Assembly: GCF_002001105.1 (NCBI RefSeq)
Contig: NZ_MUNP01000021.1
Coordinates: 1 to 64,000, forward strand
Length of the DNA: 64,000 nt
From: Rhodanobacter sp. C06
GTDB taxonomy: Bacteria > Pseudomonadota > Gammaproteobacteria > Xanthomonadales > Rhodanobacteraceae
Reading direction: 5' to 3'
Shown: positions 1 through 64,000 of the stretch, in pieces
How the letters are laid out: every line of letters begins with the position of its first letter
How positions within the stretch are numbered: the first letter of the stretch is position 1
Position numbers and translations under genes: made by a program
Notes under the pieces: generated by a model
The model's database searches: none
What the model saw: the letters and a program-made list of their open reading frames with translations, nothing else
What the model was told of the DNA's origin: nothing

Positions 1-426
1 TTCGACCGATACATACGAGAACATGCCAAGCTGCTGGACGTCGGGGCTGCGCATCGGATCGGGCGGTCAGTGATTGAGAACGTCTATGACCGCGGCGGCG
101 CGCGGAGGTTTCTCAACAGCCTGCTAGACCGGAGTGCCAACCGCCTCAGGGGATGTTTCGGCGGTGGCGCGGGCTTCTTGAGTCACTTCCCGAAATTTCT
201 TTGCGTTGGCACGGGATATGCCCTCGATCCTGCCTGCGGCGGGCATCGGCCAAGCGGCTCGTCGACGCGGCGTGCGTTGCACGGACCTCCAACCGGTGCG
301 CCAGCGCGTCTGCAAGATCACCGTGCGGCTTGGCACCAACCTTGCTCCAGCCGATGAAAGGCCGCTTCGCGACGGAAAACCGTCGATGTCGCGAGCGCCG
401 GAACTTCCATCGCGAGGCACAGGCAC
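1..426. other. Window-edge stretch with no assignable gene
   Basis: No protein here could be assigned. One forward frame is open from base 1 to a TGA at 355-357, but its third-position GC is lower than in the neighbouring genes and its product matches nothing I recognise. Another forward frame ends with TGA at 71-73 (last residues ...GLRIGSGGQ) and has more gene-like codon use, so it may be the 3' end of a gene that begins outside the window. The only other signal is the sigma-54-type promoter at 331-346. Confidence 0.4.
331..346 (+). promoter_or_regulatory. Sigma-54 promoter before the aminotransferase-glycosyltransferase pair
   Basis: TGGCACCAACCTTGCT matches the RpoN consensus TGGCACG-N4-TTGCW in the -24 GG and -12 GC elements with correct spacing. 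It lies about 80 nt before the ATG at 427. Similar elements precede flgB and the chemoreceptor gene in this window, which would place these sugar genes under the flagellar sigma-54 programme. Confidence 0.7.
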
Positions 427-1623
427 ATGCAAGCGGCCACCATGCAGGACGAGGCAATCGGGCACGCCTCGACGATTCCGTTGATGCGCGCGCAATTGCC
501 GGACGCCGACGCGTTGCTGCCGTATCTTCGACGCATCGATGCCGCGCGCTGGTACACCAATTTCGGTCCACTCGCGAACGAACTGGAACAGCGGCTGGCC
601 ACGCAGCTCGACCCTGGCGACACTCCCGCCGTGGTCAGCCTGTCCAGCGGTACCGCCGCACTCGAGCTGGCGCTGGGCGCCATGCAGCTTCCGGCTGGCG
701 CACAGGTGCTGCTGCCGGCACTCACCTTCGTCGCCACCGCCACCGCCGTCATCCGCGTCGGCCACATGCCGCTGATCGCCGACGTCGACGCCGGCAACTG
801 GCTGCTCACGCCGGGAATCGCGCGGCGAATCGCCGCATCCCGGCGGATCGACGCCGTCATGCCCGTGGCGACGTTCGGGCTCGCGCAAGACACCGCGGCG
901 TGGGATCGCTTCGTCGAGGACACCGGCATCCCCGTGCTCATCGACGCCGCGGGCGCCTTCGGCAACCAGCACGCCGCGCAGCACTGCCACGTGGCCTTCA
1001 GCCTGCACGCCACGAAAGCGCTCGCCGCCGGCGAGGGCGGTTTCGTCGTCACCCGCGACCGCGCGATGGCTGCACGGATACGCACGCTGAGCAATTTCGG
1101 CATCGACCTCGAGCACGGCAGCCAGGTGTTCTTCCCTGGCGGCAACGGCAAGCTCAGCGAATACCACGCCGCCGTCGCGCTGGCCTCGCTGGATCAATGG
1201 CCCGACATCGAACGTTCGCGCCGCGCGCTGCAGGCGCGCTACTTCCGGCAACTGCAGCGATCCTGCCCGGGAGTCGTCCTGCAGGAACAGGCGGTGGGTG
1301 GCGTGTACCCGATCCTGGTGGTGGCGCTGCCATCCGGCGTGCGCGCCCGGGAAATCCAGCAAGCACTGGCGGCGCGTGGCATCCAGACGCGGCAGTGGTA
1401 CTGCCCCACCCTCGACCGCCACCCTGCCTTCGCCAGCTTTGGCGCCGAACCACTGCCTGTGGCGCACTCGGTTTCGGAGCGCCTGCTCGGCCTGCCGTTC
1501 TACCTCGACATCACGACGACGCAGATCCGCCGCGTCTGCGAGTCGCTGGCCAGCGTGCTTGCCGAAGCGGCCGGCGCGACCCGGCCGACGAGCAGCCAAC
1601 CCGCCGGGACATGCCATCCATGA
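427..1623 (+). CDS. DegT/DnrJ/EryC1 family sugar-nucleotide aminotransferase
   Basis: A 398-residue PLP-dependent aminotransferase of the DegT/DnrJ/EryC1/StrS fold, which transfers an amino group to keto-sugar nucleotides. The N-terminal region has the NFGPLANELEQRLA and SLSSGTAALELAL motifs of the family. The probable Schiff-base lysine is in HATKALAAGEGG (about residue 200). The length is normal for the family. Its stop overlaps the start of the glycosyltransferase (ATGA), so the two are probably translated together, and a sigma-54-type promoter lies upstream. The best functional guess is a VioA-like enzyme making a 4-amino-4,6-dideoxy sugar for flagellin glycosylation; other substrates in this broad family cannot be excluded. 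The start is uncertain, since the ATGs at 442 and 484 are also possible and no strong ribosome site is seen. Confidence 0.85.
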   Translation: MQAATMQDEAIGHASTIPLMRAQLPDADALLPYLRRIDAARWYTNFGPLANELEQRLATQLDPGDTPAVVSLSSGTAALELALGAMQLPAGAQVLLPALTFVATATAVIRVGHMPLIADVDAGNWLLTPGIARRIAASRRIDAVMPVATFGLAQDTAAWDRFVEDTGIPVLIDAAGAFGNQHAAQHCHVAFSLHATKALAAGEGGFVVTRDRAMAARIRTLSNFGIDLEHGSQVFFPGGNGKLSEYHAAVALASLDQWPDIERSRRALQARYFRQLQRSCPGVVLQEQAVGGVYPILVVALPSGVRAREIQQALAARGIQTRQWYCPTLDRHPAFASFGAEPLPVAHSVSERLLGLPFYLDITTTQIRRVCESLASVLAEAAGATRPTSSQPAGTCHP

Positions 1624-4600
1624 GCCACACCGAAACGGCCCTGCTGCACCAGCACTGCGAAAAACTGCAACAGCGCATCGGACTGATGCAGCAATTCTTC
1701 GACGAACATGCCCTGCGGGAAAAGACGCGGCTCCGCGCCGGCGATGCGGTGCGCCTCGAACGCATCCGCCGTGCTCCCGACTACACGGCGGCCTACGGCG
1801 AACAACCGCTGGTCTCGGTCATCGTTCCCACGTACAACCGTGCCGAGCTGATCGTGCAGCGCACGCTGCCGAGCGTGCAGCGCCAGGATCACGCAAACTG
1901 GGAGCTGCTGATCGTCGGCGACTGCATGGAAGCGTCGCAGGCGGCGATCCTGCACGAGGCCGCGCAGGACGACCCGCGCATACGTTTCCACAACTTGCGG
2001 CGACGCGGGAAATACCCGTCGACGAAGGGTCCGATGTGGTACGTGGCCGGCATCAAGCCGGTCAACTTCGGTCTGCGCATGGCCCGCGGCGCGTGGATTG
2101 CCCATCTGGACGACGACGACGAATTCCTGCCCGATCATCTTTCGAGCCTGCTGCGCACCGCACGGGAAAACCGCGCCGAGTGGGCACACGGACGCGTCCG
2201 CTTCCTGGACGACAACGGCAACGAACAGGGCGTGGTCGGCGGCGCCATGCCGCGCTTCAGCGAAATATCGCGCATCGGCAGCCTGTACCACGCCGGGCTG
2301 AAGACTTTCCGCTACAACCCCGGGTGCTGGAAGTACTTTTGTCCGGGCGACTGGGATCTGTGGGAGCGCCTGCTCGACATGGGCGTGCGCCACGCCCACA
2401 CGGACGAAATCGTCGCCATCCACCACGGCGACTATTTCCGCAGTTCGGTGCTGGAGGATGGCCGGAAGCCGGCCATCAACTTCCACGCTGCCACCCCCGA
2501 GGAGACCTATCGCCACTGGCTGCAACCCCAGCGGCTTTCGCCCCAACACGCCGCGCTGGCCCATGGCCGGCAGACCCCGTGTTCGGTGGAAGTCGTCGTC
2601 ATCGACACCGGCGGCGCGTCCGCCGACTTCCAGGCCAGCCTCGACAGCCTCGCCAGTCAGCAGCACCGCGACCTGCGCGTGACCGTGCTGTCGGACCGCG
2701 GCGACCTGCCCTGCCGCGACGCCGCCCTGCTGCCCCTGCATGGCGACTGGGTCGCGCGCTTCAATGAACTGGCCGCCGCCAGCGACGCGGATTGGCTGCT
2801 CCCGCTGTTCGCCGGCGACGAGCTGGTGCCGCACGCGCTGCTGCTGCTGGCCGAGAACGCCGGCGCCCATCCGGAGCACGCCTGCTGCTATGTCGACGAG
2901 GACACGCGTGTCGGCGATGGCTACGGGCAGCCGATCCTCAAGCCCGACCTGAACCTGGACATGTTGCGCAGCTATCCCTACCTGGGCCGCATCCTGGCCG
3001 TGCGCAGGGAAGCCGTGCTCGAACTGTGCGGGCTGGATGCGCAACGCGGGCCGCTCGCCCACTACGACTTCGTGTTCCGCAGCATCGAACGGCATGGCCT
3101 GCAATCCGTGGGGCATCTTGCCGAGGTGCTGTACCGCGCCGGCCAGCCCTATGCGCAGTGGTTGGCGTCGCCACCGGTGCGCGAGCACGCTGCCGCGGTC
3201 GTGGCAGGCCATCTCGACCGCCTGGGCATCCGCCACGAGATCGCGTCCGACACGTCGACCTGCGTCAACCGCGTGCGCTATCTCCACGACCGCCAGCCGC
3301 CGGTCTCGATCATCATCCCCACCCGCGACCAGCTGCCGATGCTCAACGGCCTGATCGACAGCCTGCTTGCCAAGACCAGCTACAAAAACTACGAACTGCT
3401 GATCGTGGACAACGACAGCCAGGACCCGGCTACCTGTGCCTACCTGGACGGCATCGAACGGCTGGCCAACCCCCAGCTGCGCGTGCTGCGCTGGCCGCAT
3501 CCGTTCAACTACTCCGCGATCAACAATTTCGCCGCCGTGCAGGCCCGCGGCGAATACCTGATCCTGCTCAACAACGACACGGCGGTGCTGCACGAGGACT
3601 GGATCGAGGCGCTGCTCAACCACGCGCAGCGGCCCGAGGTGGGCATCGTCGGCGCCAAACTGCACTACCCCGACGGCCGCATCCAGCACGCCGGCGTGGT
3701 GCTGGGCCTGCGCGGGCCGGCCGACCATCCCTTCATCGGCGAGGCCATGGACGCGCCCGGCTACATGCATCGCCTGCAGGTGGACCAGAACTACACCGCG
3801 GTCACCGCCGCCTGCCTGATGATCCGCAAGTCGGTGTACGAGGAAGTCGGGGGGCTGGACGAGCAGGACTTCAAGGTCTCCTACAACGATGTCGACCTCT
3901 GCCTGAAGGTGCACCAGGCCGGCTACCTCACGGTGTGGACGCCGCATGCCCGCCTGATGCACGAGGGCAACGTCAGCCAGAACAAGGTGGACCAGACCGC
4001 CAAGGAAGCCAAACGCGAGCGCTTCAGGGGCGAGCGGCAAGCGATGTACCGCAAGTGGCTGCCGCTGCTGGCACGCGACCCGGCCTACAACCGCAACCTG
4101 AGCGTGGCCGGCAACGGCTTCGATCTCGACCAGATGCGGCCGCAGGCCTGGCAGCCCTTCGAGCAGCCGCTGCTGCCGCGCCTGTTCTGCGTGGCTGCCG
4201 ATGCCAACGGCTCCGGCCACTACCGCATCCGGCAGCCGTTCCGGGCCATGCAACGGGAAGGGTTGGCAGAAGGCGCGATCGCGCCGATGCACCTGGAGCC
4301 GATCGGGATGGAGCGCTACGCGCCGTCCACCATCGTGCTGCAACGCCAGCTCACCGACAGCCAGCTCGAGACCATGCGCGGCTACCGAGACTTCAGCCGC
4401 GCCTTCAAGGTCTACGAACTGGACGACTACCTGCCCAACCTGCCGCTGAAGAGCGTGCACCGCGACCAGATGCCCAAGGACGTGCTGAAGTCCCTGCGCA
4501 AGGCCGTGGCGCTCACCGACCGCTTCGTGGTTTCCACCGCGCCGCTGGCCGAGCAGTTCGCGGACATGCACGACGACATCCGCGTCGTGCCGAACCGCCT

Positions 4601-5159
4601 GCCGGTGGATTGGTGGGGCCAGCTGACCAGCCAACGCCGCAAGGGCGCCAGGCCGCGCGTGGGCTGGGCCGGCGGCAGCAGCCACCGCGGCGACCTGGAA
4701 CTGATCGCCGACGTCGTGCGCGAACTGGCCGGCGAGGTCGAATGGGTGTTCTTCGGCATGTGCCCGGAGAAGCTGCGCCCGCACGTGCACGAGCACCACG
4801 ACGGCGTGCCGATTGGCCAGTACCCGGCAGCCTTGGCCGCGCTGGATCTCGACCTCGCGCTGGCGCCGCTGGAGGACAACTTGTTCAACGCCTGCAAGAG
4901 CAACCTGCGCCTGCTCGAATACGGCGCCTGCGGCTTCCCGGTGGTGTGCAGCGATATCGTCTGCTACCGCGGCGAGCTGCCGGTGACGCGCGTGCGCAAC
5001 CGCTTCAAGGAATGGGTGGACGCGATCCGCATGCACATCGGCGACCTCGAGGCCACTGCGAAGATGGGCGACGCGCTGCGCGCCGCGGTGCAGCGCGACT
5101 GGATGCTCACCGGCGACAACCTGGTCGCCTGGCGCGATGCGTGGCTGCCGGATCGGTGA
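1620..5159 (+). CDS. Large multidomain glycosyltransferase (GT2 plus GT4-like)
   Basis: An 1179-residue cytoplasmic protein with several sugar-transfer modules. A first GT-A/GT2 domain starts near residue 61 (PLVSVIVPTYNRAE) and contains an acidic DDDDE stretch. A degenerate middle segment follows. A second clear GT2 domain begins near residue 561 (VSIIIPTRDQ) and has LNNDT and ED-type motifs. The C-terminal 330 residues resemble a GT4/GT-B half, with VGWAGGSSHRGD near 1011 and LLEYGACGFPVV near 1097. Multidomain enzymes like this often build short O-glycans on flagellin or surface polysaccharide in one polypeptide. I chose the ATG at 1620 because it overlaps the aminotransferase stop and starts just before the first conserved domain; the frame stays open far upstream only by chance. 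Flagellin as acceptor is inferred from position only. Confidence 0.88.
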   Translation: MSHTETALLHQHCEKLQQRIGLMQQFFDEHALREKTRLRAGDAVRLERIRRAPDYTAAYGEQPLVSVIVPTYNRAELIVQRTLPSVQRQDHANWELLIVGDCMEASQAAILHEAAQDDPRIRFHNLRRRGKYPSTKGPMWYVAGIKPVNFGLRMARGAWIAHLDDDDEFLPDHLSSLLRTARENRAEWAHGRVRFLDDNGNEQGVVGGAMPRFSEISRIGSLYHAGLKTFRYNPGCWKYFCPGDWDLWERLLDMGVRHAHTDEIVAIHHGDYFRSSVLEDGRKPAINFHAATPEETYRHWLQPQRLSPQHAALAHGRQTPCSVEVVVIDTGGASADFQASLDSLASQQHRDLRVTVLSDRGDLPCRDAALLPLHGDWVARFNELAAASDADWLLPLFAGDELVPHALLLLAENAGAHPEHACCYVDEDTRVGDGYGQPILKPDLNLDMLRSYPYLGRILAVRREAVLELCGLDAQRGPLAHYDFVFRSIERHGLQSVGHLAEVLYRAGQPYAQWLASPPVREHAAAVVAGHLDRLGIRHEIASDTSTCVNRVRYLHDRQPPVSIIIPTRDQLPMLNGLIDSLLAKTSYKNYELLIVDNDSQDPATCAYLDGIERLANPQLRVLRWPHPFNYSAINNFAAVQARGEYLILLNNDTAVLHEDWIEALLNHAQRPEVGIVGAKLHYPDGRIQHAGVVLGLRGPADHPFIGEAMDAPGYMHRLQVDQNYTAVTAACLMIRKSVYEEVGGLDEQDFKVSYNDVDLCLKVHQAGYLTVWTPHARLMHEGNVSQNKVDQTAKEAKRERFRGERQAMYRKWLPLLARDPAYNRNLSVAGNGFDLDQMRPQAWQPFEQPLLPRLFCVAADANGSGHYRIRQPFRAMQREGLAEGAIAPMHLEPIGMERYAPSTIVLQRQLTDSQLETMRGYRDFSRAFKVYELDDYLPNLPLKSVHRDQMPKDVLKSLRKAVALTDRFVVSTAPLAEQFADMHDDIRVVPNRLPVDWWGQLTSQRRKGARPRVGWAGGSSHRGDLELIADVVRELAGEVEWVFFGMCPEKLRPHVHEHHDGVPIGQYPAALAALDLDLALAPLEDNLFNACKSNLRLLEYGACGFPVVCSDIVCYRGELPVTRVRNRFKEWVDAIRMHIGDLEATAKMGDALRAAVQRDWMLTGDNLVAWRDAWLPDR

Positions 5160-5213
5160 TGGCCGCCTGCCTCGCCGGCCGGGACGGCGGGCGAGTCGGC
5201 TGGACCGGGGAAA

Positions 5214-5900
5214 TCACTTCCGCTGCAGCAGGTAGCTGTTCTCGTACCCGGGAACAATGCCCAGTACATGGAAATCGTTGAAGTAGCCACCCACCCTGAG
5301 CAGGTCCACCGCGGGACCGACTTCGGGCGAATAGCGGTGGTCGCCGTAGTCGTCGAACACGACAAAGCCGCCGGCCACAACGCTCGGCGCATACAAGAGA
5401 AAATCGAGCAGGACATTGCGACCGGCGTGTCCGCCATCGATGTGCAGAAGCACGGTCCTGGGCGCCTCGGCGTAAAGGCGATCCGCCACCAGCTCCGAAT
5501 AGCCACGAATCAGCGTGGCTTCGGGGAACAGCTTGCCGTGGTAGTAGCCCAGCTCGTCGGGCTGCTTCTCGAGTTCCATCGGATCGATCCCGAAGATCCG
5601 CCGCTTCCGCCCGCATATCTGGCTCATGAAGCACAGGGATTTCCCCTTCCAGACCCCGATCTCGACGATGTCGCCCGGAATCTCCCCCATCAGCAGGCAG
5701 AGGTATCCGAGCAGCTTCACATGCTCATGGAACGACAGCTCCCTGCGCGGCATGGCGTGCTGCGCCGGCAGTTCTTTTTGCGCCTTCTCGAAGATGCCGC
5801 CGACCATGCCCCATATGTCGTCGACGCCTTTCTGGACTCTCGCTTCGCCCAGAAGGTTCTTGAGCCCGGGGAGATCGACGGCGGGAATGCTTGACGACAT
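5214..5900 (-). CDS. Class I SAM-dependent methyltransferase (Methyltransf_24 type)
   Basis: A 228-residue methyltransferase. The SAM-binding glycine motif is GDIVEIGVWKGKS (around residue 80), followed by an acidic FGIDP strand, LLHIDGGHAG, and the FVVFDDYGDH segment typical of Methyltransf_24 and TylF-like sugar O-methyltransferases. The ATG at 5900 is preferred because AAGGAG lies about 11 nt upstream; a longer form starting at 5939 has no such site. It is the last gene of the minus-strand run after flgL and the acyltransferase gene, and converges on the glycosyltransferase gene. A role in methylating the flagellin sugar is plausible from context, but the substrate is not shown by the sequence. 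Confidence 0.82.
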   Translation of the reverse strand: MSSSIPAVDLPGLKNLLGEARVQKGVDDIWGMVGGIFEKAQKELPAQHAMPRRELSFHEHVKLLGYLCLLMGEIPGDIVEIGVWKGKSLCFMSQICGRKRRIFGIDPMELEKQPDELGYYHGKLFPEATLIRGYSELVADRLYAEAPRTVLLHIDGGHAGRNVLLDFLLYAPSVVAGGFVVFDDYGDHRYSPEVGPAVDLLRVGGYFNDFHVLGIVPGYENSYLLQRK

Positions 5901-6000
5901 GGTGGACACGCTCCTTACGCAAGGCACGGGAAATGACATGGCTTTGTCGCGACCAGGCTTCGGCCTCGCGAGATCGGCGAAGCGGCGCGGATACGCATTG

Positions 6001-6684
6001 TCACGACCGCTGGCCTTTCACGACGGCAGGCACGCCGGCAACCAGCGAGTTCGCCGGAACGTCCCTGGTCACGCAGGCGCCGGCGGCGATCACCGCACCA
6101 TCGCCGATGGACAGCGGCCGGTCCGGCTTGCCGTTGATGATGCAGGCATTCGTGCCGATGAACACGTCGCGGCCGACATGCACGCATCCGGACACGTTGA
6201 CCCCGGGGGAAAGGGTGGCGTAGTCGCCCAGGATCACGTCGTGTCCGATCGTGCACGCCAGGTTGATCTGCACATGCTCGCCCGTTGAAACATTGCAGGT
6301 GATCGTCGACCGCGCGCAGACCACGGTACCGGCGCCCAGTTCGACAAAGCGCGAGGCCTCGACCCGTGGATGAACCAGTGTTGCCGGACGATGCCCCGCG
6401 GCGATCAGGGCAGCCACCGCACTCCGCCGCTGCGAAGGATCGCCGAGCGCCACGACGAAACGGGCGTCGTCGCGCGGCGGCAGCTCCGGCAGCAGCGAGA
6501 CCGGAATGCCGTTGACCGATGCCGTCAGATGGCGCGGATGATCCACGACCAGGCGCAGCTCGACCCGCTTGCCCCAGGCCTGTTCCGCCAGCCACGCCAC
6601 CTCCCGACCAAAGCCGCCGGCGCCGAATATGTACAGGCGTCCGAAATCCGGCGTGGGGTCGTGCAACGGATGGGAAGGCATCAT
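6001..6684 (-). CDS. NeuD/PglD-type sugar O/N-acyltransferase
   Basis: A 227-residue protein with two parts. An N-terminal Rossmann-like segment carries LYIFGAGGFGREVAW and binds the sugar nucleotide in this family. A C-terminal left-handed beta-helix of hexapeptide repeats (from about residue 105) includes the likely active-site His in CTIGHDVILGDYATLSPG and the INGKPDRPLSIGDGA turn. Family members transfer acetyl or longer acyl groups from CoA to UDP- or dTDP-amino sugars, which fits the aminotransferase nearby (a VioB/PglD-like step). The ATG at 6684 has GGAG five bases upstream. It follows flgL by about 65 nt on the same strand, so it is probably co-transcribed with the flagellar genes. 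Confidence 0.85.
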   Translation of the reverse strand: MMPSHPLHDPTPDFGRLYIFGAGGFGREVAWLAEQAWGKRVELRLVVDHPRHLTASVNGIPVSLLPELPPRDDARFVVALGDPSQRRSAVAALIAAGHRPATLVHPRVEASRFVELGAGTVVCARSTITCNVSTGEHVQINLACTIGHDVILGDYATLSPGVNVSGCVHVGRDVFIGTNACIINGKPDRPLSIGDGAVIAAGACVTRDVPANSLVAGVPAVVKGQRS

Positions 6685-6748
6685 GATCACTCCGTGGCCG
6701 TTCGGGAGATGGCCAACGTATCGCAACCGCCGTGGCTCGCGCAGCGCA

Positions 6749-7966
6749 TCACTTCAGGTAATCGAACAAACTCATCCCCTGCACCTTCGCAAACGTCTGC
6801 TGCGAGGCCTGCAGGGCGGTGGACTGCAGCATCAGCTGGCTGATGGCACTGGCCATGTCGGTGTCCTGCACGCCGGAGAGGGTGGTCTGGTAGGTCAGCG
6901 TGAGGTCGCTGTAGGTGCTCTTCTGCTGGGTGAGCCGGTTCAGGCGACCGCCCACGTCGGTCTGGGTGCTGGAGACCTGGTCCTGCGCGCGATCGATCGA
7001 TTCGATCTGCCGGCTCATCGTGTTGCTGAGCTGCGTGTTGTTCTGGCTGCCGTCGTTCAGCGCGTTGATCATGTTGGTCAACGTACCGAACACGTCCTGG
7101 GTCTGGCCGGATTTCACGCTCATCGTGTCGCCGGCGGCGGGCGTGCCGCTCAGGGCGACGGTCATGCCGTTGAAGCTGATGCTGCCGCCGTCCTGGTAAC
7201 TGCCGGTGCCCACTACCGCATTGCCGTGATTGGCGTCGGTGGCGGTCCAGTTGCCGGTGGCGTCGAAGCTGATCTGGTAGTTCACCGGGCCGGCGGCGGT
7301 GGCCGCCTTCCAGGCGCCGCTGTCGGTGACGCTGGTGGCGCCCACCAGCAAGGTGCCGGTGTTGCCGGGCGCCGCGGCGGCGACGAAGGAGCCGTTGCCG
7401 GCCGGGATGTTCATGAACAGGCCCGCGCCCTCGTCGCTGTTCGGGATGCGCAGGCCGCTGCCGATCGCGGTCATCTGATTGTCGCTGTTGCCGGTGTAGC
7501 TCGCCGAGCCGTCGCTGTTGAGCACGAACGGCGTGCTGGTGGTGCTGGTGCCGGCGAACAGCGCGTTGCCACTGGCATCGGTGGTGTTGACCAGCTGCAC
7601 CAGCTGTGCGCGGATCTGGGTGAGCTGGGTGGCCATGTCCTGGCGGTCGGCGGTCGACAACGTGCCGTTGATGCCTTGCAGCGCCATCGAGCGCGCCTGG
7701 TCGAGCAGCGAGTTGAAAGAGCTCAGCGTGCTGCTCTCGGTGGAGAGCCGCGCGTTCGCGCCGTCGATGTTCGCGGAGTACTGAGCGGTGCTGGCCAGGA
7801 TGTGGTTGAGCGAGACCGCCTGGGTGGCACCGGCCGGATCGTCGGAAGCGAGGTTGATGCGCTGGCCGCTGCTCACCTGGTTCTGCGTGGCGGCGAGCGA
7901 GCCCTGCTGGTCGAGCATGGTGGTCAGCGACTGCTGGTACATCCAGCTGGTGGAAAGGCGGATCAC
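6749..7966 (-). CDS. flgL: Flagellar hook-filament junction protein FlgL (HAP3)
   Basis: A 405-residue junction protein that sits between FlgK and the flagellin filament and is exported by the flagellar type III system. The N-terminus has the flagellin-like coiled-coil helices (IRLSTSWMYQQSL, then the conserved SGQRINLASDDPAGA), and the C-terminus has the matching helix ending in QTFAKVQGMSLFDYL. The start is a GTG at 7966 with GGAG eight bases upstream; no suitable ATG exists in the N-terminal helix. It lies 14 nt after flgK on the same strand, in the usual order. The length is normal. Confidence 0.97.
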   Translation of the reverse strand: MIRLSTSWMYQQSLTTMLDQQGSLAATQNQVSSGQRINLASDDPAGATQAVSLNHILASTAQYSANIDGANARLSTESSTLSSFNSLLDQARSMALQGINGTLSTADRQDMATQLTQIRAQLVQLVNTTDASGNALFAGTSTTSTPFVLNSDGSASYTGNSDNQMTAIGSGLRIPNSDEGAGLFMNIPAGNGSFVAAAAPGNTGTLLVGATSVTDSGAWKAATAAGPVNYQISFDATGNWTATDANHGNAVVGTGSYQDGGSISFNGMTVALSGTPAAGDTMSVKSGQTQDVFGTLTNMINALNDGSQNNTQLSNTMSRQIESIDRAQDQVSSTQTDVGGRLNRLTQQKSTYSDLTLTYQTTLSGVQDTDMASAISQLMLQSTALQASQQTFAKVQGMSLFDYLK

Positions 7967-7980
7967 GGGCTTGCTCCCAC

Positions 7981-9873
7981 TTAGGCCTGGATGGCGGAGA
8001 TCAGGCTGGTGAACAGGGTCTGCGCGGTGGAGATCACCTGCGCGGAGGCCTGGTAGGCCTGCTGGTACTTGATCAGTCCGGCCGCTTCCTCGTCGAGGTT
8101 GACGCCGGCCGAGCTCTGCTGGGCACTGGCGGCCTGGTTGTAGAGGCCGGTCTGGGTGGTGAGATCGTTGCTCGCCATGCTGCCGGCGAGGCCGACCTGG
8201 TTGGTGAGGTTCGCATAGGCCCCCACCGTCGAGGTGCGGCCGCCGTCGAGCACACCGGTATTGGCGAGCCCGGCGAGGTCCAGCGCGTTGCTGTTGTCGT
8301 TGAGGCCGCTGCTGTTCTTCGCCACGCTGAAGCTGTCGCCGCTGGCGGGCGTGCCGGCGAGGCTGAGGCTCCAGCCGTCGAACTGGATCGCCGTGCCGCT
8401 GGTGTACGTGCCGGTGGTGCTGTTGCCCGCGCCGTCGGTGCCGGTGTAGCTGCCGCCCGCGCCGAACGTCACCGTGGCGCCGGCGAACAGGTTCGCGTTG
8501 CTGCTGTCGCCCACGTTCACCGCGCTCACGGTCGCGTCGCCGGTATTGGTGCCGGCGGCCGTACCCTTCAGCGCCGCCGCCGCGGCGATCGCGGAAGGAT
8601 CGCTGGTGGCCAGCGCGAGGCCGCTGGCTGCGTTGCGGGTGGGCCGGATCTGGAAGCTGTCGCCGACCTGGGCGCCGGCGGACACGCTGAAGGTGAGGCC
8701 TTCGGCCGACAGCGTGCCGTCGGCGTTCGCGGTCATCGTCACCGTGCGTCCGCTGCTGGTGGCCAGCGCCCAGCCGTTGACCGAGGGCGCGCTGGCGCTG
8801 CCGGTGTAGGTGAGCACGTAGTTGTCGTTGGTGAGCGCGCCGAGGTCGCTCACGCTGGCGCCCACTGTGGCGCTGCCCTGGTTGCCGCTCGCGCCCGCCA
8901 CGGTCGGGGCGGGCACGCTGAACAGTGGGCCGCCCTGGTTGCCGTTCAAGTCCAGGCCCTTGGCCTGCTGCGCGTTGACGCCCTGCGCGAGCGCCAGCGC
9001 GGCACGGCCCAGCTGGTTCTGCGCCGGGTCCAGCGTGTTGCGCCGATAGTTCAACAGTGCACCCAGGGTGCCGCCGGAAAGGCGCGAACTGATGTCGTGG
9101 CCGCTGGTGTCGAGCACGCTGGTGCTGCCGGCATCGTAGGCGTCGCTGCCGACCTGGAAGCCGTAGGCGTAGCTGCCGCTGACCAGCGCCTGGCCGGAGG
9201 TGCTGTAGACGCTCAATGTACCGTCGGGCTGCGCGGCGACCGAGATACCGGTGATGCCGGCGAGTTGCTTGACCAGACCGTCGCGCTGGTCGAGCAGGTC
9301 GTTGGGCTGGGTGTTGCCGGCCTGGCTGATGCTGGTGTTGAGCGCGGCGATCTGCTTGACCAGCGAATTGGCGCTGCCGACGGCGTCGGCGATCTGCGTG
9401 TTGATCTGCGTGCGCTGCTGGTCGAGCTGCTGGCCGAAGGTGTTGAACGCCATCGCCAGCGTCGACGCGTTGCCCAGCAGCGCTTGGCGCGCGGACGGAT
9501 CGCCCGGCGCGTTCGCCACCGCGTTGAAGCCGCCGTAGAAGCTGTCCAGCGTGCTCTGCAGGTTGCCGCTGTTCTTCAACAGGCCGTTCAGCGTGGTGGC
9601 GAGGTCGTTGCTGGTGGTGGCGCCCTGCAGCGCGCTGTTGGTGCTCCACAGCGTCTGCGTGAGGTACTGGCTGTAGGCGCGCTGCACCGCGATCACGTCC
9701 ACGCCGGTGCCCAGGGTGTAGCGGCCGTTGTTCTGGCCAACCTGGTCCACCTGCACGGTGTTCTGGCGGCTGTAGCCGTCGGTGCCGGCGTTCGCGATGT
9801 TGTTGCCGGTGACCTTCAGGCCGAGCTGGGCGGCATTGAGGCCGGAAACACCGATGTTGAGCAGGCTGGACAT
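7981..9873 (-). CDS. flgK: Flagellar hook-associated protein 1 FlgK
   Basis: A 630-residue hook-filament junction protein. It begins with the rod/hook-family N-terminus (MSSLLNIGVSGLNAAQLGL, then NNIANAGTDGYSRQ) and ends with the matching C-terminal helix (EEAAGLIKYQQAYQASAQV). The middle is rich in Ala, Gly, Ser and Thr, typical of the variable exposed domain. The ATG at 9873 has an AGGA-like site and opens the conserved N-terminal motif exactly. It sits between flgJ (22-nt gap) and flgL. Confidence 0.97.
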   Translation of the reverse strand: MSSLLNIGVSGLNAAQLGLKVTGNNIANAGTDGYSRQNTVQVDQVGQNNGRYTLGTGVDVIAVQRAYSQYLTQTLWSTNSALQGATTSNDLATTLNGLLKNSGNLQSTLDSFYGGFNAVANAPGDPSARQALLGNASTLAMAFNTFGQQLDQQRTQINTQIADAVGSANSLVKQIAALNTSISQAGNTQPNDLLDQRDGLVKQLAGITGISVAAQPDGTLSVYSTSGQALVSGSYAYGFQVGSDAYDAGSTSVLDTSGHDISSRLSGGTLGALLNYRRNTLDPAQNQLGRAALALAQGVNAQQAKGLDLNGNQGGPLFSVPAPTVAGASGNQGSATVGASVSDLGALTNDNYVLTYTGSASAPSVNGWALATSSGRTVTMTANADGTLSAEGLTFSVSAGAQVGDSFQIRPTRNAASGLALATSDPSAIAAAAALKGTAAGTNTGDATVSAVNVGDSSNANLFAGATVTFGAGGSYTGTDGAGNSTTGTYTSGTAIQFDGWSLSLAGTPASGDSFSVAKNSSGLNDNSNALDLAGLANTGVLDGGRTSTVGAYANLTNQVGLAGSMASNDLTTQTGLYNQAASAQQSSAGVNLDEEAAGLIKYQQAYQASAQVISTAQTLFTSLISAIQA

Positions 9874-9895
9874 GGGACGGGATTCCTGGGGTCGC

Positions 9896-10927
9896 TTATT
9901 CGTTCGGCCCGCCGGCCGGATTCTTGAGCGCGGCCAGCGCCGCGCGCATCTGCGGGCTGCTGGCGACCGCGCTGATCTTCTCGGCGTAGGACGGGTCGGT
10001 GGCGTAGCCGCCGCGCACCAGCGCACTGGCGAAGCCGCGCACGTCGTCGCCATGCCCGCGCGCAGCGGCATAGCGCGGATTGGAGGCGATCAGGTTGGCG
10101 TAGTCCTTGAACGACTGCGCCGGCGAATCGTAGGCGCGGAACTGCGCGTGCCGGCGCACCGCCACACCGTCCTCGTACTCCAACGTGGGCACGCTGACCT
10201 TGCTTCCGTTCCAGCTGCCGCCGGCCTTGATGCCGAACAGGTTGAAGCTGGTGGAGCCGTCGGCGTTGCGCGGCATGTGCTTGCCCCACTGCGTTTCCAG
10301 CGCGGCCTGCGCCAGCACGGTGCGCACCGACAGCCCCAGCTTCTGCGCCGCGGCCTGGGCATACGGCGCCAGCGCGCGCACGAATTCCTGCGCGTCCTGC
10401 GGCAGCCACTTCATCGCGCTGCGGCCAAGCTCGCGCCCGGCTTCCACCACGTTGGCGAGGCGGCGCTGGAACTGGTCGGGCGTGGCCGGCAACCGGGTGG
10501 GATCGCCGATGCCGTCGGGGTCGTCTGCGGCACTGGTTGTCGCCGGCGCGCCGGTGCCACCCAGCGTAACGATCGCGGCGCCCGTACCAGCCGGCGTCGG
10601 CGTGGCCGTGCCGCCCAGCTGGCGGATCAGCATCTGCGCGATGCCCAGCCCCTTGCCGCCCTGGGCCAGGCTCACCGAGAGCTGCTGGTCGAACAGGTCG
10701 CGGTAAGCCTTGCCGGCATCGCTGTCGCCCAGCGCGTTGCCGAAGCTGTCGCTGGCCGCGCGCATGGACTTCAGCATCATCTGGGTGAACAGCGCCTCGA
10801 ACTGCTTCGCCACCGCGGGCAGCGCCGCCTTGCCGTCGCGCTGCGCCTGCGCGCGCAGCTGGTCGAACCCGGACAGTTCGGTCCAGGTGCTCAGCGAGGC
10901 ATTGGCGGACAGCGCGGCGTCGGACAC
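9896..10927 (-). CDS. flgJ: Peptidoglycan hydrolase and rod-cap protein FlgJ
   Basis: A 343-residue two-domain protein. Residues 30-110 form the rod-binding/cap domain (VAKQFEALFTQMMLKSMRAA). Residues of about 180-330 form the glucosaminidase-type muramidase domain (LAQAALETQWGKHMPRN, where E is the expected catalytic acid, and FNLFGIKAGGSW). It opens the peptidoglycan layer while the rod grows through the periplasm. It starts with GTG two bases after the flgI stop, with no clear ribosome site, so translation is probably coupled to flgI. The dual-domain form is the gammaproteobacterial type. Confidence 0.96.
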   Translation of the reverse strand: MSDAALSANASLSTWTELSGFDQLRAQAQRDGKAALPAVAKQFEALFTQMMLKSMRAASDSFGNALGDSDAGKAYRDLFDQQLSVSLAQGGKGLGIAQMLIRQLGGTATPTPAGTGAAIVTLGGTGAPATTSAADDPDGIGDPTRLPATPDQFQRRLANVVEAGRELGRSAMKWLPQDAQEFVRALAPYAQAAAQKLGLSVRTVLAQAALETQWGKHMPRNADGSTSFNLFGIKAGGSWNGSKVSVPTLEYEDGVAVRRHAQFRAYDSPAQSFKDYANLIASNPRYAAARGHGDDVRGFASALVRGGYATDPSYAEKISAVASSPQMRAALAALKNPAGGPNE

Positions 10928-10929
10928 GA

Positions 10930-12252
10930 CTAGATCACCACGAGATCCGCGTGCAGCGCGCCGGCCTGCTTCAGCGCCTGCAGGATCGAGATCAGGTCGC
11001 TGGGCGAGGCGCCCACCTGGTTCACCGCGCGCACGATGGTGTCCAGGCTCACGCCCGGGCCGAACTTGAACATGTGGCCGCCCTCCTCGCTGACCTGCAC
11101 GTTGCTGGACGGCACCACCGTGGTCTGGCCGTTGCTGAATGGCGCCGGCTGGCTGACCAGCGGCTGCTCGCCGATCGTCACCTGGATCGCGCCATGCGCC
11201 ACGGCGGCCGCCGAGACGCGCACGTCCGAGCCGATCACCACGGTGCCGGTGCGCGAGTTCACCACCACGCGCGCGGGCGGCGCGCCCGGGGTCACGTCCA
11301 GGTCCTGGATCGTGCCCAACCAGGCCACCTTCTGGGTGGGGTCCTGCGGCACGCGCACTTCCACCGTGCCGCCATCCACCGCGCGCGCGGTGCCCGCGCC
11401 GTAGGTGCGATTAATCGTGCCGACGATGCGCGTGACGGTGGTGAAGTCCGGCGTGTTGAGGTTCAGCCGCAAGTCGTCGCTGGAAGCGAATGCGGACGCC
11501 ACGCTGCGCTCCACCGTGGCACCGTTCGGGATGCGCCCGCTAGCCGAGATGTTCTTCTGCACGCTGGAGCCGCTCTTGCCCGACGCGCTGATGCCGCCCA
11601 CCACCACGCTGCCCTGCGCCACCGCGTAGACGTTGCCGTCGGCGCCGCGCAGCGGCGACATCAAGAGCTCGCCGCCGCGGATGCTCTTGGCGTTGCCGAT
11701 CGAGGCCACGGTGACGTCGATGGTCTGGCCCGGCTTGGCGAACGGCGGCAGTTCGGCGGTGATCGTCACCGCGGCCGCGTTCTTCAGCTGCGGGCGAACG
11801 TTCGCCGGCACGTTGATGCCGAACTGCTGCAGCATGTTCTCCAGGCTCTGCGTGGTGAACGGCGCCTGCGTGGTCTGGTCGCCCGAACCGTCCAGGCCCA
11901 CTACCAGGCCGTAGCCGATCAGCTGGTTGGAGCGCACGCCGCCGACCGATGCGAGATCGCGGATCTTGTCGGCGTGGGCGGGAGTGGCGAGCAGGGCAAA
12001 GAGTGCGATGGCAAACCCGATCGCCGCGGATTTTTCTCCCTCTCCCCTTTGGGGAGAGGGCCGGGGTGAGGGGCCGGGCTTGCGGAAGAGGTTGGAGAAA
12101 CGAGCAAAGAGCGAAGCCAAAGCAGCGCCGCGCGAGCGTGTCCCCTCTCCCCAACCCTCTCCCCGGAGGGGAGAGGGGGCGAACGTGCCGTGCGGGTTCG
12201 CGATGCCGGACTTCGGTGCAACCGTCATAGTCGTGGCCATATGGATGTTCAT
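10930..12252 (-). CDS. flgI: Flagellar P-ring protein FlgI with a repeat-extended leader
   Basis: The P-ring subunit of the basal body, exported by Sec to the periplasm. The mature part starts at [11 protein letters not shown] and is 346 residues, the normal length. In front of it lies a typical hydrophobic core and cleavage site ([14 protein letters not shown]), but the leader before that is unusually long: about 94 residues in all, of which some 48 ([12 protein letters not shown] to PSPQRGEGE) are encoded by the palindromic repeat at 12034-12179. No ATG, GTG or TTG start lies between the repeat and the hydrophobic core, so translation must pass through the repeat. The start is uncertain: ATGs at 12252, 12240 and 12228 are in frame and none has a good ribosome site. 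The gene begins 2 nt after flgH ends. Whether the long leader is still a working signal peptide is open. Confidence 0.9.
12034..12179. repeat. Palindromic repeat pair inserted in the flgI leader
   Basis: Two hairpins face each other. The first is CCCTCTCCCC/GGGGAGAGGG with loop TTT (12038-12060). The second has the same arms with loop GGA (12155-12177). Between them are GGGGTGAGGGG-type sequence and a CTTGCGGAAG core. A close copy lies at 57503-57652 in ppc, sharing the arms, the GTGTCCCCTC stretch and CTTGCGGAAG. The paired-hairpin architecture is that of REP doublets (REPIN/BIME-like) normally found between genes; here it is inside a coding frame and keeps it open. Confidence 0.85.
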
Positions 12253-12254
12253 TT

Positions 12255-12929
12255 TTAAAAGGGCATCCACTTGGAGTTGAAGAAGCGCGACAGCCAGCCC
12301 TGGGTGTTGGCGTCGGCGAGGCTGCCGCGGCCGGTGTAGGAAATCTTGGCGTCGGCGACGCGGGTGGACGGCACGGTGTTGTCCTGGCCGATGTCCTGCG
12401 GGCGCACGATGCCGGTGATGCGGATCAGTTCCTGGCCCTGGTTGATGGTGAGCAGCTTCTCGCCGCGCACCAGCAGGTTGCCGTTGGGCAGGCGCTGCGC
12501 CACGGTGACGGTGATGTTGCCGGTGAGCTGGTTGCTCTGGCTGCTGGAGCCGCCGCCGTCGAAGCTGTGGTCGCTGTCGATGCCGACACTGGCCTTGTTG
12601 AACGTGTGGCCGAGCAGCGAGGGCGCACCGATCTTGTCCTTGTTGGTCTTGCTGGTGCTGGTGTTGGCCTTCTTCACGGCCTGGGTGTTCTCCACCAGCA
12701 CGACGGTGAGGATGTCGCCCGCGCGGTGTGCGCGCGGGTCGGTGAACAGCTCCATGCCCTGCGCGTCGTGGTAGATCGCGCCGTCGGCCACCGGTGCGGC
12801 GGCAGGCGCCACCGGCGCGGTGGCGGCCCATTGCGCGTCGTCGCGCTGCGGCTGCACGACGGCGCAACCCGCCAGCGCGGCCAGCGCGAGCACGGCGGCG
12901 AGGCGTGGGAGAACGGCGGTGATGCGCAC
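12255..12929 (-). CDS. flgH: Flagellar L-ring lipoprotein FlgH
   Basis: A 224-residue outer-membrane L-ring subunit. It has a lipoprotein signal peptide with lipobox LAGC (Cys at about residue 22). Downstream are conserved ring segments such as [31 protein letters not shown] and [12 protein letters not shown]. The start is a GTG at 12929 with TGAGG upstream, overlapping the flgG stop region. It lies between flgG and flgI in the canonical order. Confidence 0.97.
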
Positions 12930-12940
12930 GGCGGTCGGCC

Positions 12941-13726
12941 TCAGGTCTTGTTGGTGATGGTCTGCAGCATGTTGTCCGCGGCGGTGATCGCCTTGGAGTT
13001 CATCTCGTAGGTGCGCTGGGTCTGGATCATGTCCACCATCGCCTCGACCACGTTGACGTTGGAGGATTCCAGCGAACCCTGCAGCAAGGTGCCCATGCCG
13101 TTCAGCCCGGCCTGGCCGGTCTGCGGCGTGCCGCTGGAGGCGGTTTCCAGGTACAGGTTCTGGCCCATCGACTGCAGGCCCGCGGGGTTGACGAAATCGG
13201 CCAGTTGCAGCGAGCCCACCTGCACCGGCGCGGCCTGTCCCGGCACGGTGGCGCTGATCGTGCCGTCGTTGCCGATGGTGATGCTCTGCACGCCCTGCGG
13301 CAGGGTGATCGCCGGCTCGATCGCGTAGCCGTCGGCGGTGACGATCTGGCCGTTGGCATCGGTGTGCAGCGAGCCGTCGCGGGTGTAGGCGGTGGTGCCG
13401 TCGGGCATGCTCACCTGCAGGAAGCCCCGGCCCTGGATCGCCACGTCCAGCGAGTTGCCGGTCTGGCTGATCGCGCCCTGGGTGAACAGTTTCTCGTTCG
13501 CCACCACGCGCACGCCGGTGCCCATCAGCAGGCCCGAGGGCGACTGCGTCTGCTCGGTGGTCTGTGCGCCGGGCTGACCCAGGTTCTGGTACATCAGGTC
13601 CTGGAACGCCGGGCGCGAGGCCTTGAAGCCGGTGGTGCTGGCGTTGGCCAGGTTGTTGGAGATGGCATCGAGGCGCGTCTGCTGCGCGTCGAGGCCGGTC
13701 TTGGCGATCCAGAGGGAGGAGAACAT
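12941..13726 (-). CDS. flgG: Flagellar distal rod protein FlgG
   Basis: A 261-residue distal rod subunit. It has the N-terminal rod motif ([31 protein letters not shown]), the central [15 protein letters not shown] and GRGFLQV segments shared by FlgE/F/G, and the C-terminal [20 protein letters not shown] motif. The ATG at 13726 has GGAG nine bases upstream. Length and order are standard for the flgB operon. Confidence 0.98.
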
Positions 13727-13753
13727 GGAAGGGCTCCGCTAGCGGTGTAGTGT

Positions 13754-14494
13754 TCAGTTCGCCTGCAGCAGCTTGAGGCTGGCGTCGGCGTTGTCTTCGG
13801 CGGTCTTGATCGAGCGCACCTGCATCTCGTACTGGCGCGACAACCCGATCATCCGCACCAGCTCGGTCGAGGGATTGACGTTGCTGGCTTCCAGCGCCTG
13901 CGACGCCAGCTGCACGCCGGGATCGGTGTCGGCGCTGGCGCCGCCGGGCAGGTGCAGCAAGCCGTCCGCACCCTTGGCAAGCTGCGCCGGATCGGGGTTG
14001 ACCAGCTTGATGCGGTCGATCTGGGTGAGCGTGTTCGGGCCCTGTCCCAGCGGCACGCTGGAGATCGTGCCGTCGTTGCCGATCACGATCTGCGCGCTGT
14101 CGGGAATGCTGATCGGACCGCCGTTCCCGAGCACCGGATTGCCGGCGGCGTCGGTGAGCGTGCCGTCGGCGGTGAGCTGCAGGTTGCCGGCGCGCGTGTA
14201 GGCCTCGCTGCCGTTCGGCGCCTGCACCGCGATCCAGCCCGGGCCGCGCACCGCCACGTCCAGCGCGCGGCCGGTCTGCTGCAGCGCGCCCTGGCTGTCG
14301 TCGCGGCCGAGGCTCTGCGCCACCGCGTTGATCCGGGTGGGGCTGCCCGGACCCTGCACCGGCAGGCTGCCGAACGCGTCCAGCTCGCTCTTGAAGCCGG
14401 TGGTGGTGGCGTTGGCCAGGTTGTGGCTCACCACGTCCTGGGCCTGCATGATCTGCGTGGCTCCGGTCATGGCGAGGTAGACGGAACGGTCCAT
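13754..14494 (-). CDS. flgF: Flagellar proximal rod protein FlgF
   Basis: A 246-residue proximal rod subunit. Family motifs are MDRSVYLAMTGATQIM and SHNLANATTTGFK at the N-terminus, SEAYTRAGNLQLTADG centrally, and SNVNPSTELVRMIGLSRQYE at the C-terminus. It follows flgE by 13 nt. It is exported without a cleaved signal by the flagellar type III apparatus, as is usual for rod proteins. Confidence 0.97.
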   Translation of the reverse strand: MDRSVYLAMTGATQIMQAQDVVSHNLANATTTGFKSELDAFGSLPVQGPGSPTRINAVAQSLGRDDSQGALQQTGRALDVAVRGPGWIAVQAPNGSEAYTRAGNLQLTADGTLTDAAGNPVLGNGGPISIPDSAQIVIGNDGTISSVPLGQGPNTLTQIDRIKLVNPDPAQLAKGADGLLHLPGGASADTDPGVQLASQALEASNVNPSTELVRMIGLSRQYEMQVRSIKTAEDNADASLKLLQAN

Positions 14495-14507
14495 GGCGAT
14501 CTACCGC

Positions 14508-15728
14508 TTAGCGCGAGACGGCGTTGAACAACGTGCTGGCCAGCGTGTTGTCGGTGGACAGCACCTGCGCGTTGGCCTGGTAGTTGCGCTGCGCCTGGAT
14601 CATGTCGACCAGCTGCTGGGTGGTGTCGGAGGTGTTGGACTCCTCCAGCGCGCCGGACTGGATCGTGCCGTACTGGCCGCTGGCGGCCGTGCCCATCACC
14701 GCGGTGCCGGAATCGGTGCTGGACATCCAGCTGGCGCTGCCGAGCTGGCGCAGGCCCTGCACGTTCTGGAAGTTCGCCATCGCCAGCTGGCCGATCTTGC
14801 TGCTCTGGCCGTTGGAGTAGTTCGCGGTGACGATGCCCGCGCTGTCGATGTCGATCGAGGACAGCGCACCGGCGGTGTAGCCGTCCTGGCTGATCGTGCC
14901 GGCGGCGTAGCCGGTGCCGTACTGGGTGGTCTTGCCGAAGTTGATCGACAGCGTCTGCGGGTTCGCGCCGTTGCCATAGGTCACCGGGTTGAAGCCGACG
15001 ATGCCGTTGGCCGGCGTGGTCAACGCGCCGCTGCTGTCGAACGTCAGCGGCTGCGTGCCGGCGTTGTTGCCGTCTACGTAAAGGTCCACGTTCCAGGTGT
15101 TGGTGCCGGTCTTCACGTAGTACGCGGTGGCTTGGTGCGAGGAACCCAGGCTGTCGTACACGGTGAACGTGCTCGACTGGTTGAAGGTGGCCGGGTTGGT
15201 CGGGTCGAAGGCCAGCGGCGGCACGGTGGCGTCCGCCGGCAGGTTCGACGACACCACCGCCGTGGCGGTGGGCTTGGCCGAGCTCTGCGCGGTGACCAGG
15301 TTCAGGTTGGTCAGCGTGCTGGTGTCGAAGCTGTTGCTGGTGGTGCTGTAGGGATAGACCTGCAGCGCGTTGTTGTCCTGGGTGACCACGTTGCCGGCAG
15401 GGTCCTGGTGGAACGCGCCGGCGCGGGTGTAGGCGTAGCCGTTGCCGGTGTTGACCACGAAGAAACCGTTGCCGCTGATCGCGAGGTCGAGGCTGTTGCC
15501 GGTGGTCTGGATGTCGCCCTGGGCGAACTGCTGCGCCACGCTGGTCAGCCGCGTGCCGCTGCCCACCGCGGTGGCGCTGAGGTTGATGCCGGTGACCGCG
15601 TAGATGTCCGCGAACTCCGCGCGCGACCCCTTGAAGCCGGCGGTGTTGGCGTTGGCGATGTTGTTGGCGATCACGTTGAGATCGGACTGCGCGGCGTTGA
15701 TGCCGCTGAGAGCCTGGTTGAGTGCCAT
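14508..15728 (-). CDS. flgE: Flagellar hook protein FlgE
   Basis: A 406-residue hook subunit. The N-terminus has MALNQALSGINAAQSDLNV and NNIANANTAGFKGSR; the C-terminus has ALEESNTSDTTQQLVDMIQ. The variable middle is rich in Thr, Ser and Asn. The ATG at 15728 has GAGG eight bases upstream. The hook cap gene flgD precedes it, as expected, since FlgD caps hook polymerisation. Confidence 0.98.
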   Translation of the reverse strand: MALNQALSGINAAQSDLNVIANNIANANTAGFKGSRAEFADIYAVTGINLSATAVGSGTRLTSVAQQFAQGDIQTTGNSLDLAISGNGFFVVNTGNGYAYTRAGAFHQDPAGNVVTQDNNALQVYPYSTTSNSFDTSTLTNLNLVTAQSSAKPTATAVVSSNLPADATVPPLAFDPTNPATFNQSSTFTVYDSLGSSHQATAYYVKTGTNTWNVDLYVDGNNAGTQPLTFDSSGALTTPANGIVGFNPVTYGNGANPQTLSINFGKTTQYGTGYAAGTISQDGYTAGALSSIDIDSAGIVTANYSNGQSSKIGQLAMANFQNVQGLRQLGSASWMSSTDSGTAVMGTAASGQYGTIQSGALEESNTSDTTQQLVDMIQAQRNYQANAQVLSTDNTLASTLFNAVSR

Positions 15729-15763
15729 GAATCGTTCCTCGCTGGAAGGGTTGTTGCCGCCGA

Positions 15764-16441
15764 TCAGTTGATCTGCGCGATCGCGCTGAGCGGCACGCCG
15801 CCCACGCCGCTCACCTGCACGTAGGTGCCCACACTGCTGCCGCCGTAGCCCACGCCACTGACCGTGCCGTCGACGTAGGTGGAGAGCGCGTTGCCGCCGA
15901 CGTCGGCGGCGGTCACGCTGTAGTCGCCCGACGGCACGGGCGCGCCGCTGTCGTCCATGCCGTCCCAGTTGAAGCGGGCGAGGCCGGCGGCCTGGGCGCC
16001 GAGGTCGAGCGTGCGCACCACCTTGCCGGCACCGTCCTTGATCGCGACCTGCACATTGGCGGTGGCGCCGGTGACGCCCACCGCGCCGTCCATCGCGCTG
16101 CCGGCGTAACTCAGGTTCGCCGACGGCACCAGCACGTGGCGCCCCACCAGGCCGACCGAACCGAGCACCTGCGAGGACTGCAGCGAACTGGTGAGCTGGC
16201 CGGAGAGGCTGTTGACGCTGGTGTTGAGGTCCTGCATCGAGGCCAGCTGGCTGAACTGCGCCAGCTGCGAGACGAACTGCGAGTTGTCCATCGGATTGGT
16301 CGGGTCCTGCGACTGCAACTGCGTGGTGAGCAGCTTCAGGAAATCGGCCTGGTTCATGGAATTGCCGAGCGCGGCGGTGGCCGCGCCGGCGGCGCTGCCG
16401 GTGCCGGCGGCGCCGGGGTTGTTGTTCACGCTGGTGGTCAT
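15764..16441 (-). CDS. flgD: Hook capping and assembly protein FlgD
   Basis: A 225-residue scaffold for hook assembly. The conserved N-terminal motif MNQADFLKLLTTQLQSQDP followed by NPMDNSQFVSQLAQFS is complete. The C-terminal half has the FLG/Ig-like domain with FNWDGMDDSGAPVPSGDY. It lies between flgC and flgE on the same strand. Confidence 0.97.
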   Translation of the reverse strand: MTTSVNNNPGAAGTGSAAGAATAALGNSMNQADFLKLLTTQLQSQDPTNPMDNSQFVSQLAQFSQLASMQDLNTSVNSLSGQLTSSLQSSQVLGSVGLVGRHVLVPSANLSYAGSAMDGAVGVTGATANVQVAIKDGAGKVVRTLDLGAQAAGLARFNWDGMDDSGAPVPSGDYSVTAADVGGNALSTYVDGTVSGVGYGGSSVGTYVQVSGVGGVPLSAIAQIN

Positions 16442-16451
16442 GGTTGCGGGC

Positions 16452-16877
16452 TCACTGGCCGAGGGTCAGGGTCTTGAGCATCAGTTGCTTGGCGCTGTTC
16501 ATCACCTCGACGTTGTTCTGGTACGAACGCGACGCCGAAATCATGTTGACCAGTTCGTCCACCGGGTTGACGTTGCTGGCGTAGACGTAGCCATCCGCAT
16601 TGGCCAAGGGATTGCCCGGCTCGTAGCGTTGCGGGATCGCGGCCTGGCTCTCGGTGATGCCGAGCACCTGCACGCCCTGCGCGGTGCCGGCATCCTTGCC
16701 GCCGGACTGCTGCTGCGCGTGCACGGTGGCGAACAGCGGCTCGCGCGCACGGTAGGCGCCTTCCGGCGTGCCGGACACGCTCTCGGCGTTGGCCAGGTTG
16801 CTGGCCACGGTGTTGAGCCGCAGCGACTGCGCGGCCATGCCGGAGCCGGCCACGTTGAAGATGGAATAGAGCGACAT
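16452..16877 (-). CDS. flgC: Flagellar basal-body rod protein FlgC
   Basis: A 141-residue proximal rod subunit. It begins MSLYSIFNVAGSGMAAQSLR, followed by VASNLANAES, and ends with the NVNPVDELVNMISASRSYQ helix. The ATG at 16877 overlaps the flgB stop (TGATG), so the pair is probably translated together. A longer open frame upstream in this register runs antisense through flgB and is not part of the gene. Confidence 0.97.
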   Translation of the reverse strand: MSLYSIFNVAGSGMAAQSLRLNTVASNLANAESVSGTPEGAYRAREPLFATVHAQQQSGGKDAGTAQGVQVLGITESQAAIPQRYEPGNPLANADGYVYASNVNPVDELVNMISASRSYQNNVEVMNSAKQLMLKTLTLGQ

Positions 16878-17284
16878 CAGCTCTGCCCTCCGGAGATGGC
16901 GGTGCGCAGCATGCGGATCTGCGCGGTGATGAAGGAAAGGCTGGCCTGGTAGTGCACGCTGTTGGCGGCGAAGTCGGCCTGCTCGACCTGCGCGTCGACG
17001 GTGTTGCCGTCCATGCTGGGCTGCGTCGGCACGCGGTAGGCCAGCGCCGCCGGACCCGTGCCCGGCCCGCTGCCGATCTGTCCGGCGCTGGGCGCTTCCA
17101 GCGGCAAGGCACCGCCGCTGCCGCCGCCGGCCGCGGCCAGCGCCTTGCGGAAATCGATGTCGCGGGCGAGGTAGCCGGGCGTGTCGGCATTGGCCAGGTT
17201 GTTGGCCAGCACGTCGGCGCGGCGCTGCCACAGATCCAGCGCCTGGGTATGGATGCCGAACAGGTTTTGCGGGACGGGATTCAT
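16877..17284 (-). CDS. flgB: Flagellar basal-body rod protein FlgB
   Basis: A 135-residue proximal rod subunit and the first gene of the minus-strand flagellar run. It has LANNLANADTPGYLARDIDF near the N-terminus and ends with HYQASLSFITAQIRMLRTAI. I chose the ATG at 17284 because GGAG lies eight bases upstream and the sigma-54-type promoter at 17322-17337 would put the transcript start between that promoter and this codon. An upstream ATG at 17341 would lie within or before that promoter. Confidence 0.97.
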   Translation of the reverse strand: MNPVPQNLFGIHTQALDLWQRRADVLANNLANADTPGYLARDIDFRKALAAAGGGSGGALPLEAPSAGQIGSGPGTGPAALAYRVPTQPSMDGNTVDAQVEQADFAANSVHYQASLSFITAQIRMLRTAISGGQS

Positions 17285-17321
17285 CGGTCTGCTCCGCGGG
17301 CGGTTGCCGCATGGAGCCGGA

Positions 17322-17337
17322 GGCAAGTTGCATGCCA
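17322..17337 (-). promoter_or_regulatory. Sigma-54 promoter of the flgB operon
   Basis: Read on the minus strand, TGGCATGCAACTTGCC matches TGGCACG-N4-TTGCW with correct GG/GC spacing. It lies about 40 nt before the flgB ATG. Sigma-54 with a FleQ-type activator drives class II/III flagellar operons in many gammaproteobacteria; the activator itself is not in this window. Confidence 0.8.
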
Positions 17338-17384
17338 CCACGCCGGAACCCTTGCCACGACTGGCCTGGCAGGGTTCGCGCCTT

Positions 17385-17404
17385 GGCGTCGCGCGGGCGA
17401 CGCC
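17385..17404. terminator. Possible hairpin downstream of cheV
   Basis: GGCGTCGC and GCGACGCC form a perfect 8-bp stem with a 4-nt loop between the cheV stop and the flgB promoter. There is no T-run on either side, so factor-independent termination is doubtful. Confidence 0.3.
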
Positions 17405-17438
17405 GGGGCGGAGTCGGTTTGTTGACGCGGCGCGCGCG

Positions 17439-18371
17439 TCAGTCGGCCAGCGCTTCCGCCGGCAGCAGTTCCAGCACCGCGTGCGCCAGCAGATCGGGCT
17501 GGAACTTGGCGACGAAGGCGTCGGCCTTGACCTCCTTCACCATCGCCTCGTTGAAGATGCCGCTGAGCGAGCTGTGCAGCACCACCTTCAGCCGGCACAG
17601 CGCCGGCGCCTCGCGGATCGCCCGGGTCAGCGCATAGCCGTCCAGGCGCGGCATCTCGATGTCGGAGACCACCAGCTTGACGCCTTCGGCCGGATCGGCG
17701 GCCGCCAGTTCGTGCAGGCGCTCGAGCGCCTCGCGACCGTCCTGCGCCAACACGCACTCGATGTTCATCTGCTTGAACAGCTCGACCAGGCGGCGGCGGG
17801 CGATCAGCGAATCGTCCACCACCATCACCCGCCGCGGCGCCAGCATGTGTGCGTCGGCGAGGCGCTGCATCTGCAGCGACAGCTCGGCCGGCGCCGCGTC
17901 GATGCCGGCCAGCACCTGCTCCACGTCCACCACCGCCAGCAGCGCGCCGTCGACGCGGGTCACCGCATTGACGCGCGCACCGAAGCCCAGCGTGGCGGAC
18001 GGCGCCTCCAGCTTGTCGCCGTCGCACTGCACCATGCGCTGCAGGTCGGCGACCAGGAAGCCCTGCACCGAGCGGCTGAACTCGGTGACCATCAGGTGTG
18101 CCGATGCCTCGTCGCGCAGCGGCGGATAGCCGAGCGCGGCGGCGAGGTCGATCACCGGGATGGTCTGCCCGCGGTAGTCGCAACTGCCCGCCAGCAAAGC
18201 ATGCACGCCCGGCATGCGCTCCAGCGGCGGCCGGCGCATCACCTCGCGCACCTTGAACACGTTGATGCCGAACAGCTGCGCATCGCCGAGCCGGAACAGC
18301 AGCATGGCCACGCGGTTGTGGCCGGCCAACCGGGTATGTTGCTCCACCTTTTCCAGCAGCGTGCCGCCCAT
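17439..18371 (-). CDS. cheV: Chemotaxis adaptor-receiver protein CheV
   Basis: A 310-residue cytoplasmic coupling protein. Residues of about 15-155 are a CheW domain linking receptors to CheA. Residues of about 180-305 are a response-regulator receiver with [14 protein letters not shown], the phospho-acceptor Asp in [14 protein letters not shown], and a Lys in FVAKFQ. The ATG at 18371 has GAGGAG upstream. It is transcribed divergently from the neighbouring chemoreceptor gene and just upstream of the flgB operon, as in other gammaproteobacteria with polar flagella. Confidence 0.96.
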
Positions 18372-18469
18372 GCGGACTCCTCGCGAATCGCCCGCCGCCT
18401 TGGCAGCCGTACGCGTTCGCTATCGACCGCGCGGCGCCGCGCTTGAGCGCACGCCCCGATCGCCGCGGG

Positions 18470-18485
18470 TGGCATGCGGATTGCT
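18470..18485 (+). promoter_or_regulatory. Sigma-54 promoter of the chemoreceptor-flgA unit
   Basis: TGGCATGCGGATTGCT matches TGGCACG-N4-TTGCW with only the C-to-T change also seen in the flgB promoter. It lies about 80 nt before the ATG at 18566. Confidence 0.78.
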
Positions 18486-18565
18486 TTCTCAAGCCGCGAC
18501 GGTTTTGGACGATGCAGTCCCCTGCAAGCTCCCACCACACACTCGACATAGGTGATGTTCGTCCC

Positions 18566-19870
18566 ATGAGTCTGATCTGGAATCGGCACCTTGCCCTCCT
18601 GGTGGAAGCCGCCGTCGCTGGCGACGAGGCACGGCTGGCCGCGCTGCGGCACGCGCACCCGCGCGCGGCACGGGCGCTGGCACCGCTGCTGGCGCGTATC
18701 GCCAGCCGCCCGCCGGCGGCGGTGGCGCTGCAAGCCGTGGAGCAGCAGGGCCTGGTGCTGGCCGCGGTGCAGCAGCTCGCGCGCGAGCAGGCCGCGCTCG
18801 ACCAAGCCGCCGCCGACGGCCGCGGCAGCGTCGATCGCTTGACGGATGGCAGCGCCGGTATCTCGACGGCGCTGCAGCAGGTGGGCGCCGAACTGGACCA
18901 GGCCGGCCAAGCCAGCCGGGCCGGCAGCGGCAATGTCAGCGAACTCGACGGCCAGTTGCGCCTGTTGCGCAGCGCGCTGGCGGCGATGAACCGCAACCAG
19001 AGCAAGCTCGCCGAGCAGGTGGAACAGATCCGCAGGCTTACCGCCACCGTGCAGGAGATCGCCCACCAGACCAATCTGGTGGCGCTGAACGCCGCCATCG
19101 AGGCCGCGCGCGCCGGTGAGGCCGGCCGCGGCTTCGCCGTGGTCGCCGACGAGGTCAAGCAACTGGCGGAAAAGACCGCCCTGACCACTGCCGAGATCGA
19201 AAGCGTCACCGGTTCGATCGGCGACTTCTCCACGCAACTGGACAGCGACGTGCAGCACAGCCTGCAGCAGCTGGAACGGGCCCAAGCCGGCGCGTCGCAG
19301 TCGGGCACTACCCTCGATGCAGGCAGCCAGGCGCTGCGCGCGGCCGGCGAGCGGGTGCAACGGCTGCAACAGAACCACGATGCCCAGCATGCGCGCGCCA
19401 CCAGCGTGCAGGCCGCGCTCGGCGCCCTGCAGCGCCGCGCCGGCGAGGCGCGGCGCCAGTCCGATGCGCTGCAGCGCGCCGCGTTGCTCGCCCACCGGCT
19501 GGGCCTGGACTGGCTGGAGGGCCTCAGCGGCAAGGATCCGGGCAGCCTCAGCCTGACCGTGCGCGAGGCCTCCCTCAACCTGCGCCAAGCGGCCGAACTG
19601 GCCCTGCTCGAACCGGCGGCGCTCGATCGTCGCTGGTTCGATACCCACGCGATCCGCCGCAGCGTCGAGCGGCTGGGCGCGCTGCAACCGACGCACCCGG
19701 CCAGCGCCGGTCTCGCCGACGCCGGCATGCAGCTGTGCGAGCAGGGCGGCCGCTTCATCGCGCTGCTGTGCGACGGCGAGGCCGAGCAGGCCGCGGTGCT
19801 GTCGCGACAACTCGAATCCGCCCGTGATGCCCTGCTGGGGCAACTCGACAGCCTGTTGGCGGACGCATGA
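18566..19870 (+). CDS. Soluble methyl-accepting chemotaxis protein
   Basis: A 434-residue receptor with no membrane segment or signal peptide, so probably cytoplasmic. The signalling tip is complete: [38 protein letters not shown] (about residues 165-210), in a long coiled coil. The N-terminal 100 residues and the C-terminal 120 residues (from about [11 protein letters not shown]) match no sensor domain I know. The ATG at 18566 has an AGGTGA-like site; a longer in-frame start at 18443 lies before the promoter. The stop overlaps flgA (ATGA), so the receptor is in the flagellar gene programme. Confidence 0.9.
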
Positions 19871-20580
19871 ACCTGAGCCGCGCCAGCGTCGGCCGATGCC
19901 TTGCCATGGCATGGTTCGGCCTGGCGTGGCCTGGCAGCAGCCTCGCCGCACTGCCGTCGCCCGATGCCGTGCGCGCCGCCGCCGAACAGGCCGTGCACGC
20001 CCGTTTCGATCTGCCGGGCAGCCGCGTCGTGGCCCAGGCCCTGCCGCTCGATCCGCGCCTGCGGCTGGCGCCCTGCGCGGCGCCGCTGCGCGCCGTGCTG
20101 GTCGACGCTGTCCGCCCCGCGCCACGTCTGAGCGTGCCCGTGCATTGCCCGCAGGGCAGCGGCTGGACCGTGCGCGTGCCCGTGCAGTTGCAGTTGTTCC
20201 GCCCCGTGCTGGTGACCAGTCGGCCGCTGCTGCGTGGCGACGGCCTGCGTCCCGCGGACGTGCGCGCCGAGGAGCGCGACGTGACCCGGCTCGGCTACGG
20301 TTACCTCGACAACCTCGACCAAGTGGCCGGGCGCACCCTCGCCCGCGCCTTGCCCGAAGACAGCGTGCTCACCCCCTCCGCACTGGGCGGCCGGCGCATG
20401 GTGCGGGCGGGCGACCGCGTGCAGGTGGTGGCCCGGCTGGGCGACATCGTGGTGCGCGCCGACGGCGTGGCGCTGGGCAGCGGCGACAACGGCGCCCGCC
20501 TGCGGGTGCGCAACGAGAGCTCGGGCAAGGTGGTCGACGCCATGGTCCATGCTCCCGGCGTGGTGCTGGCCCTCCCCTGA
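19867..20580 (+). CDS. flgA: P-ring assembly chaperone FlgA
   Basis: A 237-residue periplasmic protein needed to assemble FlgI into the P-ring. It has an N-terminal signal peptide (hydrophobic [14 protein letters not shown]). The SAF-like C-terminal domain contains [38 protein letters not shown] and [17 protein letters not shown]. The start overlaps the receptor stop by 4 nt. The length is normal. Confidence 0.94.
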
Positions 20581-20616
20581 GCTCGCCGATGCCTTCCACC
20601 CCCCATTCCCAACCCC

Positions 20617-20643
20617 TAAAGTTTCCGAACATCGGGCCGATGC
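20617..20643 (+). promoter_or_regulatory. Sigma-28 (FliA) promoter of flgM
   Basis: TAAAGTTT, an 11-nt spacer, then GCCGATGC matches the FliA consensus TAAAGTTT-N11-GCCGATAA except for the last two bases. It ends 37 nt before the flgM ATG. FliA-driven flgM gives the usual autoregulatory loop. Confidence 0.85.
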
Positions 20644-20680
20644 AACATTCACAGGGCCACTCCGCAGCGAGAACGGACGC

Positions 20681-21004
20681 ATGAATACGACCATTTCCAA
20701 CAACGGCTTGCCGAAACTTCCGCAGGCCGCCGGCCAGCCGGGCAACAGCCCGGCGCCGGAATCCTCCGCCAGCGCCGCCGGTGCCGGCGCGCCCGCGGCC
20801 AAGGCCGACGATCAGCTCAAGCTGACCGATTCGGCCAAGGCGTTGCAGCAGGCCGCGCGCACCGACGCGACCCCGGTCGACTCGCAGCGGGTGGAACGCG
20901 TGCGCCAGGCGCTGGCCGACGGCAGCTACAAGATCGACGCTGGACGCATCGCCGACCGCATGCTCGCCATGGAGCGACAGCTCGGCGGCACGGACAAGGC
21001 ATGA
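20681..21004 (+). CDS. flgM: Anti-sigma-28 factor FlgM
   Basis: A 107-residue inhibitor of FliA that is exported after hook completion. The first 50 residues are low-complexity (Ala, Pro, Ser, Gly), typical of its disordered N-terminus. The C-terminal sigma-binding part has VDSQRVERVRQALADGSYK and DAGRIADRMLAMER. The start follows the sigma-28 promoter. The stop overlaps flgN (ATGA). Confidence 0.95.
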   Translation: MNTTISNNGLPKLPQAAGQPGNSPAPESSASAAGAGAPAAKADDQLKLTDSAKALQQAARTDATPVDSQRVERVRQALADGSYKIDAGRIADRMLAMERQLGGTDKA

Positions 21005-21447
21005 GCCCGCCGCTGCGGCAGGAATTCACCCAGGCCCTCGCCGACGTGCAGGGCGAGATGCGCCAGGGGCTGGAGCAGCTCGCGCAGGTGCTCGAGGCCG
21101 AGCGCGCGGCGCTGGACGGCGGCGACATCGAGGCGCTCGACCGGGCCGGCGCGCGCAAGCAAGCGCTGATGCAGCAGCTGGAACAACTGGACGCGGAGCG
21201 CCGCCTGCTGGCGCGCGAGCAGCCGCAGGCTCCGGCAGGGCCGGATCCGGACTGGACCGCGATCGTGCAGTCGCTGCAGCACTGCCACCGGCTCAACCAG
21301 CGCAACGGCGGCATCGTCGGCCAGCGCCTGCAGCTGGTGCGCCAGGCGCTCGCGGTGCTGACCGGGGCGGACAGCGACAGCGGGCTGTACGACCGCAGCG
21401 GCGAACTGCATGCCGGTGCACGTTCGCGTCCGCTGGCGGCGGCCTGA
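21001..21447 (+). CDS. flgN: Flagellar export chaperone FlgN
   Basis: A 148-residue, mostly helical cytoplasmic chaperone for FlgK and FlgL. It shows the FlgN pattern of a Glu/Leu/Ala-rich coiled coil with LEAERAALDGGDIEALDR followed by CHRLNQRNGGIVGQRL near residue 100 and a short SGLYDRSGEL tail. It overlaps flgM by 4 nt, the standard flgM-flgN pairing. Confidence 0.92.
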   Translation: MSPPLRQEFTQALADVQGEMRQGLEQLAQVLEAERAALDGGDIEALDRAGARKQALMQQLEQLDAERRLLAREQPQAPAGPDPDWTAIVQSLQHCHRLNQRNGGIVGQRLQLVRQALAVLTGADSDSGLYDRSGELHAGARSRPLAAA

Positions 21448-21544
21448 GCGAATTGAGCACTACGCCACCCGCATCCACGGTGGCAACCACAGCGCGCCAC
21501 CGTTCGCGGCACGCTTTATCGTCCAACGTGATGCCGGATCGATC

Positions 21545-22825
21545 ATGAGCCCTTCCCCCACGCCCGCCGTATCCGCTGCCGCCGTCACCAGCAAATCCCC
21601 AGTCTACGAAGGCGTCACCCCGCCGCTGCCGGTGATGCGCGTGCCGCTGCTCAATCGCGAGCGCGAGCTGTTTGCCTACGAGATCCTGTTCCATCGCGAA
21701 AGCGGCGACGAAACGACCCTGCTGCAGAGCGTGCTGGGGATGATCACCGACGGTGCGCTGACCCGCCTGGTGCGCGGCAACCGCGCGTTCCTCAACCTGC
21801 CGGCCGAACTGCTGCCGGAAGACGCCGACGTGCTGCTGCACCAGCCGCGCCTGGGCGTGGTGCTGCAACCGCATGTGGCCGACGACGCGGCACTGATGAA
21901 GCGCCTGCAGCTGATGGCACAGCGCGGCTGCCAGTTCATGCTGGACGTGGGCGATCAGGATCTCGACCACGGCCTCCCGTTCGAAGCCCTGCTGCAGATG
22001 GTGCAACTGGTCCGGCTCGACGCCAGCCAGCTGGCGCCGGAAGTGCTGGCGCAACGCGCCGCGCACCTGCACGCGCGCGGACTGCACGTGGTCGCCGGCC
22101 AGGTCAACGACCATCCCACCTACGAACACTGCCTGACCCTGCCGATGGAGGCGGTGCAGGGACGCTATCTGCTGGTGCCGCAGCCGATGGCCGTCCCCGT
22201 GCTGACCGCGAACCGCCTCAGCATGCTGCGCCTGCTGGGCGTGCTGCACGAAAGCAACCCGGGTCCGGTCGAGCTGGGCAACATCGTGCGCGACGACGCG
22301 GTGCTCAGCTACAAGCTGCTGAGCTGCGTCAATTCGGCCTACTTCGCGTTGCCGCGGCAGCTGAAATCCGTGCAGCAGGCCGCGATCTTCTTCGGCGTCA
22401 CCCGCATGCGCAACTGGGTCGACACCATGGCGATGTGCAGCATGGACGATCGTCCACCGGAGCTGTTGCGCGCCGCGCTGATCCGCGCACACATGTGCGA
22501 GGAACTGGCCCAGGGCATGCCCCACGGGAGTGCCGAGATGGCGTTCACCGTCGGCCTGTTCTCGCTGCTGGACACCTTGATGTGCGCGCCGATGGAATTC
22601 CTGCTGCCGCAACTGCGACTGGCACCCGAGATTAGCGACGCGCTGACCGGCCGCAGCGGCCCGTTCGGCGCAATCCTGCAGCAGATCCTCGCCTGGGAGG
22701 CGAACGAGCTGACCAGCGCGCAGGTGCCCCCGCAGCGCATCCAGCGACTGGCCACGATCTACCTCAACGCCACCCAATGGGCCGATCAGGTCTACGCCAG
22801 CGCGAACGAGAAGAGCATGCAGTAA
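21545..22825 (+). CDS. EAL-HDOD (YuxH-type) signalling protein
   Basis: A 426-residue protein with a degenerate EAL domain (about residues 35-215; LFAYEILFHRES in place of the catalytic EAL start, then LMLDVGDQD) followed by an HDOD domain (about 220-400; IVRDDAVLSYKLLSCVNSA, FFGVTRMRNWVDTMAM). The usual c-di-GMP hydrolysis residues are not all visible, so it may bind rather than cleave the nucleotide. The ATG at 21545 is about 100 nt past flgN and no ribosome site is obvious. It is on the same strand as flgMN and may be co-transcribed, which would link it to motility. Confidence 0.88.
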   Translation: MSPSPTPAVSAAAVTSKSPVYEGVTPPLPVMRVPLLNRERELFAYEILFHRESGDETTLLQSVLGMITDGALTRLVRGNRAFLNLPAELLPEDADVLLHQPRLGVVLQPHVADDAALMKRLQLMAQRGCQFMLDVGDQDLDHGLPFEALLQMVQLVRLDASQLAPEVLAQRAAHLHARGLHVVAGQVNDHPTYEHCLTLPMEAVQGRYLLVPQPMAVPVLTANRLSMLRLLGVLHESNPGPVELGNIVRDDAVLSYKLLSCVNSAYFALPRQLKSVQQAAIFFGVTRMRNWVDTMAMCSMDDRPPELLRAALIRAHMCEELAQGMPHGSAEMAFTVGLFSLLDTLMCAPMEFLLPQLRLAPEISDALTGRSGPFGAILQQILAWEANELTSAQVPPQRIQRLATIYLNATQWADQVYASANEKSMQ

Positions 22826-22888
22826 GCCCGGTTGCCAAGCTCATGCGGGCGACCGTGAGTGCTCCGGCCACCGCAGCGGCCGATTCCT

Positions 22889-23026
22889 GCGAGGCGCTCT
22901 TCAACAGCGAAGCTGGTCATCCAGTGTCTTTGTGTTCAATGGCTTGAAAGCCACTGGATGACCAGCTTCGCTGTTGTGAAGCGTCTCCTGCTTGACCAGC
23001 CCTCCCGCTGTTGAAGAGTGCCTCGC
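22889..23026. repeat. MITE-like nested palindromic element, 138 bp
   Basis: The ends are a 21-bp inverted repeat (GCGAGGCGCTCTTCAACAG... at 22889-22909 against 23006-23026) with one mismatch. Inside is a second, perfect 25-bp inverted repeat (22902-22926 and 22952-22976, core GAAGCTGGTCATCCAG) around a 25-nt loop. No coding frame is contained. It fills the gap between two convergent genes and may also stop transcription from both sides. No second copy is seen in the window. Confidence 0.8.
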
Positions 23027-23124
23027 TGGGATGACGAGCAAAATCTGGGTTGCATTAGCGGAGCCGCGCGTTCGCCCTTCTCACGAGAGCCGGCATGGCG
23101 TCGACGGCGGCTTCGCGGCCAGCC

Positions 23125-23754
23125 TCAGGCCGCGCGTCTGGCGAAGATCAGGTGCAAGCCGAACAGCATGAACACCGCGCCGGCGCAGCCGTCGATCCAG
23201 CGGCGCAGGCGCAGGTAGCCGCGGCGCATCGCCGGCAGCGCGAACACGCCGGCCACCAGGGTGAACCACAGCAAGGTCTCGGCCACCACCATCGACCACA
23301 ACCCCCAGCGTGCCCAGGCACTCTGCCCGTCGCCCACGAAGGCAGAGAAGATGCTGCCGAAATACACCACCACCTTGGGATTGGCGAGGTTGGTGAACAG
23401 GCCGTTGCGCATGGCGCGCCATGCACCGTCTGCCAGTTTCACCGCATGCACCGGCGCACCGCCGGCAGGCGCCTTCAGCGCGCCACGCAGCATCTTCAAA
23501 CCCATCCAGCACAAGTAGGCGCCGCCGCACACGGCGATCGCGCGTTCCAGCCACAGCAGCCGATGCAGCAACAGCTGCAGGCCAAGCAGCGCCAGCGCGG
23601 CCCACACTGCCACGCCCAGCGTGATGCCCGCCACGCCGGCCAGCGCCTCGCGGCGCGAATGGCTCACCGCGGTCTGCGAGACGTAGAAGAAATCCGGGCC
23701 GGGGCTCATCAGGGCGATCAGCTGCACCACGGCGATGGTGAGGAACAGGCTCAT
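23125..23754 (-). CDS. LysE/RhtB family amino-acid exporter
   Basis: A 209-residue inner-membrane protein with about six hydrophobic segments. The family signature is at the N-terminus (LIALMSPGPDFFYVSQTAV), followed by the cytoplasmic loop with REALAGVAGITLGV and the central NGLFTNLANPKVVVYFGSIF motif. RhtB-type members export homoserine, threonine or other amino acids; the substrate here cannot be told. It converges on the EAL-HDOD gene and diverges from the nucleoside transporter gene. Confidence 0.93.
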   Translation of the reverse strand: MSLFLTIAVVQLIALMSPGPDFFYVSQTAVSHSRREALAGVAGITLGVAVWAALALLGLQLLLHRLLWLERAIAVCGGAYLCWMGLKMLRGALKAPAGGAPVHAVKLADGAWRAMRNGLFTNLANPKVVVYFGSIFSAFVGDGQSAWARWGLWSMVVAETLLWFTLVAGVFALPAMRRGYLRLRRWIDGCAGAVFMLFGLHLIFARRAA

Positions 23755-23909
23755 GCGGCACGCTGCGGATGCGGTGGCGGGAGGCGCAGTGTAGCCTCCG
23801 GCGGCTGTGCGGCGCGCCTTGCCGGCTTCCCGGAAATTCCTCTACCCTGCCCCGAACCAAGCAGCATGGCCAAGGGATCGTCCCCGGCCACCCAGGGGAT
23901 GCACCTGCC

Positions 23910-25196
23910 ATGAGCCTCAAGCTCCGCCTCACCGTCCTGAATTTCCTGCAGTACTACATCTGGGGGGCGTGGCTGCTGACCATCGGCACGTGGTGGTTCC
24001 AGACCCAGCACTGGTCGGGCACCAGCTTCGGCGCGATCTTCTCGACCATGGGCATCGCCTCGCTGTTCATGCCCTCGCTGGCCGGCATCGTGGCGGACAA
24101 GTGGATCAACGCCGAGCAGCTGTACGGGTTGTTCCAGATTGCCGGCGCGGTGGTGCTGTTCGCGATCCCGCACGTCAGCGACCCGCAGCAGATGTTCTGG
24201 GTGATGCTGCTGAACATGTGCTTCTACATGCCCACGATCTCGCTGGCGATCACGGTGGCGTTCAACGCGCTGAAGCAGGATGGCCTCGACGTGGTCGCCA
24301 CCTATCCGCCGATCCGCGTGTGGGGCACGATCGGCTTCATCGCCGCCACCTGGACCACCAGCCTGCTGGGCTTCAAGGCCTCGCCCGCGCAGTTCCACGT
24401 GGCCGCGGGCGCTTCGCTGCTGCTGGGCCTGTACGCCTTCACCCTGCCGAAGTGCCCGCCCAAACTCGATGCCGCGCACAGCCGCACGCTGGTGGACCGG
24501 CTCGGCCTCACCTCGTTCGTGCTGTTCAAGAACCGCAACATGGCGGTGTTCTTCGTCTTCGCCATGTTGCTGGGTGCGGCGCTGCAGCTGACCAACGCCT
24601 ACGGCGACGCCTTCCTCAGCGACTTCGTGAAGGTGCCCGAGTACGCGAACCTGCTGACGGTGAAGTACTCCACCATCATCATCTCGATCTCGCAGTTCTC
24701 CGAAACCGCATTCATCCTCACCATCCCGTTCTTCCTGAAGCGCTTCGGCATCAAGGCGGTGATGACGATGAGCATGCTGGCGTGGGTGCTGCGCTTCGGC
24801 CTGTTCGCGTTCGGCAACCCGGAGCCGCTCGGCGGGCTGTGGATGATCGTGTTGTCGTGCATCGTCTACGGCATGGCGTTCGACTTCTTCAACATCTCCG
24901 GCTCGCTGTTCGTCGAGGGCCAGGCCGACCCGAAGATCCGCGCCAGCGCGCAAGGCCTGTTCATGCTGATGACGAACGGTGTCGGCGCGGTGCTGGGCAG
25001 CCTGGCCGCCGGCTTCGTGATCGACCACTTCTTCACCAACCACGCCTGCGACGACAGCGTGCTGATCTGCAAGGACTGGCATGGCATCTGGCTGGCCTTC
25101 GCCGGCTACGCGCTGGTGATGGCACTGCTGTTCGTGCCGCTGTTCAAGCACCGGCACGACCCGGCTGCGGCCGGCCGCGTGGTGCCCACTCACTAG
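23910..25196 (+). CDS. Nucleoside:H+ symporter (NupG/XapB-like MFS)
   Basis: A 428-residue MFS permease with 12 predicted membrane spans. It has the NupG-family N-terminus (LTVLNFLQYYIWGAWLLT), SLFMPSLAGIVADKW, and the late motif FDFFNISGSLFVEGQ. The family imports nucleosides with protons. The ATG at 23910 begins the conserved N-terminus; open frame further upstream overlaps the lysE-side leader and is not used. It converges with the diguanylate cyclase gene, with stops 11 nt apart. Confidence 0.92.
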   Translation: MSLKLRLTVLNFLQYYIWGAWLLTIGTWWFQTQHWSGTSFGAIFSTMGIASLFMPSLAGIVADKWINAEQLYGLFQIAGAVVLFAIPHVSDPQQMFWVMLLNMCFYMPTISLAITVAFNALKQDGLDVVATYPPIRVWGTIGFIAATWTTSLLGFKASPAQFHVAAGASLLLGLYAFTLPKCPPKLDAAHSRTLVDRLGLTSFVLFKNRNMAVFFVFAMLLGAALQLTNAYGDAFLSDFVKVPEYANLLTVKYSTIIISISQFSETAFILTIPFFLKRFGIKAVMTMSMLAWVLRFGLFAFGNPEPLGGLWMIVLSCIVYGMAFDFFNISGSLFVEGQADPKIRASAQGLFMLMTNGVGAVLGSLAAGFVIDHFFTNHACDDSVLICKDWHGIWLAFAGYALVMALLFVPLFKHRHDPAAAGRVVPTH

Positions 25197-25207
25197 GGAT
25201 GCTCTGA

Positions 25208-26986
25208 TCAGCCCGCCAGCTTGCTCGCCACCACCTGGTCGCGGCCGCCGGACTTGGCCGAGTACAGCGCCAGGTCGGCGGCGCGCATCCAGCTCGACAA
25301 GTCGTGGCAGCGCACGCCGTCGAATTGCGCCACGCCGATGCTGATCGTCAGCCGAGTCACCAGCAGATCCTTCGGCAACTCCAGCGCAGCGGTTCCCGCG
25401 CGCAGGGTTTCCGCCAGGCGCATGCCGGCCGTCAGGCCCGCCTGCGGGCACAACACGGCGAATTCCTCCCCGCCGATGCGCGCCACGAAACACGCATCGG
25501 ACACGGCGCTGCGCAGGTAGTCGGTGAGGACCCGCAGCACGCGGTCGCCTTGCGGGTGGCCGATGCTGTCGTTGATGCTCTTGAAATGGTCGATGTCGAT
25601 CAGCAGCAGCACGTGCGGCGGCGCGTGCGCCTCGCGTGGACGACCCAGCAGCTCAGTGGCGCGCTGCTGGAACGCGCGCCGGTTCGCCATGCCGGTGAGC
25701 GGATCGCGCAAGGTCTGCGCCTGCAGCTCGGCGGCGTGCCGGCGCTGCGAACGCAGCAACAGCACGAGCAGACCGACGATCAGCAGCAAGGCCCCCGCCA
25801 GCAGCGCGATCGTCACGCTGACCAGGCGCTGGCGCCGCTGCTGCTCGCGCCGGCGTGCCGCTTCGGCCTCCGCCGCCTTGAGTTGCAGGTCCTTCAGCTC
25901 GTTGGCGTGCTCCAGCTCGCTGATGCGCAGCTCCTTCTCGCGCGCGGCGTAGCGCTGCTCCAGCTCGACCTCGATCGCGCGCAGCGCCGGCGTGTCGAAG
26001 GCACTGGCGATTCGCGTCGCCTCGCGCTCATCGGCCAAGGCCTGGCGCAGGTCGCCGGCCCGCTCGGCCAACCGGCTCTCCACCCTCAGCATGTCGATCA
26101 GCTGGCCGTTGATGCCTGCCTTGCGCGCCAGCGCCACGGCCTCGCGTATCCGCGCGTACGCCTGGCGATGATGGCCCAGCGCCGCCTCGGCCTGGGCGAT
26201 GTTGGTGCTGGAGCCCAGTGCGTCGCTGACCCGCCCCGCGGCCAGCTCCTGCTTCAACGAAGCCTCGGACAAGGCCAGCGCCTCGCGCGCGCGCCCCTGC
26301 TTCAGGTACATCTGGGCCAGGTTGTCGCCCACCATCACCACCAGTTGCCTCGCCTTGGCCTTGGCGTAGTACTGGCGCGAACGTTCGTAGGCGGCGGCCG
26401 CATCGTCGACCCGGTTCAGCGTGGCCAGGGCGATGCCCACGTCGTTTTCCGCGTCGCCGATACCGAAGTCGTCGCCCAGCGCGCGGTAGGCCGCCACCGC
26501 CTCCCGGCACAGCGGCAGGGCCTTGGCCGGCTTTTCGTCGAGCGCATAGGCGTCGCAGAGCTGGAAGCGCGCCCAGGCCATGGTTTCCGGATCGCTCTCC
26601 CCCAGCACCTTGTCCGCCGCTCGCAACGCCTCTCCCATCCCGTCGCCGAGGCCGTTGGCGATGTCATGGCGCGCGCGCAGGAAGCCCGCGGCGGCAGCGG
26701 CCACCGGGTCGTGCGCCGCCGTGGCCAGGCCGTCGAGCCGCAGCGTGGCCTCGGCCAGCGCCGCATCGTCGTTGCTGTTGATCGCGGCCGTGCCCATGCC
26801 CCACAGCAGTTCGCGTTCGCGTGCGGGAAGGAGGCCGGTGCCGGCCTGGTCGAGTTGCTGGCGCACGAAGGCGATCAGGCCATGCGGATCGGTCACCGCG
26901 CTTTCGCGGAACGCGTTCATCGGCACGGCGACGACAGGCGTCGCCGTCAGCGCCAGCAGCAGACCCAGCCACGCCCCCCGTCGCAT
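25208..26986 (-). CDS. TPR-containing membrane diguanylate cyclase
   Basis: A 592-residue protein. It has an N-terminal signal sequence (WLGLLLALTATPVVA), a periplasmic TPR-like helical region (about residues 60-340), a coiled coil, one membrane segment (LVSVTIALLAGALLLIVGLL, about 390-415), and a C-terminal GGDEF domain. The active motif is intact as GGEEF in VARIGGEEFAVLCP, and LIDIDHFKSINDSIGH carries the metal-binding Asp, so c-di-GMP synthesis is likely. No RxxD inhibitory site is obvious before the motif. The TPR region probably senses a periplasmic partner. Confidence 0.92.
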   Translation of the reverse strand: MRRGAWLGLLLALTATPVVAVPMNAFRESAVTDPHGLIAFVRQQLDQAGTGLLPARERELLWGMGTAAINSNDDAALAEATLRLDGLATAAHDPVAAAAAGFLRARHDIANGLGDGMGEALRAADKVLGESDPETMAWARFQLCDAYALDEKPAKALPLCREAVAAYRALGDDFGIGDAENDVGIALATLNRVDDAAAAYERSRQYYAKAKARQLVVMVGDNLAQMYLKQGRAREALALSEASLKQELAAGRVSDALGSSTNIAQAEAALGHHRQAYARIREAVALARKAGINGQLIDMLRVESRLAERAGDLRQALADEREATRIASAFDTPALRAIEVELEQRYAAREKELRISELEHANELKDLQLKAAEAEAARRREQQRRQRLVSVTIALLAGALLLIVGLLVLLLRSQRRHAAELQAQTLRDPLTGMANRRAFQQRATELLGRPREAHAPPHVLLLIDIDHFKSINDSIGHPQGDRVLRVLTDYLRSAVSDACFVARIGGEEFAVLCPQAGLTAGMRLAETLRAGTAALELPKDLLVTRLTISIGVAQFDGVRCHDLSSWMRAADLALYSAKSGGRDQVVASKLAG

Positions 26987-27272
26987 CTAAAGCCCATTCC
27001 CTGTCAAGTGCCTCTCGGTCGCGATCATAGCTTTTCCGGACGCTCGTCACACTCACTGGAGCGTGCTCAATGTCTCAGCGTGGCCCGCGTTGCCTTGCCG
27101 TGGCCTTCGGGTGGTGGCGCGCGGCGCAGCGCCTGCCTGGCTGGCAGGTCAAGCCGCATGCTGCCGCATGGCGCCCATGGCAAGACAGCCCGAAGGGCCG
27201 GGATTGTTTGTCGACATGCCTGCGTGCAAACAGCTTGCGGCGCGGGTCATGCGGAGACATTGAACAGGCTCT
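26987..27272. other. Intergenic gap before dusB, no gene seen
   Basis: This gap between the divergent diguanylate cyclase gene and dusB holds only short frames without family resemblance or ribosome sites. A weak inverted repeat TGTTTG...CAAACA lies near 27207-27234. I see no RNA gene. Confidence 0.5.
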
Positions 27273-27274
27273 TA

Positions 27275-27280
27275 TACAAT
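27275..27280 (+). promoter_or_regulatory. Candidate -10 element of dusB (possible leaderless mRNA)
   Basis: TACAAT (inside TATACAAT, 27273-27280) ends only six bases before the dusB ATG at 27287. Transcription from it would begin at or next to the start codon, and no ribosome site precedes the ATG. No convincing -35 box is visible, so this is tentative. Confidence 0.35.
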
Positions 27281-27286
27281 GCTCGG

Positions 27287-28273
27287 ATGCAGATCGGCCC
27301 TTACCGCATCGACCCGCCGCTGGCGTTGGCCCCCATGGCCGGCGTCACCGACAAGCCGTTCCGCCTGCTGTGCAAGCGGCTGGGCGCGGGGCTGGCCGTG
27401 TCGGAGATGACCACGGCCGATCCGCGGCTGTGGCACACCACCAAGTCGCTGCGCCGCATGGACCATGCCGGTGAGCCCGAGCCGGTGAGCGTGCAGATCG
27501 CCGGCTACGACCCGGCGATGCTGGCCGAGGCGGCGCGCTGCAACGCCGCCAACGGCGCACAGATCATCGACATCAACATGGGCTGCCCGGCGAAGAAGGT
27601 CTGCAACGTGTGGTCCGGCTCCGCCCTGCTGCAGGACGAGCCGCTGGTGGCGCGCATCTGCAAGGCGGTGGTGGACGCGGTGGACGTGCCGGTGACGCTG
27701 AAGTTCCGCACCGGCTGGGATCGCGAGCACAAGAACGCGTTGAGCATCGCCCGCCTCGCCGAGGACGCAGGCATCGCCGCGCTGGCGCTGCACGGCCGCA
27801 CCCGCGCCGACAAGTACGAGGGCGAGGCCGAGTACGAAACCATCGCCGCTGTGAAGGCCAGCGTGCGCATCCCGGTATTCGCCAACGGCGACGTCACCAC
27901 ACCGGAGCAGGCGCGGCACGTGCTGGCCGCCACCGGCGCGGATGCGCTGATGATCGGCCGCGGCGCGCAGGGCCGGCCGTGGATCTTCCGCGAGATCGCG
28001 CACTACCTGACCAGCGGCGAAAAGCTGCCCGAGCCCACGCCAGCCGAGGTCGCCACGATACTTATCGGCCACCTCGAACACCTCTACGCGTTCTACGGCG
28101 AGCTGTCCGGCTTGCGCATCGCGCGCAAGCACCTGGGCTGGTACGCGAAGGACCGCCCGGAAAACGCCGCCTTTCGCCACGTGGTGAACCGCGCCGAGAG
28201 CGCGTACGAACAACTGCGCCTCACCCGCGACTACTTCGACGCGCTGGCGGCCGGGGTGGCACTGGCGGCGTGA
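27287..28273 (+). CDS. dusB: tRNA-dihydrouridine synthase DusB
   Basis: A 328-residue FMN-dependent enzyme that reduces uridine to dihydrouridine in tRNA. It shows LAPMAGVTDKPFRLLCKRLG at the N-terminus, DINMGCPAKKVC with the catalytic Cys (near residue 100), LHGRTRADKYEGEA, and the FMN phosphate site GADALMIGRGAQGRPWIF. These are the DusB-type motifs. It is not followed by fis as in E. coli; the next gene is convergent. The ATG at 27287 begins MQIGPYRIDPPLALAP, the normal N-terminus. Confidence 0.96.
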   Translation: MQIGPYRIDPPLALAPMAGVTDKPFRLLCKRLGAGLAVSEMTTADPRLWHTTKSLRRMDHAGEPEPVSVQIAGYDPAMLAEAARCNAANGAQIIDINMGCPAKKVCNVWSGSALLQDEPLVARICKAVVDAVDVPVTLKFRTGWDREHKNALSIARLAEDAGIAALALHGRTRADKYEGEAEYETIAAVKASVRIPVFANGDVTTPEQARHVLAATGADALMIGRGAQGRPWIFREIAHYLTSGEKLPEPTPAEVATILIGHLEHLYAFYGELSGLRIARKHLGWYAKDRPENAAFRHVVNRAESAYEQLRLTRDYFDALAAGVALAA

Positions 28274-28329
28274 GTAGGGCGCCGGCCGGTGGCGGATGCC
28301 GTCGTCGGCCACGCGCGTGCGCGTCGCGC

Positions 28330-29154
28330 TCAGGCGGCCAGCATGCGCGGTGCTGCCGCGGCATGGCCCGTCCGCGGCGGCAATTCCGCCAGTAGCTCGC
28401 CGCGATGCGACAGCAGGCACAAACGGCCGTCCATCTCCTCGACCAGCGCGGTGAGGCTTTCCACCCAGTCGCCGTCGTTGGCGTAGACCAGGCCGTCGCG
28501 ATGCAGCAGGGCGGCGCGGTGGATGTGGCCGCAGACGATGCCGTCGAGCCGACGCCGCGCGGCATCGTCCAGCCCGGCCTGCACGAAGCGCGCGATGTAG
28601 CGCTCGGCGGCGCCGCTCTGCCGCTTCACGAACGCCGACAACGACCAGTAGCGCAGCCCCAGCCGGCGTCGCGACCAGTTCAGCCACTGGTTGCAGCCCA
28701 GGATGCGGTAGTAGATCCAGTCGCCGAGGCGTTCCTGCAAGCCGCCGAACTGGGTGATGTTGTCGTAGTCGTCGCCGTGGACGACCAGCAGGCGACGACC
28801 GTCGGCGGTGACGTGCACCGCGCGCCGTCGCACCTGCACCCCGGGCAGCGCCAGGCCGCACAGCCGCCGCAGCGGCCGGTCGTGATTGCCCGGCACGTAG
28901 GTGATCGCCGTGCCGCGCCGGTGCAAGGCATGCAGCGCCTCGATCACCCGCGCGTGCGCGCCGCCCCAGCAGGTGCGCCAGCGCGCGATCCACCACAGGT
29001 CGACGATGTCGCCCACCAGGTAGAGCTGCTCGCAGCGCAGGCCGCCCAGGAAGTCCGCCAGCTCCGACGCGTGGCAATGCCTGGCGCCCAGGTGCACGTC
29101 GGACAGGAACACCGTCCGCAGCCGCCGCTCGGACGGGGCGGTCGGGCGCTTCAT
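28330..29154 (-). CDS. LpxH-like metallophosphoesterase
   Basis: A 274-residue calcineurin-fold phosphoesterase. Metal-binding motifs are in order: FLSDVHLGARHC (D-x-H), YLVGDIVDLWW (GD), YVPGNHDRPL (GNHD), VVHGDDYD, and CGHIHRAAL (GH-x-H). The set matches the UDP-2,3-diacylglucosamine pyrophosphatase (LpxH2/YbbF-like) superfamily. Its true substrate is uncertain because such paralogues exist beside true LpxH. The ATG at 29154 overlaps the stop of the upstream acyltransferase gene (ATGA), so the two are one unit and both point to membrane-lipid metabolism. Confidence 0.88.
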   Translation of the reverse strand: MKRPTAPSERRLRTVFLSDVHLGARHCHASELADFLGGLRCEQLYLVGDIVDLWWIARWRTCWGGAHARVIEALHALHRRGTAITYVPGNHDRPLRRLCGLALPGVQVRRRAVHVTADGRRLLVVHGDDYDNITQFGGLQERLGDWIYYRILGCNQWLNWSRRRLGLRYWSLSAFVKRQSGAAERYIARFVQAGLDDAARRRLDGIVCGHIHRAALLHRDGLVYANDGDWVESLTALVEEMDGRLCLLSHRGELLAELPPRTGHAAAAPRMLAA

Positions 29155-30854
29155 GCCATCGCGTCCTGCCGGCGCTCCAGGTAGCGCTGGCGCTTGCGTG
29201 GCCGTACCTGCTCCAGGTCCACCTCGATCAGTCCGTCGATGGAGCCGCTGAAGTCCGGGTCCACGCCGAAGGCGAGGAAGCGCGCGCCGCCGGGCTCGCA
29301 CAACTCGGTGTACTGCTTGTAGAGCATCGGCACCGAGGCCCCGAGCCGGTCCAGCGCCAGCTTCAGCGCCTCGTGCGCGGCGGCACCGTCGAGTCCGTCG
29401 AACGATGGCTCCGCCTGTTCGAACGCAAACGGCCGGCGAGCGCTGGCCAGCGGCTGCGCGCTGCCGTGGTAGCGCCGGTAATAGGCCACGATCTGCTCGC
29501 TGGCCGCGCGCGGCAGCGCGGCGCTGATCGACACCGCGCCATAGAGGTAGCGCACGCCCGGATAGCGCTGCAGGTAGGCGCCGATGCCTTGCCACAGGTA
29601 GTCGAGGCTGCGGCTGCCCCAGTAGTCCGGCACCACGAAGCTGCGCCCCAGTTCCAGCCCCGCCGCCAGCCGTGGCACGGCCGTGTCCGCGTAACGGAAC
29701 AGCGAGGCCGTGTACAGCCCGGCCAGCCCGCTGCGCGCCAGCGTCTCGGCGCCTCGCATCACGCGGTAGGCGCCGGCGATGCGCGTGGCCTGCGCGTCCC
29801 ACACCAGGATGTGGTCGTAGTGCGCGTCGTAGGCGTCGAGATCGCGGCTACGGCCGGTGCCTTCGCCCACCTCGCGGAAGGTCAGCTCGCGTAGCCGGCC
29901 GATCTCCTGCAGCAGCGGCGAACCGGCGGCCCGCGCCAGGCGGATCTGCTTGCCGTCGCCGGTGGCACCGAGCAACTCGGTGGCGGCCACCGCTTCCGCC
30001 AGCGCGTCCGCATCGACGGGCGTCGCCAGCGGCGCCTGACCGGCTACGGCCACCGTTCTGACGCGACCGAGCGTGTGCAGTGTCCGGCGGATGCGCCGTA
30101 GCGCATCGCGATCGCTCTCGTCGCCCGCGATCGCCGCGAGCTCGCCCACATGCAGGCGCACCGGCCGGCGCCGACGAGCGAGCATCTCGCGCGCCAGCAG
30201 CACGGTCGATGCCGGGCGGCACAGTGCGGAGATTCCGTAGAACAGTGCTGAATTGCGCGCGTCGATGCGCACCGGCAACACCGGCGCCGACGCGCGCCGC
30301 GCGAAACGCAGGAAGCCGGAGCGCCAGTGCGTGTCGCGCACGCCGCGCAAACCCAGCCGCGAGACTTCGCCGGCGGGGAACACGATCACGCATTCGCCGT
30401 CGCGCAATGCACGCTCCACCCGGCGCAGGCTGGCCGCGCCAGCGCGGCCGCCGAACACGCGCACCGGCAGCAGCAGTTCCGCCAGCGGTTCCACCAGCGC
30501 CAGCACCTCGTTGGCGACGATGCGCACGTCGCGCCGCACCCGCCCCACCATGTCCAGCAGCGTCAGTGCGTCGAGCGCGCCGCACGGATGGTTGGCCACG
30601 ATCAGCAACGGTCCGTGTGCAGGTATGCGCGCCAGCGCGTCCACGTCGACGTCGTAACGCATCTCCAGTCACCGCATGGCCGCCTCGACGAAGGCGAAGC
30701 CGCGCAGGTGGCCGTGCCCGGCGCAGAAGGCGTCGATGCCGTCGAAGCCCGACCAGCGCGCCAGCCCGTGCAGCAGCGGCACGGCCAGGTGCCCGCACCG
30801 GCCGCGGAACCAGTGCGGATAGCGTTGCTGCAGACGCTGCTCGATCGCTTGCAT
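29151..30854 (-). pseudogene. OlsF-like bifunctional acyltransferase interrupted by an in-frame TGA
   Basis: A PlsC-type acyltransferase domain (VANHPCGALDAL, VIVFPAGEVSRLG) is followed by an OlsB-type GNAT domain (RELTFREVGEGTG, SFVVPDYWGSRSLDYLWQG). This is the architecture of OlsF ornithine-lipid synthases. The family's N-terminal part (MQAIEQRLQQRYPHWF to GHLRGFAFVEAAMR) is present from the ATG at 30854, but a TGA at 30669-30671 stops it at codon 62. The same frame resumes at once with LEMRYDVDVDAL and stays open for 500 more codons. A TGG-to-TGA change would explain it. The downstream part could still be made by re-initiation at the ATG at 30662 and keeps both catalytic domains. The cause could also be a sequencing error. 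Confidence 0.75.
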
Positions 30855-31017
30855 CCCGACAACCCTCGGCTTGGCCCGTCGCAAGATTGCGCGGCCACCG
30901 GGACGCCGGCGTTGCGCCTGCGCGTCAGCGACGTGACAGCGCCGCCGGCGGGGCGGCCGCGCAGCCATGGCGCACGCGGATCGCGCCGGACGCGCCTGGA
31001 CGCAGCAAGGCCTCGCA

Positions 31018-31046
31018 TTGACTTTGGCCGTCTGTACGGCTAATTT
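31018..31046 (+). promoter_or_regulatory. Sigma-70 promoter of metE
   Basis: TTGACT, a 17-nt spacer and TAATTT form a good housekeeping promoter. Transcription would start near 31053, just before the cobalamin riboswitch. Confidence 0.7.
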
Positions 31047-31058
31047 TCACAACGCTCA

Positions 31059-31244
31059 AGGTAACTATCTCTTCATGCGAATGAAGAGATATCTCAAGGG
31101 AAGCCGGTGCGAATCCGGCGCTGCCCCGCAGCGGTATGTGGAAACGACCTCCGTCACCGGCACTGGGTGCAACACGCCCGGGAAGCGACGGACAGTAGGC
31201 GGCCGACACTTTGCCGGTCACGTCCACGAGCCCGAATACCTGCC
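31059..31244 (+). promoter_or_regulatory. Cobalamin (B12) riboswitch upstream of metE
   Basis: The conserved core is clear: GGGAAGCCGGTGCGAATCC (31098 on), then CGCTGCCCCGCAGCGGTA, and at the 3' end GAGCCCGAATACCTGCC. AGGTA (31059-31063) pairs with TACCT (31237-31241) as P1. The 11-bp stem at 31066-31091 with a GCGA tetraloop takes the place of P2. Adenosyl- or methylcobalamin would switch off the B12-independent synthase when B12 is available, the known logic for metE. The expression platform lies in the 200 nt before the start codon, where the hairpin at 31388-31405 is a candidate. Confidence 0.93.
31066..31091. promoter_or_regulatory. Perfect palindrome at the metE transcript start
   Basis: Half-site TATCTCTTCAT, centre GCGA, then its exact reverse complement. 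It lies 13-38 nt past the predicted transcript start. The same half-site pattern and 4-nt spacing recur at metF (63181-63206) and, degenerate, at metK (33888-33913). It could therefore be a repressor operator for methionine-cycle genes. It also fits as stem P2 of the riboswitch, so the two readings compete or coexist. Confidence 0.5.
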
Positions 31245-31387
31245 TCGGCCGGAAGCGGCACGCCGCTTCCGCACGACCTGGCATCTCCGTGGGGAGGGCC
31301 GGAGCCCGCGCGCTGCCGCCCCCACGGCCCGCGCTGGCTTCGCCTGCCCGCGCCGCCGGTTCGCCCGCGGGGGCGAAGGTCAACGGC

Positions 31388-31405
31388 TTGGGCGATTGCG
31401 CCCAA
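31388..31405 (+). terminator. Leader hairpin before metE, possible expression platform
   Basis: TTGGGCG and CGCCCAA form a 7-bp stem with loop ATTG, followed by a pyrimidine-rich stretch (CCACCCTTCGTTCCTCTTTG) but no pure T-run. It may be a weak attenuator or part of the riboswitch output. Confidence 0.3.
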
Positions 31406-31449
31406 CCACCCTTCGTTCCTCTTTGCCCTACATGCAAGAGGAATCATCC

Positions 31450-33756
31450 ATGTCACTCGTTACCCATCTCGGCTTTCCGCGCATCGGCCTCAAGCGCGAA
31501 CTGAAACGCGCATTGGAAGCGCACTGGCGCGGCGAAGCGCCCGCCGAAGCCCTGCGCGACGCCGCCCGCGCGCTGCGCGCACGGCACTGGCAACTGGCCC
31601 GCGACGCCGGCGCCGACGTCGTGCCCTGCAACGACTTCAGCCTGTACGACCACGTGCTCGACACCGCCGTGCTGTTCGACGCGATTCCGGACCGCTACCG
31701 CCCGGTGTTCGCCGAAAGCCGTCTGAACGGCTATTTCGCGATGGCCCGCGGCCACAAGCGCGGCGGCCACGACCTGCACGCGCTGGAAATGACCAAGTGG
31801 TTCGACACCAACTACCACTACCTGGTGCCGGAGCTGCACGCCGGCCAGCGTTTCGCCCTCGCCGGCGACAAACCGCTGGCGGAATTCCTGGAGGCGAAGG
31901 CGCTGGGCCACCACGCGCGACCGGTGCTGCTGGGGCCGGTGTCCTTCCTGCTGCTGTCCAAGGCCGTGGATGGCAGCGACCGGCTGGCCCTGCTCGATGC
32001 CTTGCTGCCCGCCTATGCCGAACTGCTGCGCCAGCTGGCTGCGGCTGGCGCCGACTGGGTACAACTGGATGAACCCTGCCTCGTGCTCGACCAGGACAGC
32101 GACGACCACGCCGCCTATCGCCGTGCCTACGCGGCGCTGGCCACGGCGAACGGGCCGAAGATCCTGCTCGCCAGCTACTTCGGCGCGCTGGGCGACAACC
32201 TCGCGCTCGCCGCGAGCCTGCCGGTGAACGGCCTGCACATCGACCTGGCGCGCACGCCGCAGCAGCTCGGCGACGTGCTCGATGCGTTGCCCGAAGGCCG
32301 CGTACTCAGCTGCGGCGTGGTCGATGGCCGCAACGTATGGCGCAGCCGCCCCGCCCGCGTGCTTCCGCTGCTGCGCCAGGCACAGGCGCGACTGGGCGAC
32401 GACCGGCTGTGGCTGGCGCCGTCATGCTCGCTGCTGCACGTGCCGATCGACCTCGCCGCGGAAACCGCACTGGAGCCGGCACGCCGCGCCACGATGGCGT
32501 TCGCGCGGCAGAAACTGGAGGATTTGCGCGTCTATGCCGACGCACTGGCCGGCCACGCGGAAGCCGAAGCCGCGCTGCAGGCGCAGCAGGCCCTGCTCGA
32601 CCGGCAGGCGCAACAATCCGGCGTGTGCAATCCCGCCGTGCGTGCCCGCCTGCACGAACTCAGCCCGCAGACGACGCTGCGCCGCTCGCCCTACGCCACG
32701 CGCCGCGTCACGCAGGCGGAGGCCCTGGCCTTGCCGCTGCTGCCCACTACCACCATCGGCTCGTTCCCGCAGACCGACGAGTTGCGCCAAGCGCGCGCCG
32801 CGCACCGCGGCGGCAGGCTGGACGATGCCGCCTACGAGGCGCTGCTGGAGGCCGAAGTCGAGCGCGTGGTGCGCTTCCAGGAAGACATCGGCCTGAACGT
32901 GCTGGTGCACGGCGAGCCCGAGCGCAACGACATGGTGGAGTACTTCGGCGAGCAGCTGGACGGCTACCTGTTCACCCGGCTGGGCTGGGTGCAGAGCTAC
33001 GGCTCGCGCTGCGTGAAGCCGCCGGTGATCTGGGGCGACGTGGCGCGGCCCGCGCCGATGACGGTGCGCTGGTCGACCTACGCCCAATCGCTCACCGAGC
33101 GGCCGATGAAGGGCATGCTCACCGGCCCGGTCACCATGCTGCAGTGGTCGTTCGTGCGCGACGACCTGCCGCGCGAAACCGTATGCCGGCAGATCGCGCT
33201 GGCGCTGCGCGACGAGGTGCACGACCTGGAAGCCGTCGGCATCAAGGTGATCCAGATCGACGAGCCCGCGCTGCGCGAAGGCCTGCCGTTGCGCCGCGCC
33301 GACTGGCAGGGCTACCTCGCCTGGGCGGTGGAAAGCTTCCGCATCGCGGCCGGCGGCGTGCGCGACGCCACCCAGATCCACACCCACATGTGCTACTCCG
33401 AGTTCAACGACATCATCGAGGCCGTGGCCGCGATGGATGCCGACGTGATCTCGATCGAGACCAGCCGCTCGCGCATGGAATTGCTGGACGCCTTCGCGCG
33501 CTTCCGCTACCCCAACGGCATCGGTCCGGGCGTGTACGACATCCATTCGCCGCGCGTGCCCACGCAGGAGGAGATGCTCGGCCTGCTGCGCAAGGCACTG
33601 GAAGTGCTGCAGCCCGGCCAGCTCTGGATCAATCCGGACTGCGGCCTGAAGACTCGCGGCTGGCCCGAGGTGGAAGCCGCGCTGCGCGGCATGGTGGATT
33701 GCGCCCGTCGGTTGCGTGCAGAGCTGGCCGCGGCGGCGGCCACTGCCGCCGTCTGA
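31450..33756 (+). CDS. metE: Cobalamin-independent methionine synthase MetE
   Basis: A 768-residue enzyme that methylates homocysteine from methyl-tetrahydropteroyl-triglutamate. The N-terminal domain starts [20 protein letters not shown]. The catalytic C-terminal domain starts near residue 430 ([19 protein letters not shown]). The zinc-site residues are visible: His and Cys in THMCYSEF, and Cys in [13 protein letters not shown]. The ATG at 31450 has AGAGGA upstream. Expression is under the B12 riboswitch, and metK follows on the same strand after 166 nt. Confidence 0.98.
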
Positions 33757-33887
33757 ACGGGTGGCCGGCGGCGCCGCAGCAGGGCCGCTGGCCATCCAGA
33801 CGTCTGAACACGCAGCTAACCGGCGGCCCGCCAGAATTTCCGCGGGCTGCAAAACCGGGGGCGGCGTTGTATGATGCCGCCCTCTTT

Positions 33888-33913
33888 TATCTCTTTATCC
33901 GTACACGAGGATA
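33888..33913. promoter_or_regulatory. Degenerate operator-like palindrome before metK
   Basis: The left half TATCTCTTTAT matches the metE half-site at 10 of 11 positions, followed by a 4-nt centre CCGT. The right half ACACGAGGATA matches only partly. It lies just past a TATGAT -10-like box (33870-33875) with a weak -35, and overlaps the ribosome site region of metK. No SAM riboswitch is seen in this leader. Confidence 0.4.
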
Positions 33914-33922
33914 TAAACCGCG

Positions 33923-35122
33923 ATGTCCAGCCATCTGTTCACTTCCGAATCGGTCTCCGAAGGCCATCCGGACAAGGTCGCCGACCAGATCTCCGACGCC
34001 GTGCTCGACGCGATCCTCGCGCAGGATCCGCGTGCCCGCGTGGCCTGCGAAACCATGGTCAAGACCGGCGTGGCCATCGTCGCCGGCGAGATCACCACCA
34101 GCGCGTGGATCGATCTGGAAGCGATCACCCGCAAGGTGATCCTCGACATCGGCTACGACTCCAGCGACGTCGGCTTCGACGGCGCCACCTGCGGCGTGCT
34201 GAACCTGATCGGCAAGCAGTCGCCCGACATCAACCAGGGCGTGGACCGCAAGAAGCCCGAGGAACAGGGCGCCGGCGACCAGGGCCTGATGTTCGGCTAC
34301 GCCACCAACGAAACCAAGGACATGATGCCGGCGGCGATCCATTATTCGCATCGCCTCGTCGAGCAGCAGGCCAAGGTCCGCAAGAAGAAGAACTCGCCGC
34401 TGCCGTGGCTGCGCCCGGACGCGAAGAGCCAGGTCACCCTGCGCTACGACAACGGCGTGGCCACCGCGATCGACGCCGTGGTGCTCAGCACCCAGCACGA
34501 TCCGGGCGTGAAGCAGAAGGATCTGATCGAGGCCGTGCGCGAGCACATCATCAAGCCCGTGCTGCCCGCCAAGCTGCTGCACAAGGGCACCAAGTTCCAC
34601 ATCAACCCGACCGGCAAGTTCGAGATCGGCGGCCCGGTGGGCGACTGCGGCCTCACCGGCCGCAAGATCATCGTCGACACCTACGGCGGCTGGGCCCGCC
34701 ACGGCGGCGGCGCGTTCTCCGGCAAGGATCCGTCCAAGGTCGACCGCTCGGCCGCCTACGCCGCGCGCTACGTGGCCAAGAACATCGTGGCCGCCGGCAT
34801 CGCCGACCGCTGCGAGGTGCAGGTGAGCTACGCGATCGGCGTGGCCCATCCCACCTCGATCTCGGTCACCACCTTCGGCACCGGCAAGATCAGCGACGAC
34901 AAGATCGAGAAGCTGATCCGCGCGCACTTCGACCTGCGCCCGTACGGCATCCTGCAGATGCTGGATCTCATCCACCCGATGTACCAGCAGACCGCCAGCT
35001 ACGGCCATTTCGGCCGCAGCCCGGTCGAGATCAAGGACAAGAACGGCAAGTCCTACACCGCGTTCTCGTGGGAAAAGACCGACAAGGCCGAGGCGCTGCG
35101 CAAGGCCGCCAAGCTGAAGTAA
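33923..35122 (+). CDS. metK: S-adenosylmethionine synthetase MetK
   Basis: A 399-residue enzyme forming SAM from methionine and ATP. It has [19 protein letters not shown] with the ATP-binding His, the [12 protein letters not shown] signature, and the glycine-rich P-loop [19 protein letters not shown]. The ATG at 33923 has GAGG twelve bases upstream. It is followed by a strong terminator at 35181-35209. Confidence 0.99.
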
Positions 35123-35131
35123 GCCACTACC

Positions 35132-35176
35132 GTTCGCCCTGAGCGTAGCGCCGCAGGCGCAAAGTCGAAGGGCGAC
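35132..35176. repeat. REP-like palindrome after metK
   Basis: TCGCCCT (35134-35140) pairs with AGGGCGA (35169-35175), with an inner GCGCC/GGCGC stem. The pattern TTCGCCCTGAGC...GTCGAAGGGCGA is a common intergenic repeat type in high-GC proteobacteria. Only one copy is seen here. Confidence 0.55.
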
Positions 35177-35180
35177 ACCG

Positions 35181-35209
35181 AAACGGGCCGCATGATGCGG
35201 CCCGTTTTT
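35181..35209 (+). terminator. Rho-independent terminator of metK
   Basis: A perfect 12-bp stem (AAACGGGCCGCA with its complement) around a TGA loop, ending in TTTTT. The A-run on the other side lets it serve the convergent nucleotidyltransferase gene as well. Confidence 0.9.
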
Positions 35210-35240
35210 CTTGAGGCTTGGCGTGCCGGCCCGAATCGCC

Positions 35241-36293
35241 TCAACGCTTGCCGGCAGAATCCAGCCAATCCTGCACGCCCAGCTCCGGTGCGAGTTTTTC
35301 GACGGCGCTCAGTCCGCGCAGCGCACGCGTCTTCCACCCTGGTCCGCGCGATACCAGGTCGCCCCACGCCTCGCGTGCCTCCCAACCGGAACCCTGCCGG
35401 TAATGCGCCAGCAAGGCGGCGCTCTGGCGCAGATCCTTGTTCGATTTCGCCGCACGCGTCGCTCCACGCTCGCCCGCCACGATCAGCTTGTGCATGGCGT
35501 AGCGCAGCGGATGTGGCACGTTGACCACCACCGCGCCGTCGGCGCAGAACAACACCGCCTGCTGCACGTCCTGCAGCAGGTACTCCATGAACTTCAATGG
35601 CTGCAACGTGATGCCCAACTGCGCATGCCGGTACGGCACGCCACCGCGGTGCTGCGGCGTGATGAAATCCAGCTGGAAGTCCGGGTCGCGCGGACTCAGC
35701 CAGGTGCCCCCGTGCTTGCCGTCGGAACTGCCCAGCGGCAGGAAGCCCATCTTCAGCGAATCGATGGCTGCCGGCGTGTCGATCTCGATGTTCGATGGCA
35801 GCGCGATCGCCAACTGCTTGCCGGCATGGGCGAAATCGACGTCCTGCGTGCGCGAGGCATCGCCCCAGCTCACGCCCAGCATGTTGCCGAACGCGAGGAA
35901 CGCGTGCGTGCCCACCAGCACCCCACCAGCACGGAAAAAGCCGTAGTCCGACAGCCGGCGGATCACCCTGAAGTGCGGCACCAGCACCGGCGCGCAACCC
36001 AGCGCGATGGCCGAACGCGCCAACGGTTCCAGCGCAGCCATCGGCCGGCCCTCGCCATGCTGTGCGATCAACTCGCGCACCTGCGGCGAATCCGGCCCCA
36101 CGTAGAACTGGCGCAGGCGCCCGGACAACTCGGTGTACTGGAAGTACCGGTAGACGCCGCCCTTCACCGTCTTGCTGGCAAACGAACCGCGCAGGTTGGC
36201 CACGGAGCGCGCCAGCTCCACCGCCTGGGCCGCGTCCAGCAGCTGGGCATAGGCGGTTTGCGCGGACAACGACAGCGGCATGTAGTGGTCCAT
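35241..36293 (-). CDS. GSU2403-type nucleotidyltransferase-fold protein
   Basis: A 350-residue protein resembling the GSU2403/NTP_transf_8 nucleotidyltransferase family. Recognisable parts are a helical N-terminus, YRYFQYTELSGRLRQFYVG, VGTHAFLAFGNMLGV, then the acidic RTQDVDFAH (the expected D-x-D metal site, about residue 150), and FQLDFITPQHR. Biochemical function is not established for this family; the fold is shared with MNT-type and AbiEii-type toxins, but that does not prove a toxin role. The ATG at 36293 sits directly beside a perfect inverted repeat, suggesting self-regulated expression. No clear partner gene remains. Confidence 0.75.
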   Translation of the reverse strand: MDHYMPLSLSAQTAYAQLLDAAQAVELARSVANLRGSFASKTVKGGVYRYFQYTELSGRLRQFYVGPDSPQVRELIAQHGEGRPMAALEPLARSAIALGCAPVLVPHFRVIRRLSDYGFFRAGGVLVGTHAFLAFGNMLGVSWGDASRTQDVDFAHAGKQLAIALPSNIEIDTPAAIDSLKMGFLPLGSSDGKHGGTWLSPRDPDFQLDFITPQHRGGVPYRHAQLGITLQPLKFMEYLLQDVQQAVLFCADGAVVVNVPHPLRYAMHKLIVAGERGATRAAKSNKDLRQSAALLAHYRQGSGWEAREAWGDLVSRGPGWKTRALRGLSAVEKLAPELGVQDWLDSAGKR

Positions 36294-36296
36294 GAC

Positions 36297-36331
36297 GGTT
36301 ATACTAGTTTTTTCGTTGAGCTAGTATAACC
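36297..36331. promoter_or_regulatory. Perfect 11-bp inverted repeat before the nucleotidyltransferase gene
   Basis: GGTTATACTAG (36297-36307) and CTAGTATAACC (36321-36331) are exact inverted copies, 13 nt apart, ending 3 nt before the start codon on the minus strand. Each arm contains a TATA-type -10-like sequence. This is the layout of an operator overlapping a promoter. The T-run lies in the loop, so it is not a normal terminator. Confidence 0.6.
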
Positions 36332-36473
36332 AACCCAATATGTGGGTCAACGCCTTGGCCGGCACGCCTGCGTGCACGGGTTCGGAGTCCAGCACGAGGT
36401 GGCCGGTATTCCTGCTGGCCTGGAGCAGCGCTTTCGGCACGGCGTCGATGTTGCGCGGCGCGGCGAGGATCAT
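36321..36473 (-). CDS. Possible small ORF or gene remnant upstream of the nucleotidyltransferase
   Basis: A 50-residue frame (MILAAPRNIDAVPKALL... to HILGWLY) with third-position GC of about 86%, like real genes here. Its last codons and TAG lie inside the inverted repeat. I do not recognise the product and see no good ribosome site. It could be the 3' remnant of a lost partner gene or chance. Confidence 0.25.
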   Translation of the reverse strand: MILAAPRNIDAVPKALLQASRNTGHLVLDSEPVHAGVPAKALTHILGWLY

Positions 36474-36520
36474 CCCCGCTCGCTCAGCGCCCGGCGTCCA
36501 TTGAATGCCATCGCGATCCG

Positions 36521-39418
36521 TTACTGCTTCAGCATCCGCATCGCCTCGTCGCGCACGCTGCGCATGGAGGCATTGAGCGTCTTCGGGTCCATCGCGATCA
36601 CCGGGTCCATGTAGCGCTGGCGTACCTTGGTCGCCTCGGCGCTGTCGTGCAGTTCCTCCAGCACCGAGTACAGGCGCGAGGCGCTCTCGATGGTATGCGC
36701 GTCGCGCAGGCCCAGCAGTTGCTCGCGCTGTCGCAGCGCCTGTCGGTAGGCGTCGCGCGAGGCGGCCCAGTGGTGGGCGTCGTCCTCGATGTCGCCGATC
36801 AGGGTGCGCGTGGCGGAGATCAGTGGATGCTGCGGCCCCAGCACGCGCAGCTGGCCGGCCAGGCACAGCTTCGCCTCGGCCAGCGCCTGCGCGTACTCGC
36901 CAGCGTCGTCCAGCAGGCTGGCGAGGCTGCCGTGCGCCATCAGGGTCTTGGGATGGTCGGTGCCGAGCTGGCGCTCGTGGGCCGCGAGGATCTGCCGCTC
37001 CAGCGCGATCGCCTGTGCGTAGTACGCGCGCTGCTCGACTGGCGCCTTGGCGTAGCTGCCCTGCTTGGCCAGCAGCCGCACCATCACGGTCTCGGCGGCG
37101 ATGGTGTCGGGATGGTCGCCGCCCAGTTCGCGGCGGCGCACGACGATCACCCGTTGCAGGTCCGTGGCAGCCGCGGCGAAGGCCTTGGGATCCTGCGCGA
37201 GGTAAACCTCATCCATTGCCACCATGTATGCGGCGGCCAGCGTATCCGGGTGATCCGCGCCCAGGCGCTGCGTACGGATGGCCGCGACCTGGCGCGCGAG
37301 CGCGAGCGAGCGCTCGTACTCGTAGCGGTAGTGCAACAGCCGGGCCTGGACCAGCATGGCGTCGAGGGTCTGCGGGTTGTCCGGCCCCAGCGTGCGCTGG
37401 TCCAGCGCCACCAGCGGCTCGGCCAGCTGCAGCGCGCGGTCGCGCTGGCCCAGCCCGATCAGCGTCATCACCAGGTCGCGCTGCAACTGCATCAGGCCGG
37501 AATCGGTGGCGGGCAGGCGCGGTTTCAGCTCGGCGTAGAGCGCATCCTGCCGCTGCAACGCCTGTTGCAGATGCCCCTGTTCGACCAGCATGCGCGCCGC
37601 GCCGGCTTCGGCCGCGATCCGCAGCGCATCGGTGGATGGCTCGGACTGCGCCAGTTTCTCGGCCTGGGCATACATGGCTGCCGCGTCGGTGGTACGCCCC
37701 TGCTTCTCCAGCGCCTGCGCCAGATCCACGCGCACGGAAAGCTGGTCGCGGTCGCCGGCAGGCAACCACTTCGCGCGCACGGCGAGCACCTTGCGCAACT
37801 CGTCGGCGGCGTGCGTGTAGCTGCCGATGCCGAGCAGCGCCCGCGCCAGCGACTGGCGCAGGCCCGCATCCAGCAACGGCGCATCGGGGAAGGCGCGGTC
37901 GAGGCCTGCCAGCGTGTGGCCGATCACGTAGTCGTCCATCGCCTCGCGTGCGATGTCGGTGGCCTGCACGCTGGCGAAGGCCTTGGTCAAGGTACCGGCG
38001 GCGGGCGGAGCGGCGCTCGATGCGGCCGGCGCGAGCGCCGCGTCGACCTGCTGCTGCGTGGAGGCGACGAGGGCGTGCCCCATCGCGCCGATGTCCACGC
38101 TGTCGTACATGGTCTGCTGGAACTGCACCATGCGTTCCAGCTGCTGTTCGCGCCGCTCGGCCAGCCGTTGCTGCACGCGCGCCTGGTGCAGCGAGTAGAG
38201 CGAGGTGGCAAGGCCGGCGAACACACTGAGCAGCAGCGCGGCGGCGGCGGTCAGCGGCCAGCGGTTGCGCTGCAGGAAGCGACGCAGGCGGTACAGGCGG
38301 CGGCCGCGCCGCGCCAGCACCGGTCGCTGTTCCAGCCAGTTGCGCAGGTCGGCGGCGAGTGCGCCGACGGTGGTGTAGCGCTCGCTGGCCCGGCGGCGCA
38401 GCGCCTTCAGCGCGATCGCGTCGATATCGGCCGGCACCGGACGGCGCGGCGCCTCGCCGCCGTTCGCCTGCGGCGACGGCACGCTGCGGCTGGGCGGTAC
38501 GATCTCGCCGGCGACGATCGCATTGCTGAGCTGGTGCGGCGTGGTGATGTGCTGCCAGGGGCGCCGCCCCGCCACCAGCTGGTACAGCACCATGCCCAGG
38601 CCGTAGACGTCCACCGCGGTGGTCAGCGGCTGCTGCTCGATCTGCTCGGGGCTGGCGTAGGCCAGGGTCAGCGCGTGCTGGCCGGTTTCGGTGAGCGCGC
38701 CCTCGACGGCCTGCGCGTCGATCAGGCGGGCGATGCCGAAGTCCAGCAGTTTGGGCTGGCCCTGCGCATCGACCAGGATGTTGGCGGGCTTGAGGTCGCG
38801 GTGGATCACCAAGCTGCGGTGCGCGTACTCCACCGCGGCACAGACCTTGAGGAACAGCGCGATGCGCTCGCGAAGGCCGAGCCCGTGCCGCTCGCACCAC
38901 GCATCGATGCGCTCGCCCTCGACGTATTCCATCGCCAGGAAGGGCTGGCCGTCGGCGAGCACGCCGCCGTCGAGCAGGCGCGCGATGCCGGGATGCTCCA
39001 GCCGCGCCAGCAGCTGCCGCTCGCGCACGAAGCGTTCCAGCAGCGTGGGCGAACCCACGGCGCCGGCGCCCAGCACCTTCAGCGCCACCTGCTGCACGAA
39101 ACCGGCGTCGGCACGCTCGGCCAGGTAGACCACACCCATGCCGCCCTCGCCCACGCGGCGCACCAGCCGGTAGCGGCGCGGCGCGGATGTCTGCGTGTCG
39201 AGGCCGCTCAGGTCGACCGTGTCGCCCGGCAGCAGCGGCAGCGTGGCGGTGTGGCTGCGCTCGATCGCGGCAATCATCCAGCGCACTTCGCGCGCCAGCG
39301 CCTCGTCGTCGCCGCATTCGCGCGCGATCGCGGCATCGCGGTCGGTCGCGCCGATTTCCAGCACGCTCGCGACGATGCGCTTGGCCCGCAGATAGCGGTC
39401 GGTCAGCTGACCGGTCAT
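36521..39418 (-). CDS. Serine/threonine protein kinase with a TPR-like C-terminal half
   Basis: A 965-residue PknB-type kinase. The kinase domain spans about residues 80-355: glycine loop VGEGGMGVVYLAER, catalytic Lys in VALKVLG, catalytic loop IHRDLKPANI, metal loop LLDFGIARL, and ASPEQ. One membrane segment follows near residue 415 (PLTAAAALLLSVFAGLATSL), then about 530 residues of TPR-type helical repeats with repeated LG..HP.T motifs (LGPDNPQTL, LGADHPDTL, LGTDHPKTL). The N-terminus resembles the short leader found in kinases encoded near ECF sigma factors (ECF-STK type). The ATG at 39418 has AGGGG upstream. Confidence 0.93.
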   Translation of the reverse strand: MTGQLTDRYLRAKRIVASVLEIGATDRDAAIARECGDDEALAREVRWMIAAIERSHTATLPLLPGDTVDLSGLDTQTSAPRRYRLVRRVGEGGMGVVYLAERADAGFVQQVALKVLGAGAVGSPTLLERFVRERQLLARLEHPGIARLLDGGVLADGQPFLAMEYVEGERIDAWCERHGLGLRERIALFLKVCAAVEYAHRSLVIHRDLKPANILVDAQGQPKLLDFGIARLIDAQAVEGALTETGQHALTLAYASPEQIEQQPLTTAVDVYGLGMVLYQLVAGRRPWQHITTPHQLSNAIVAGEIVPPSRSVPSPQANGGEAPRRPVPADIDAIALKALRRRASERYTTVGALAADLRNWLEQRPVLARRGRRLYRLRRFLQRNRWPLTAAAALLLSVFAGLATSLYSLHQARVQQRLAERREQQLERMVQFQQTMYDSVDIGAMGHALVASTQQQVDAALAPAASSAAPPAAGTLTKAFASVQATDIAREAMDDYVIGHTLAGLDRAFPDAPLLDAGLRQSLARALLGIGSYTHAADELRKVLAVRAKWLPAGDRDQLSVRVDLAQALEKQGRTTDAAAMYAQAEKLAQSEPSTDALRIAAEAGAARMLVEQGHLQQALQRQDALYAELKPRLPATDSGLMQLQRDLVMTLIGLGQRDRALQLAEPLVALDQRTLGPDNPQTLDAMLVQARLLHYRYEYERSLALARQVAAIRTQRLGADHPDTLAAAYMVAMDEVYLAQDPKAFAAAATDLQRVIVVRRRELGGDHPDTIAAETVMVRLLAKQGSYAKAPVEQRAYYAQAIALERQILAAHERQLGTDHPKTLMAHGSLASLLDDAGEYAQALAEAKLCLAGQLRVLGPQHPLISATRTLIGDIEDDAHHWAASRDAYRQALRQREQLLGLRDAHTIESASRLYSVLEELHDSAEATKVRQRYMDPVIAMDPKTLNASMRSVRDEAMRMLKQ

Positions 39419-39590
39419 GGTTGCCCCTGTGTGTGCGCCGCCCGGTCCGTGCATGCATGTGCAGCTGCCGTGCCGCGCGTTCAGCGCTACAGGATAAGCC
39501 ATCGGGCCGCGACCGGGCGAAGCCGGCACGGCTCAAGCCGCGCGCAACCCGGCGCGCGACCGGAAAAGGAAGAGTGGGGCGAAGAGAGGC

Positions 39591-40739
39591 TTAGCCGTCG
39601 CTATCGCGGCGCGAGGCGACCACGACCGGCTGCTTCTTGGTCCGCGGATGGTGGGCGGCCAGACGCGTCGCGGCACGGCGTGCGCGGTGCACGGGAGCGC
39701 GCCGGCAGGCGGCGCTGCCGCGCGAGCCGCAGCTGGCCACGGCCACCGACTTGCCATGGCGCGCCTTGCGGACCGGTCCCGGCCGGCGTTCCGAGACCGG
39801 CACGGTATCCGCCTCGGCGGTCTGGATCGGCGAGATCGCCTCCAGGATGCGGGCGGCGCGGCTGCCCGGGCGCACGCCGCCGGCTTCGGCGACCAGGATC
39901 GGCGGCGTCTGCTCACCCTTGAAACCGTCGTCCAGCAGGCGCGCCATCAGCTTGTCGCGCCCGCCGGCGGTGCGACTGCCCAGCACCACGGCGAACAGGC
40001 GATGGCCGTCGCGCACGGCGGTGGAGGCCAGGTTGAAGCCGGAAGCGTCGGTGAAGCCGGTCTTCAGCCCGTCCATGCCCGCGTAGCGATACATCAGGTG
40101 GTTGTGGCCGCGCACGATGTGCCCGCGGAACACGAACTCCTGGGTGGCGAAGAAATGCGCGTACTGCGGGAAGTCGCGGTACAGCGCCATCGCCAACTTC
40201 ACCAGGTCGTGCGCGGTGGAGGTGTTGTTCGGATCGGGCAGGCCCGAGGCGTTCGCGAAATGCGTGTCGCTCATGCCGAGCAGCGCGGCCTGCGCGTTCA
40301 TCATCTCGGCGAAGTGATCCTCGCTGCCGCCGATGCCTTCGGCCATCACGGTGGCGGCGTCGTTCGCCGACTTGGTGATCATGCCGAGCACGCAGTCCTG
40401 CACCGAGATGGTCTGGCCGGCGCGCAGGCCCAGCTTGGTGGGCGACTTGCCCGCCGCCCAGGCGGATACCGCCATCGACTGGTCGAGTTGCAGCTTGCCG
40501 CTCTTCAACTCCTGGAAGGTGAGGTAGAGCGTCATCATCTTGGTCAGCGAGGCGGGATAGTCGCGGTGGTCGGCGTTGACCTGTTCCAGGATCTGGCCGT
40601 TGCTGCCGTCGACCACGATGGCCGCGTAGCCGGCATGCGCCGCGCAGGCGAATCCGCCGAGGCCGCACAGCAGCCCCAGCAACAGCATCGCCCGCAGACG
40701 ATCCAGCATCCGCCCCAGCCTCATCGACTCGATGGCCAC
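39591..40739 (-). CDS. D-alanyl-D-alanine carboxypeptidase (PBP5/6-like)
   Basis: A 382-residue S11-family peptidoglycan carboxypeptidase. The three active-site motifs are present: SLTK (S-x-x-K), SAND (S-x-N) and KTGF (K-T-G). An N-terminal signal sequence (MLLLGLLCGLGGFACAAHA) exports it. The usual C-terminal beta domain and amphipathic anchor are missing; instead there is a basic tail rich in Arg, Ala and Ser. I chose the GTG at 40739 for its GAGG site; an ATG at 40724 is also possible. It diverges from uup. Confidence 0.9.
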   Translation of the reverse strand: MAIESMRLGRMLDRLRAMLLLGLLCGLGGFACAAHAGYAAIVVDGSNGQILEQVNADHRDYPASLTKMMTLYLTFQELKSGKLQLDQSMAVSAWAAGKSPTKLGLRAGQTISVQDCVLGMITKSANDAATVMAEGIGGSEDHFAEMMNAQAALLGMSDTHFANASGLPDPNNTSTAHDLVKLAMALYRDFPQYAHFFATQEFVFRGHIVRGHNHLMYRYAGMDGLKTGFTDASGFNLASTAVRDGHRLFAVVLGSRTAGGRDKLMARLLDDGFKGEQTPPILVAEAGGVRPGSRAARILEAISPIQTAEADTVPVSERRPGPVRKARHGKSVAVASCGSRGSAACRRAPVHRARRAATRLAAHHPRTKKQPVVVASRRDSDG

Positions 40740-40926
40740 CCGAACACCTCGCAAACAAACTGCAAACTTACCCCACGTGGGCGCGACCTTAACGCATGGC
40801 CGCAGCAAATTCCATAGGCAAGACTTGAAATAAATTCGTTAAGTCGATGTTCCACAATGAATTGTTCCGGACGGTTCGCCGCCACCGACAACCCGCCCGG
40901 GCGGCAAGGCCCGCTAGAATGGGCGG

Positions 40927-42798
40927 ATGTCTCTGATCCAATTGCAACGCGTCGACTACAGCATCGGCGGCCCCCTCCTGCTCGAACACGTCGATCTGTC
41001 GATCGATCGCAACGAGCGCGTGTGCATCGTCGGTCGCAACGGCGAAGGCAAATCCACCCTGATGAAGCTGATCGCCGGCGAGCTGAAAGCCGACGATGGC
41101 GAGGTGCGCGTGCAGAACGGCATCGTGGTCGCGCGCATGGCGCAGGAGGTGCCGCACGGCACTGCCGGCACGGTGTTCGATGTGGTGTCCGAGGGCCTGG
41201 GCGATCTCGGCCACCTGCTGGCGCGCTATCACCATCTGCTGCACGAGGGAGATTTCGATGCGCTCGGCGACGTGCAGCATCAGATCGAGGCACAGCACGG
41301 CTGGGATCTGGACCGTCGCGTCGACGAAGTGCTGACCAAGCTGGAGCTGCCCGCCGACACCGATTTCGCCGCGCTCTCCGGCGGTATGAAGCGCCGCGTG
41401 CTGCTGGCGCAGGCGCTGGTGCGCAAACCCGACGTGCTGCTGCTGGACGAGCCCACCAACCATCTCGACATCGAGGCGATTGGCTGGCTGGAAGGCTTCC
41501 TGAAATCCTTCGACGGCTCGCTGATCTTCGTCACCCACGACCGCAGCTTCCTGCAGGCGCTGGCCACGCGCATCGTGGAGATCGACCGCGGCCAGCTCAC
41601 CGACTGGCCCGGCGACTACGCCAACTACCTGCGTCGCCGCGAGGAGCGCCTGCACGCCGAGGCGCAGGCCAACGCGCTGTTCGACAAGAAGCTGGCACAG
41701 GAGGAAGTGTGGATACGCCAGGGCATCAAGGCCCGGCGCACGCGCAACGAGGGCCGCGTGCGCGCGCTGAAGGCGCTGCGCGTGGAGCGCGCGCAACGGC
41801 GCGAGCTGGGTGGCAACGTGAGGATGACCGCAGCCAATGCACAGGCTTCCGGCAAGAAGGTGATCGACCTCGACCGCGTGCACCAGGCCTACGACGGCCG
41901 CGCGCTGATCGACGACCTCACCACCACGGTGATGCGCGGCGATCGCATCGGCATCATCGGCCCGAACGGCGCCGGCAAGAGCACCTTGCTGAAGATCATG
42001 CTGGGCGAGCTGCAGCCACAACGCGGCACGGCGGAACGGGGCACCGGCATCCAGGTCGCCTACTTCGACCAGCACCGGCTGCAGCTCAACGACAACCTGA
42101 ACGCGCTGGACAACGTGGCCGAAGGTCGCGAGTTCATCGAACTCAACGGCCAGCGCAAGCACATCATCGGCTACCTGCAGGACTTCCTGTTCTCGCCCGA
42201 GCGCGCCCGCGCGCCGATCACCCGGCTCTCCGGCGGCGAGCGCAACCGCCTGCTGCTGGCCAAGCTGTTCGCGCAGCCGTCCAACTTGCTGGTCATGGAC
42301 GAACCGACCAACGACCTCGACGTGGAGACGCTGGAACTGCTGGAGGAACTGCTCACCGACTACCAGGGCACCTTGCTGCTGGTCTCGCACGACCGCGCCT
42401 TCCTCGACAATGTGGTGTCCAGCACCCTGGTGCTGGAAGGCCGCGGCCAGATCGGCGAGTACGTGGGCGGCTACAGCGACTGGTTGCGGCAGCGGCCGGC
42501 GGCAGCGGCCGCGGTTGCCGCGGCGGCAGCGAAGCCGGGCCTGGTCCGCGAGGTGCCGGCGCCGCCCGCCGCGGCACCCAAGCGCAAGCTCAGTTTCAAG
42601 GACCAGCGCGAACTCGAGCAACTCCCTGCGCGCATCGAACAGCTCGAAGCCGACATCGCCGCGCGCGGCAAGGCCATGAACGATCCGGCGTTCTTCCAGC
42701 AAGACAGCGTCGCCATCGTCAAGGCGAACGAGGCGCTGGCGAAGCTGCAAGCCGAACTGGAAACCGCCTACGCGCGCTGGGCGGAACTGGACGGCTAG
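40927..42798 (+). CDS. uup: ABC-F ATPase Uup
   Basis: A 623-residue soluble protein with two ABC domains: Walker A GRNGEGKST and GPNGAGKST, signatures LSGGMKRR and LSGGERNR, and Walker B LLLDEPTNHLD and LVMDEPTNDLD. The ABC-F linker lies between them. A C-terminal coiled coil (about residues 550-620) marks the Uup subfamily, implicated in DNA and ribosome maintenance. There are no membrane segments. Confidence 0.95.
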   Translation: MSLIQLQRVDYSIGGPLLLEHVDLSIDRNERVCIVGRNGEGKSTLMKLIAGELKADDGEVRVQNGIVVARMAQEVPHGTAGTVFDVVSEGLGDLGHLLARYHHLLHEGDFDALGDVQHQIEAQHGWDLDRRVDEVLTKLELPADTDFAALSGGMKRRVLLAQALVRKPDVLLLDEPTNHLDIEAIGWLEGFLKSFDGSLIFVTHDRSFLQALATRIVEIDRGQLTDWPGDYANYLRRREERLHAEAQANALFDKKLAQEEVWIRQGIKARRTRNEGRVRALKALRVERAQRRELGGNVRMTAANAQASGKKVIDLDRVHQAYDGRALIDDLTTTVMRGDRIGIIGPNGAGKSTLLKIMLGELQPQRGTAERGTGIQVAYFDQHRLQLNDNLNALDNVAEGREFIELNGQRKHIIGYLQDFLFSPERARAPITRLSGGERNRLLLAKLFAQPSNLLVMDEPTNDLDVETLELLEELLTDYQGTLLLVSHDRAFLDNVVSSTLVLEGRGQIGEYVGGYSDWLRQRPAAAAAVAAAAAKPGLVREVPAPPAAAPKRKLSFKDQRELEQLPARIEQLEADIAARGKAMNDPAFFQQDSVAIVKANEALAKLQAELETAYARWAELDG

Positions 42799-42840
42799 GC
42801 GCGCGTATCATCGGCGGGATATCTCCCAGGGACACCCGCC

Positions 42841-43470
42841 ATGTACACGCTCTACTACGCACCCGGCTCGGCCAACCTCGTCGTGCACCTGGCCCTGCTG
42901 GAAATCGGCGCGCCGTTCGAGCTCAAGCGCATCGACATCGAGAAGGGCGAACAGCGCAGCGCGGCCTATCTCGCGATCAACCCGCGCGGCGTGGTACCCA
43001 CCCTGGTCGTCGACGGCCAACCGCACGGCGAAGCCGCCGCACTGGCGATGCTGCTGGCCGAGCGCCACCCCGACGCCGCGCTGGCACCGGCGCCGGGCAG
43101 CGCGCAACGCGCCGACTACCTGCAATGGATGTTCTACCTCGCCAACTCGCTGCAGCCGCTGTTCCGCCAGTGGTTCTACCCGAACGACCATCTTGCCGAA
43201 GGTGGCGAGACGATCCGGCAGAACGCGCGCGCCGGCATCGAGAAATGCTGGTTGCATATCGACGCCCACCTCGCCGCGCACGGCCCGTACCTGCTGGGCG
43301 AACGCTACGGTGTGGTCGACCTCTACGCCCTGATGCTGATGCGCTGGTCGCGCAACATGCCCAGGCCCGCCACCGAATGGCCGCATGTCGCTGCGCTCGC
43401 CGCGCGGCTCAAGGCGCGGCCCACATGGCCGCGCATGTGCACGGAAGAAGGCCTGGTCGAATGGGCCTGA
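42841..43470 (+). CDS. Glutathione S-transferase family protein
   Basis: A 209-residue GST. The N-terminal thioredoxin-like domain has LYYAPGSANLVVHLALLE, a Ser/Asn at the usual catalytic position, and the cis-Pro motif GVVPTLV followed by E-A for glutathione gamma-Glu binding. The helical C-terminal domain follows (YLLGERYGVVDLYALMLM with the N-capping D). It lies 42 nt after uup and is probably co-transcribed with the GIY-YIG gene. Confidence 0.93.
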   Translation: MYTLYYAPGSANLVVHLALLEIGAPFELKRIDIEKGEQRSAAYLAINPRGVVPTLVVDGQPHGEAAALAMLLAERHPDAALAPAPGSAQRADYLQWMFYLANSLQPLFRQWFYPNDHLAEGGETIRQNARAGIEKCWLHIDAHLAAHGPYLLGERYGVVDLYALMLMRWSRNMPRPATEWPHVAALAARLKARPTWPRMCTEEGLVEWA

Positions 43471-43474
43471 GCCC

Positions 43475-43756
43475 ATGAGCGACGCGCCCAGCACCGATGC
43501 CTGGGCGGTCTACCTGCTCGAATGCACCGACGGCCGCGTCTACACCGGGATCGCGCGCGATCCCGAGCAACGCTACGCCAAACACCTCAACGGCAAGGGC
43601 GCCCGCTTCACCCGCTCCAATCCGCCGCGTCAATTGCTTGGTTGGGTATGGGTCGCCAGCCGCAGCGAAGCCTTGCGCCTGGAAATCGCCTGGAAAAAGC
43701 TGCCCCGCGACCAACGCATCCTCGCGCTACTCGCCCACGATCCGCATCTCCCGTAG
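43475..43756 (+). CDS. GIY-YIG endonuclease-like protein
   Basis: A 93-residue single-domain GIY-YIG protein of the YhbQ/UPF0213 type. It has VYLLECTDGRVYTGIARD (the GIY/YIG pair here reads VYL/YTG), RYAKHLNGKGARFTR, and SEALRLEIAWKKLP with the metal-binding Glu. The start is 4 nt after the GST stop. Its last 30 bases overlap the 3' end of the convergent histidine kinase gene. Confidence 0.92.
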   Translation: MSDAPSTDAWAVYLLECTDGRVYTGIARDPEQRYAKHLNGKGARFTRSNPPRQLLGWVWVASRSEALRLEIAWKKLPRDQRILALLAHDPHLP

Positions 43757-45098
43757 GGACCCGCCAGCGGGCTGTGGCGGCGGCAAGGGCAGCCACAAGG
43801 TGGCGAGCACACCGCTCGCATCGTCGCGGCCGCACAGGCTGACGCCGCCTTCGTGCGCCTCGGCGATCTGCCGTGCCAGCGCGAGGCCGATACCGGAGCC
43901 GCCGGGCTTGGTGGTGAAGAACGGCACGAACAGGTTGTCGCTGGGCGGCGGACCGGGACCGTCGTCCTCCACCTCGATCAGCGCGCGTCCATCGTCGCGC
44001 CGCCAGCGCAGGCGCACGCCGCCGTCGGGCAACGCAGCCTCCACCGCGTTGCGCAGCAGGTTGATCAGCGCTTGTTCGAGCTGGTCGGGATCGGCCGCGA
44101 CCGTCAGCGACTCGCCAGCCTCGACGGCGACCGTCAGCCGCTGCTCCAGCTTCGCCAGCTTGGCCACCAGCGCGGACAGCTCCACCGCCCGCGGCTGCGG
44201 CGGCGGCAGGCGCGCCAGCCTGCTGTAGCTGGAGAGAAACCGGCCCAGCGCCTCGGCGCGGTGGCCGATCAGTTCCAGGCCACCGCGGAAATCCTCGCGC
44301 CAGTCGTCGGGCAAGGGATCGCGCGAAGCCAGCGTGGCCAGCGTGCCGGCCATCGACTGGATCGGCGCCAGCGAGTTGTTGACCTCGTGGCCCAGCACGC
44401 GCAGCAGGCGCTGCCACGCCGCGCGTTCCTCCTCGCGCAGCACGCGGCCCACGTCGTTGACCACCAGCAACTGGCCGCCGCGGCCGCCGCTGCGCAGCGC
44501 CGCGTGGCGGATGTCGAAGCGCCCATTGCGCCCCGGGAATGCATGCGTGAGCAGGCGTGCCGACGGTCCCTCCAGCAGCGCGGCGAGGCCAAGCTCCGCC
44601 GCGGAAAGACCGAACAGGCGATGGCGCTCGGCATCCAGCAGGCGCTGCGCGGCGGGGTTGAGCAGGCGCAGCCGCTGGCCCTCGTCGAACACGAACACCG
44701 CGCTGTCCAGCGCCGCCAGGGTCTTGCCGAGCAGGTAGGACGACTCCTCGAACTCCAGCCGCTCGCGCTGCAGGCGCTCGGCCAGTGCGTTGATGTCGTA
44801 GATCGCGTCGCCCAGCACGCCGCCCTGCACGCCGCGCAGGCTGTAGTCACCCTGGCGCAGCGCCTCGAGCAGACCGGACAGCGTGTACAGCGGAAACACC
44901 ACGCGCCGATACTGCCAGCGCGCGAGCAGCAGCGTGGCGACGATGGCGACGGCGACACCGGTCCAGCGCAGCGACGCATCCCACGGCGCCCAGGCGAGCA
45001 CAAACGCGGCGAGCAGCCCCGGTGTCGCCACCAACAGGCTGCCCAGCAGCACGCGCCGCTCGAAGCGCGGCATGCGGCCGGCGCGCGATGCGGAAGGT

Positions 45099-45109
<11 letters not shown>
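43727..45109 (-). CDS. NtrY-like membrane histidine kinase
   Basis: A 460-residue sensor kinase. Two N-terminal membrane segments (about residues 18-40 and 45-65) are followed by a HAMP-like stretch, a PAS-like region (FVFDEGQRLRLLNPAAQRLL), the H-box LGHEVNNSLAPIQ (His near residue 240), an N-box INLLRNAVEA, and ATP-lid motifs EVDDGPG and GSGIGLAL. The ATG at 45109 overlaps the regulator stop by 11 nt, so the two form a two-component pair. It is the last gene of the ABC export unit and presumably controls it. Confidence 0.92.
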
Positions 45110-46505
<1,396 letters not shown>

Positions 46506-46521
46506 TCCTGAAGTTTAGCGA

Positions 46522-48939
46522 TCACTCGTAGCGCAAGGCGATGGCCGGATCGACGCGCAGCGCGCGCAGCAGCGGCACCAGCGCGGCCAGCACAGACACG
46601 CCGATCACCAACAACAACACAGGTACGAACACCGCCGGATCATGTGCGCGCGTGTGCAGACCCGGGTCGGCCAGCACACCCGATCCCGGCACCGCCAGCA
46701 GCAGGCCGATGCCGAGTCCCAGACCGAGCTGCCACGTCAGCTGCCGCGCCACATCGCGCGCGATGGCGCCATGCCCGGCGCCGATCGCGCGGCGGATGCC
46801 CAACTCGCGCGTGCGCTGCGCCACCGAGAACGCCAGCACGCCGTACAGGCCTGCACCGGCCAGCAGCAGCGCGACCACCCCCAGCACCGCGAACACCTCG
46901 GTCAGCACCAGCATCTTGACGCGCGATATCGCCATCGCCCTTGCCTGGCTATACACCGCGTGGACGGCCGCCTGCGGGTCCACCCCGCGCACCACGGCGG
47001 TCAGTTGCCGCCCATAAGTTTCCGCGTCGGCATGCGTGCGCACCGCCAGCCCCATGCCCCGGCGCAGCGGCCCCTGGTCCGCGGATTGCTCCAGCGGCAG
47101 CAGCAGGCCGGGCAGCGGCCTTTCCAGCGCGCTGTCCAGTTGCAACGGCTCGATCACGCCGACGACGGTCAGCGTGCGGGCGTGCATGCGGCCCGGCCAC
47201 AACACCAGCTTGCGGCCCAGCGCATCACCATGCGGCCACATCGCCTCGGCCAGCTTGGCATCGACCACGGCCACCGGCGTGCTGTCCGCGCGATCACGCG
47301 TATCGAAGAAGCGCCCCGCACGCAGGCGCACGCCATAAGTGGCGAGGAAATGCGGATCGACGATGCCCATCTGCACCCGCGGCCAGCCATCCGACGGTTG
47401 CGGCTGACTCGGCAGCGACACGTCCTCGTGGCTACCCAATGTGGCGCTTGGAATGGTGTCCGAGGCGGAGGCGTCGATCACCGCGGGATCGCTGCGCAGG
47501 CGTTCGACCACGGTATCGAAGAAGCGGATGCGCTGCGCATCGTCCGCATAGCGTGCGGAGGGCAAGGCCACGTCCGCGGTGAGCACCTGCGCGGCATGCA
47601 TGGCGCCCACCGAGCGCGCCGCCATCAGGCTGCCCAGCGCCCGCACGAACGTGCCCGCGCCCACCAGCAACACCACGGTCAGCACCACCTCGGCCACCAC
47701 CAGCACCTTCGCCACCTGGGCGAAACCGCTGCCGGAGCCCTTGCTGCCGTCGCGCAGCGCGTCCTGCAGGTCGGCCCGCGCGGCACGCCAGGCGGGTACC
47801 AGCCCGGCCAGCGCGGTACACAGCACGGCCACGCCGAAACCGAACAGCAGCACCCGGCCATCGATGCCGAAGCGCAGGAACATGTCCGGCGGATTGTCAC
47901 GGGCGACGAACACGTCAATCAACCAGCGATTGCCGAACTGCATGATCGGCACGGCCACCGCCAGCGCCGCCACGCTGAGCAGCAGGCTTTCCGCCAGCAC
48001 GCCCGCCATCAGGCGTGCGCGACCGCCTCCCAGCGCACTGCGCAGGGCCAGTTCGCGGCGCCGGCTCAGGGTCTGCACCAGTTGCAGGTTGGCCACGTTG
48101 ACGCAGGCCAGCAGCAGTACCAGCGCGGTGGCACCAAACATCATCCACACCCAGCCACGGACGTTCTCGGGAATGAAGCTCAGGGCCAGCGGCTTGATTG
48201 TCAGCGACCGCCCGCGCTGGTCCATCGGCAGGGCGAGCTGCATCGCATCCGCCCTGGCGGCGAGTTCCGCGCGCGCCTGCGCCAGGTCGACGGACGGCAG
48301 CAACCGGGCCACGCCCTGGATGTCGAGATACTGCCGCTGCTGCAGCCGAAGCGGCATCCACAACTGGCTGGCCTGCGGAAAACCGAAATCCGCGGACAGC
48401 ACGCCGATCACCGTGGCCAGCTCGCCGTCCACTTGCACCGCGCGCCCCACGATATGCGGATCGGCATGGAAATCGTGCCGCCACAGCGTCTCGCTCAGCA
48501 GCACCACGGGCGCCCCGCCCGGCACCTCGTCGGAGGCGATGAAGCCGCGGCCGAGGATGGGCTTCACGCCCAACAAATCCATCATCGAGGCGGTGAGCAG
48601 GGCGCCGCGCGAAAAATTCGCGCCGCCGCCGCTGTCCAGGTTGAAGCCGGTGGTGGCATAGGCGCCCAGCGCATCCACGCTGCGCAGATGCCCCTGCAAC
48701 TGCAGGTACTGGTCGCTGTCGATGTCGCCGATGCCGTTACCGTCGAACGACTGCTCGCCGATCGCCACCAGCCGATTCGCCTGCGGAAACGGCATCGGCC
48801 GCAGGATCATCGTGTTGACCAGGCCGAACAGGAACAGCACCACGCCCAGCCCCACGCCCAGCATGCCCACCGACAACAAGGCATACCCTGGCCGCCGCAT
48901 CAGCCGCCGCCACGCCTGACGCAACTCGCGCACGATCAT
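46522..48939 (-). CDS. MacB/FtsX-type ABC permease (copy 1)
   Basis: An 805-residue inner-membrane protein with the ADOP layout: one N-terminal span (YALLSVGMLGVGLGVVLFLF), a large periplasmic MacB_PCD domain, a three-span FtsX unit near 280-400, a second periplasmic domain, and a final three-span FtsX unit ending LRVDPAIALRYE. The middle has LACVNVANLQLV and the late part RTRELGIRRAIGAG, both FtsX signatures. The ATG at 48939 has GGAG five bases upstream; the adjacent ATG at 48942 overlaps the previous stop. It is the most divergent of the three permeases here. Confidence 0.93.
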   Translation of the reverse strand: MIVRELRQAWRRLMRRPGYALLSVGMLGVGLGVVLFLFGLVNTMILRPMPFPQANRLVAIGEQSFDGNGIGDIDSDQYLQLQGHLRSVDALGAYATTGFNLDSGGGANFSRGALLTASMMDLLGVKPILGRGFIASDEVPGGAPVVLLSETLWRHDFHADPHIVGRAVQVDGELATVIGVLSADFGFPQASQLWMPLRLQQRQYLDIQGVARLLPSVDLAQARAELAARADAMQLALPMDQRGRSLTIKPLALSFIPENVRGWVWMMFGATALVLLLACVNVANLQLVQTLSRRRELALRSALGGGRARLMAGVLAESLLLSVAALAVAVPIMQFGNRWLIDVFVARDNPPDMFLRFGIDGRVLLFGFGVAVLCTALAGLVPAWRAARADLQDALRDGSKGSGSGFAQVAKVLVVAEVVLTVVLLVGAGTFVRALGSLMAARSVGAMHAAQVLTADVALPSARYADDAQRIRFFDTVVERLRSDPAVIDASASDTIPSATLGSHEDVSLPSQPQPSDGWPRVQMGIVDPHFLATYGVRLRAGRFFDTRDRADSTPVAVVDAKLAEAMWPHGDALGRKLVLWPGRMHARTLTVVGVIEPLQLDSALERPLPGLLLPLEQSADQGPLRRGMGLAVRTHADAETYGRQLTAVVRGVDPQAAVHAVYSQARAMAISRVKMLVLTEVFAVLGVVALLLAGAGLYGVLAFSVAQRTRELGIRRAIGAGHGAIARDVARQLTWQLGLGLGIGLLLAVPGSGVLADPGLHTRAHDPAVFVPVLLLVIGVSVLAALVPLLRALRVDPAIALRYE

Positions 48940-48941
48940 CA

Positions 48942-51383
48942 TCACTCCCCCCTCAAGGCGCGCATCGGCGCCACGCGCGCCGCACGCAGGGCCGGCAGCA
49001 GGCAGGCGAGCAGACCAGCGACGGCGAGTACCACGCAGACGCCGAACACCACCGTCGGGTCGAAGGCGTTGCTGCGGCCGAGCAGGGTCATCAGCAGCAC
49101 GGCCATGGCGTGCGAGGCGGTCAGCGCAGTCGCCACGCCGATCGCCAGCCCCAGCGCGATCTGGCCGAGACCGCCGCGCATCACCAGTTGCAACAGTCGC
49201 CACGGCGCGGCGCCCAGTGCCATGCGCACGCCGAACTCGCGCTCGCGCGCGGCCACCGCCACGGCCATCACCGCATACAGGCCGGCCGCGGCGAGCAGCA
49301 GCGCCAGCGCGGCAAACAGGCCGATCAGCCACAGGCTGAGCCGCGCGCTCGCCGTGGTCTGCTGCACGATGTGCTGCATCGTGCGCAGGTTGGCGATGGG
49401 CTGCTCGGGTGCGATCTCGGCCAGCGCCGCGCGCACGCCAGCCTGCCAGTCCATCGGGTTGCCGTGGCCGCGCAGCGCGAAGCGCAGCGGCTCCAGTCGG
49501 CGAACCAATGCCATCACCGGATCGGGCATCTGCGCCAGCGGGACATACAACACCGGCTGCATCGGCTGTAGCGGCCCCTTCTGGTAGGTGGCGCCCACCA
49601 CGCCGACGATGCGCAGCGAAATTGGTTTGTCGTCGACACCCGTCATCTCGATACGCTTGCCCACCGCATGACCGGCGTAGTACTTGTCGGCCAAGTCTTG
49701 GCTAGCGATGGCCACCCGCTCGCTTCCTCCTGTGTCGTCACGTGTGAAGTCCCGCCCTTTCAGCAACGGGATGGAGAACAAGCGGAAAAAACCATCCCCA
49801 ATGCCGTGGTACTGGGACGCGAATTCCCGCAGGTCCGGTGTGTGCAGGGAGGTTTGCAGCTGACCCACCATGCCGTCGCTGGCGGGCAGGTTGGTCGTCA
49901 CTACGACATCGGTAACACCGGGGATTGCCTTGAGCCGTTGCACCAGCCGCTGCGAAACACTCCACACCGAGGCCACGTCGGGGTAATCCGCCTGCACCGG
50001 TGCCAAATCGAAGGTGAGCACATTGCTGTCGTCAAAGCCCAGCTGCAGCCGCGACGCGTCGTAGAGCCCGTGCATGAACACGCCGGCCGCGCACAGCAGC
50101 ACCGCCGCCAACGCCACCTGCGCCACTACCAGCACACGGCCGACCCGACCGCTGCGCAGGCCGATGCCGCTGCGCCCGCCCTCGCGCAATTCATCCACCG
50201 TGGTCGCGCTGCGGCTGCGCCACGGCGCCAGCCCAGCCGCCAGCAACGCGCCAAGCAGGCCCTCCGCGAAGGCCAGCAGCCATGCCGTCACGCCCACATG
50301 CAGGCGCCCGCCCCACAGCCATTCGGCGGGAATGAAACCTTGCAGCAGGGCGAGTCCGATCGTCGCCAGCAGCATGCCCAGCAGCGCGCCGCCTCCTCCC
50401 ACCAGCAAGCCCTCGCCCAGCGCCGGCAGCATCAACCGCAGCCACGGCGCGCCCAATGCACTAAGCACCGCGGCGTCGTGGTTGCGCGCCAACGCGCGCA
50501 GCAACATCAGGTTGGTCAAGTTCACCTGCGCAATAAGCAGCACCAACAGCGCGCTGGCCATGAACAGCAGCAACATCGGCCGCGCACCCTGCCGCAGAAT
50601 GGATGCCATGTTCTCGGCGCCGAAGCGCGGCTTCTTCCAGTTGCCGCCCATGGCCATGTCGCGATACATCGTGCGCTCGCGCGCATCGACCTGTGCCGAC
50701 ACCGCGGCGATGTCGGCGCCGGGCGCCAGTCGCGCGAGCGCCACGGTGCCGTTGTGGCTGTAATCATGGCTGCCTTCCGGCAACGCTGTCGGCAACATCA
50801 CGTCGCCCGGCCCCAGCACCGTGTTGAAGGCGGCCGGCAGCACGCCGACGATGGTGTGCGGCACGCCTTCCACCTGCAGGCTGCGGCCGATCACATGCAT
50901 GTCGCCGCCGTAGCTGCGCTGCCAGAATCCGTAGCCGAGGATGGCCGCGGGCGGCCCGTGTGGACGATCCTCCTGCGCATCGAAGTTGCGCCCCAGCACC
51001 GGCTGCAAGCCCAGCGTAGGCAGGAGCCCTCTGTCCATGCGAATCAGCGGCACCTGAACCGGCACGCCTGCGCCGGCGACATTCACCGTCGAACCCGGCC
51101 ACCACAGCCCCAGCGACGCCACGCCGTCGAGCTTGTCCAGGTACTGGTATTCGTGCGGTGAGATGCTGCCCACTAGGCTGGTGTCGCGGATCTGGCCCAG
51201 CACCACCAACTGCGACGGCTGCGGCACCGGCAAGGGCCGCCACAAGCTGTCCTGGATCAGCGTGGCCACCGCCACGCTGGCGCCGATGCCCAGCGCCAGC
51301 ACGCCCGATGCCAGCAGCAGGAAACCGGGTCGGCGCAGGCTGGCGCGCCATGAGCGCCAGATCTCGGTGAGCCAGATGTTCAT
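48942..51383 (-). CDS. MacB/FtsX-type ABC permease (copy 2)
   Basis: An 813-residue permease with the same two-unit layout as its neighbours. It opens MNIWLTEIWRSWRASLRRPG, has LTNLMLLRALARNHDAAVL in the first FtsX unit and REREFGVRMALGAAP in the second, and ends ARVAPMRALRGE. The N-terminal 40 and C-terminal 30 residues are nearly identical to copy 3, pointing to a recent tandem duplication. It lies 33 nt after copy 3 and overlaps or abuts copy 1. Confidence 0.93.
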   Translation of the reverse strand: MNIWLTEIWRSWRASLRRPGFLLLASGVLALGIGASVAVATLIQDSLWRPLPVPQPSQLVVLGQIRDTSLVGSISPHEYQYLDKLDGVASLGLWWPGSTVNVAGAGVPVQVPLIRMDRGLLPTLGLQPVLGRNFDAQEDRPHGPPAAILGYGFWQRSYGGDMHVIGRSLQVEGVPHTIVGVLPAAFNTVLGPGDVMLPTALPEGSHDYSHNGTVALARLAPGADIAAVSAQVDARERTMYRDMAMGGNWKKPRFGAENMASILRQGARPMLLLFMASALLVLLIAQVNLTNLMLLRALARNHDAAVLSALGAPWLRLMLPALGEGLLVGGGGALLGMLLATIGLALLQGFIPAEWLWGGRLHVGVTAWLLAFAEGLLGALLAAGLAPWRSRSATTVDELREGGRSGIGLRSGRVGRVLVVAQVALAAVLLCAAGVFMHGLYDASRLQLGFDDSNVLTFDLAPVQADYPDVASVWSVSQRLVQRLKAIPGVTDVVVTTNLPASDGMVGQLQTSLHTPDLREFASQYHGIGDGFFRLFSIPLLKGRDFTRDDTGGSERVAIASQDLADKYYAGHAVGKRIEMTGVDDKPISLRIVGVVGATYQKGPLQPMQPVLYVPLAQMPDPVMALVRRLEPLRFALRGHGNPMDWQAGVRAALAEIAPEQPIANLRTMQHIVQQTTASARLSLWLIGLFAALALLLAAAGLYAVMAVAVAAREREFGVRMALGAAPWRLLQLVMRGGLGQIALGLAIGVATALTASHAMAVLLMTLLGRSNAFDPTVVFGVCVVLAVAGLLACLLPALRAARVAPMRALRGE

Positions 51384-51416
51384 GCGCGAACCTCGTGAGT
51401 CGTCGCTTCCATCGTC

Positions 51417-53914
51417 CTATTCCCCGCGCAGGGCGCGCATCGGCGCCACCCGCGCCGCACGCAGCGCCGGCAGCAGGCAGGCGAGCAGGCCGGCGGCGGC
51501 GAGCACGACGCACACGCCAACCCATACGAACGGATCGAGGACGCCGCGGCCAATCTCCTGCAGCACGGCGCCCAGCATCCGCGACAACGCGAGCGTGATG
51601 GCCAGGCCCAGCAGCAGGCCGACCGCGAGCTGCCGACCGCCAGCCTGCAGCACCAGGCGCACCAACCCGGACGGCGACGCACCGAGCGCCATGCGCACGC
51701 CGAGTTCGCGCTGCCGAGTCGCTACCGCCACCGTCATCACGGCATACATCCCGGCAGCTGCCAAGCCAAGCGCCAACAGCGCGAATGTCCCGACCAGGAA
51801 CAGGATGCGGCGCGTGTCGTCGGTGGTGGCGCGCACGATCTGGTCCATCGTCGCCAGATTGGCGATCGGTTGCTCCGGCGCCACCTCGGCAACGGCGGCA
51901 TGGACGGCCTGGCGATAGCTGTCCGGATTGCCTTGCACGCGCAGCGCGAAGCGCAGCGGCTGGAACGAGCGGAACACCCGCAGGATGTGTTCCGGCATCT
52001 GTGCAAACGGCAGGTAGAGGAACGAACGCTGCCGGTCGTCCAGCGGGCCGTATTGCCGCGTATCGCCGACCACGCCGACGATGCGTGCGGTCACCGGACG
52101 CGAGGCCGGGTCGCTGGCCATCACCTTGCCCACCGCGTAGCCGCTGTAGTCGTTGACGACGACCTCCTTGCCCAGCGCATGGCCGCCGTACTCGCGCTCG
52201 GCCAGCGTCCAGTTCACGATGGCCACCGGCTCGCTGCCGGCCGTATCGCTCGCGTCGAAGGATCGCCCGGCACCCACGGGAATGCGGAACGTGGAGAAGT
52301 AATCGGCCGTGACGCCGCGGATCTGCGGATTGGGATCGAAGTAACCCTGCCCCGGCGCATGGACGCCACCCATGTTGAACTGCTGGGCGAACCCGCCCGC
52401 CGGCAAGCCATTGGTGACGGCCACCTGATCGACGCCAGGTAGCGCATGCAGGCGCATCACCAGTCGCCGCACCAGCGTCTGCGTGGAGGCGATGTCCGGG
52501 TTGTCGGCCCGCACCGGCGCCAGGTCGAAGGTGAGAATGTGGTCGCTGGCGAATCCCAGCGGCGTGCGCGCCGCGGCATAGAGCGCATGCAGAAACAGGC
52601 CGGCACCGCACATCAGGCAGGTCGCCAAGCCCATTTGCGCCACCACCAGGCCCCGCCCCAGCCGGCCGCTGTGGCGACCCTGGCTGCGGCCCCCTTCATG
52701 CATGGCCTCCTGCACGGAAACCGCAGCCAGTCCGCGCCATGCACCGAACGCCGCCGCCAGCAGCGCGCCCGACATGGCGATGGCCAGTGCCAGCCAGACC
52801 ACGCCTGCCGGCATGCGCAGGGCCTCCCCCTGCGTCCAACTGGCCGGAGCGTAATGGCCGAACACGGCCAAGCCCGCCGCGGCCAGCCCCAGGCCGGCGA
52901 TGGCGCCGCCCGCGCCCACCAGCGCACCCTCGGCGCAGGCGGGCAAGGCAAGGCGCCATGCTGGAGCACCAAGGGCCTGGCGTACGACGGCATCGTGGCC
53001 ACGCGACAGGCTGCGCAGCAACATCAGGTTGCCAAGGTTGACCAGCGCGATCACCAGCACGCACAGGGCGCTGGCCAGGAACAGCAACATGACCGGACGC
53101 TGGTCCTGGTGCAGCGCAGCCTGCAACGGCACGCTGCCGAAGTGCACGTGCTTCCAGTATTCAGCCTCGTCATCGGCGAGTCTCGCGTACATGGCATGCA
53201 TCGCGGCATCCACCTGCGCGTCCACCGCCGCGGCACCATTGTCGGGCGCCAGCCGCGCGATCGCGATGAAGTTGGTGCCGTCGTCGTAGGTGCGCGGGGG
53301 CAACGCCAGCGGCAACATGATGTCGCCGTCGCCGAACTGGTCGAAACTGGCGGGCAGGACGCCGACGATGGTGTGCGGCACGCCTTCGACGCTCAAGCGC
53401 TGGCCGATCACCGTTGGTGCGCCGCCAAAGCGCCGCAGCCAGTAGCCGGCGGTGAGGATCACCGCCCTGGGGCCGTTTGGACTGTCCTCCTGCTGCGAGA
53501 AGTCGCGCCCCAGCTGCATCCTCACGCCGAGCGTGGGCAGCAGGCCCCGATCGGCCAGGAGGGCGTACACCTGCTCCGGCGTGCCGTCGCCGGACACATT
53601 GAACGCCGTCGGCTCATCCTTGATGAGGCCCATCGAGCTGATTCCCTTGATCGAGGCCATGTGCTGGTACTGCTGGGGCGATACGCTGTCGAGCAGTTGC
53701 CCTTGTCTCGCCGGGCCCAGCGCAATCAGTCGTTCCGGCGCGGCATATGGCAAGGGCCGCAGGAGCACGTGGTCGACCAGCACGAATATCGCTGCGCTGG
53801 CGGCTATGCCCAGCGCCAGCACCACGCTCGCCAGCAGCAGGAAGCCGGGCCGGCGCAGGCTGGCGCGCCATGCCTGCCAGATCTCGGCGAGCCAGATTGT
53901 GGCCGGCGCGGCGT

Positions 53915-53918
<4 letters not shown>
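51417..53918 (-). CDS. MacB/FtsX-type ABC permease (copy 3)
   Basis: An 833-residue permease. It has LAEIWQAWRASLRRPGFLLL at the N-terminus, LGNLMLLRSLSRGHDAVV in the first FtsX unit, RQRELGVRMALGASPSG in the second, and ARVAPMRALRGE at the end. The start is a GTG at 53918 overlapping the ATPase stop (GTGA), so translation is coupled. With the ATPase and the adaptor it would form a MacAB-like exporter; three permease genes with one ATPase suggest alternative or hetero-oligomeric pairs. Confidence 0.93.
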
Positions 53919-54679
<761 letters not shown>

Positions 54680-54697
54680 AAAAGCTCCAGAAGATGT

Positions 54698-54790
54698 GTA
54701 GGAGCGCACCCTGTGCGCGATGGCTTTGCTTTCGCAGGAGCGGCTTCAGCCGCGACTGGCGCGACGAATCGCGGCTGAAGCCGCTCCTAC
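54698..54790. repeat. REP/REPIN element between ATPase and adaptor genes
   Basis: AGGAGCGGCTTCAGCCGCGA (54736-54755) and its exact complement (54769-54788) form a 20-bp stem. A variant GTAGGAGCGCACC... arm lies at 54698-54720 and can pair with CTCCTAC at 54784-54790. This GTAGGAGCGG family is a typical Pseudomonas/Xanthomonadales REP. It lies inside the operon, between adaptor stop and ATPase start. Confidence 0.88.
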
Positions 54791-54794
54791 GGGG

Positions 54795-56048
54795 TTATCG
54801 CAGCTTGATGCGATCGTATTTGTCCCATTGGCTGGTGTCGGAAAGGATCACCCGGTCGCCGGCTTTCAATCCACGCAGGATCTCCACGCGATCAACCGAG
54901 GCGGCGCCGATGCGCACCGGCACGCGGCTCGCGGTGTCGCCGCCGGGATCGAGGCGGAACAGGCTGAGGTCGCCGTCGGCCTTGGCCAGCGCGGGGCGGC
55001 CCACCGAGAGCACGTCGTGCAACTGGGCGATCAGGATGCGGCCATCGACGGAGAGGTCGGGCCGCGCACCCTCCGGCAGCTTGCCGGCGAGGTTCACGTC
55101 CACCTGCACGCTGCCGTTGCGCACGGCCGGGTCGATGCGCTCCACCTTGCCGTCGATCAGTCCGTTATGGGTGTCCACGCTCACCGGCATGCCCAGCGCC
55201 ACGTCCTTGGCCTGCACCTCGGGCACCTGCAGCCGTGCGATAAGCACGTCGGGCCTGGCCACGCGCGCGAGGTTGGCGCCGGCGGCGACCTGGGCGCCTT
55301 CCTGCACCGCCACTTCCTGCAGCACGCCGGCGATGCCGGCCTTCACCTCGAGCGCGTCGGCCTGGCGCTGGCGCAGTTGCAGGTTGCTCTGCTGCTGCAT
55401 CAGCGCAGCCTGCACCGCGTCGATCTGCGCCTTCATGCTGGCAGCGAACGCAGTTACGCGCTGCCGCTCGATGCCACTGCGTTCCTTCAATTGCGCCAGT
55501 GCGATCTGGCCTTGCTCGAATTGCACGCGTGGAATCAGGTGCTCCTTCGCGGCGACGGCGTCGGCGTCGGCCTTGACCTTGGCCGATGCGTAGTCGGACT
55601 GCGCCTGCGCCAGCGCACTGCGCTGGTCGAGCAGTTGCGATTCGAGCTCCGCGCGCTTGGCGGCCACCTGCGCCTGCGCAGCGGCCAGCTGCGCCTGCGC
55701 GTTGCGCAACGCGTCCTCGGTCGCCGGATCGGACAGGCGCATCAGCACAGTGTCGGGCTGCACGCTCGTGCCGGGCCACACCAGGACCTTTTCCACGGTG
55801 GCCGGCGTGGCGGCGGCCAGCCAGCGGATCTCGCGCGGCACCAGGGTGCCGGTGGCGCGCACCTCGCGCAGCATGTCGCCCTGCTGCACGGCATCGATCC
55901 ACAGGCTGGAGCGATCCGCCACAGGCAAGGCCGGGCCCAGCCGCCATACCAGCACCGCCAGCGCGGCCACGGCCAGCACGCCGCCGCTCACCGCCAGTTT
56001 CAGTCGACGGCGCTTGCGGATGCCATAGATCGGGTTTGCGATATCCAT
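54795..56048 (-). CDS. MacA/HlyD-type periplasmic adaptor protein
   Basis: A 417-residue membrane-fusion protein. A single N-terminal membrane segment (AVSGGVLAVAALAVLVWRLG, about residues 18-38) anchors it. A barrel-sandwich half (GTLVPREIRWLAA), a long coiled-coil hairpin (about 110-220, rich in Gln, Ala and Leu), the second lipoyl half (ALEVKAGIAGVLQEVAV) and beta-barrel parts (DVALGMPVSVDTHNG) follow. It is the first gene of the seven-gene export and two-component unit. No outer-membrane channel gene is present. Confidence 0.92.
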   Translation of the reverse strand: MDIANPIYGIRKRRRLKLAVSGGVLAVAALAVLVWRLGPALPVADRSSLWIDAVQQGDMLREVRATGTLVPREIRWLAAATPATVEKVLVWPGTSVQPDTVLMRLSDPATEDALRNAQAQLAAAQAQVAAKRAELESQLLDQRSALAQAQSDYASAKVKADADAVAAKEHLIPRVQFEQGQIALAQLKERSGIERQRVTAFAASMKAQIDAVQAALMQQQSNLQLRQRQADALEVKAGIAGVLQEVAVQEGAQVAAGANLARVARPDVLIARLQVPEVQAKDVALGMPVSVDTHNGLIDGKVERIDPAVRNGSVQVDVNLAGKLPEGARPDLSVDGRILIAQLHDVLSVGRPALAKADGDLSLFRLDPGGDTASRVPVRIGAASVDRVEILRGLKAGDRVILSDTSQWDKYDRIKLR

Positions 56049-56213
56049 GCGCCATGCATGGCAAGCCGCGTGCCACCCTGCGCCCAACACCCAAAACCGC
56101 ATGGCATCGCCAATTCGGCGCGCCCGCGGCTGGGCGCATGCCTGGCCATCTGTCCGGATGCGGACGGCATCATCCGCCTGCGGACACCGCTCCCTGGCAC
56201 GGACTCGGGCGCG

Positions 56214-56299
56214 GTAGGAGCGGCTTCAGCCGCGATGCTCCTGGCGCCTGTTCCGCCTCCGGGAAAGCCGAAGGGCATCGCGGCTGAAGCCGCTCCTAC
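56214..56299. repeat. REP/REPIN element between ppc and the adaptor gene
   Basis: The 25-nt arm at 56214-56238 (GTAGGAGCGGCTTCAG...) and its exact complement at 56275-56299 enclose a 36-nt loop. It shares the arm sequence with 54736-54788, so the adaptor gene is bracketed by two members of the same family. Confidence 0.9.
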
Positions 56300-56334
56300 G
56301 CACGCCGGCTATTGCACGCCCTGCGGGGGTGTCG

Positions 56335-59187
56335 TCAGCCCGTATTCTGCAAGCCCTGCGCCACACCGTTCACGCAAGCCACCAGCGCCTGCAGCAAGGC
56401 GTCGTCCTGCCGATCGCCGGCGCGCCAGCGGCCGAGCAGGTCCACCTGCAGCAGGCTCATCGGATCGATGTAGGGATTGCGCAGGCGGATCGAGGCGGCG
56501 AGGCGCGGATCGCCCCGCAGCAGTTCATCCGCGCCCTTGAGCTTGAGCACCCAGGTACGGCTGCGCTCGAACTCGGCGCGGATCAGCGCGAAGAACGGTT
56601 CGTGCAGTTCGCCGGCCAGCCGCGAGAAGGCCTCGGCGATGGCGAGGTCGCACTTGGCCAGCAGCATCTCCACGTCGTCCAGCGCGTTGGCGAAGAACGG
56701 CCAGTCGCGCGCCATCCCAGCCATGGCTTCTTCGCCGTACTCGGCCACGCCCCATTCCAACGCGCTGCCCAGGCCGTACCAGCCGGTGATGATGGAGCGG
56801 CACTGCGTCCAGGCGAACACCCAGGGGATCGCGCGCAGGTCTTCCACGCCGCGCATACTGCGCCGGCGCGAGGGGCGCGAGCCCAGTGCCATGCGCTCGA
56901 TCACGTCGATCGGCGTGGCGCTGCGGAAGTAGTCCACGAAACCTTCGCGCTGGACCAGCGCGCGGTAGGCCTGCCGGCTGCGCGCGGACAGTGCGTGCAT
57001 GCGTTCGCGCCACTGCGTTTCGCGTTGATCCTCCTCGCGCGGGCGCAGGCTGGCGCGCAGCACCGCGCCCACGGTCTGCTCCAGGTTGCGCAGGGCCAAC
57101 GCGCGGATGCCGTACTTGCGATGGATCACCTCGCCCTGCTCGGTGACGCGCAGCACACCCGCCACCGAACCGCGCGGCGACGACAACAGTGCCGGCGTGA
57201 TGCGCGCGCCGCCGCGACTGGCCGAACCGCCGCGGCCGTGGAAGAAGGCCAGCGCGATGCCGTGCTCGCGCGCCACGTCCAGCAGTTCCACCTGGGCGCG
57301 CTGCAGGCTCCAGCGCGAAGCCAGCGTGCCGCCGTCCTTGCCGCTGTCGGAGTAGCCCAGCATCACCCACTGGCGGTCGCCGCGGGCGGCCAGGTGGCCG
57401 CGATACAACGGATCGGCCAGCAAGGCGCGCAGCGTGGCCGGTGCATTCGTGAGATCGTCGATGGTTTCGAACAGCGGGGCGACGTCCAGTGGAACCACTG
57501 TATTTCCCTTCTCCCCGTTGGGGAGAAGGTGGCCCGAAGGGTCAGATGAGGGGCGGGTGCTTGCGGAAGCGCTGGTGGTGGTGGCCGCAACGTCGACAGA
57601 TTGCGGCGAAGGTGTCCCCTCACCCCGACCCTCTCCCCGGAGGGGAGAGGGAGACAGCAGGCCGCCATGCCTTGCCAGCGCCAGCACCGCCAGCACGTCG
57701 GCGGCGGAGCGCGCCATGCTGATGATGTAGAGGCCGGTCGCAGCGGTGCCGTAGCGCTGGCGCGCATCGCGCAGGGCGGCGAACACGGCGCGCAACGAGG
57801 TGGCCACGCTGTCCTCGCTGGCGACGAAATCGCGCTCGCCCCGCAGGTGCGCGTGCAGGGCGACCACGCGCTCGTCCACGCTGCGCTGCGACCATGCGGC
57901 GTCGTTGAACAAGGCGGCCAGCGCGTCGTCGTGCACGCGCGAATCCTGGCGCGCATCGAGCCGCGCGAGATGGAAACCGAAGCTGCGCACGCGCCAGATC
58001 AGGCGCTGCACCGCATAGGCGCCTGCATGCAGGCCGCGATGATCGACCAGGCTGGCGGCGACCAGCTCGAGATCGTCGCGCAGTTCGTCGGCACCGGCGT
58101 AGGCCTCCGGATGCCCGTCCTCGTGGGTGGCTTCCAGCCGCCCGCCGATCACGGTGAGCAGGCTGCGGTAAGGCATGTCGGCGTGGCGCGGCTTGATGCG
58201 CGAGGCGGCCTGCGGGTAGCGCACGCGCGCTTCGTCCAGCCGCTGGCGCAGGCGCGGATCGACCTGCACGCGCCCGCTGGTCTGGCTGAGCAGGCGCGCC
58301 AGCGCGGCGACGTCGCCGATGTAGCGATCCAGTATCTGCGCGCGCTGGCTGGCGAGGCTGGCGGCGATGGTGTCGGCACCCACGTTGGGGTTGCCGTCCA
58401 TGTCGCCGCCCACCCAGGTGGCGAAGGAGAGCAGGCGCGGCAGCGGCACCGCCACGCCGTAGACCGCCTGCAGCGCCTCGGCCAACGATTCGTACAGCGC
58501 CGGCACGATGCGATAGATCGGATCGGCGATGTAGAAGCCCACGTGCTCGCGCTCATCCTGCACGCTGGGCCGCAGCGGCGAAGCCTCGGCGGTCTGCCAG
58601 CCGGCGGTGAGCGCCATGTGGATGCGCTCCTCGTCCTCGCCGCGCTCCTGCGGCGTGCGGCCGCCGTCGAAGCCATCGACCAGCGCGCGCACGATGGCCT
58701 GCTCCTTCTCCAGCAGCGAGGCGCGCACCGCCTCGGTGGGATGCGCGGTGAACACCGGCTCCACCTCCAGCTTGAGCAGCCAGTCGAGCAGTTCGGGCGC
58801 AGTCACGCCCTGTGCCTTGAGCCGCTCCAGCACGTCGCGCAGCGATTCCGGCTGCGGTGCGCCGCCCGCACGCTGGTAGTCGCGGCGGCGGCGGATGCGA
58901 TGCACGCGTTCGGCGATGTTTACCGCGTTGAAGTAGGTGGCGAAGGCGCGCGCCAGCGCTTCCGCGTGCGCCGCGTCGAGCCCGCTCAGCGGATCGGCCA
59001 GTACCGCCAGCGCTGCGCCCTCCTGCCGGCGCGCGATGGCGGCGACGCGCACGCGTTCCACCTCGTCGAGGAAGGTCGGCGCCACCTGCTCGGCCAGCAT
59101 GCGACCGACCAGGGCGCCCAGCCGGCGCACGTCGTCGCGCAGCGGCGCATCGGGCAAGGCGGGCTCGGGACTGCGGGAGGCGTTCAT
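56335..59187 (-). CDS. ppc: Phosphoenolpyruvate carboxylase with a repeat-encoded insertion
   Basis: A 950-residue enzyme that carboxylates PEP to oxaloacetate. Catalytic motifs are intact: [11 protein letters not shown] with the active His, [39 protein letters not shown] and the C-terminal QNTG. About 50 residues (roughly 512-562) between ALARHGGL and [12 protein letters not shown] have no counterpart in known PEPCs and are encoded by the palindromic repeat at 57503-57652. Without them the length would be normal (about 900). The insertion falls in a loop before the conserved PLFET motif and keeps the frame. The ATG at 59187 precedes the conserved N-terminus; no strong ribosome site is seen. 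Confidence 0.94.
57503..57652. repeat. Palindromic repeat pair inserted in ppc
   Basis: First hairpin CCTTCTCCCC/GGGGAGAAGG with loop GTT (57507-57529); second hairpin CCCTCTCCCC/GGGGAGAGGG with loop GGA (57629-57651). The spacing, the GTGTCCCCTC and CTTGCGGAAG stretches, and the orientation match the copy in flgI (12034-12179). In both genes the arm is read in the frame giving [13 protein letters not shown]. Confidence 0.88.
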
Positions 59188-59318
59188 CACGACGGCATCG
59201 GCTCGCAGGGGCGGAATCCCAAGCCTAGCGCATGCGCGGCCGTTTTGCTGCAATGCCGCAAAAACCTGCCAGCGGGCGGCGGAAGCGCTGCCGGAGGCGC
59301 GCCTGCGCGCCTCGCCGC

Positions 59319-59324
59319 TATAAT
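59319..59324 (+). promoter_or_regulatory. -10 element of ahcY
   Basis: A perfect TATAAT lies about 10 nt before the riboswitch, placing the transcript start near its first base. No good -35 box is visible in the GC-rich sequence upstream. Confidence 0.55.
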
Positions 59325-59333
59325 CGTCGCTTC

Positions 59334-59431
59334 CCGTCGAGGGGCGCTGCGACCGTTGGTGCATGCGGATCCGTCCGCAACCGCCTGCACATCCCTGTGC
59401 AGACTGCTCATCCAACGGCCAGGCTCGGCGG
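59334..59431 (+). promoter_or_regulatory. S-adenosylhomocysteine (SAH) riboswitch
   Basis: The class consensus is present: CGAGGGGCGCTGCGACCG near the 5' end and CCAGGCTCGG at the 3' end. P1 pairs CCGTCGAG (59334-59341) with CTCGGCGG (59424-59431); P2 pairs CCGTTGG with CCAACGG. Two inner stems (GCGGA/TCCGC and CTGCACA/TGTGCAG) fill the middle. SAH binding turns expression on, so the hydrolase is made when its substrate builds up. The ribosome site of ahcY lies about 40 nt downstream. Confidence 0.95.
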
Positions 59432-59481
59432 TTCCTTTCACAACGGCGCCCGGTTTGTCCCCACCAAAACCGGAGCTGCAC

Positions 59482-60918
<1,437 letters not shown>

Positions 60919-60946
60919 TCGGCGATTCCGTTTCGAAACGGTCAGG

Positions 60947-60972
60947 CGAAGGGCGCAGCGATGCGCCCTTCG
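60947..60972 (+). terminator. Terminator hairpin of ahcY
   Basis: CGAAGGGCGCA and its exact complement form an 11-bp stem with a GCGA loop, followed by TCGTTTCC. The T-run is short, so it is a moderate-strength candidate. Confidence 0.65.
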
Positions 60973-61082
60973 TCGTTTCCGGTGTCCGCTGCTGTAAGAA
61001 TCGGGCCAGCCGGCGCGTCTGAATGGGTGAACCGACCCGGAGACGCACCATGCCCCTCACACTATCCCGCGGAGGCGAACCC

Positions 61083-61607
61083 ATGACGGACATCGCACCG
61101 CCCGACGCAAACGCCCTCGCCCGTGGCTACGGCCGTGCCGTGTATCTCGCCGCGTACCGCGTGCTCGGTGATGCCAGCCAAGCCGAGGACGTGCAGCAGG
61201 ACGTGTTCCTGCGCCTGATCGAAAAGCCGCCGACCGACGTCGCCTCGTGGCCGGCCTACCTCACCGCGATGGCTACCCGGCAGGCGATCGACCGCCTGCG
61301 CAGCCGGCAACGCTGGCGTCGGTTGCGCCCGCTGTGGAAGGCTGCCGAGCCCGTCGCCGCCGATACGGCCGAGGAAGAGGCCGCGCAAACCGAACGCGCA
61401 CGGCAGCTGCGGGCCGCTCTGGCCCGGCTCAAGCCACGACATGCCGAGTGCTTCGTGCTGCGGTACATCCATGGCCTCGACACTGCAGCGATCGCTCGCG
61501 CCACCGGTCTCACCCCCAACCACGTCGGCGTATGCCTGCACCGGGCCGCGCAGACGCTGGAATCCCTGCTCAACGACCAGGCGCGCCCCGCGCCGGAGGT
61601 GCTGTGA
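61083..61607 (+). CDS. ECF-family RNA polymerase sigma factor
   Basis: A 174-residue sigma-70-like factor of the FecI type. Region 2 is at about 10-80 (AAYRVLGDASQAEDVQQDVFLRL, then TAMATRQAIDRLRS), and region 4 at about 110-165 (LRAALARLKPRHAECFVLRY, AIARATGLTPNHVGVCLHRA). I chose the ATG at 61083 because GGAGG lies about 8 nt upstream; a longer in-frame start at 61023 lacks one. The stop overlaps the next ATG (TGATG), so it is made with the membrane protein downstream. Confidence 0.92.
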   Translation: MTDIAPPDANALARGYGRAVYLAAYRVLGDASQAEDVQQDVFLRLIEKPPTDVASWPAYLTAMATRQAIDRLRSRQRWRRLRPLWKAAEPVAADTAEEEAAQTERARQLRAALARLKPRHAECFVLRYIHGLDTAAIARATGLTPNHVGVCLHRAAQTLESLLNDQARPAPEVL

Positions 61608-62371
61608 TGGAACCGATCCTGTCTCCCACCCTGACCCGCCATCTGCGGGCGCTGGCTTGCGATCCGCCCGTCGCAGCGCTCGACGCCGCGCAGGCCAGGC
61701 TCGAACGCCGCCTTGCCGATGCCCGCCCACGCAACACGCGGCCTGCGCGCTGGATCGGTGCATTGGCGACCGCAGCCACCGCCTGCCTGGTACTCACCCT
61801 GGTGCTGATGCCCACCTCACGCACCGTCGCCTTCGACGTGGCGCTCAAGCACCTGCGCGACTTCCACACCCTCGCGTTGACCATCGAACAGCAATCGCAG
61901 GGGATGGCGATGCCCACGATCCGCGTGCGGATGGACCGCAGCGGCGACGCCCGCACCGACATCGGTGACGCGACCAGCGTGGTGGTAAACGCCGCCGAGC
62001 ATCGCGTGCTGACCCTGCTGCACGGCCCACGCATGGCGCTGGTGACCCTCCTGCCGGCGAACGCCAAGCCGACGCCGGATGCCGCGCTGAAGTGGCTGGA
62101 TGCGATCCGGCAGTTCCAGGGCAAGGCGGTCGAGCTGCCGGGCCAGCGCGTGATCGACGGCCGCATCACCCACGGCTGGCGGCTCGACGTGCAAGGCATG
62201 CGCATCGCCCTCTGGGTCGATTCCGATGGCGTGCCGCGGGCCGTCGAGGTCGGCGACGGCCATGTGCTGAGCCAGCGCGTCCACGTGACCATGGATCCGC
62301 CGCTGGATGCCGGTACCTTCAACACAACGATCCCCACGGGCTACCGCGAAGCTCGGCCCGACCAGGACTGA
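61607..62371 (+). CDS. Single-span membrane protein paired with the ECF sigma factor
   Basis: A 254-residue protein with a cytoplasmic N-terminus of about 45 residues, one membrane span (WIGALATAATACLVLTLVLM, about 45-65), and a periplasmic domain of about 185 residues resembling LolA/outer-membrane-lipoprotein-type beta folds (RHLRDFHTLALTIEQQSQG, RITHGWRLDVQGMRIALW). Position and translational coupling suggest an anti-sigma or sensor role, but no zinc-binding H-x3-C-x2-C or FecR motif is visible. I do not recognise an exact family. Confidence 0.75.
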   Translation: MEPILSPTLTRHLRALACDPPVAALDAAQARLERRLADARPRNTRPARWIGALATAATACLVLTLVLMPTSRTVAFDVALKHLRDFHTLALTIEQQSQGMAMPTIRVRMDRSGDARTDIGDATSVVVNAAEHRVLTLLHGPRMALVTLLPANAKPTPDAALKWLDAIRQFQGKAVELPGQRVIDGRITHGWRLDVQGMRIALWVDSDGVPRAVEVGDGHVLSQRVHVTMDPPLDAGTFNTTIPTGYREARPDQD

Positions 62372-62386
62372 AACAGCACGGTTGAA

Positions 62387-62415
62387 CGCGTCGCGGGCTT
62401 GCGGCCCGCGACGCG
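62387..62415. terminator. Bidirectional hairpin between convergent genes
   Basis: A perfect 12-bp stem (CGCGTCGCGGGC with its complement) around loop TTGCG, without a T-run. It lies between the ECF-linked gene and the convergent DUF3228 gene. Confidence 0.45.
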
Positions 62416-62531
62416 CCGAAGGGTTCGTGGCCGATGGCGCGACTGCTCGCCTCCGTACCCATCTTGGGCCGGTGAAAACCCCATTTGGGCAATCCGAAAA
62501 TCCGGTCGACAAGCTGTTGGAGACGGCAGCA

Positions 62532-63089
62532 CTACGGCCGCCAGTTCGCGTTGTTCCCCCAAAACGCCACCGAACGCCGATACGCCTCGCGGTCCAGCGG
62601 CACACCGGAGCCGCCCTCTTCCACGCCCAGCGCATTGCGCAGCATGGTGATCGGTGCCATCGGGATTTCCTCCGGCTCCATCGTGTAGAGACAACCGACG
62701 ATGCCCCAGTCGGCGGCTATGGGTTCGCCTTCCTTCGCCAGTTGTTCGCGGCTGTAGAGGATGACGACGAGCCAGTTCGCCACCGGCGATTCCACGCCCT
62801 CGAACCAGCGCACCAGCACCGGCAGTTCGGCCTTGGTGCGCGCCTCGTAGGCACTGCGCAGCTGATGCCGGTTGGCCTCGGTGATCGGCACGGTGAGGCA
62901 GCGCGTGGAGGTCCAGTTGCGGTGCACGTGCAACTTGCAGAACGGCGCGTAGCCGTCCAGCACCCGGAACGGCGCCTCGTCGTTGAGGCGATGCTGGAAC
63001 GCCTCGGGCGTGCAGTCCTGGATGGCGTTGCCGCGCGGCTCACGCGGAAACAGGCGGGCGCGGGCGAACGGGGTGAGGACGATGGGCAT
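62532..63089 (-). CDS. DUF3228 family protein
   Basis: A 185-residue protein matching the DUF3228 pattern from its first residues: PIVLTPFARARLFPREPRGN, then CKLHVHRNWTSTRC, VANWLVVILYSREQL, EPIAADWGIVGCLYTMEPEE and PMAPITMLRNALG. No enzyme function is known for the family. The ATG at 63089 gives the family's normal N-terminus; in-frame codons upstream add a basic stretch that the family lacks. It diverges from metF, with the metF promoter between them. Confidence 0.82.
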   Translation of the reverse strand: MPIVLTPFARARLFPREPRGNAIQDCTPEAFQHRLNDEAPFRVLDGYAPFCKLHVHRNWTSTRCLTVPITEANRHQLRSAYEARTKAELPVLVRWFEGVESPVANWLVVILYSREQLAKEGEPIAADWGIVGCLYTMEPEEIPMAPITMLRNALGVEEGGSGVPLDREAYRRSVAFWGNNANWRP

Positions 63090-63180
63090 GACTTGTTCGA
63101 TGGCAAAACGGCGGCCAGCGTAACGCAGGCGCATGCGGGCTCTCCGCGGCTGTCGTCGCGCCGGCTGGCATTTGGCCATC

Positions 63181-63206
63181 TATCCTTTCATCGCGATGAA
63201 AGTATA
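63181..63206. promoter_or_regulatory. Operator-like palindrome overlapping the metF promoter
   Basis: TATCCTTTCAT, centre CGCG, ATGAAAGTATA: a palindrome with one mismatch. It overlaps the -10-like TATACAAT at 63203-63210. Its half-site and spacing match the metE palindrome at 31066-31091. An element in this position would block transcription when bound; the likely candidate binder is an ArsR-type methionine/SAH regulator such as SahR, which is inference. Confidence 0.6.
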
Positions 63207-63237
63207 CAATTACTCCGAACCGTAGCGAAGGACCCCC

Positions 63238-64000
63238 ATGCCCGCCATCAGCCTCGAATTCTTTCCACCCAAGACCGACGAGCAGCGCGCCCAGCTGGAC
63301 CAGGCCGCGCAGGTGCTGAAGGCCTGGCGCCCCGAGTACGCGTCGGTGACCTTCGGCGCCGGCGGCTCCACGCTGAGCTACACCAGCGACACGGTGACGC
63401 ACCTGCATGCAGAGCATGGCCTCGACGTGGCGCCGCACCTGTCCTGCATGGGTGGCACGCGGGCCGAGATCCGCGCCCTGCTCGACAGTTACAAGGCCGC
63501 CGGCTACCGCCGTCTCGTGGCACTGCGCGGCGACCTGCCCTCGGGCATGGCCAGCGCGGGCGACTTCCACTACGCCGCCGAACTGGTGCGTTTCATCCGC
63601 GAGCACTCGGGCGACCATTTCCACATCGAGGTGGCGGCCTATCCGGAGATCCATCCGCAGGCCAACGACGCCCACGCCGACCTGCGCCACTTCAAGGCCA
63701 AGGTGGACGCCGGCGCGAACGGCGCAATCACGCAGTACTTCTTCAACCCGGATGCGTATTTCCGCTTCGTGGACGACGCCCACAGGCTCGGCGTGCGGGT
63801 ACCGATCGTGCCGGGCATCATGCCGATTGCGAACTACAGCCAGTTGCAGCGCTTCTCCGACCTGTGCGGCGCCGAGATCCCGCGCTGGATCGCCAAACGC
63901 ATGCAGGCGCACGGCGACGATGCCGCCGCGGTGCGCGCGCTGGGCGCCGAGGTGGTGGCGCAGCTGTGCCGCCGGCTGCTCGACGGCGGCGCACCGGGCC
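63238..64000 (+). CDS. metF: 5,10-methylenetetrahydrofolate reductase MetF (cut by window end)
   Basis: The first 254 residues of the FAD-dependent reductase that makes the methyl-folate used by methionine synthase. It opens with ISLEFFPPKTDEQRAQL, then SVTFGAGGSTLSYT, APHLSCMGGTRAEI, LVALRGDLPSG, the FAD/folate region AAYPEIHPQA and TQYFFNPDAYFRFV, and VPGIMPI. All match MetF; about 20-40 C-terminal residues lie beyond base 64000. AAGGA lies six bases before the ATG. Confidence 0.97.
   Translation, partial: MPAISLEFFPPKTDEQRAQLDQAAQVLKAWRPEYASVTFGAGGSTLSYTSDTVTHLHAEHGLDVAPHLSCMGGTRAEIRALLDSYKAAGYRRLVALRGDLPSGMASAGDFHYAAELVRFIREHSGDHFHIEVAAYPEIHPQANDAHADLRHFKAKVDAGANGAITQYFFNPDAYFRFVDDAHRLGVRVPIVPGIMPIANYSQLQRFSDLCGAEIPRWIAKRMQAHGDDAAAVRALGAEVVAQLCRRLLDGGAPG

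Follow-up and report, generated by a model that had tools for sequence, protein, structure and literature searches.

A dispersed palindromic element lies in frame in ppc of Rhodanobacter sp. C06 and probably forms a flexible loop of phosphoenolpyruvate carboxylase

The window analysed here is a 64,000-nt stretch of the Rhodanobacter sp. C06 genome. Its ppc coding region contains an inserted pair of palindromic units, and a sister copy lies in flgI. The relevant features, in window positions, are:

56335..59136, minus strand: coding region of ppc, phosphoenolpyruvate carboxylase (PEPC); stop codon at 56335-56337; the region as analysed begins some residues past the likely start
57503..57652, minus strand: inserted palindromic element pair in ppc, whose in-frame translation ends HLLPNGEKG
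57616..57651, minus strand: 5' unit, a TM-type hairpin with a G-rich third strand; coding sense CCCTCTCCCCTCCGGGGAGAGGGTCGGGGTGAGGGG
57507..57553, minus strand: 3' unit, an inverted variant; coding sense CCCCTCATCTGACCCTTCGGGCCACCTTCTCCCCAACGGGGAGAAGG
12035..12181, minus strand: sister element in the N-terminal region of flgI, in the PSPLRGEG phase and orientation of the ppc copy

Reading the minus strand confirmed an in-frame repeat at 57503-57652, as the initial annotation had placed it. In the reading frame of ppc, the segment consists of a hairpin, CCCTCTCCCCTCCGGGGAGAGGG, and after it GGGGTGAGGGG, a spacer and CCTTCTCCCCAACGGGGAGAAGG. In the coding sense the 5' hairpin is CCCTCTCCCC-TCC-GGGGAGAGGG, followed by GGGGTGAGGGG, and the inverted variant hairpin on the 3' side of the spacer is CCTTCTCCCC-AAC-GGGGAGAAGG.

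The ppc product scores 846.7 bits against the Pfam PEPcase profile and lies above the cut-off of NCBIfam PRK00009. The closest named record was a Rhodanobacter denitrificans MAG (90%), in a comparison from which records of the genome itself may be absent. The motifs TAHPTE, GYSDS and FHGRGGS, which we take to be catalytic, show no variation across 27 aligned homologues, as expected from the earlier claim that the catalytic motifs are intact; judged by its sequence, ppc with the element is an intact gene. Alignment with E. coli PEPC (1fiy) pairs product residues 493 and 550 with residues 495 and 499, so the extra residues occupy a short turn before the PLFET strand. The stretch from MARSAADV to PLFET is 85 residues long, compared with 36-37 in most relatives, which gives 48-49 added residues and agrees with the roughly 50 noted before PLFET in the first reading.

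An AlphaFold model of the enzyme built with 27 sequences reached a mean pLDDT of 72 and a pTM of 0.64, and a Foldseek search with it returned PEPC structures as top matches. The insert has a helix on one side and the conserved PLFET strand on the other. Residues 497-546 have pLDDT below 50, with block means of 25-39 that are the lowest of the chain. Values below 50 also occur at residues 595-609, 633-661 and 750-772 and in shorter stretches, so disorder of the insert is supported, not proved. The added loop of about 48 residues, rich in Pro, Gly, Glu and Arg, is probably floppy and would presumably be exposed at the surface, the model being without the tetramer.

The element belongs to a dispersed family. 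The pattern TCTCCCCN{1,7}GGGGAGA occurs 63 times in the 4.14-Mb genome and its reversed control not at all; the 150-mer element has at least 53 matches in the genome (40 of 129 first-look candidates scored); and the element as single-stranded DNA has a fold 4.06 SD below those of 200 shuffles and better than any of them. A chance repeat is therefore not a tenable description. An Rfam search at gathering thresholds gave no match at the ppc element.

With the pattern relaxed slightly, the fetched loci contain 62 hairpins; 61 of these satisfy the strict pattern, and the other two of the 63 strict hairpins lie outside the loci fetched. These 62 group into 41 elements, of which 21 are pairs of hairpins less than 200 nt apart. 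Inspection by eye showed the two palindromic units of the 21 paired elements in inverted orientation, and mixed pairs among the fetched loci contain several unit variants.

The genomic context was called for 40 elements, one of the 41 being left out at a contig end, from how far reading frames extend and from a codon-usage score computed on the two flanks; the score was trained on 19 long frames of the window, and weakly biased genes could be missed. In 29 of the 40 a stop codon precedes the element, at a distance of no more than 50 nt in 24 cases. Another six are read through in frame by genes that Pfam and NCBIfam identify as ppc, lhr (two sites), uvrD, murL and lpdA; the lpdA copy lies in the linker between the lipoyl and E3 domains. 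The remainder comprises one copy in the flgI N-terminus, one in the C-terminus of a TrhO-like gene and three without clear context. Thus the capture by more than one gene proposed in the initial annotation extends to six through-frame copies and two gene ends. The same element lies in frame in unrelated, intact-looking genes (ppc, lhr, uvrD, murL and lpdA), and confinement of intragenic copies to dying genes, which the annotation had named as counting against its idea, was not observed.

The flgI copy, already noted to have the orientation and phase of the ppc copy, was indeed found in the PSPLRGEG phase. It lies between the start codon and the hydrophobic core of the signal peptide, and would add about 50 residues ahead of that core. 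The copy at C77:85600 forms the last part, in frame, of a TrhO-like sulfurtransferase gene (locus L189, 909-2141, G000:C77). The last 60 or so residues of this gene come from the element; of the 280 profile positions only 1-243 are matched, and the profile tail, 244-280, is unmatched. This copy may extend or replace the gene tail, and is the single candidate for damage in the census. Another gene starts just past the TrhO-like gene.

To what extent does the repeat recur in relatives? A ppc match was found in 165 of 197 family genomes searched, and 99 loops were read, chosen for the most part by match score, with omissions and some additions, and thus not a random sample. Ninety-eight were parsed, and that of G177, which is empty, was read separately and stands outside the tree. 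The element or a remnant of it is present in 14 of the 99, so that the comparison of ppc between sister species suggested earlier yields both filled and empty loops. Most loops have a MARSAADV-PLFET stretch of 36-37 residues; where the element is present it can reach 149. Degraded copies were seen in G004, G003, G006 and G029, and that of G004 looks like two hairpins collapsed into one with the frame kept. Lengths are divisible by three in all 14 loops with the element or a remnant; the parser demanded an open frame, so being in frame is partly built in for relatives, and no loop among the 99 failed. An insert or remnant is also present in the separately assembled named records L041-L043, L046-L048, L056 and L074.

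A quick tree of the 98 ppc rows, built with the loop left out and with 53 rows filling less than half of the columns, requires 12 state changes, eight of them forced by starred branches. Three of the 12 may represent one gain and two losses, which leaves the number of gains uncertain. Empty rows separate the filled loops into five or more groups on the tree. The filled label is neither more clustered nor more scattered than in shuffles, 55 of 500 of which come out with as low a count of changes; frequent gains, or frequent losses, would be expected to give this picture. In G174 the 5' unit is read in another phase than in the remaining filled loops, and its sister G190 is empty. From these sequences, related bacteria seem to have captured the repeat in the same PEPC loop more than once.

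Similar loops were labelled by hand in two further enzymes. MurL is filled in nine of 30 rows and needs seven changes, four of them forced. Here too the label is neither more clustered nor more scattered than in shuffles, 136 of 500 reaching so few changes. The MurL gene of G048, which belongs to a different family of the order, carries a two-hairpin insert as well. For Lhr, 24 of 30 loci were parsed and 23 entered the tree, G053 being dropped for a missing motif. Twelve of the 23 are filled and require four changes, three of them forced. Only three of 500 shuffles are as low, and this clustering indicates that the Lhr copies are more inherited. G016 in Lhr and G001 in MurL stayed unlabelled because of unread bases. 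At loci L217, L220 and L261, bases on or next to the element in lhr (G016 and G001) and murL (G001) are unread, suggesting that assemblies struggle at the element in these two genes.

Hand scoring placed six of seven copies of the Rhodanobacter sp. C06 genome in the PSPLRGEG phase. Across the three genes, 26 filled loops have a readable 5' hairpin, and 22 of these share that phase in a hand tally (ppc 11/12, MurL 6/6 and Lhr 5/8), the 26 rows being related sequences and not independent events. The other phases occur in ppc of G174 and in lhr of G027, G010 and G013. The initial annotation had attributed capture to a stop-free phase. The shared phase is indeed seen in its host genome; stop codons do not account for the bias, since open strand readings of the 21 pairs are more frequent in the PLPSGER phase (25/42) than in the PSPLRGEG phase (17/42). 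With P at 0.006 or 0.06 depending on the null, the bias is only suggestive.

Genomes with a filled ppc loop have a higher hairpin load (9 versus 25 genomes, Mann-Whitney P 1.4e-4 without correction for kinship), in a test of 34 of 37 family genomes from which G011, G028 and G030 were left out for lack of a parsed loop. High loads also occur in some ppc-empty genomes (79, 79 and 42 hairpins). Comparison of the ppc copies of Rhodanobacter sp. C06 and G014 shows a 5' unit identical over all 36 positions, 4 differences among the 47 positions of the 3' unit and 23 among the 62 of the spacer; the two ppc genes differ at 79 of 499 four-fold sites. Conserved units together with a fast spacer would fit separate arrivals or homogenisation of units alike. 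The two copies have unit types and the right flank in common and ppc spacers are partly alignable, so that part of the ppc set is inherited. Six small groups in which filled loops were set against empty ones revealed no clear target-site duplication or exact junction.

Mobilisation by a Y1 transposase was not supported: G021 has 181 hairpins without a PF01797 match at E 0.001, and G002, G003, G004 and G010 have 15-23 hairpins without a Y1 transposase match. The Rhodanobacter sp. C06 genome has two PF01797 loci. At one (L040, G000:C82, about 1260-1960) the Y1 transposase gene lies between GTAG-type palindromes of another family, as judged by eye. At the other (L039, G000:C3, about 1360-2190) it lies between inverted copies of a sequence like gggtcagagtgcacttt, and no TM hairpin was seen by eye beside it.

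We directly observe the element family, its in-frame place in ppc, filled and empty orthologues, several changes along the gene tree, and a repetition of this pattern in two further genes. The explanation that we consider quite probable is insertion into ppc, with the reading frame preserved, of a copy of a dispersed element built from an inverted pair of TM-type hairpins; its translation would then give PEPC a flexible loop. The element would move by copying from elsewhere in the genome, and selection would remove disruptive copies, leaving survivors downstream of stop codons or within loops and gene ends that tolerate them. Once captured, a copy may shrink or grow by in-frame changes, for instance by two hairpins collapsing to one, and tolerant loops may recapture the mobile palindromic element. 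For PEPC the loop is probably near-neutral. A bolder version, in which the element re-enters PEPC, MurL and Lhr loops in many lineages with a phase preference set by insertion chemistry, we regard as unlikely; if it were true, one short repeat would be a standing stream of in-frame linker peptides for housekeeping enzymes.

A single ancestral insertion into the ppc loop, inherited vertically with many losses or erosions, would explain why all filled ppc copies occupy the same loop, why the 5' unit phase is identical in 11 of the 12 ppc loops with a readable hairpin, and why spacers are partly alignable and the right flank is common to Rhodanobacter sp. C06 and G014; the clustering of Lhr, with only four changes, points the same way. 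We nevertheless find it rather unlikely for the whole set, given the 12 changes (eight forced) of the 98-row tree, the other phase of G174 beside empty kin, spacers that differ at 21-28 of 62 sites in seven pairs where ppc four-fold sites stand at 0.16-0.22 from those of Rhodanobacter sp. C06, and the way in which presence in ppc tracks hairpin load. Within Rhodanobacter alone, and for Lhr, such inheritance is likely.

The segment could instead be a loop selected to regulate or stabilise PEPC, and its open frame in several species and its site, flanked by a helix and by the conserved PLFET strand, are compatible with this. Its sequence, phase and length vary (36 to 149 residues for the whole stretch) and it is absent from close relatives, which makes a selected function improbable. 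Excision from RNA or protein, in the manner of an intron or intein, would account for tolerance and has no positive evidence among our results; the absence of an Rfam match at the element at gathering thresholds, a Pfam output of PEPcase only and the many matching copies outside genes make it very improbable indeed. The draft state of the genomes and the unread bases at the element in lhr (G016 and G001) and murL (G001) could be taken to indicate an assembly or annotation artefact, a reading whose probability is close to negligible when the insert or its remnant recurs in several separately assembled named records.

The hairpin resembles a known motif. The TM/TMECO motif forms an intrastrand triplex in vitro (Holder et al. 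2015, PMC4666352), and the 36-nt 5' unit is identical to TMECO no. 18 at 34 of 36 positions. It has the C-rich arm, the G-rich arm and the G-rich third strand of the motif, and the 3' unit is a variant; we regard the hairpin as a predicted TM-type unit with a putative triplex. Inverted pairs of unlike types, as seen here, are also described in E. coli (PMC4666352). The same paper describes TM motifs in E. coli as always intergenic and without signs of mobility, whereas six of 40 elements here run in frame through genes and both filled and empty sites exist.

In-frame intragenic palindromes are known in kind, and the capture of palindromes by genes, although seen here, is not the novelty that the initial annotation implied, having been described for Rickettsia and for REPs, including those of Xanthomonas (PMC10969869, PMC3733652). 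Rickettsia palindromic elements (Ogata et al. 2000, 2002, as described in PMC10969869) are about 150 bp long and, like the present element, lie in frame in unrelated metabolic genes; they differ in sequence and host, a separation made by description, without sequence comparison. GTAG/CGTC REPs were reported in frame in housekeeping and repair genes, many of them in repair genes and UvrD/REP helicase among those hit (Di Nocera et al. 2013, PMC3733652). In the accessible sections of that paper, recB of two Xanthomonas species was struck at about the same site, and linkers or loops were proposed as neutral places for REPs; recapture in three genes across genera was not found described there. These REPs carry tags, and none was seen by eye beside the TM hairpins of Rhodanobacter sp. 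C06.

RU/ERIC small mobile repeats also occur in frame with genes (Delihas 2007, PMC2759123); they differ in being described as affecting C-terminal regions and not lying within conserved domains. Cod-2 of Corynebacterium diphtheriae, found in various genes in differing frames (Cozzuto et al. 2008, PMC2267715), is 32 nt long and belongs to another phylum. REPINs are doublets of short palindromes in inverted arrangement that lie chiefly outside genes (Bertels and Rainey 2011, PMC3116915), a layout resembled by the 21 of 41 elements that are close inverted hairpin pairs; no link to a RAYT was found here, as neither of the two PF01797 (Y1 transposase) loci showed the TM palindrome beside it by eye. 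A partial literature search, which is weak evidence, gave no report of the element in ppc, lhr or murL and no paper with the peptide GEGRGEG. New, then, would be the finding of this family inside genes and of its repeated capture by the same loops.

The result suggests that TM motifs, for which an intergenic place and no signs of mobility were described in E. coli, have the capacity to spread and to move into genes. Three housekeeping enzymes each have a loop that received insertions of this kind, beside sister species in which it is empty; in these natural replicates the movement of palindromes, the tolerance of proteins and whether loops gain function can be tested directly. Elsewhere in the window, Rfam identified SAH and cobalamin riboswitches (59333-59458 and 31042-31261), and an inverted repeat with 41-nt arms and 15 nt between them occupies 22891-22987.
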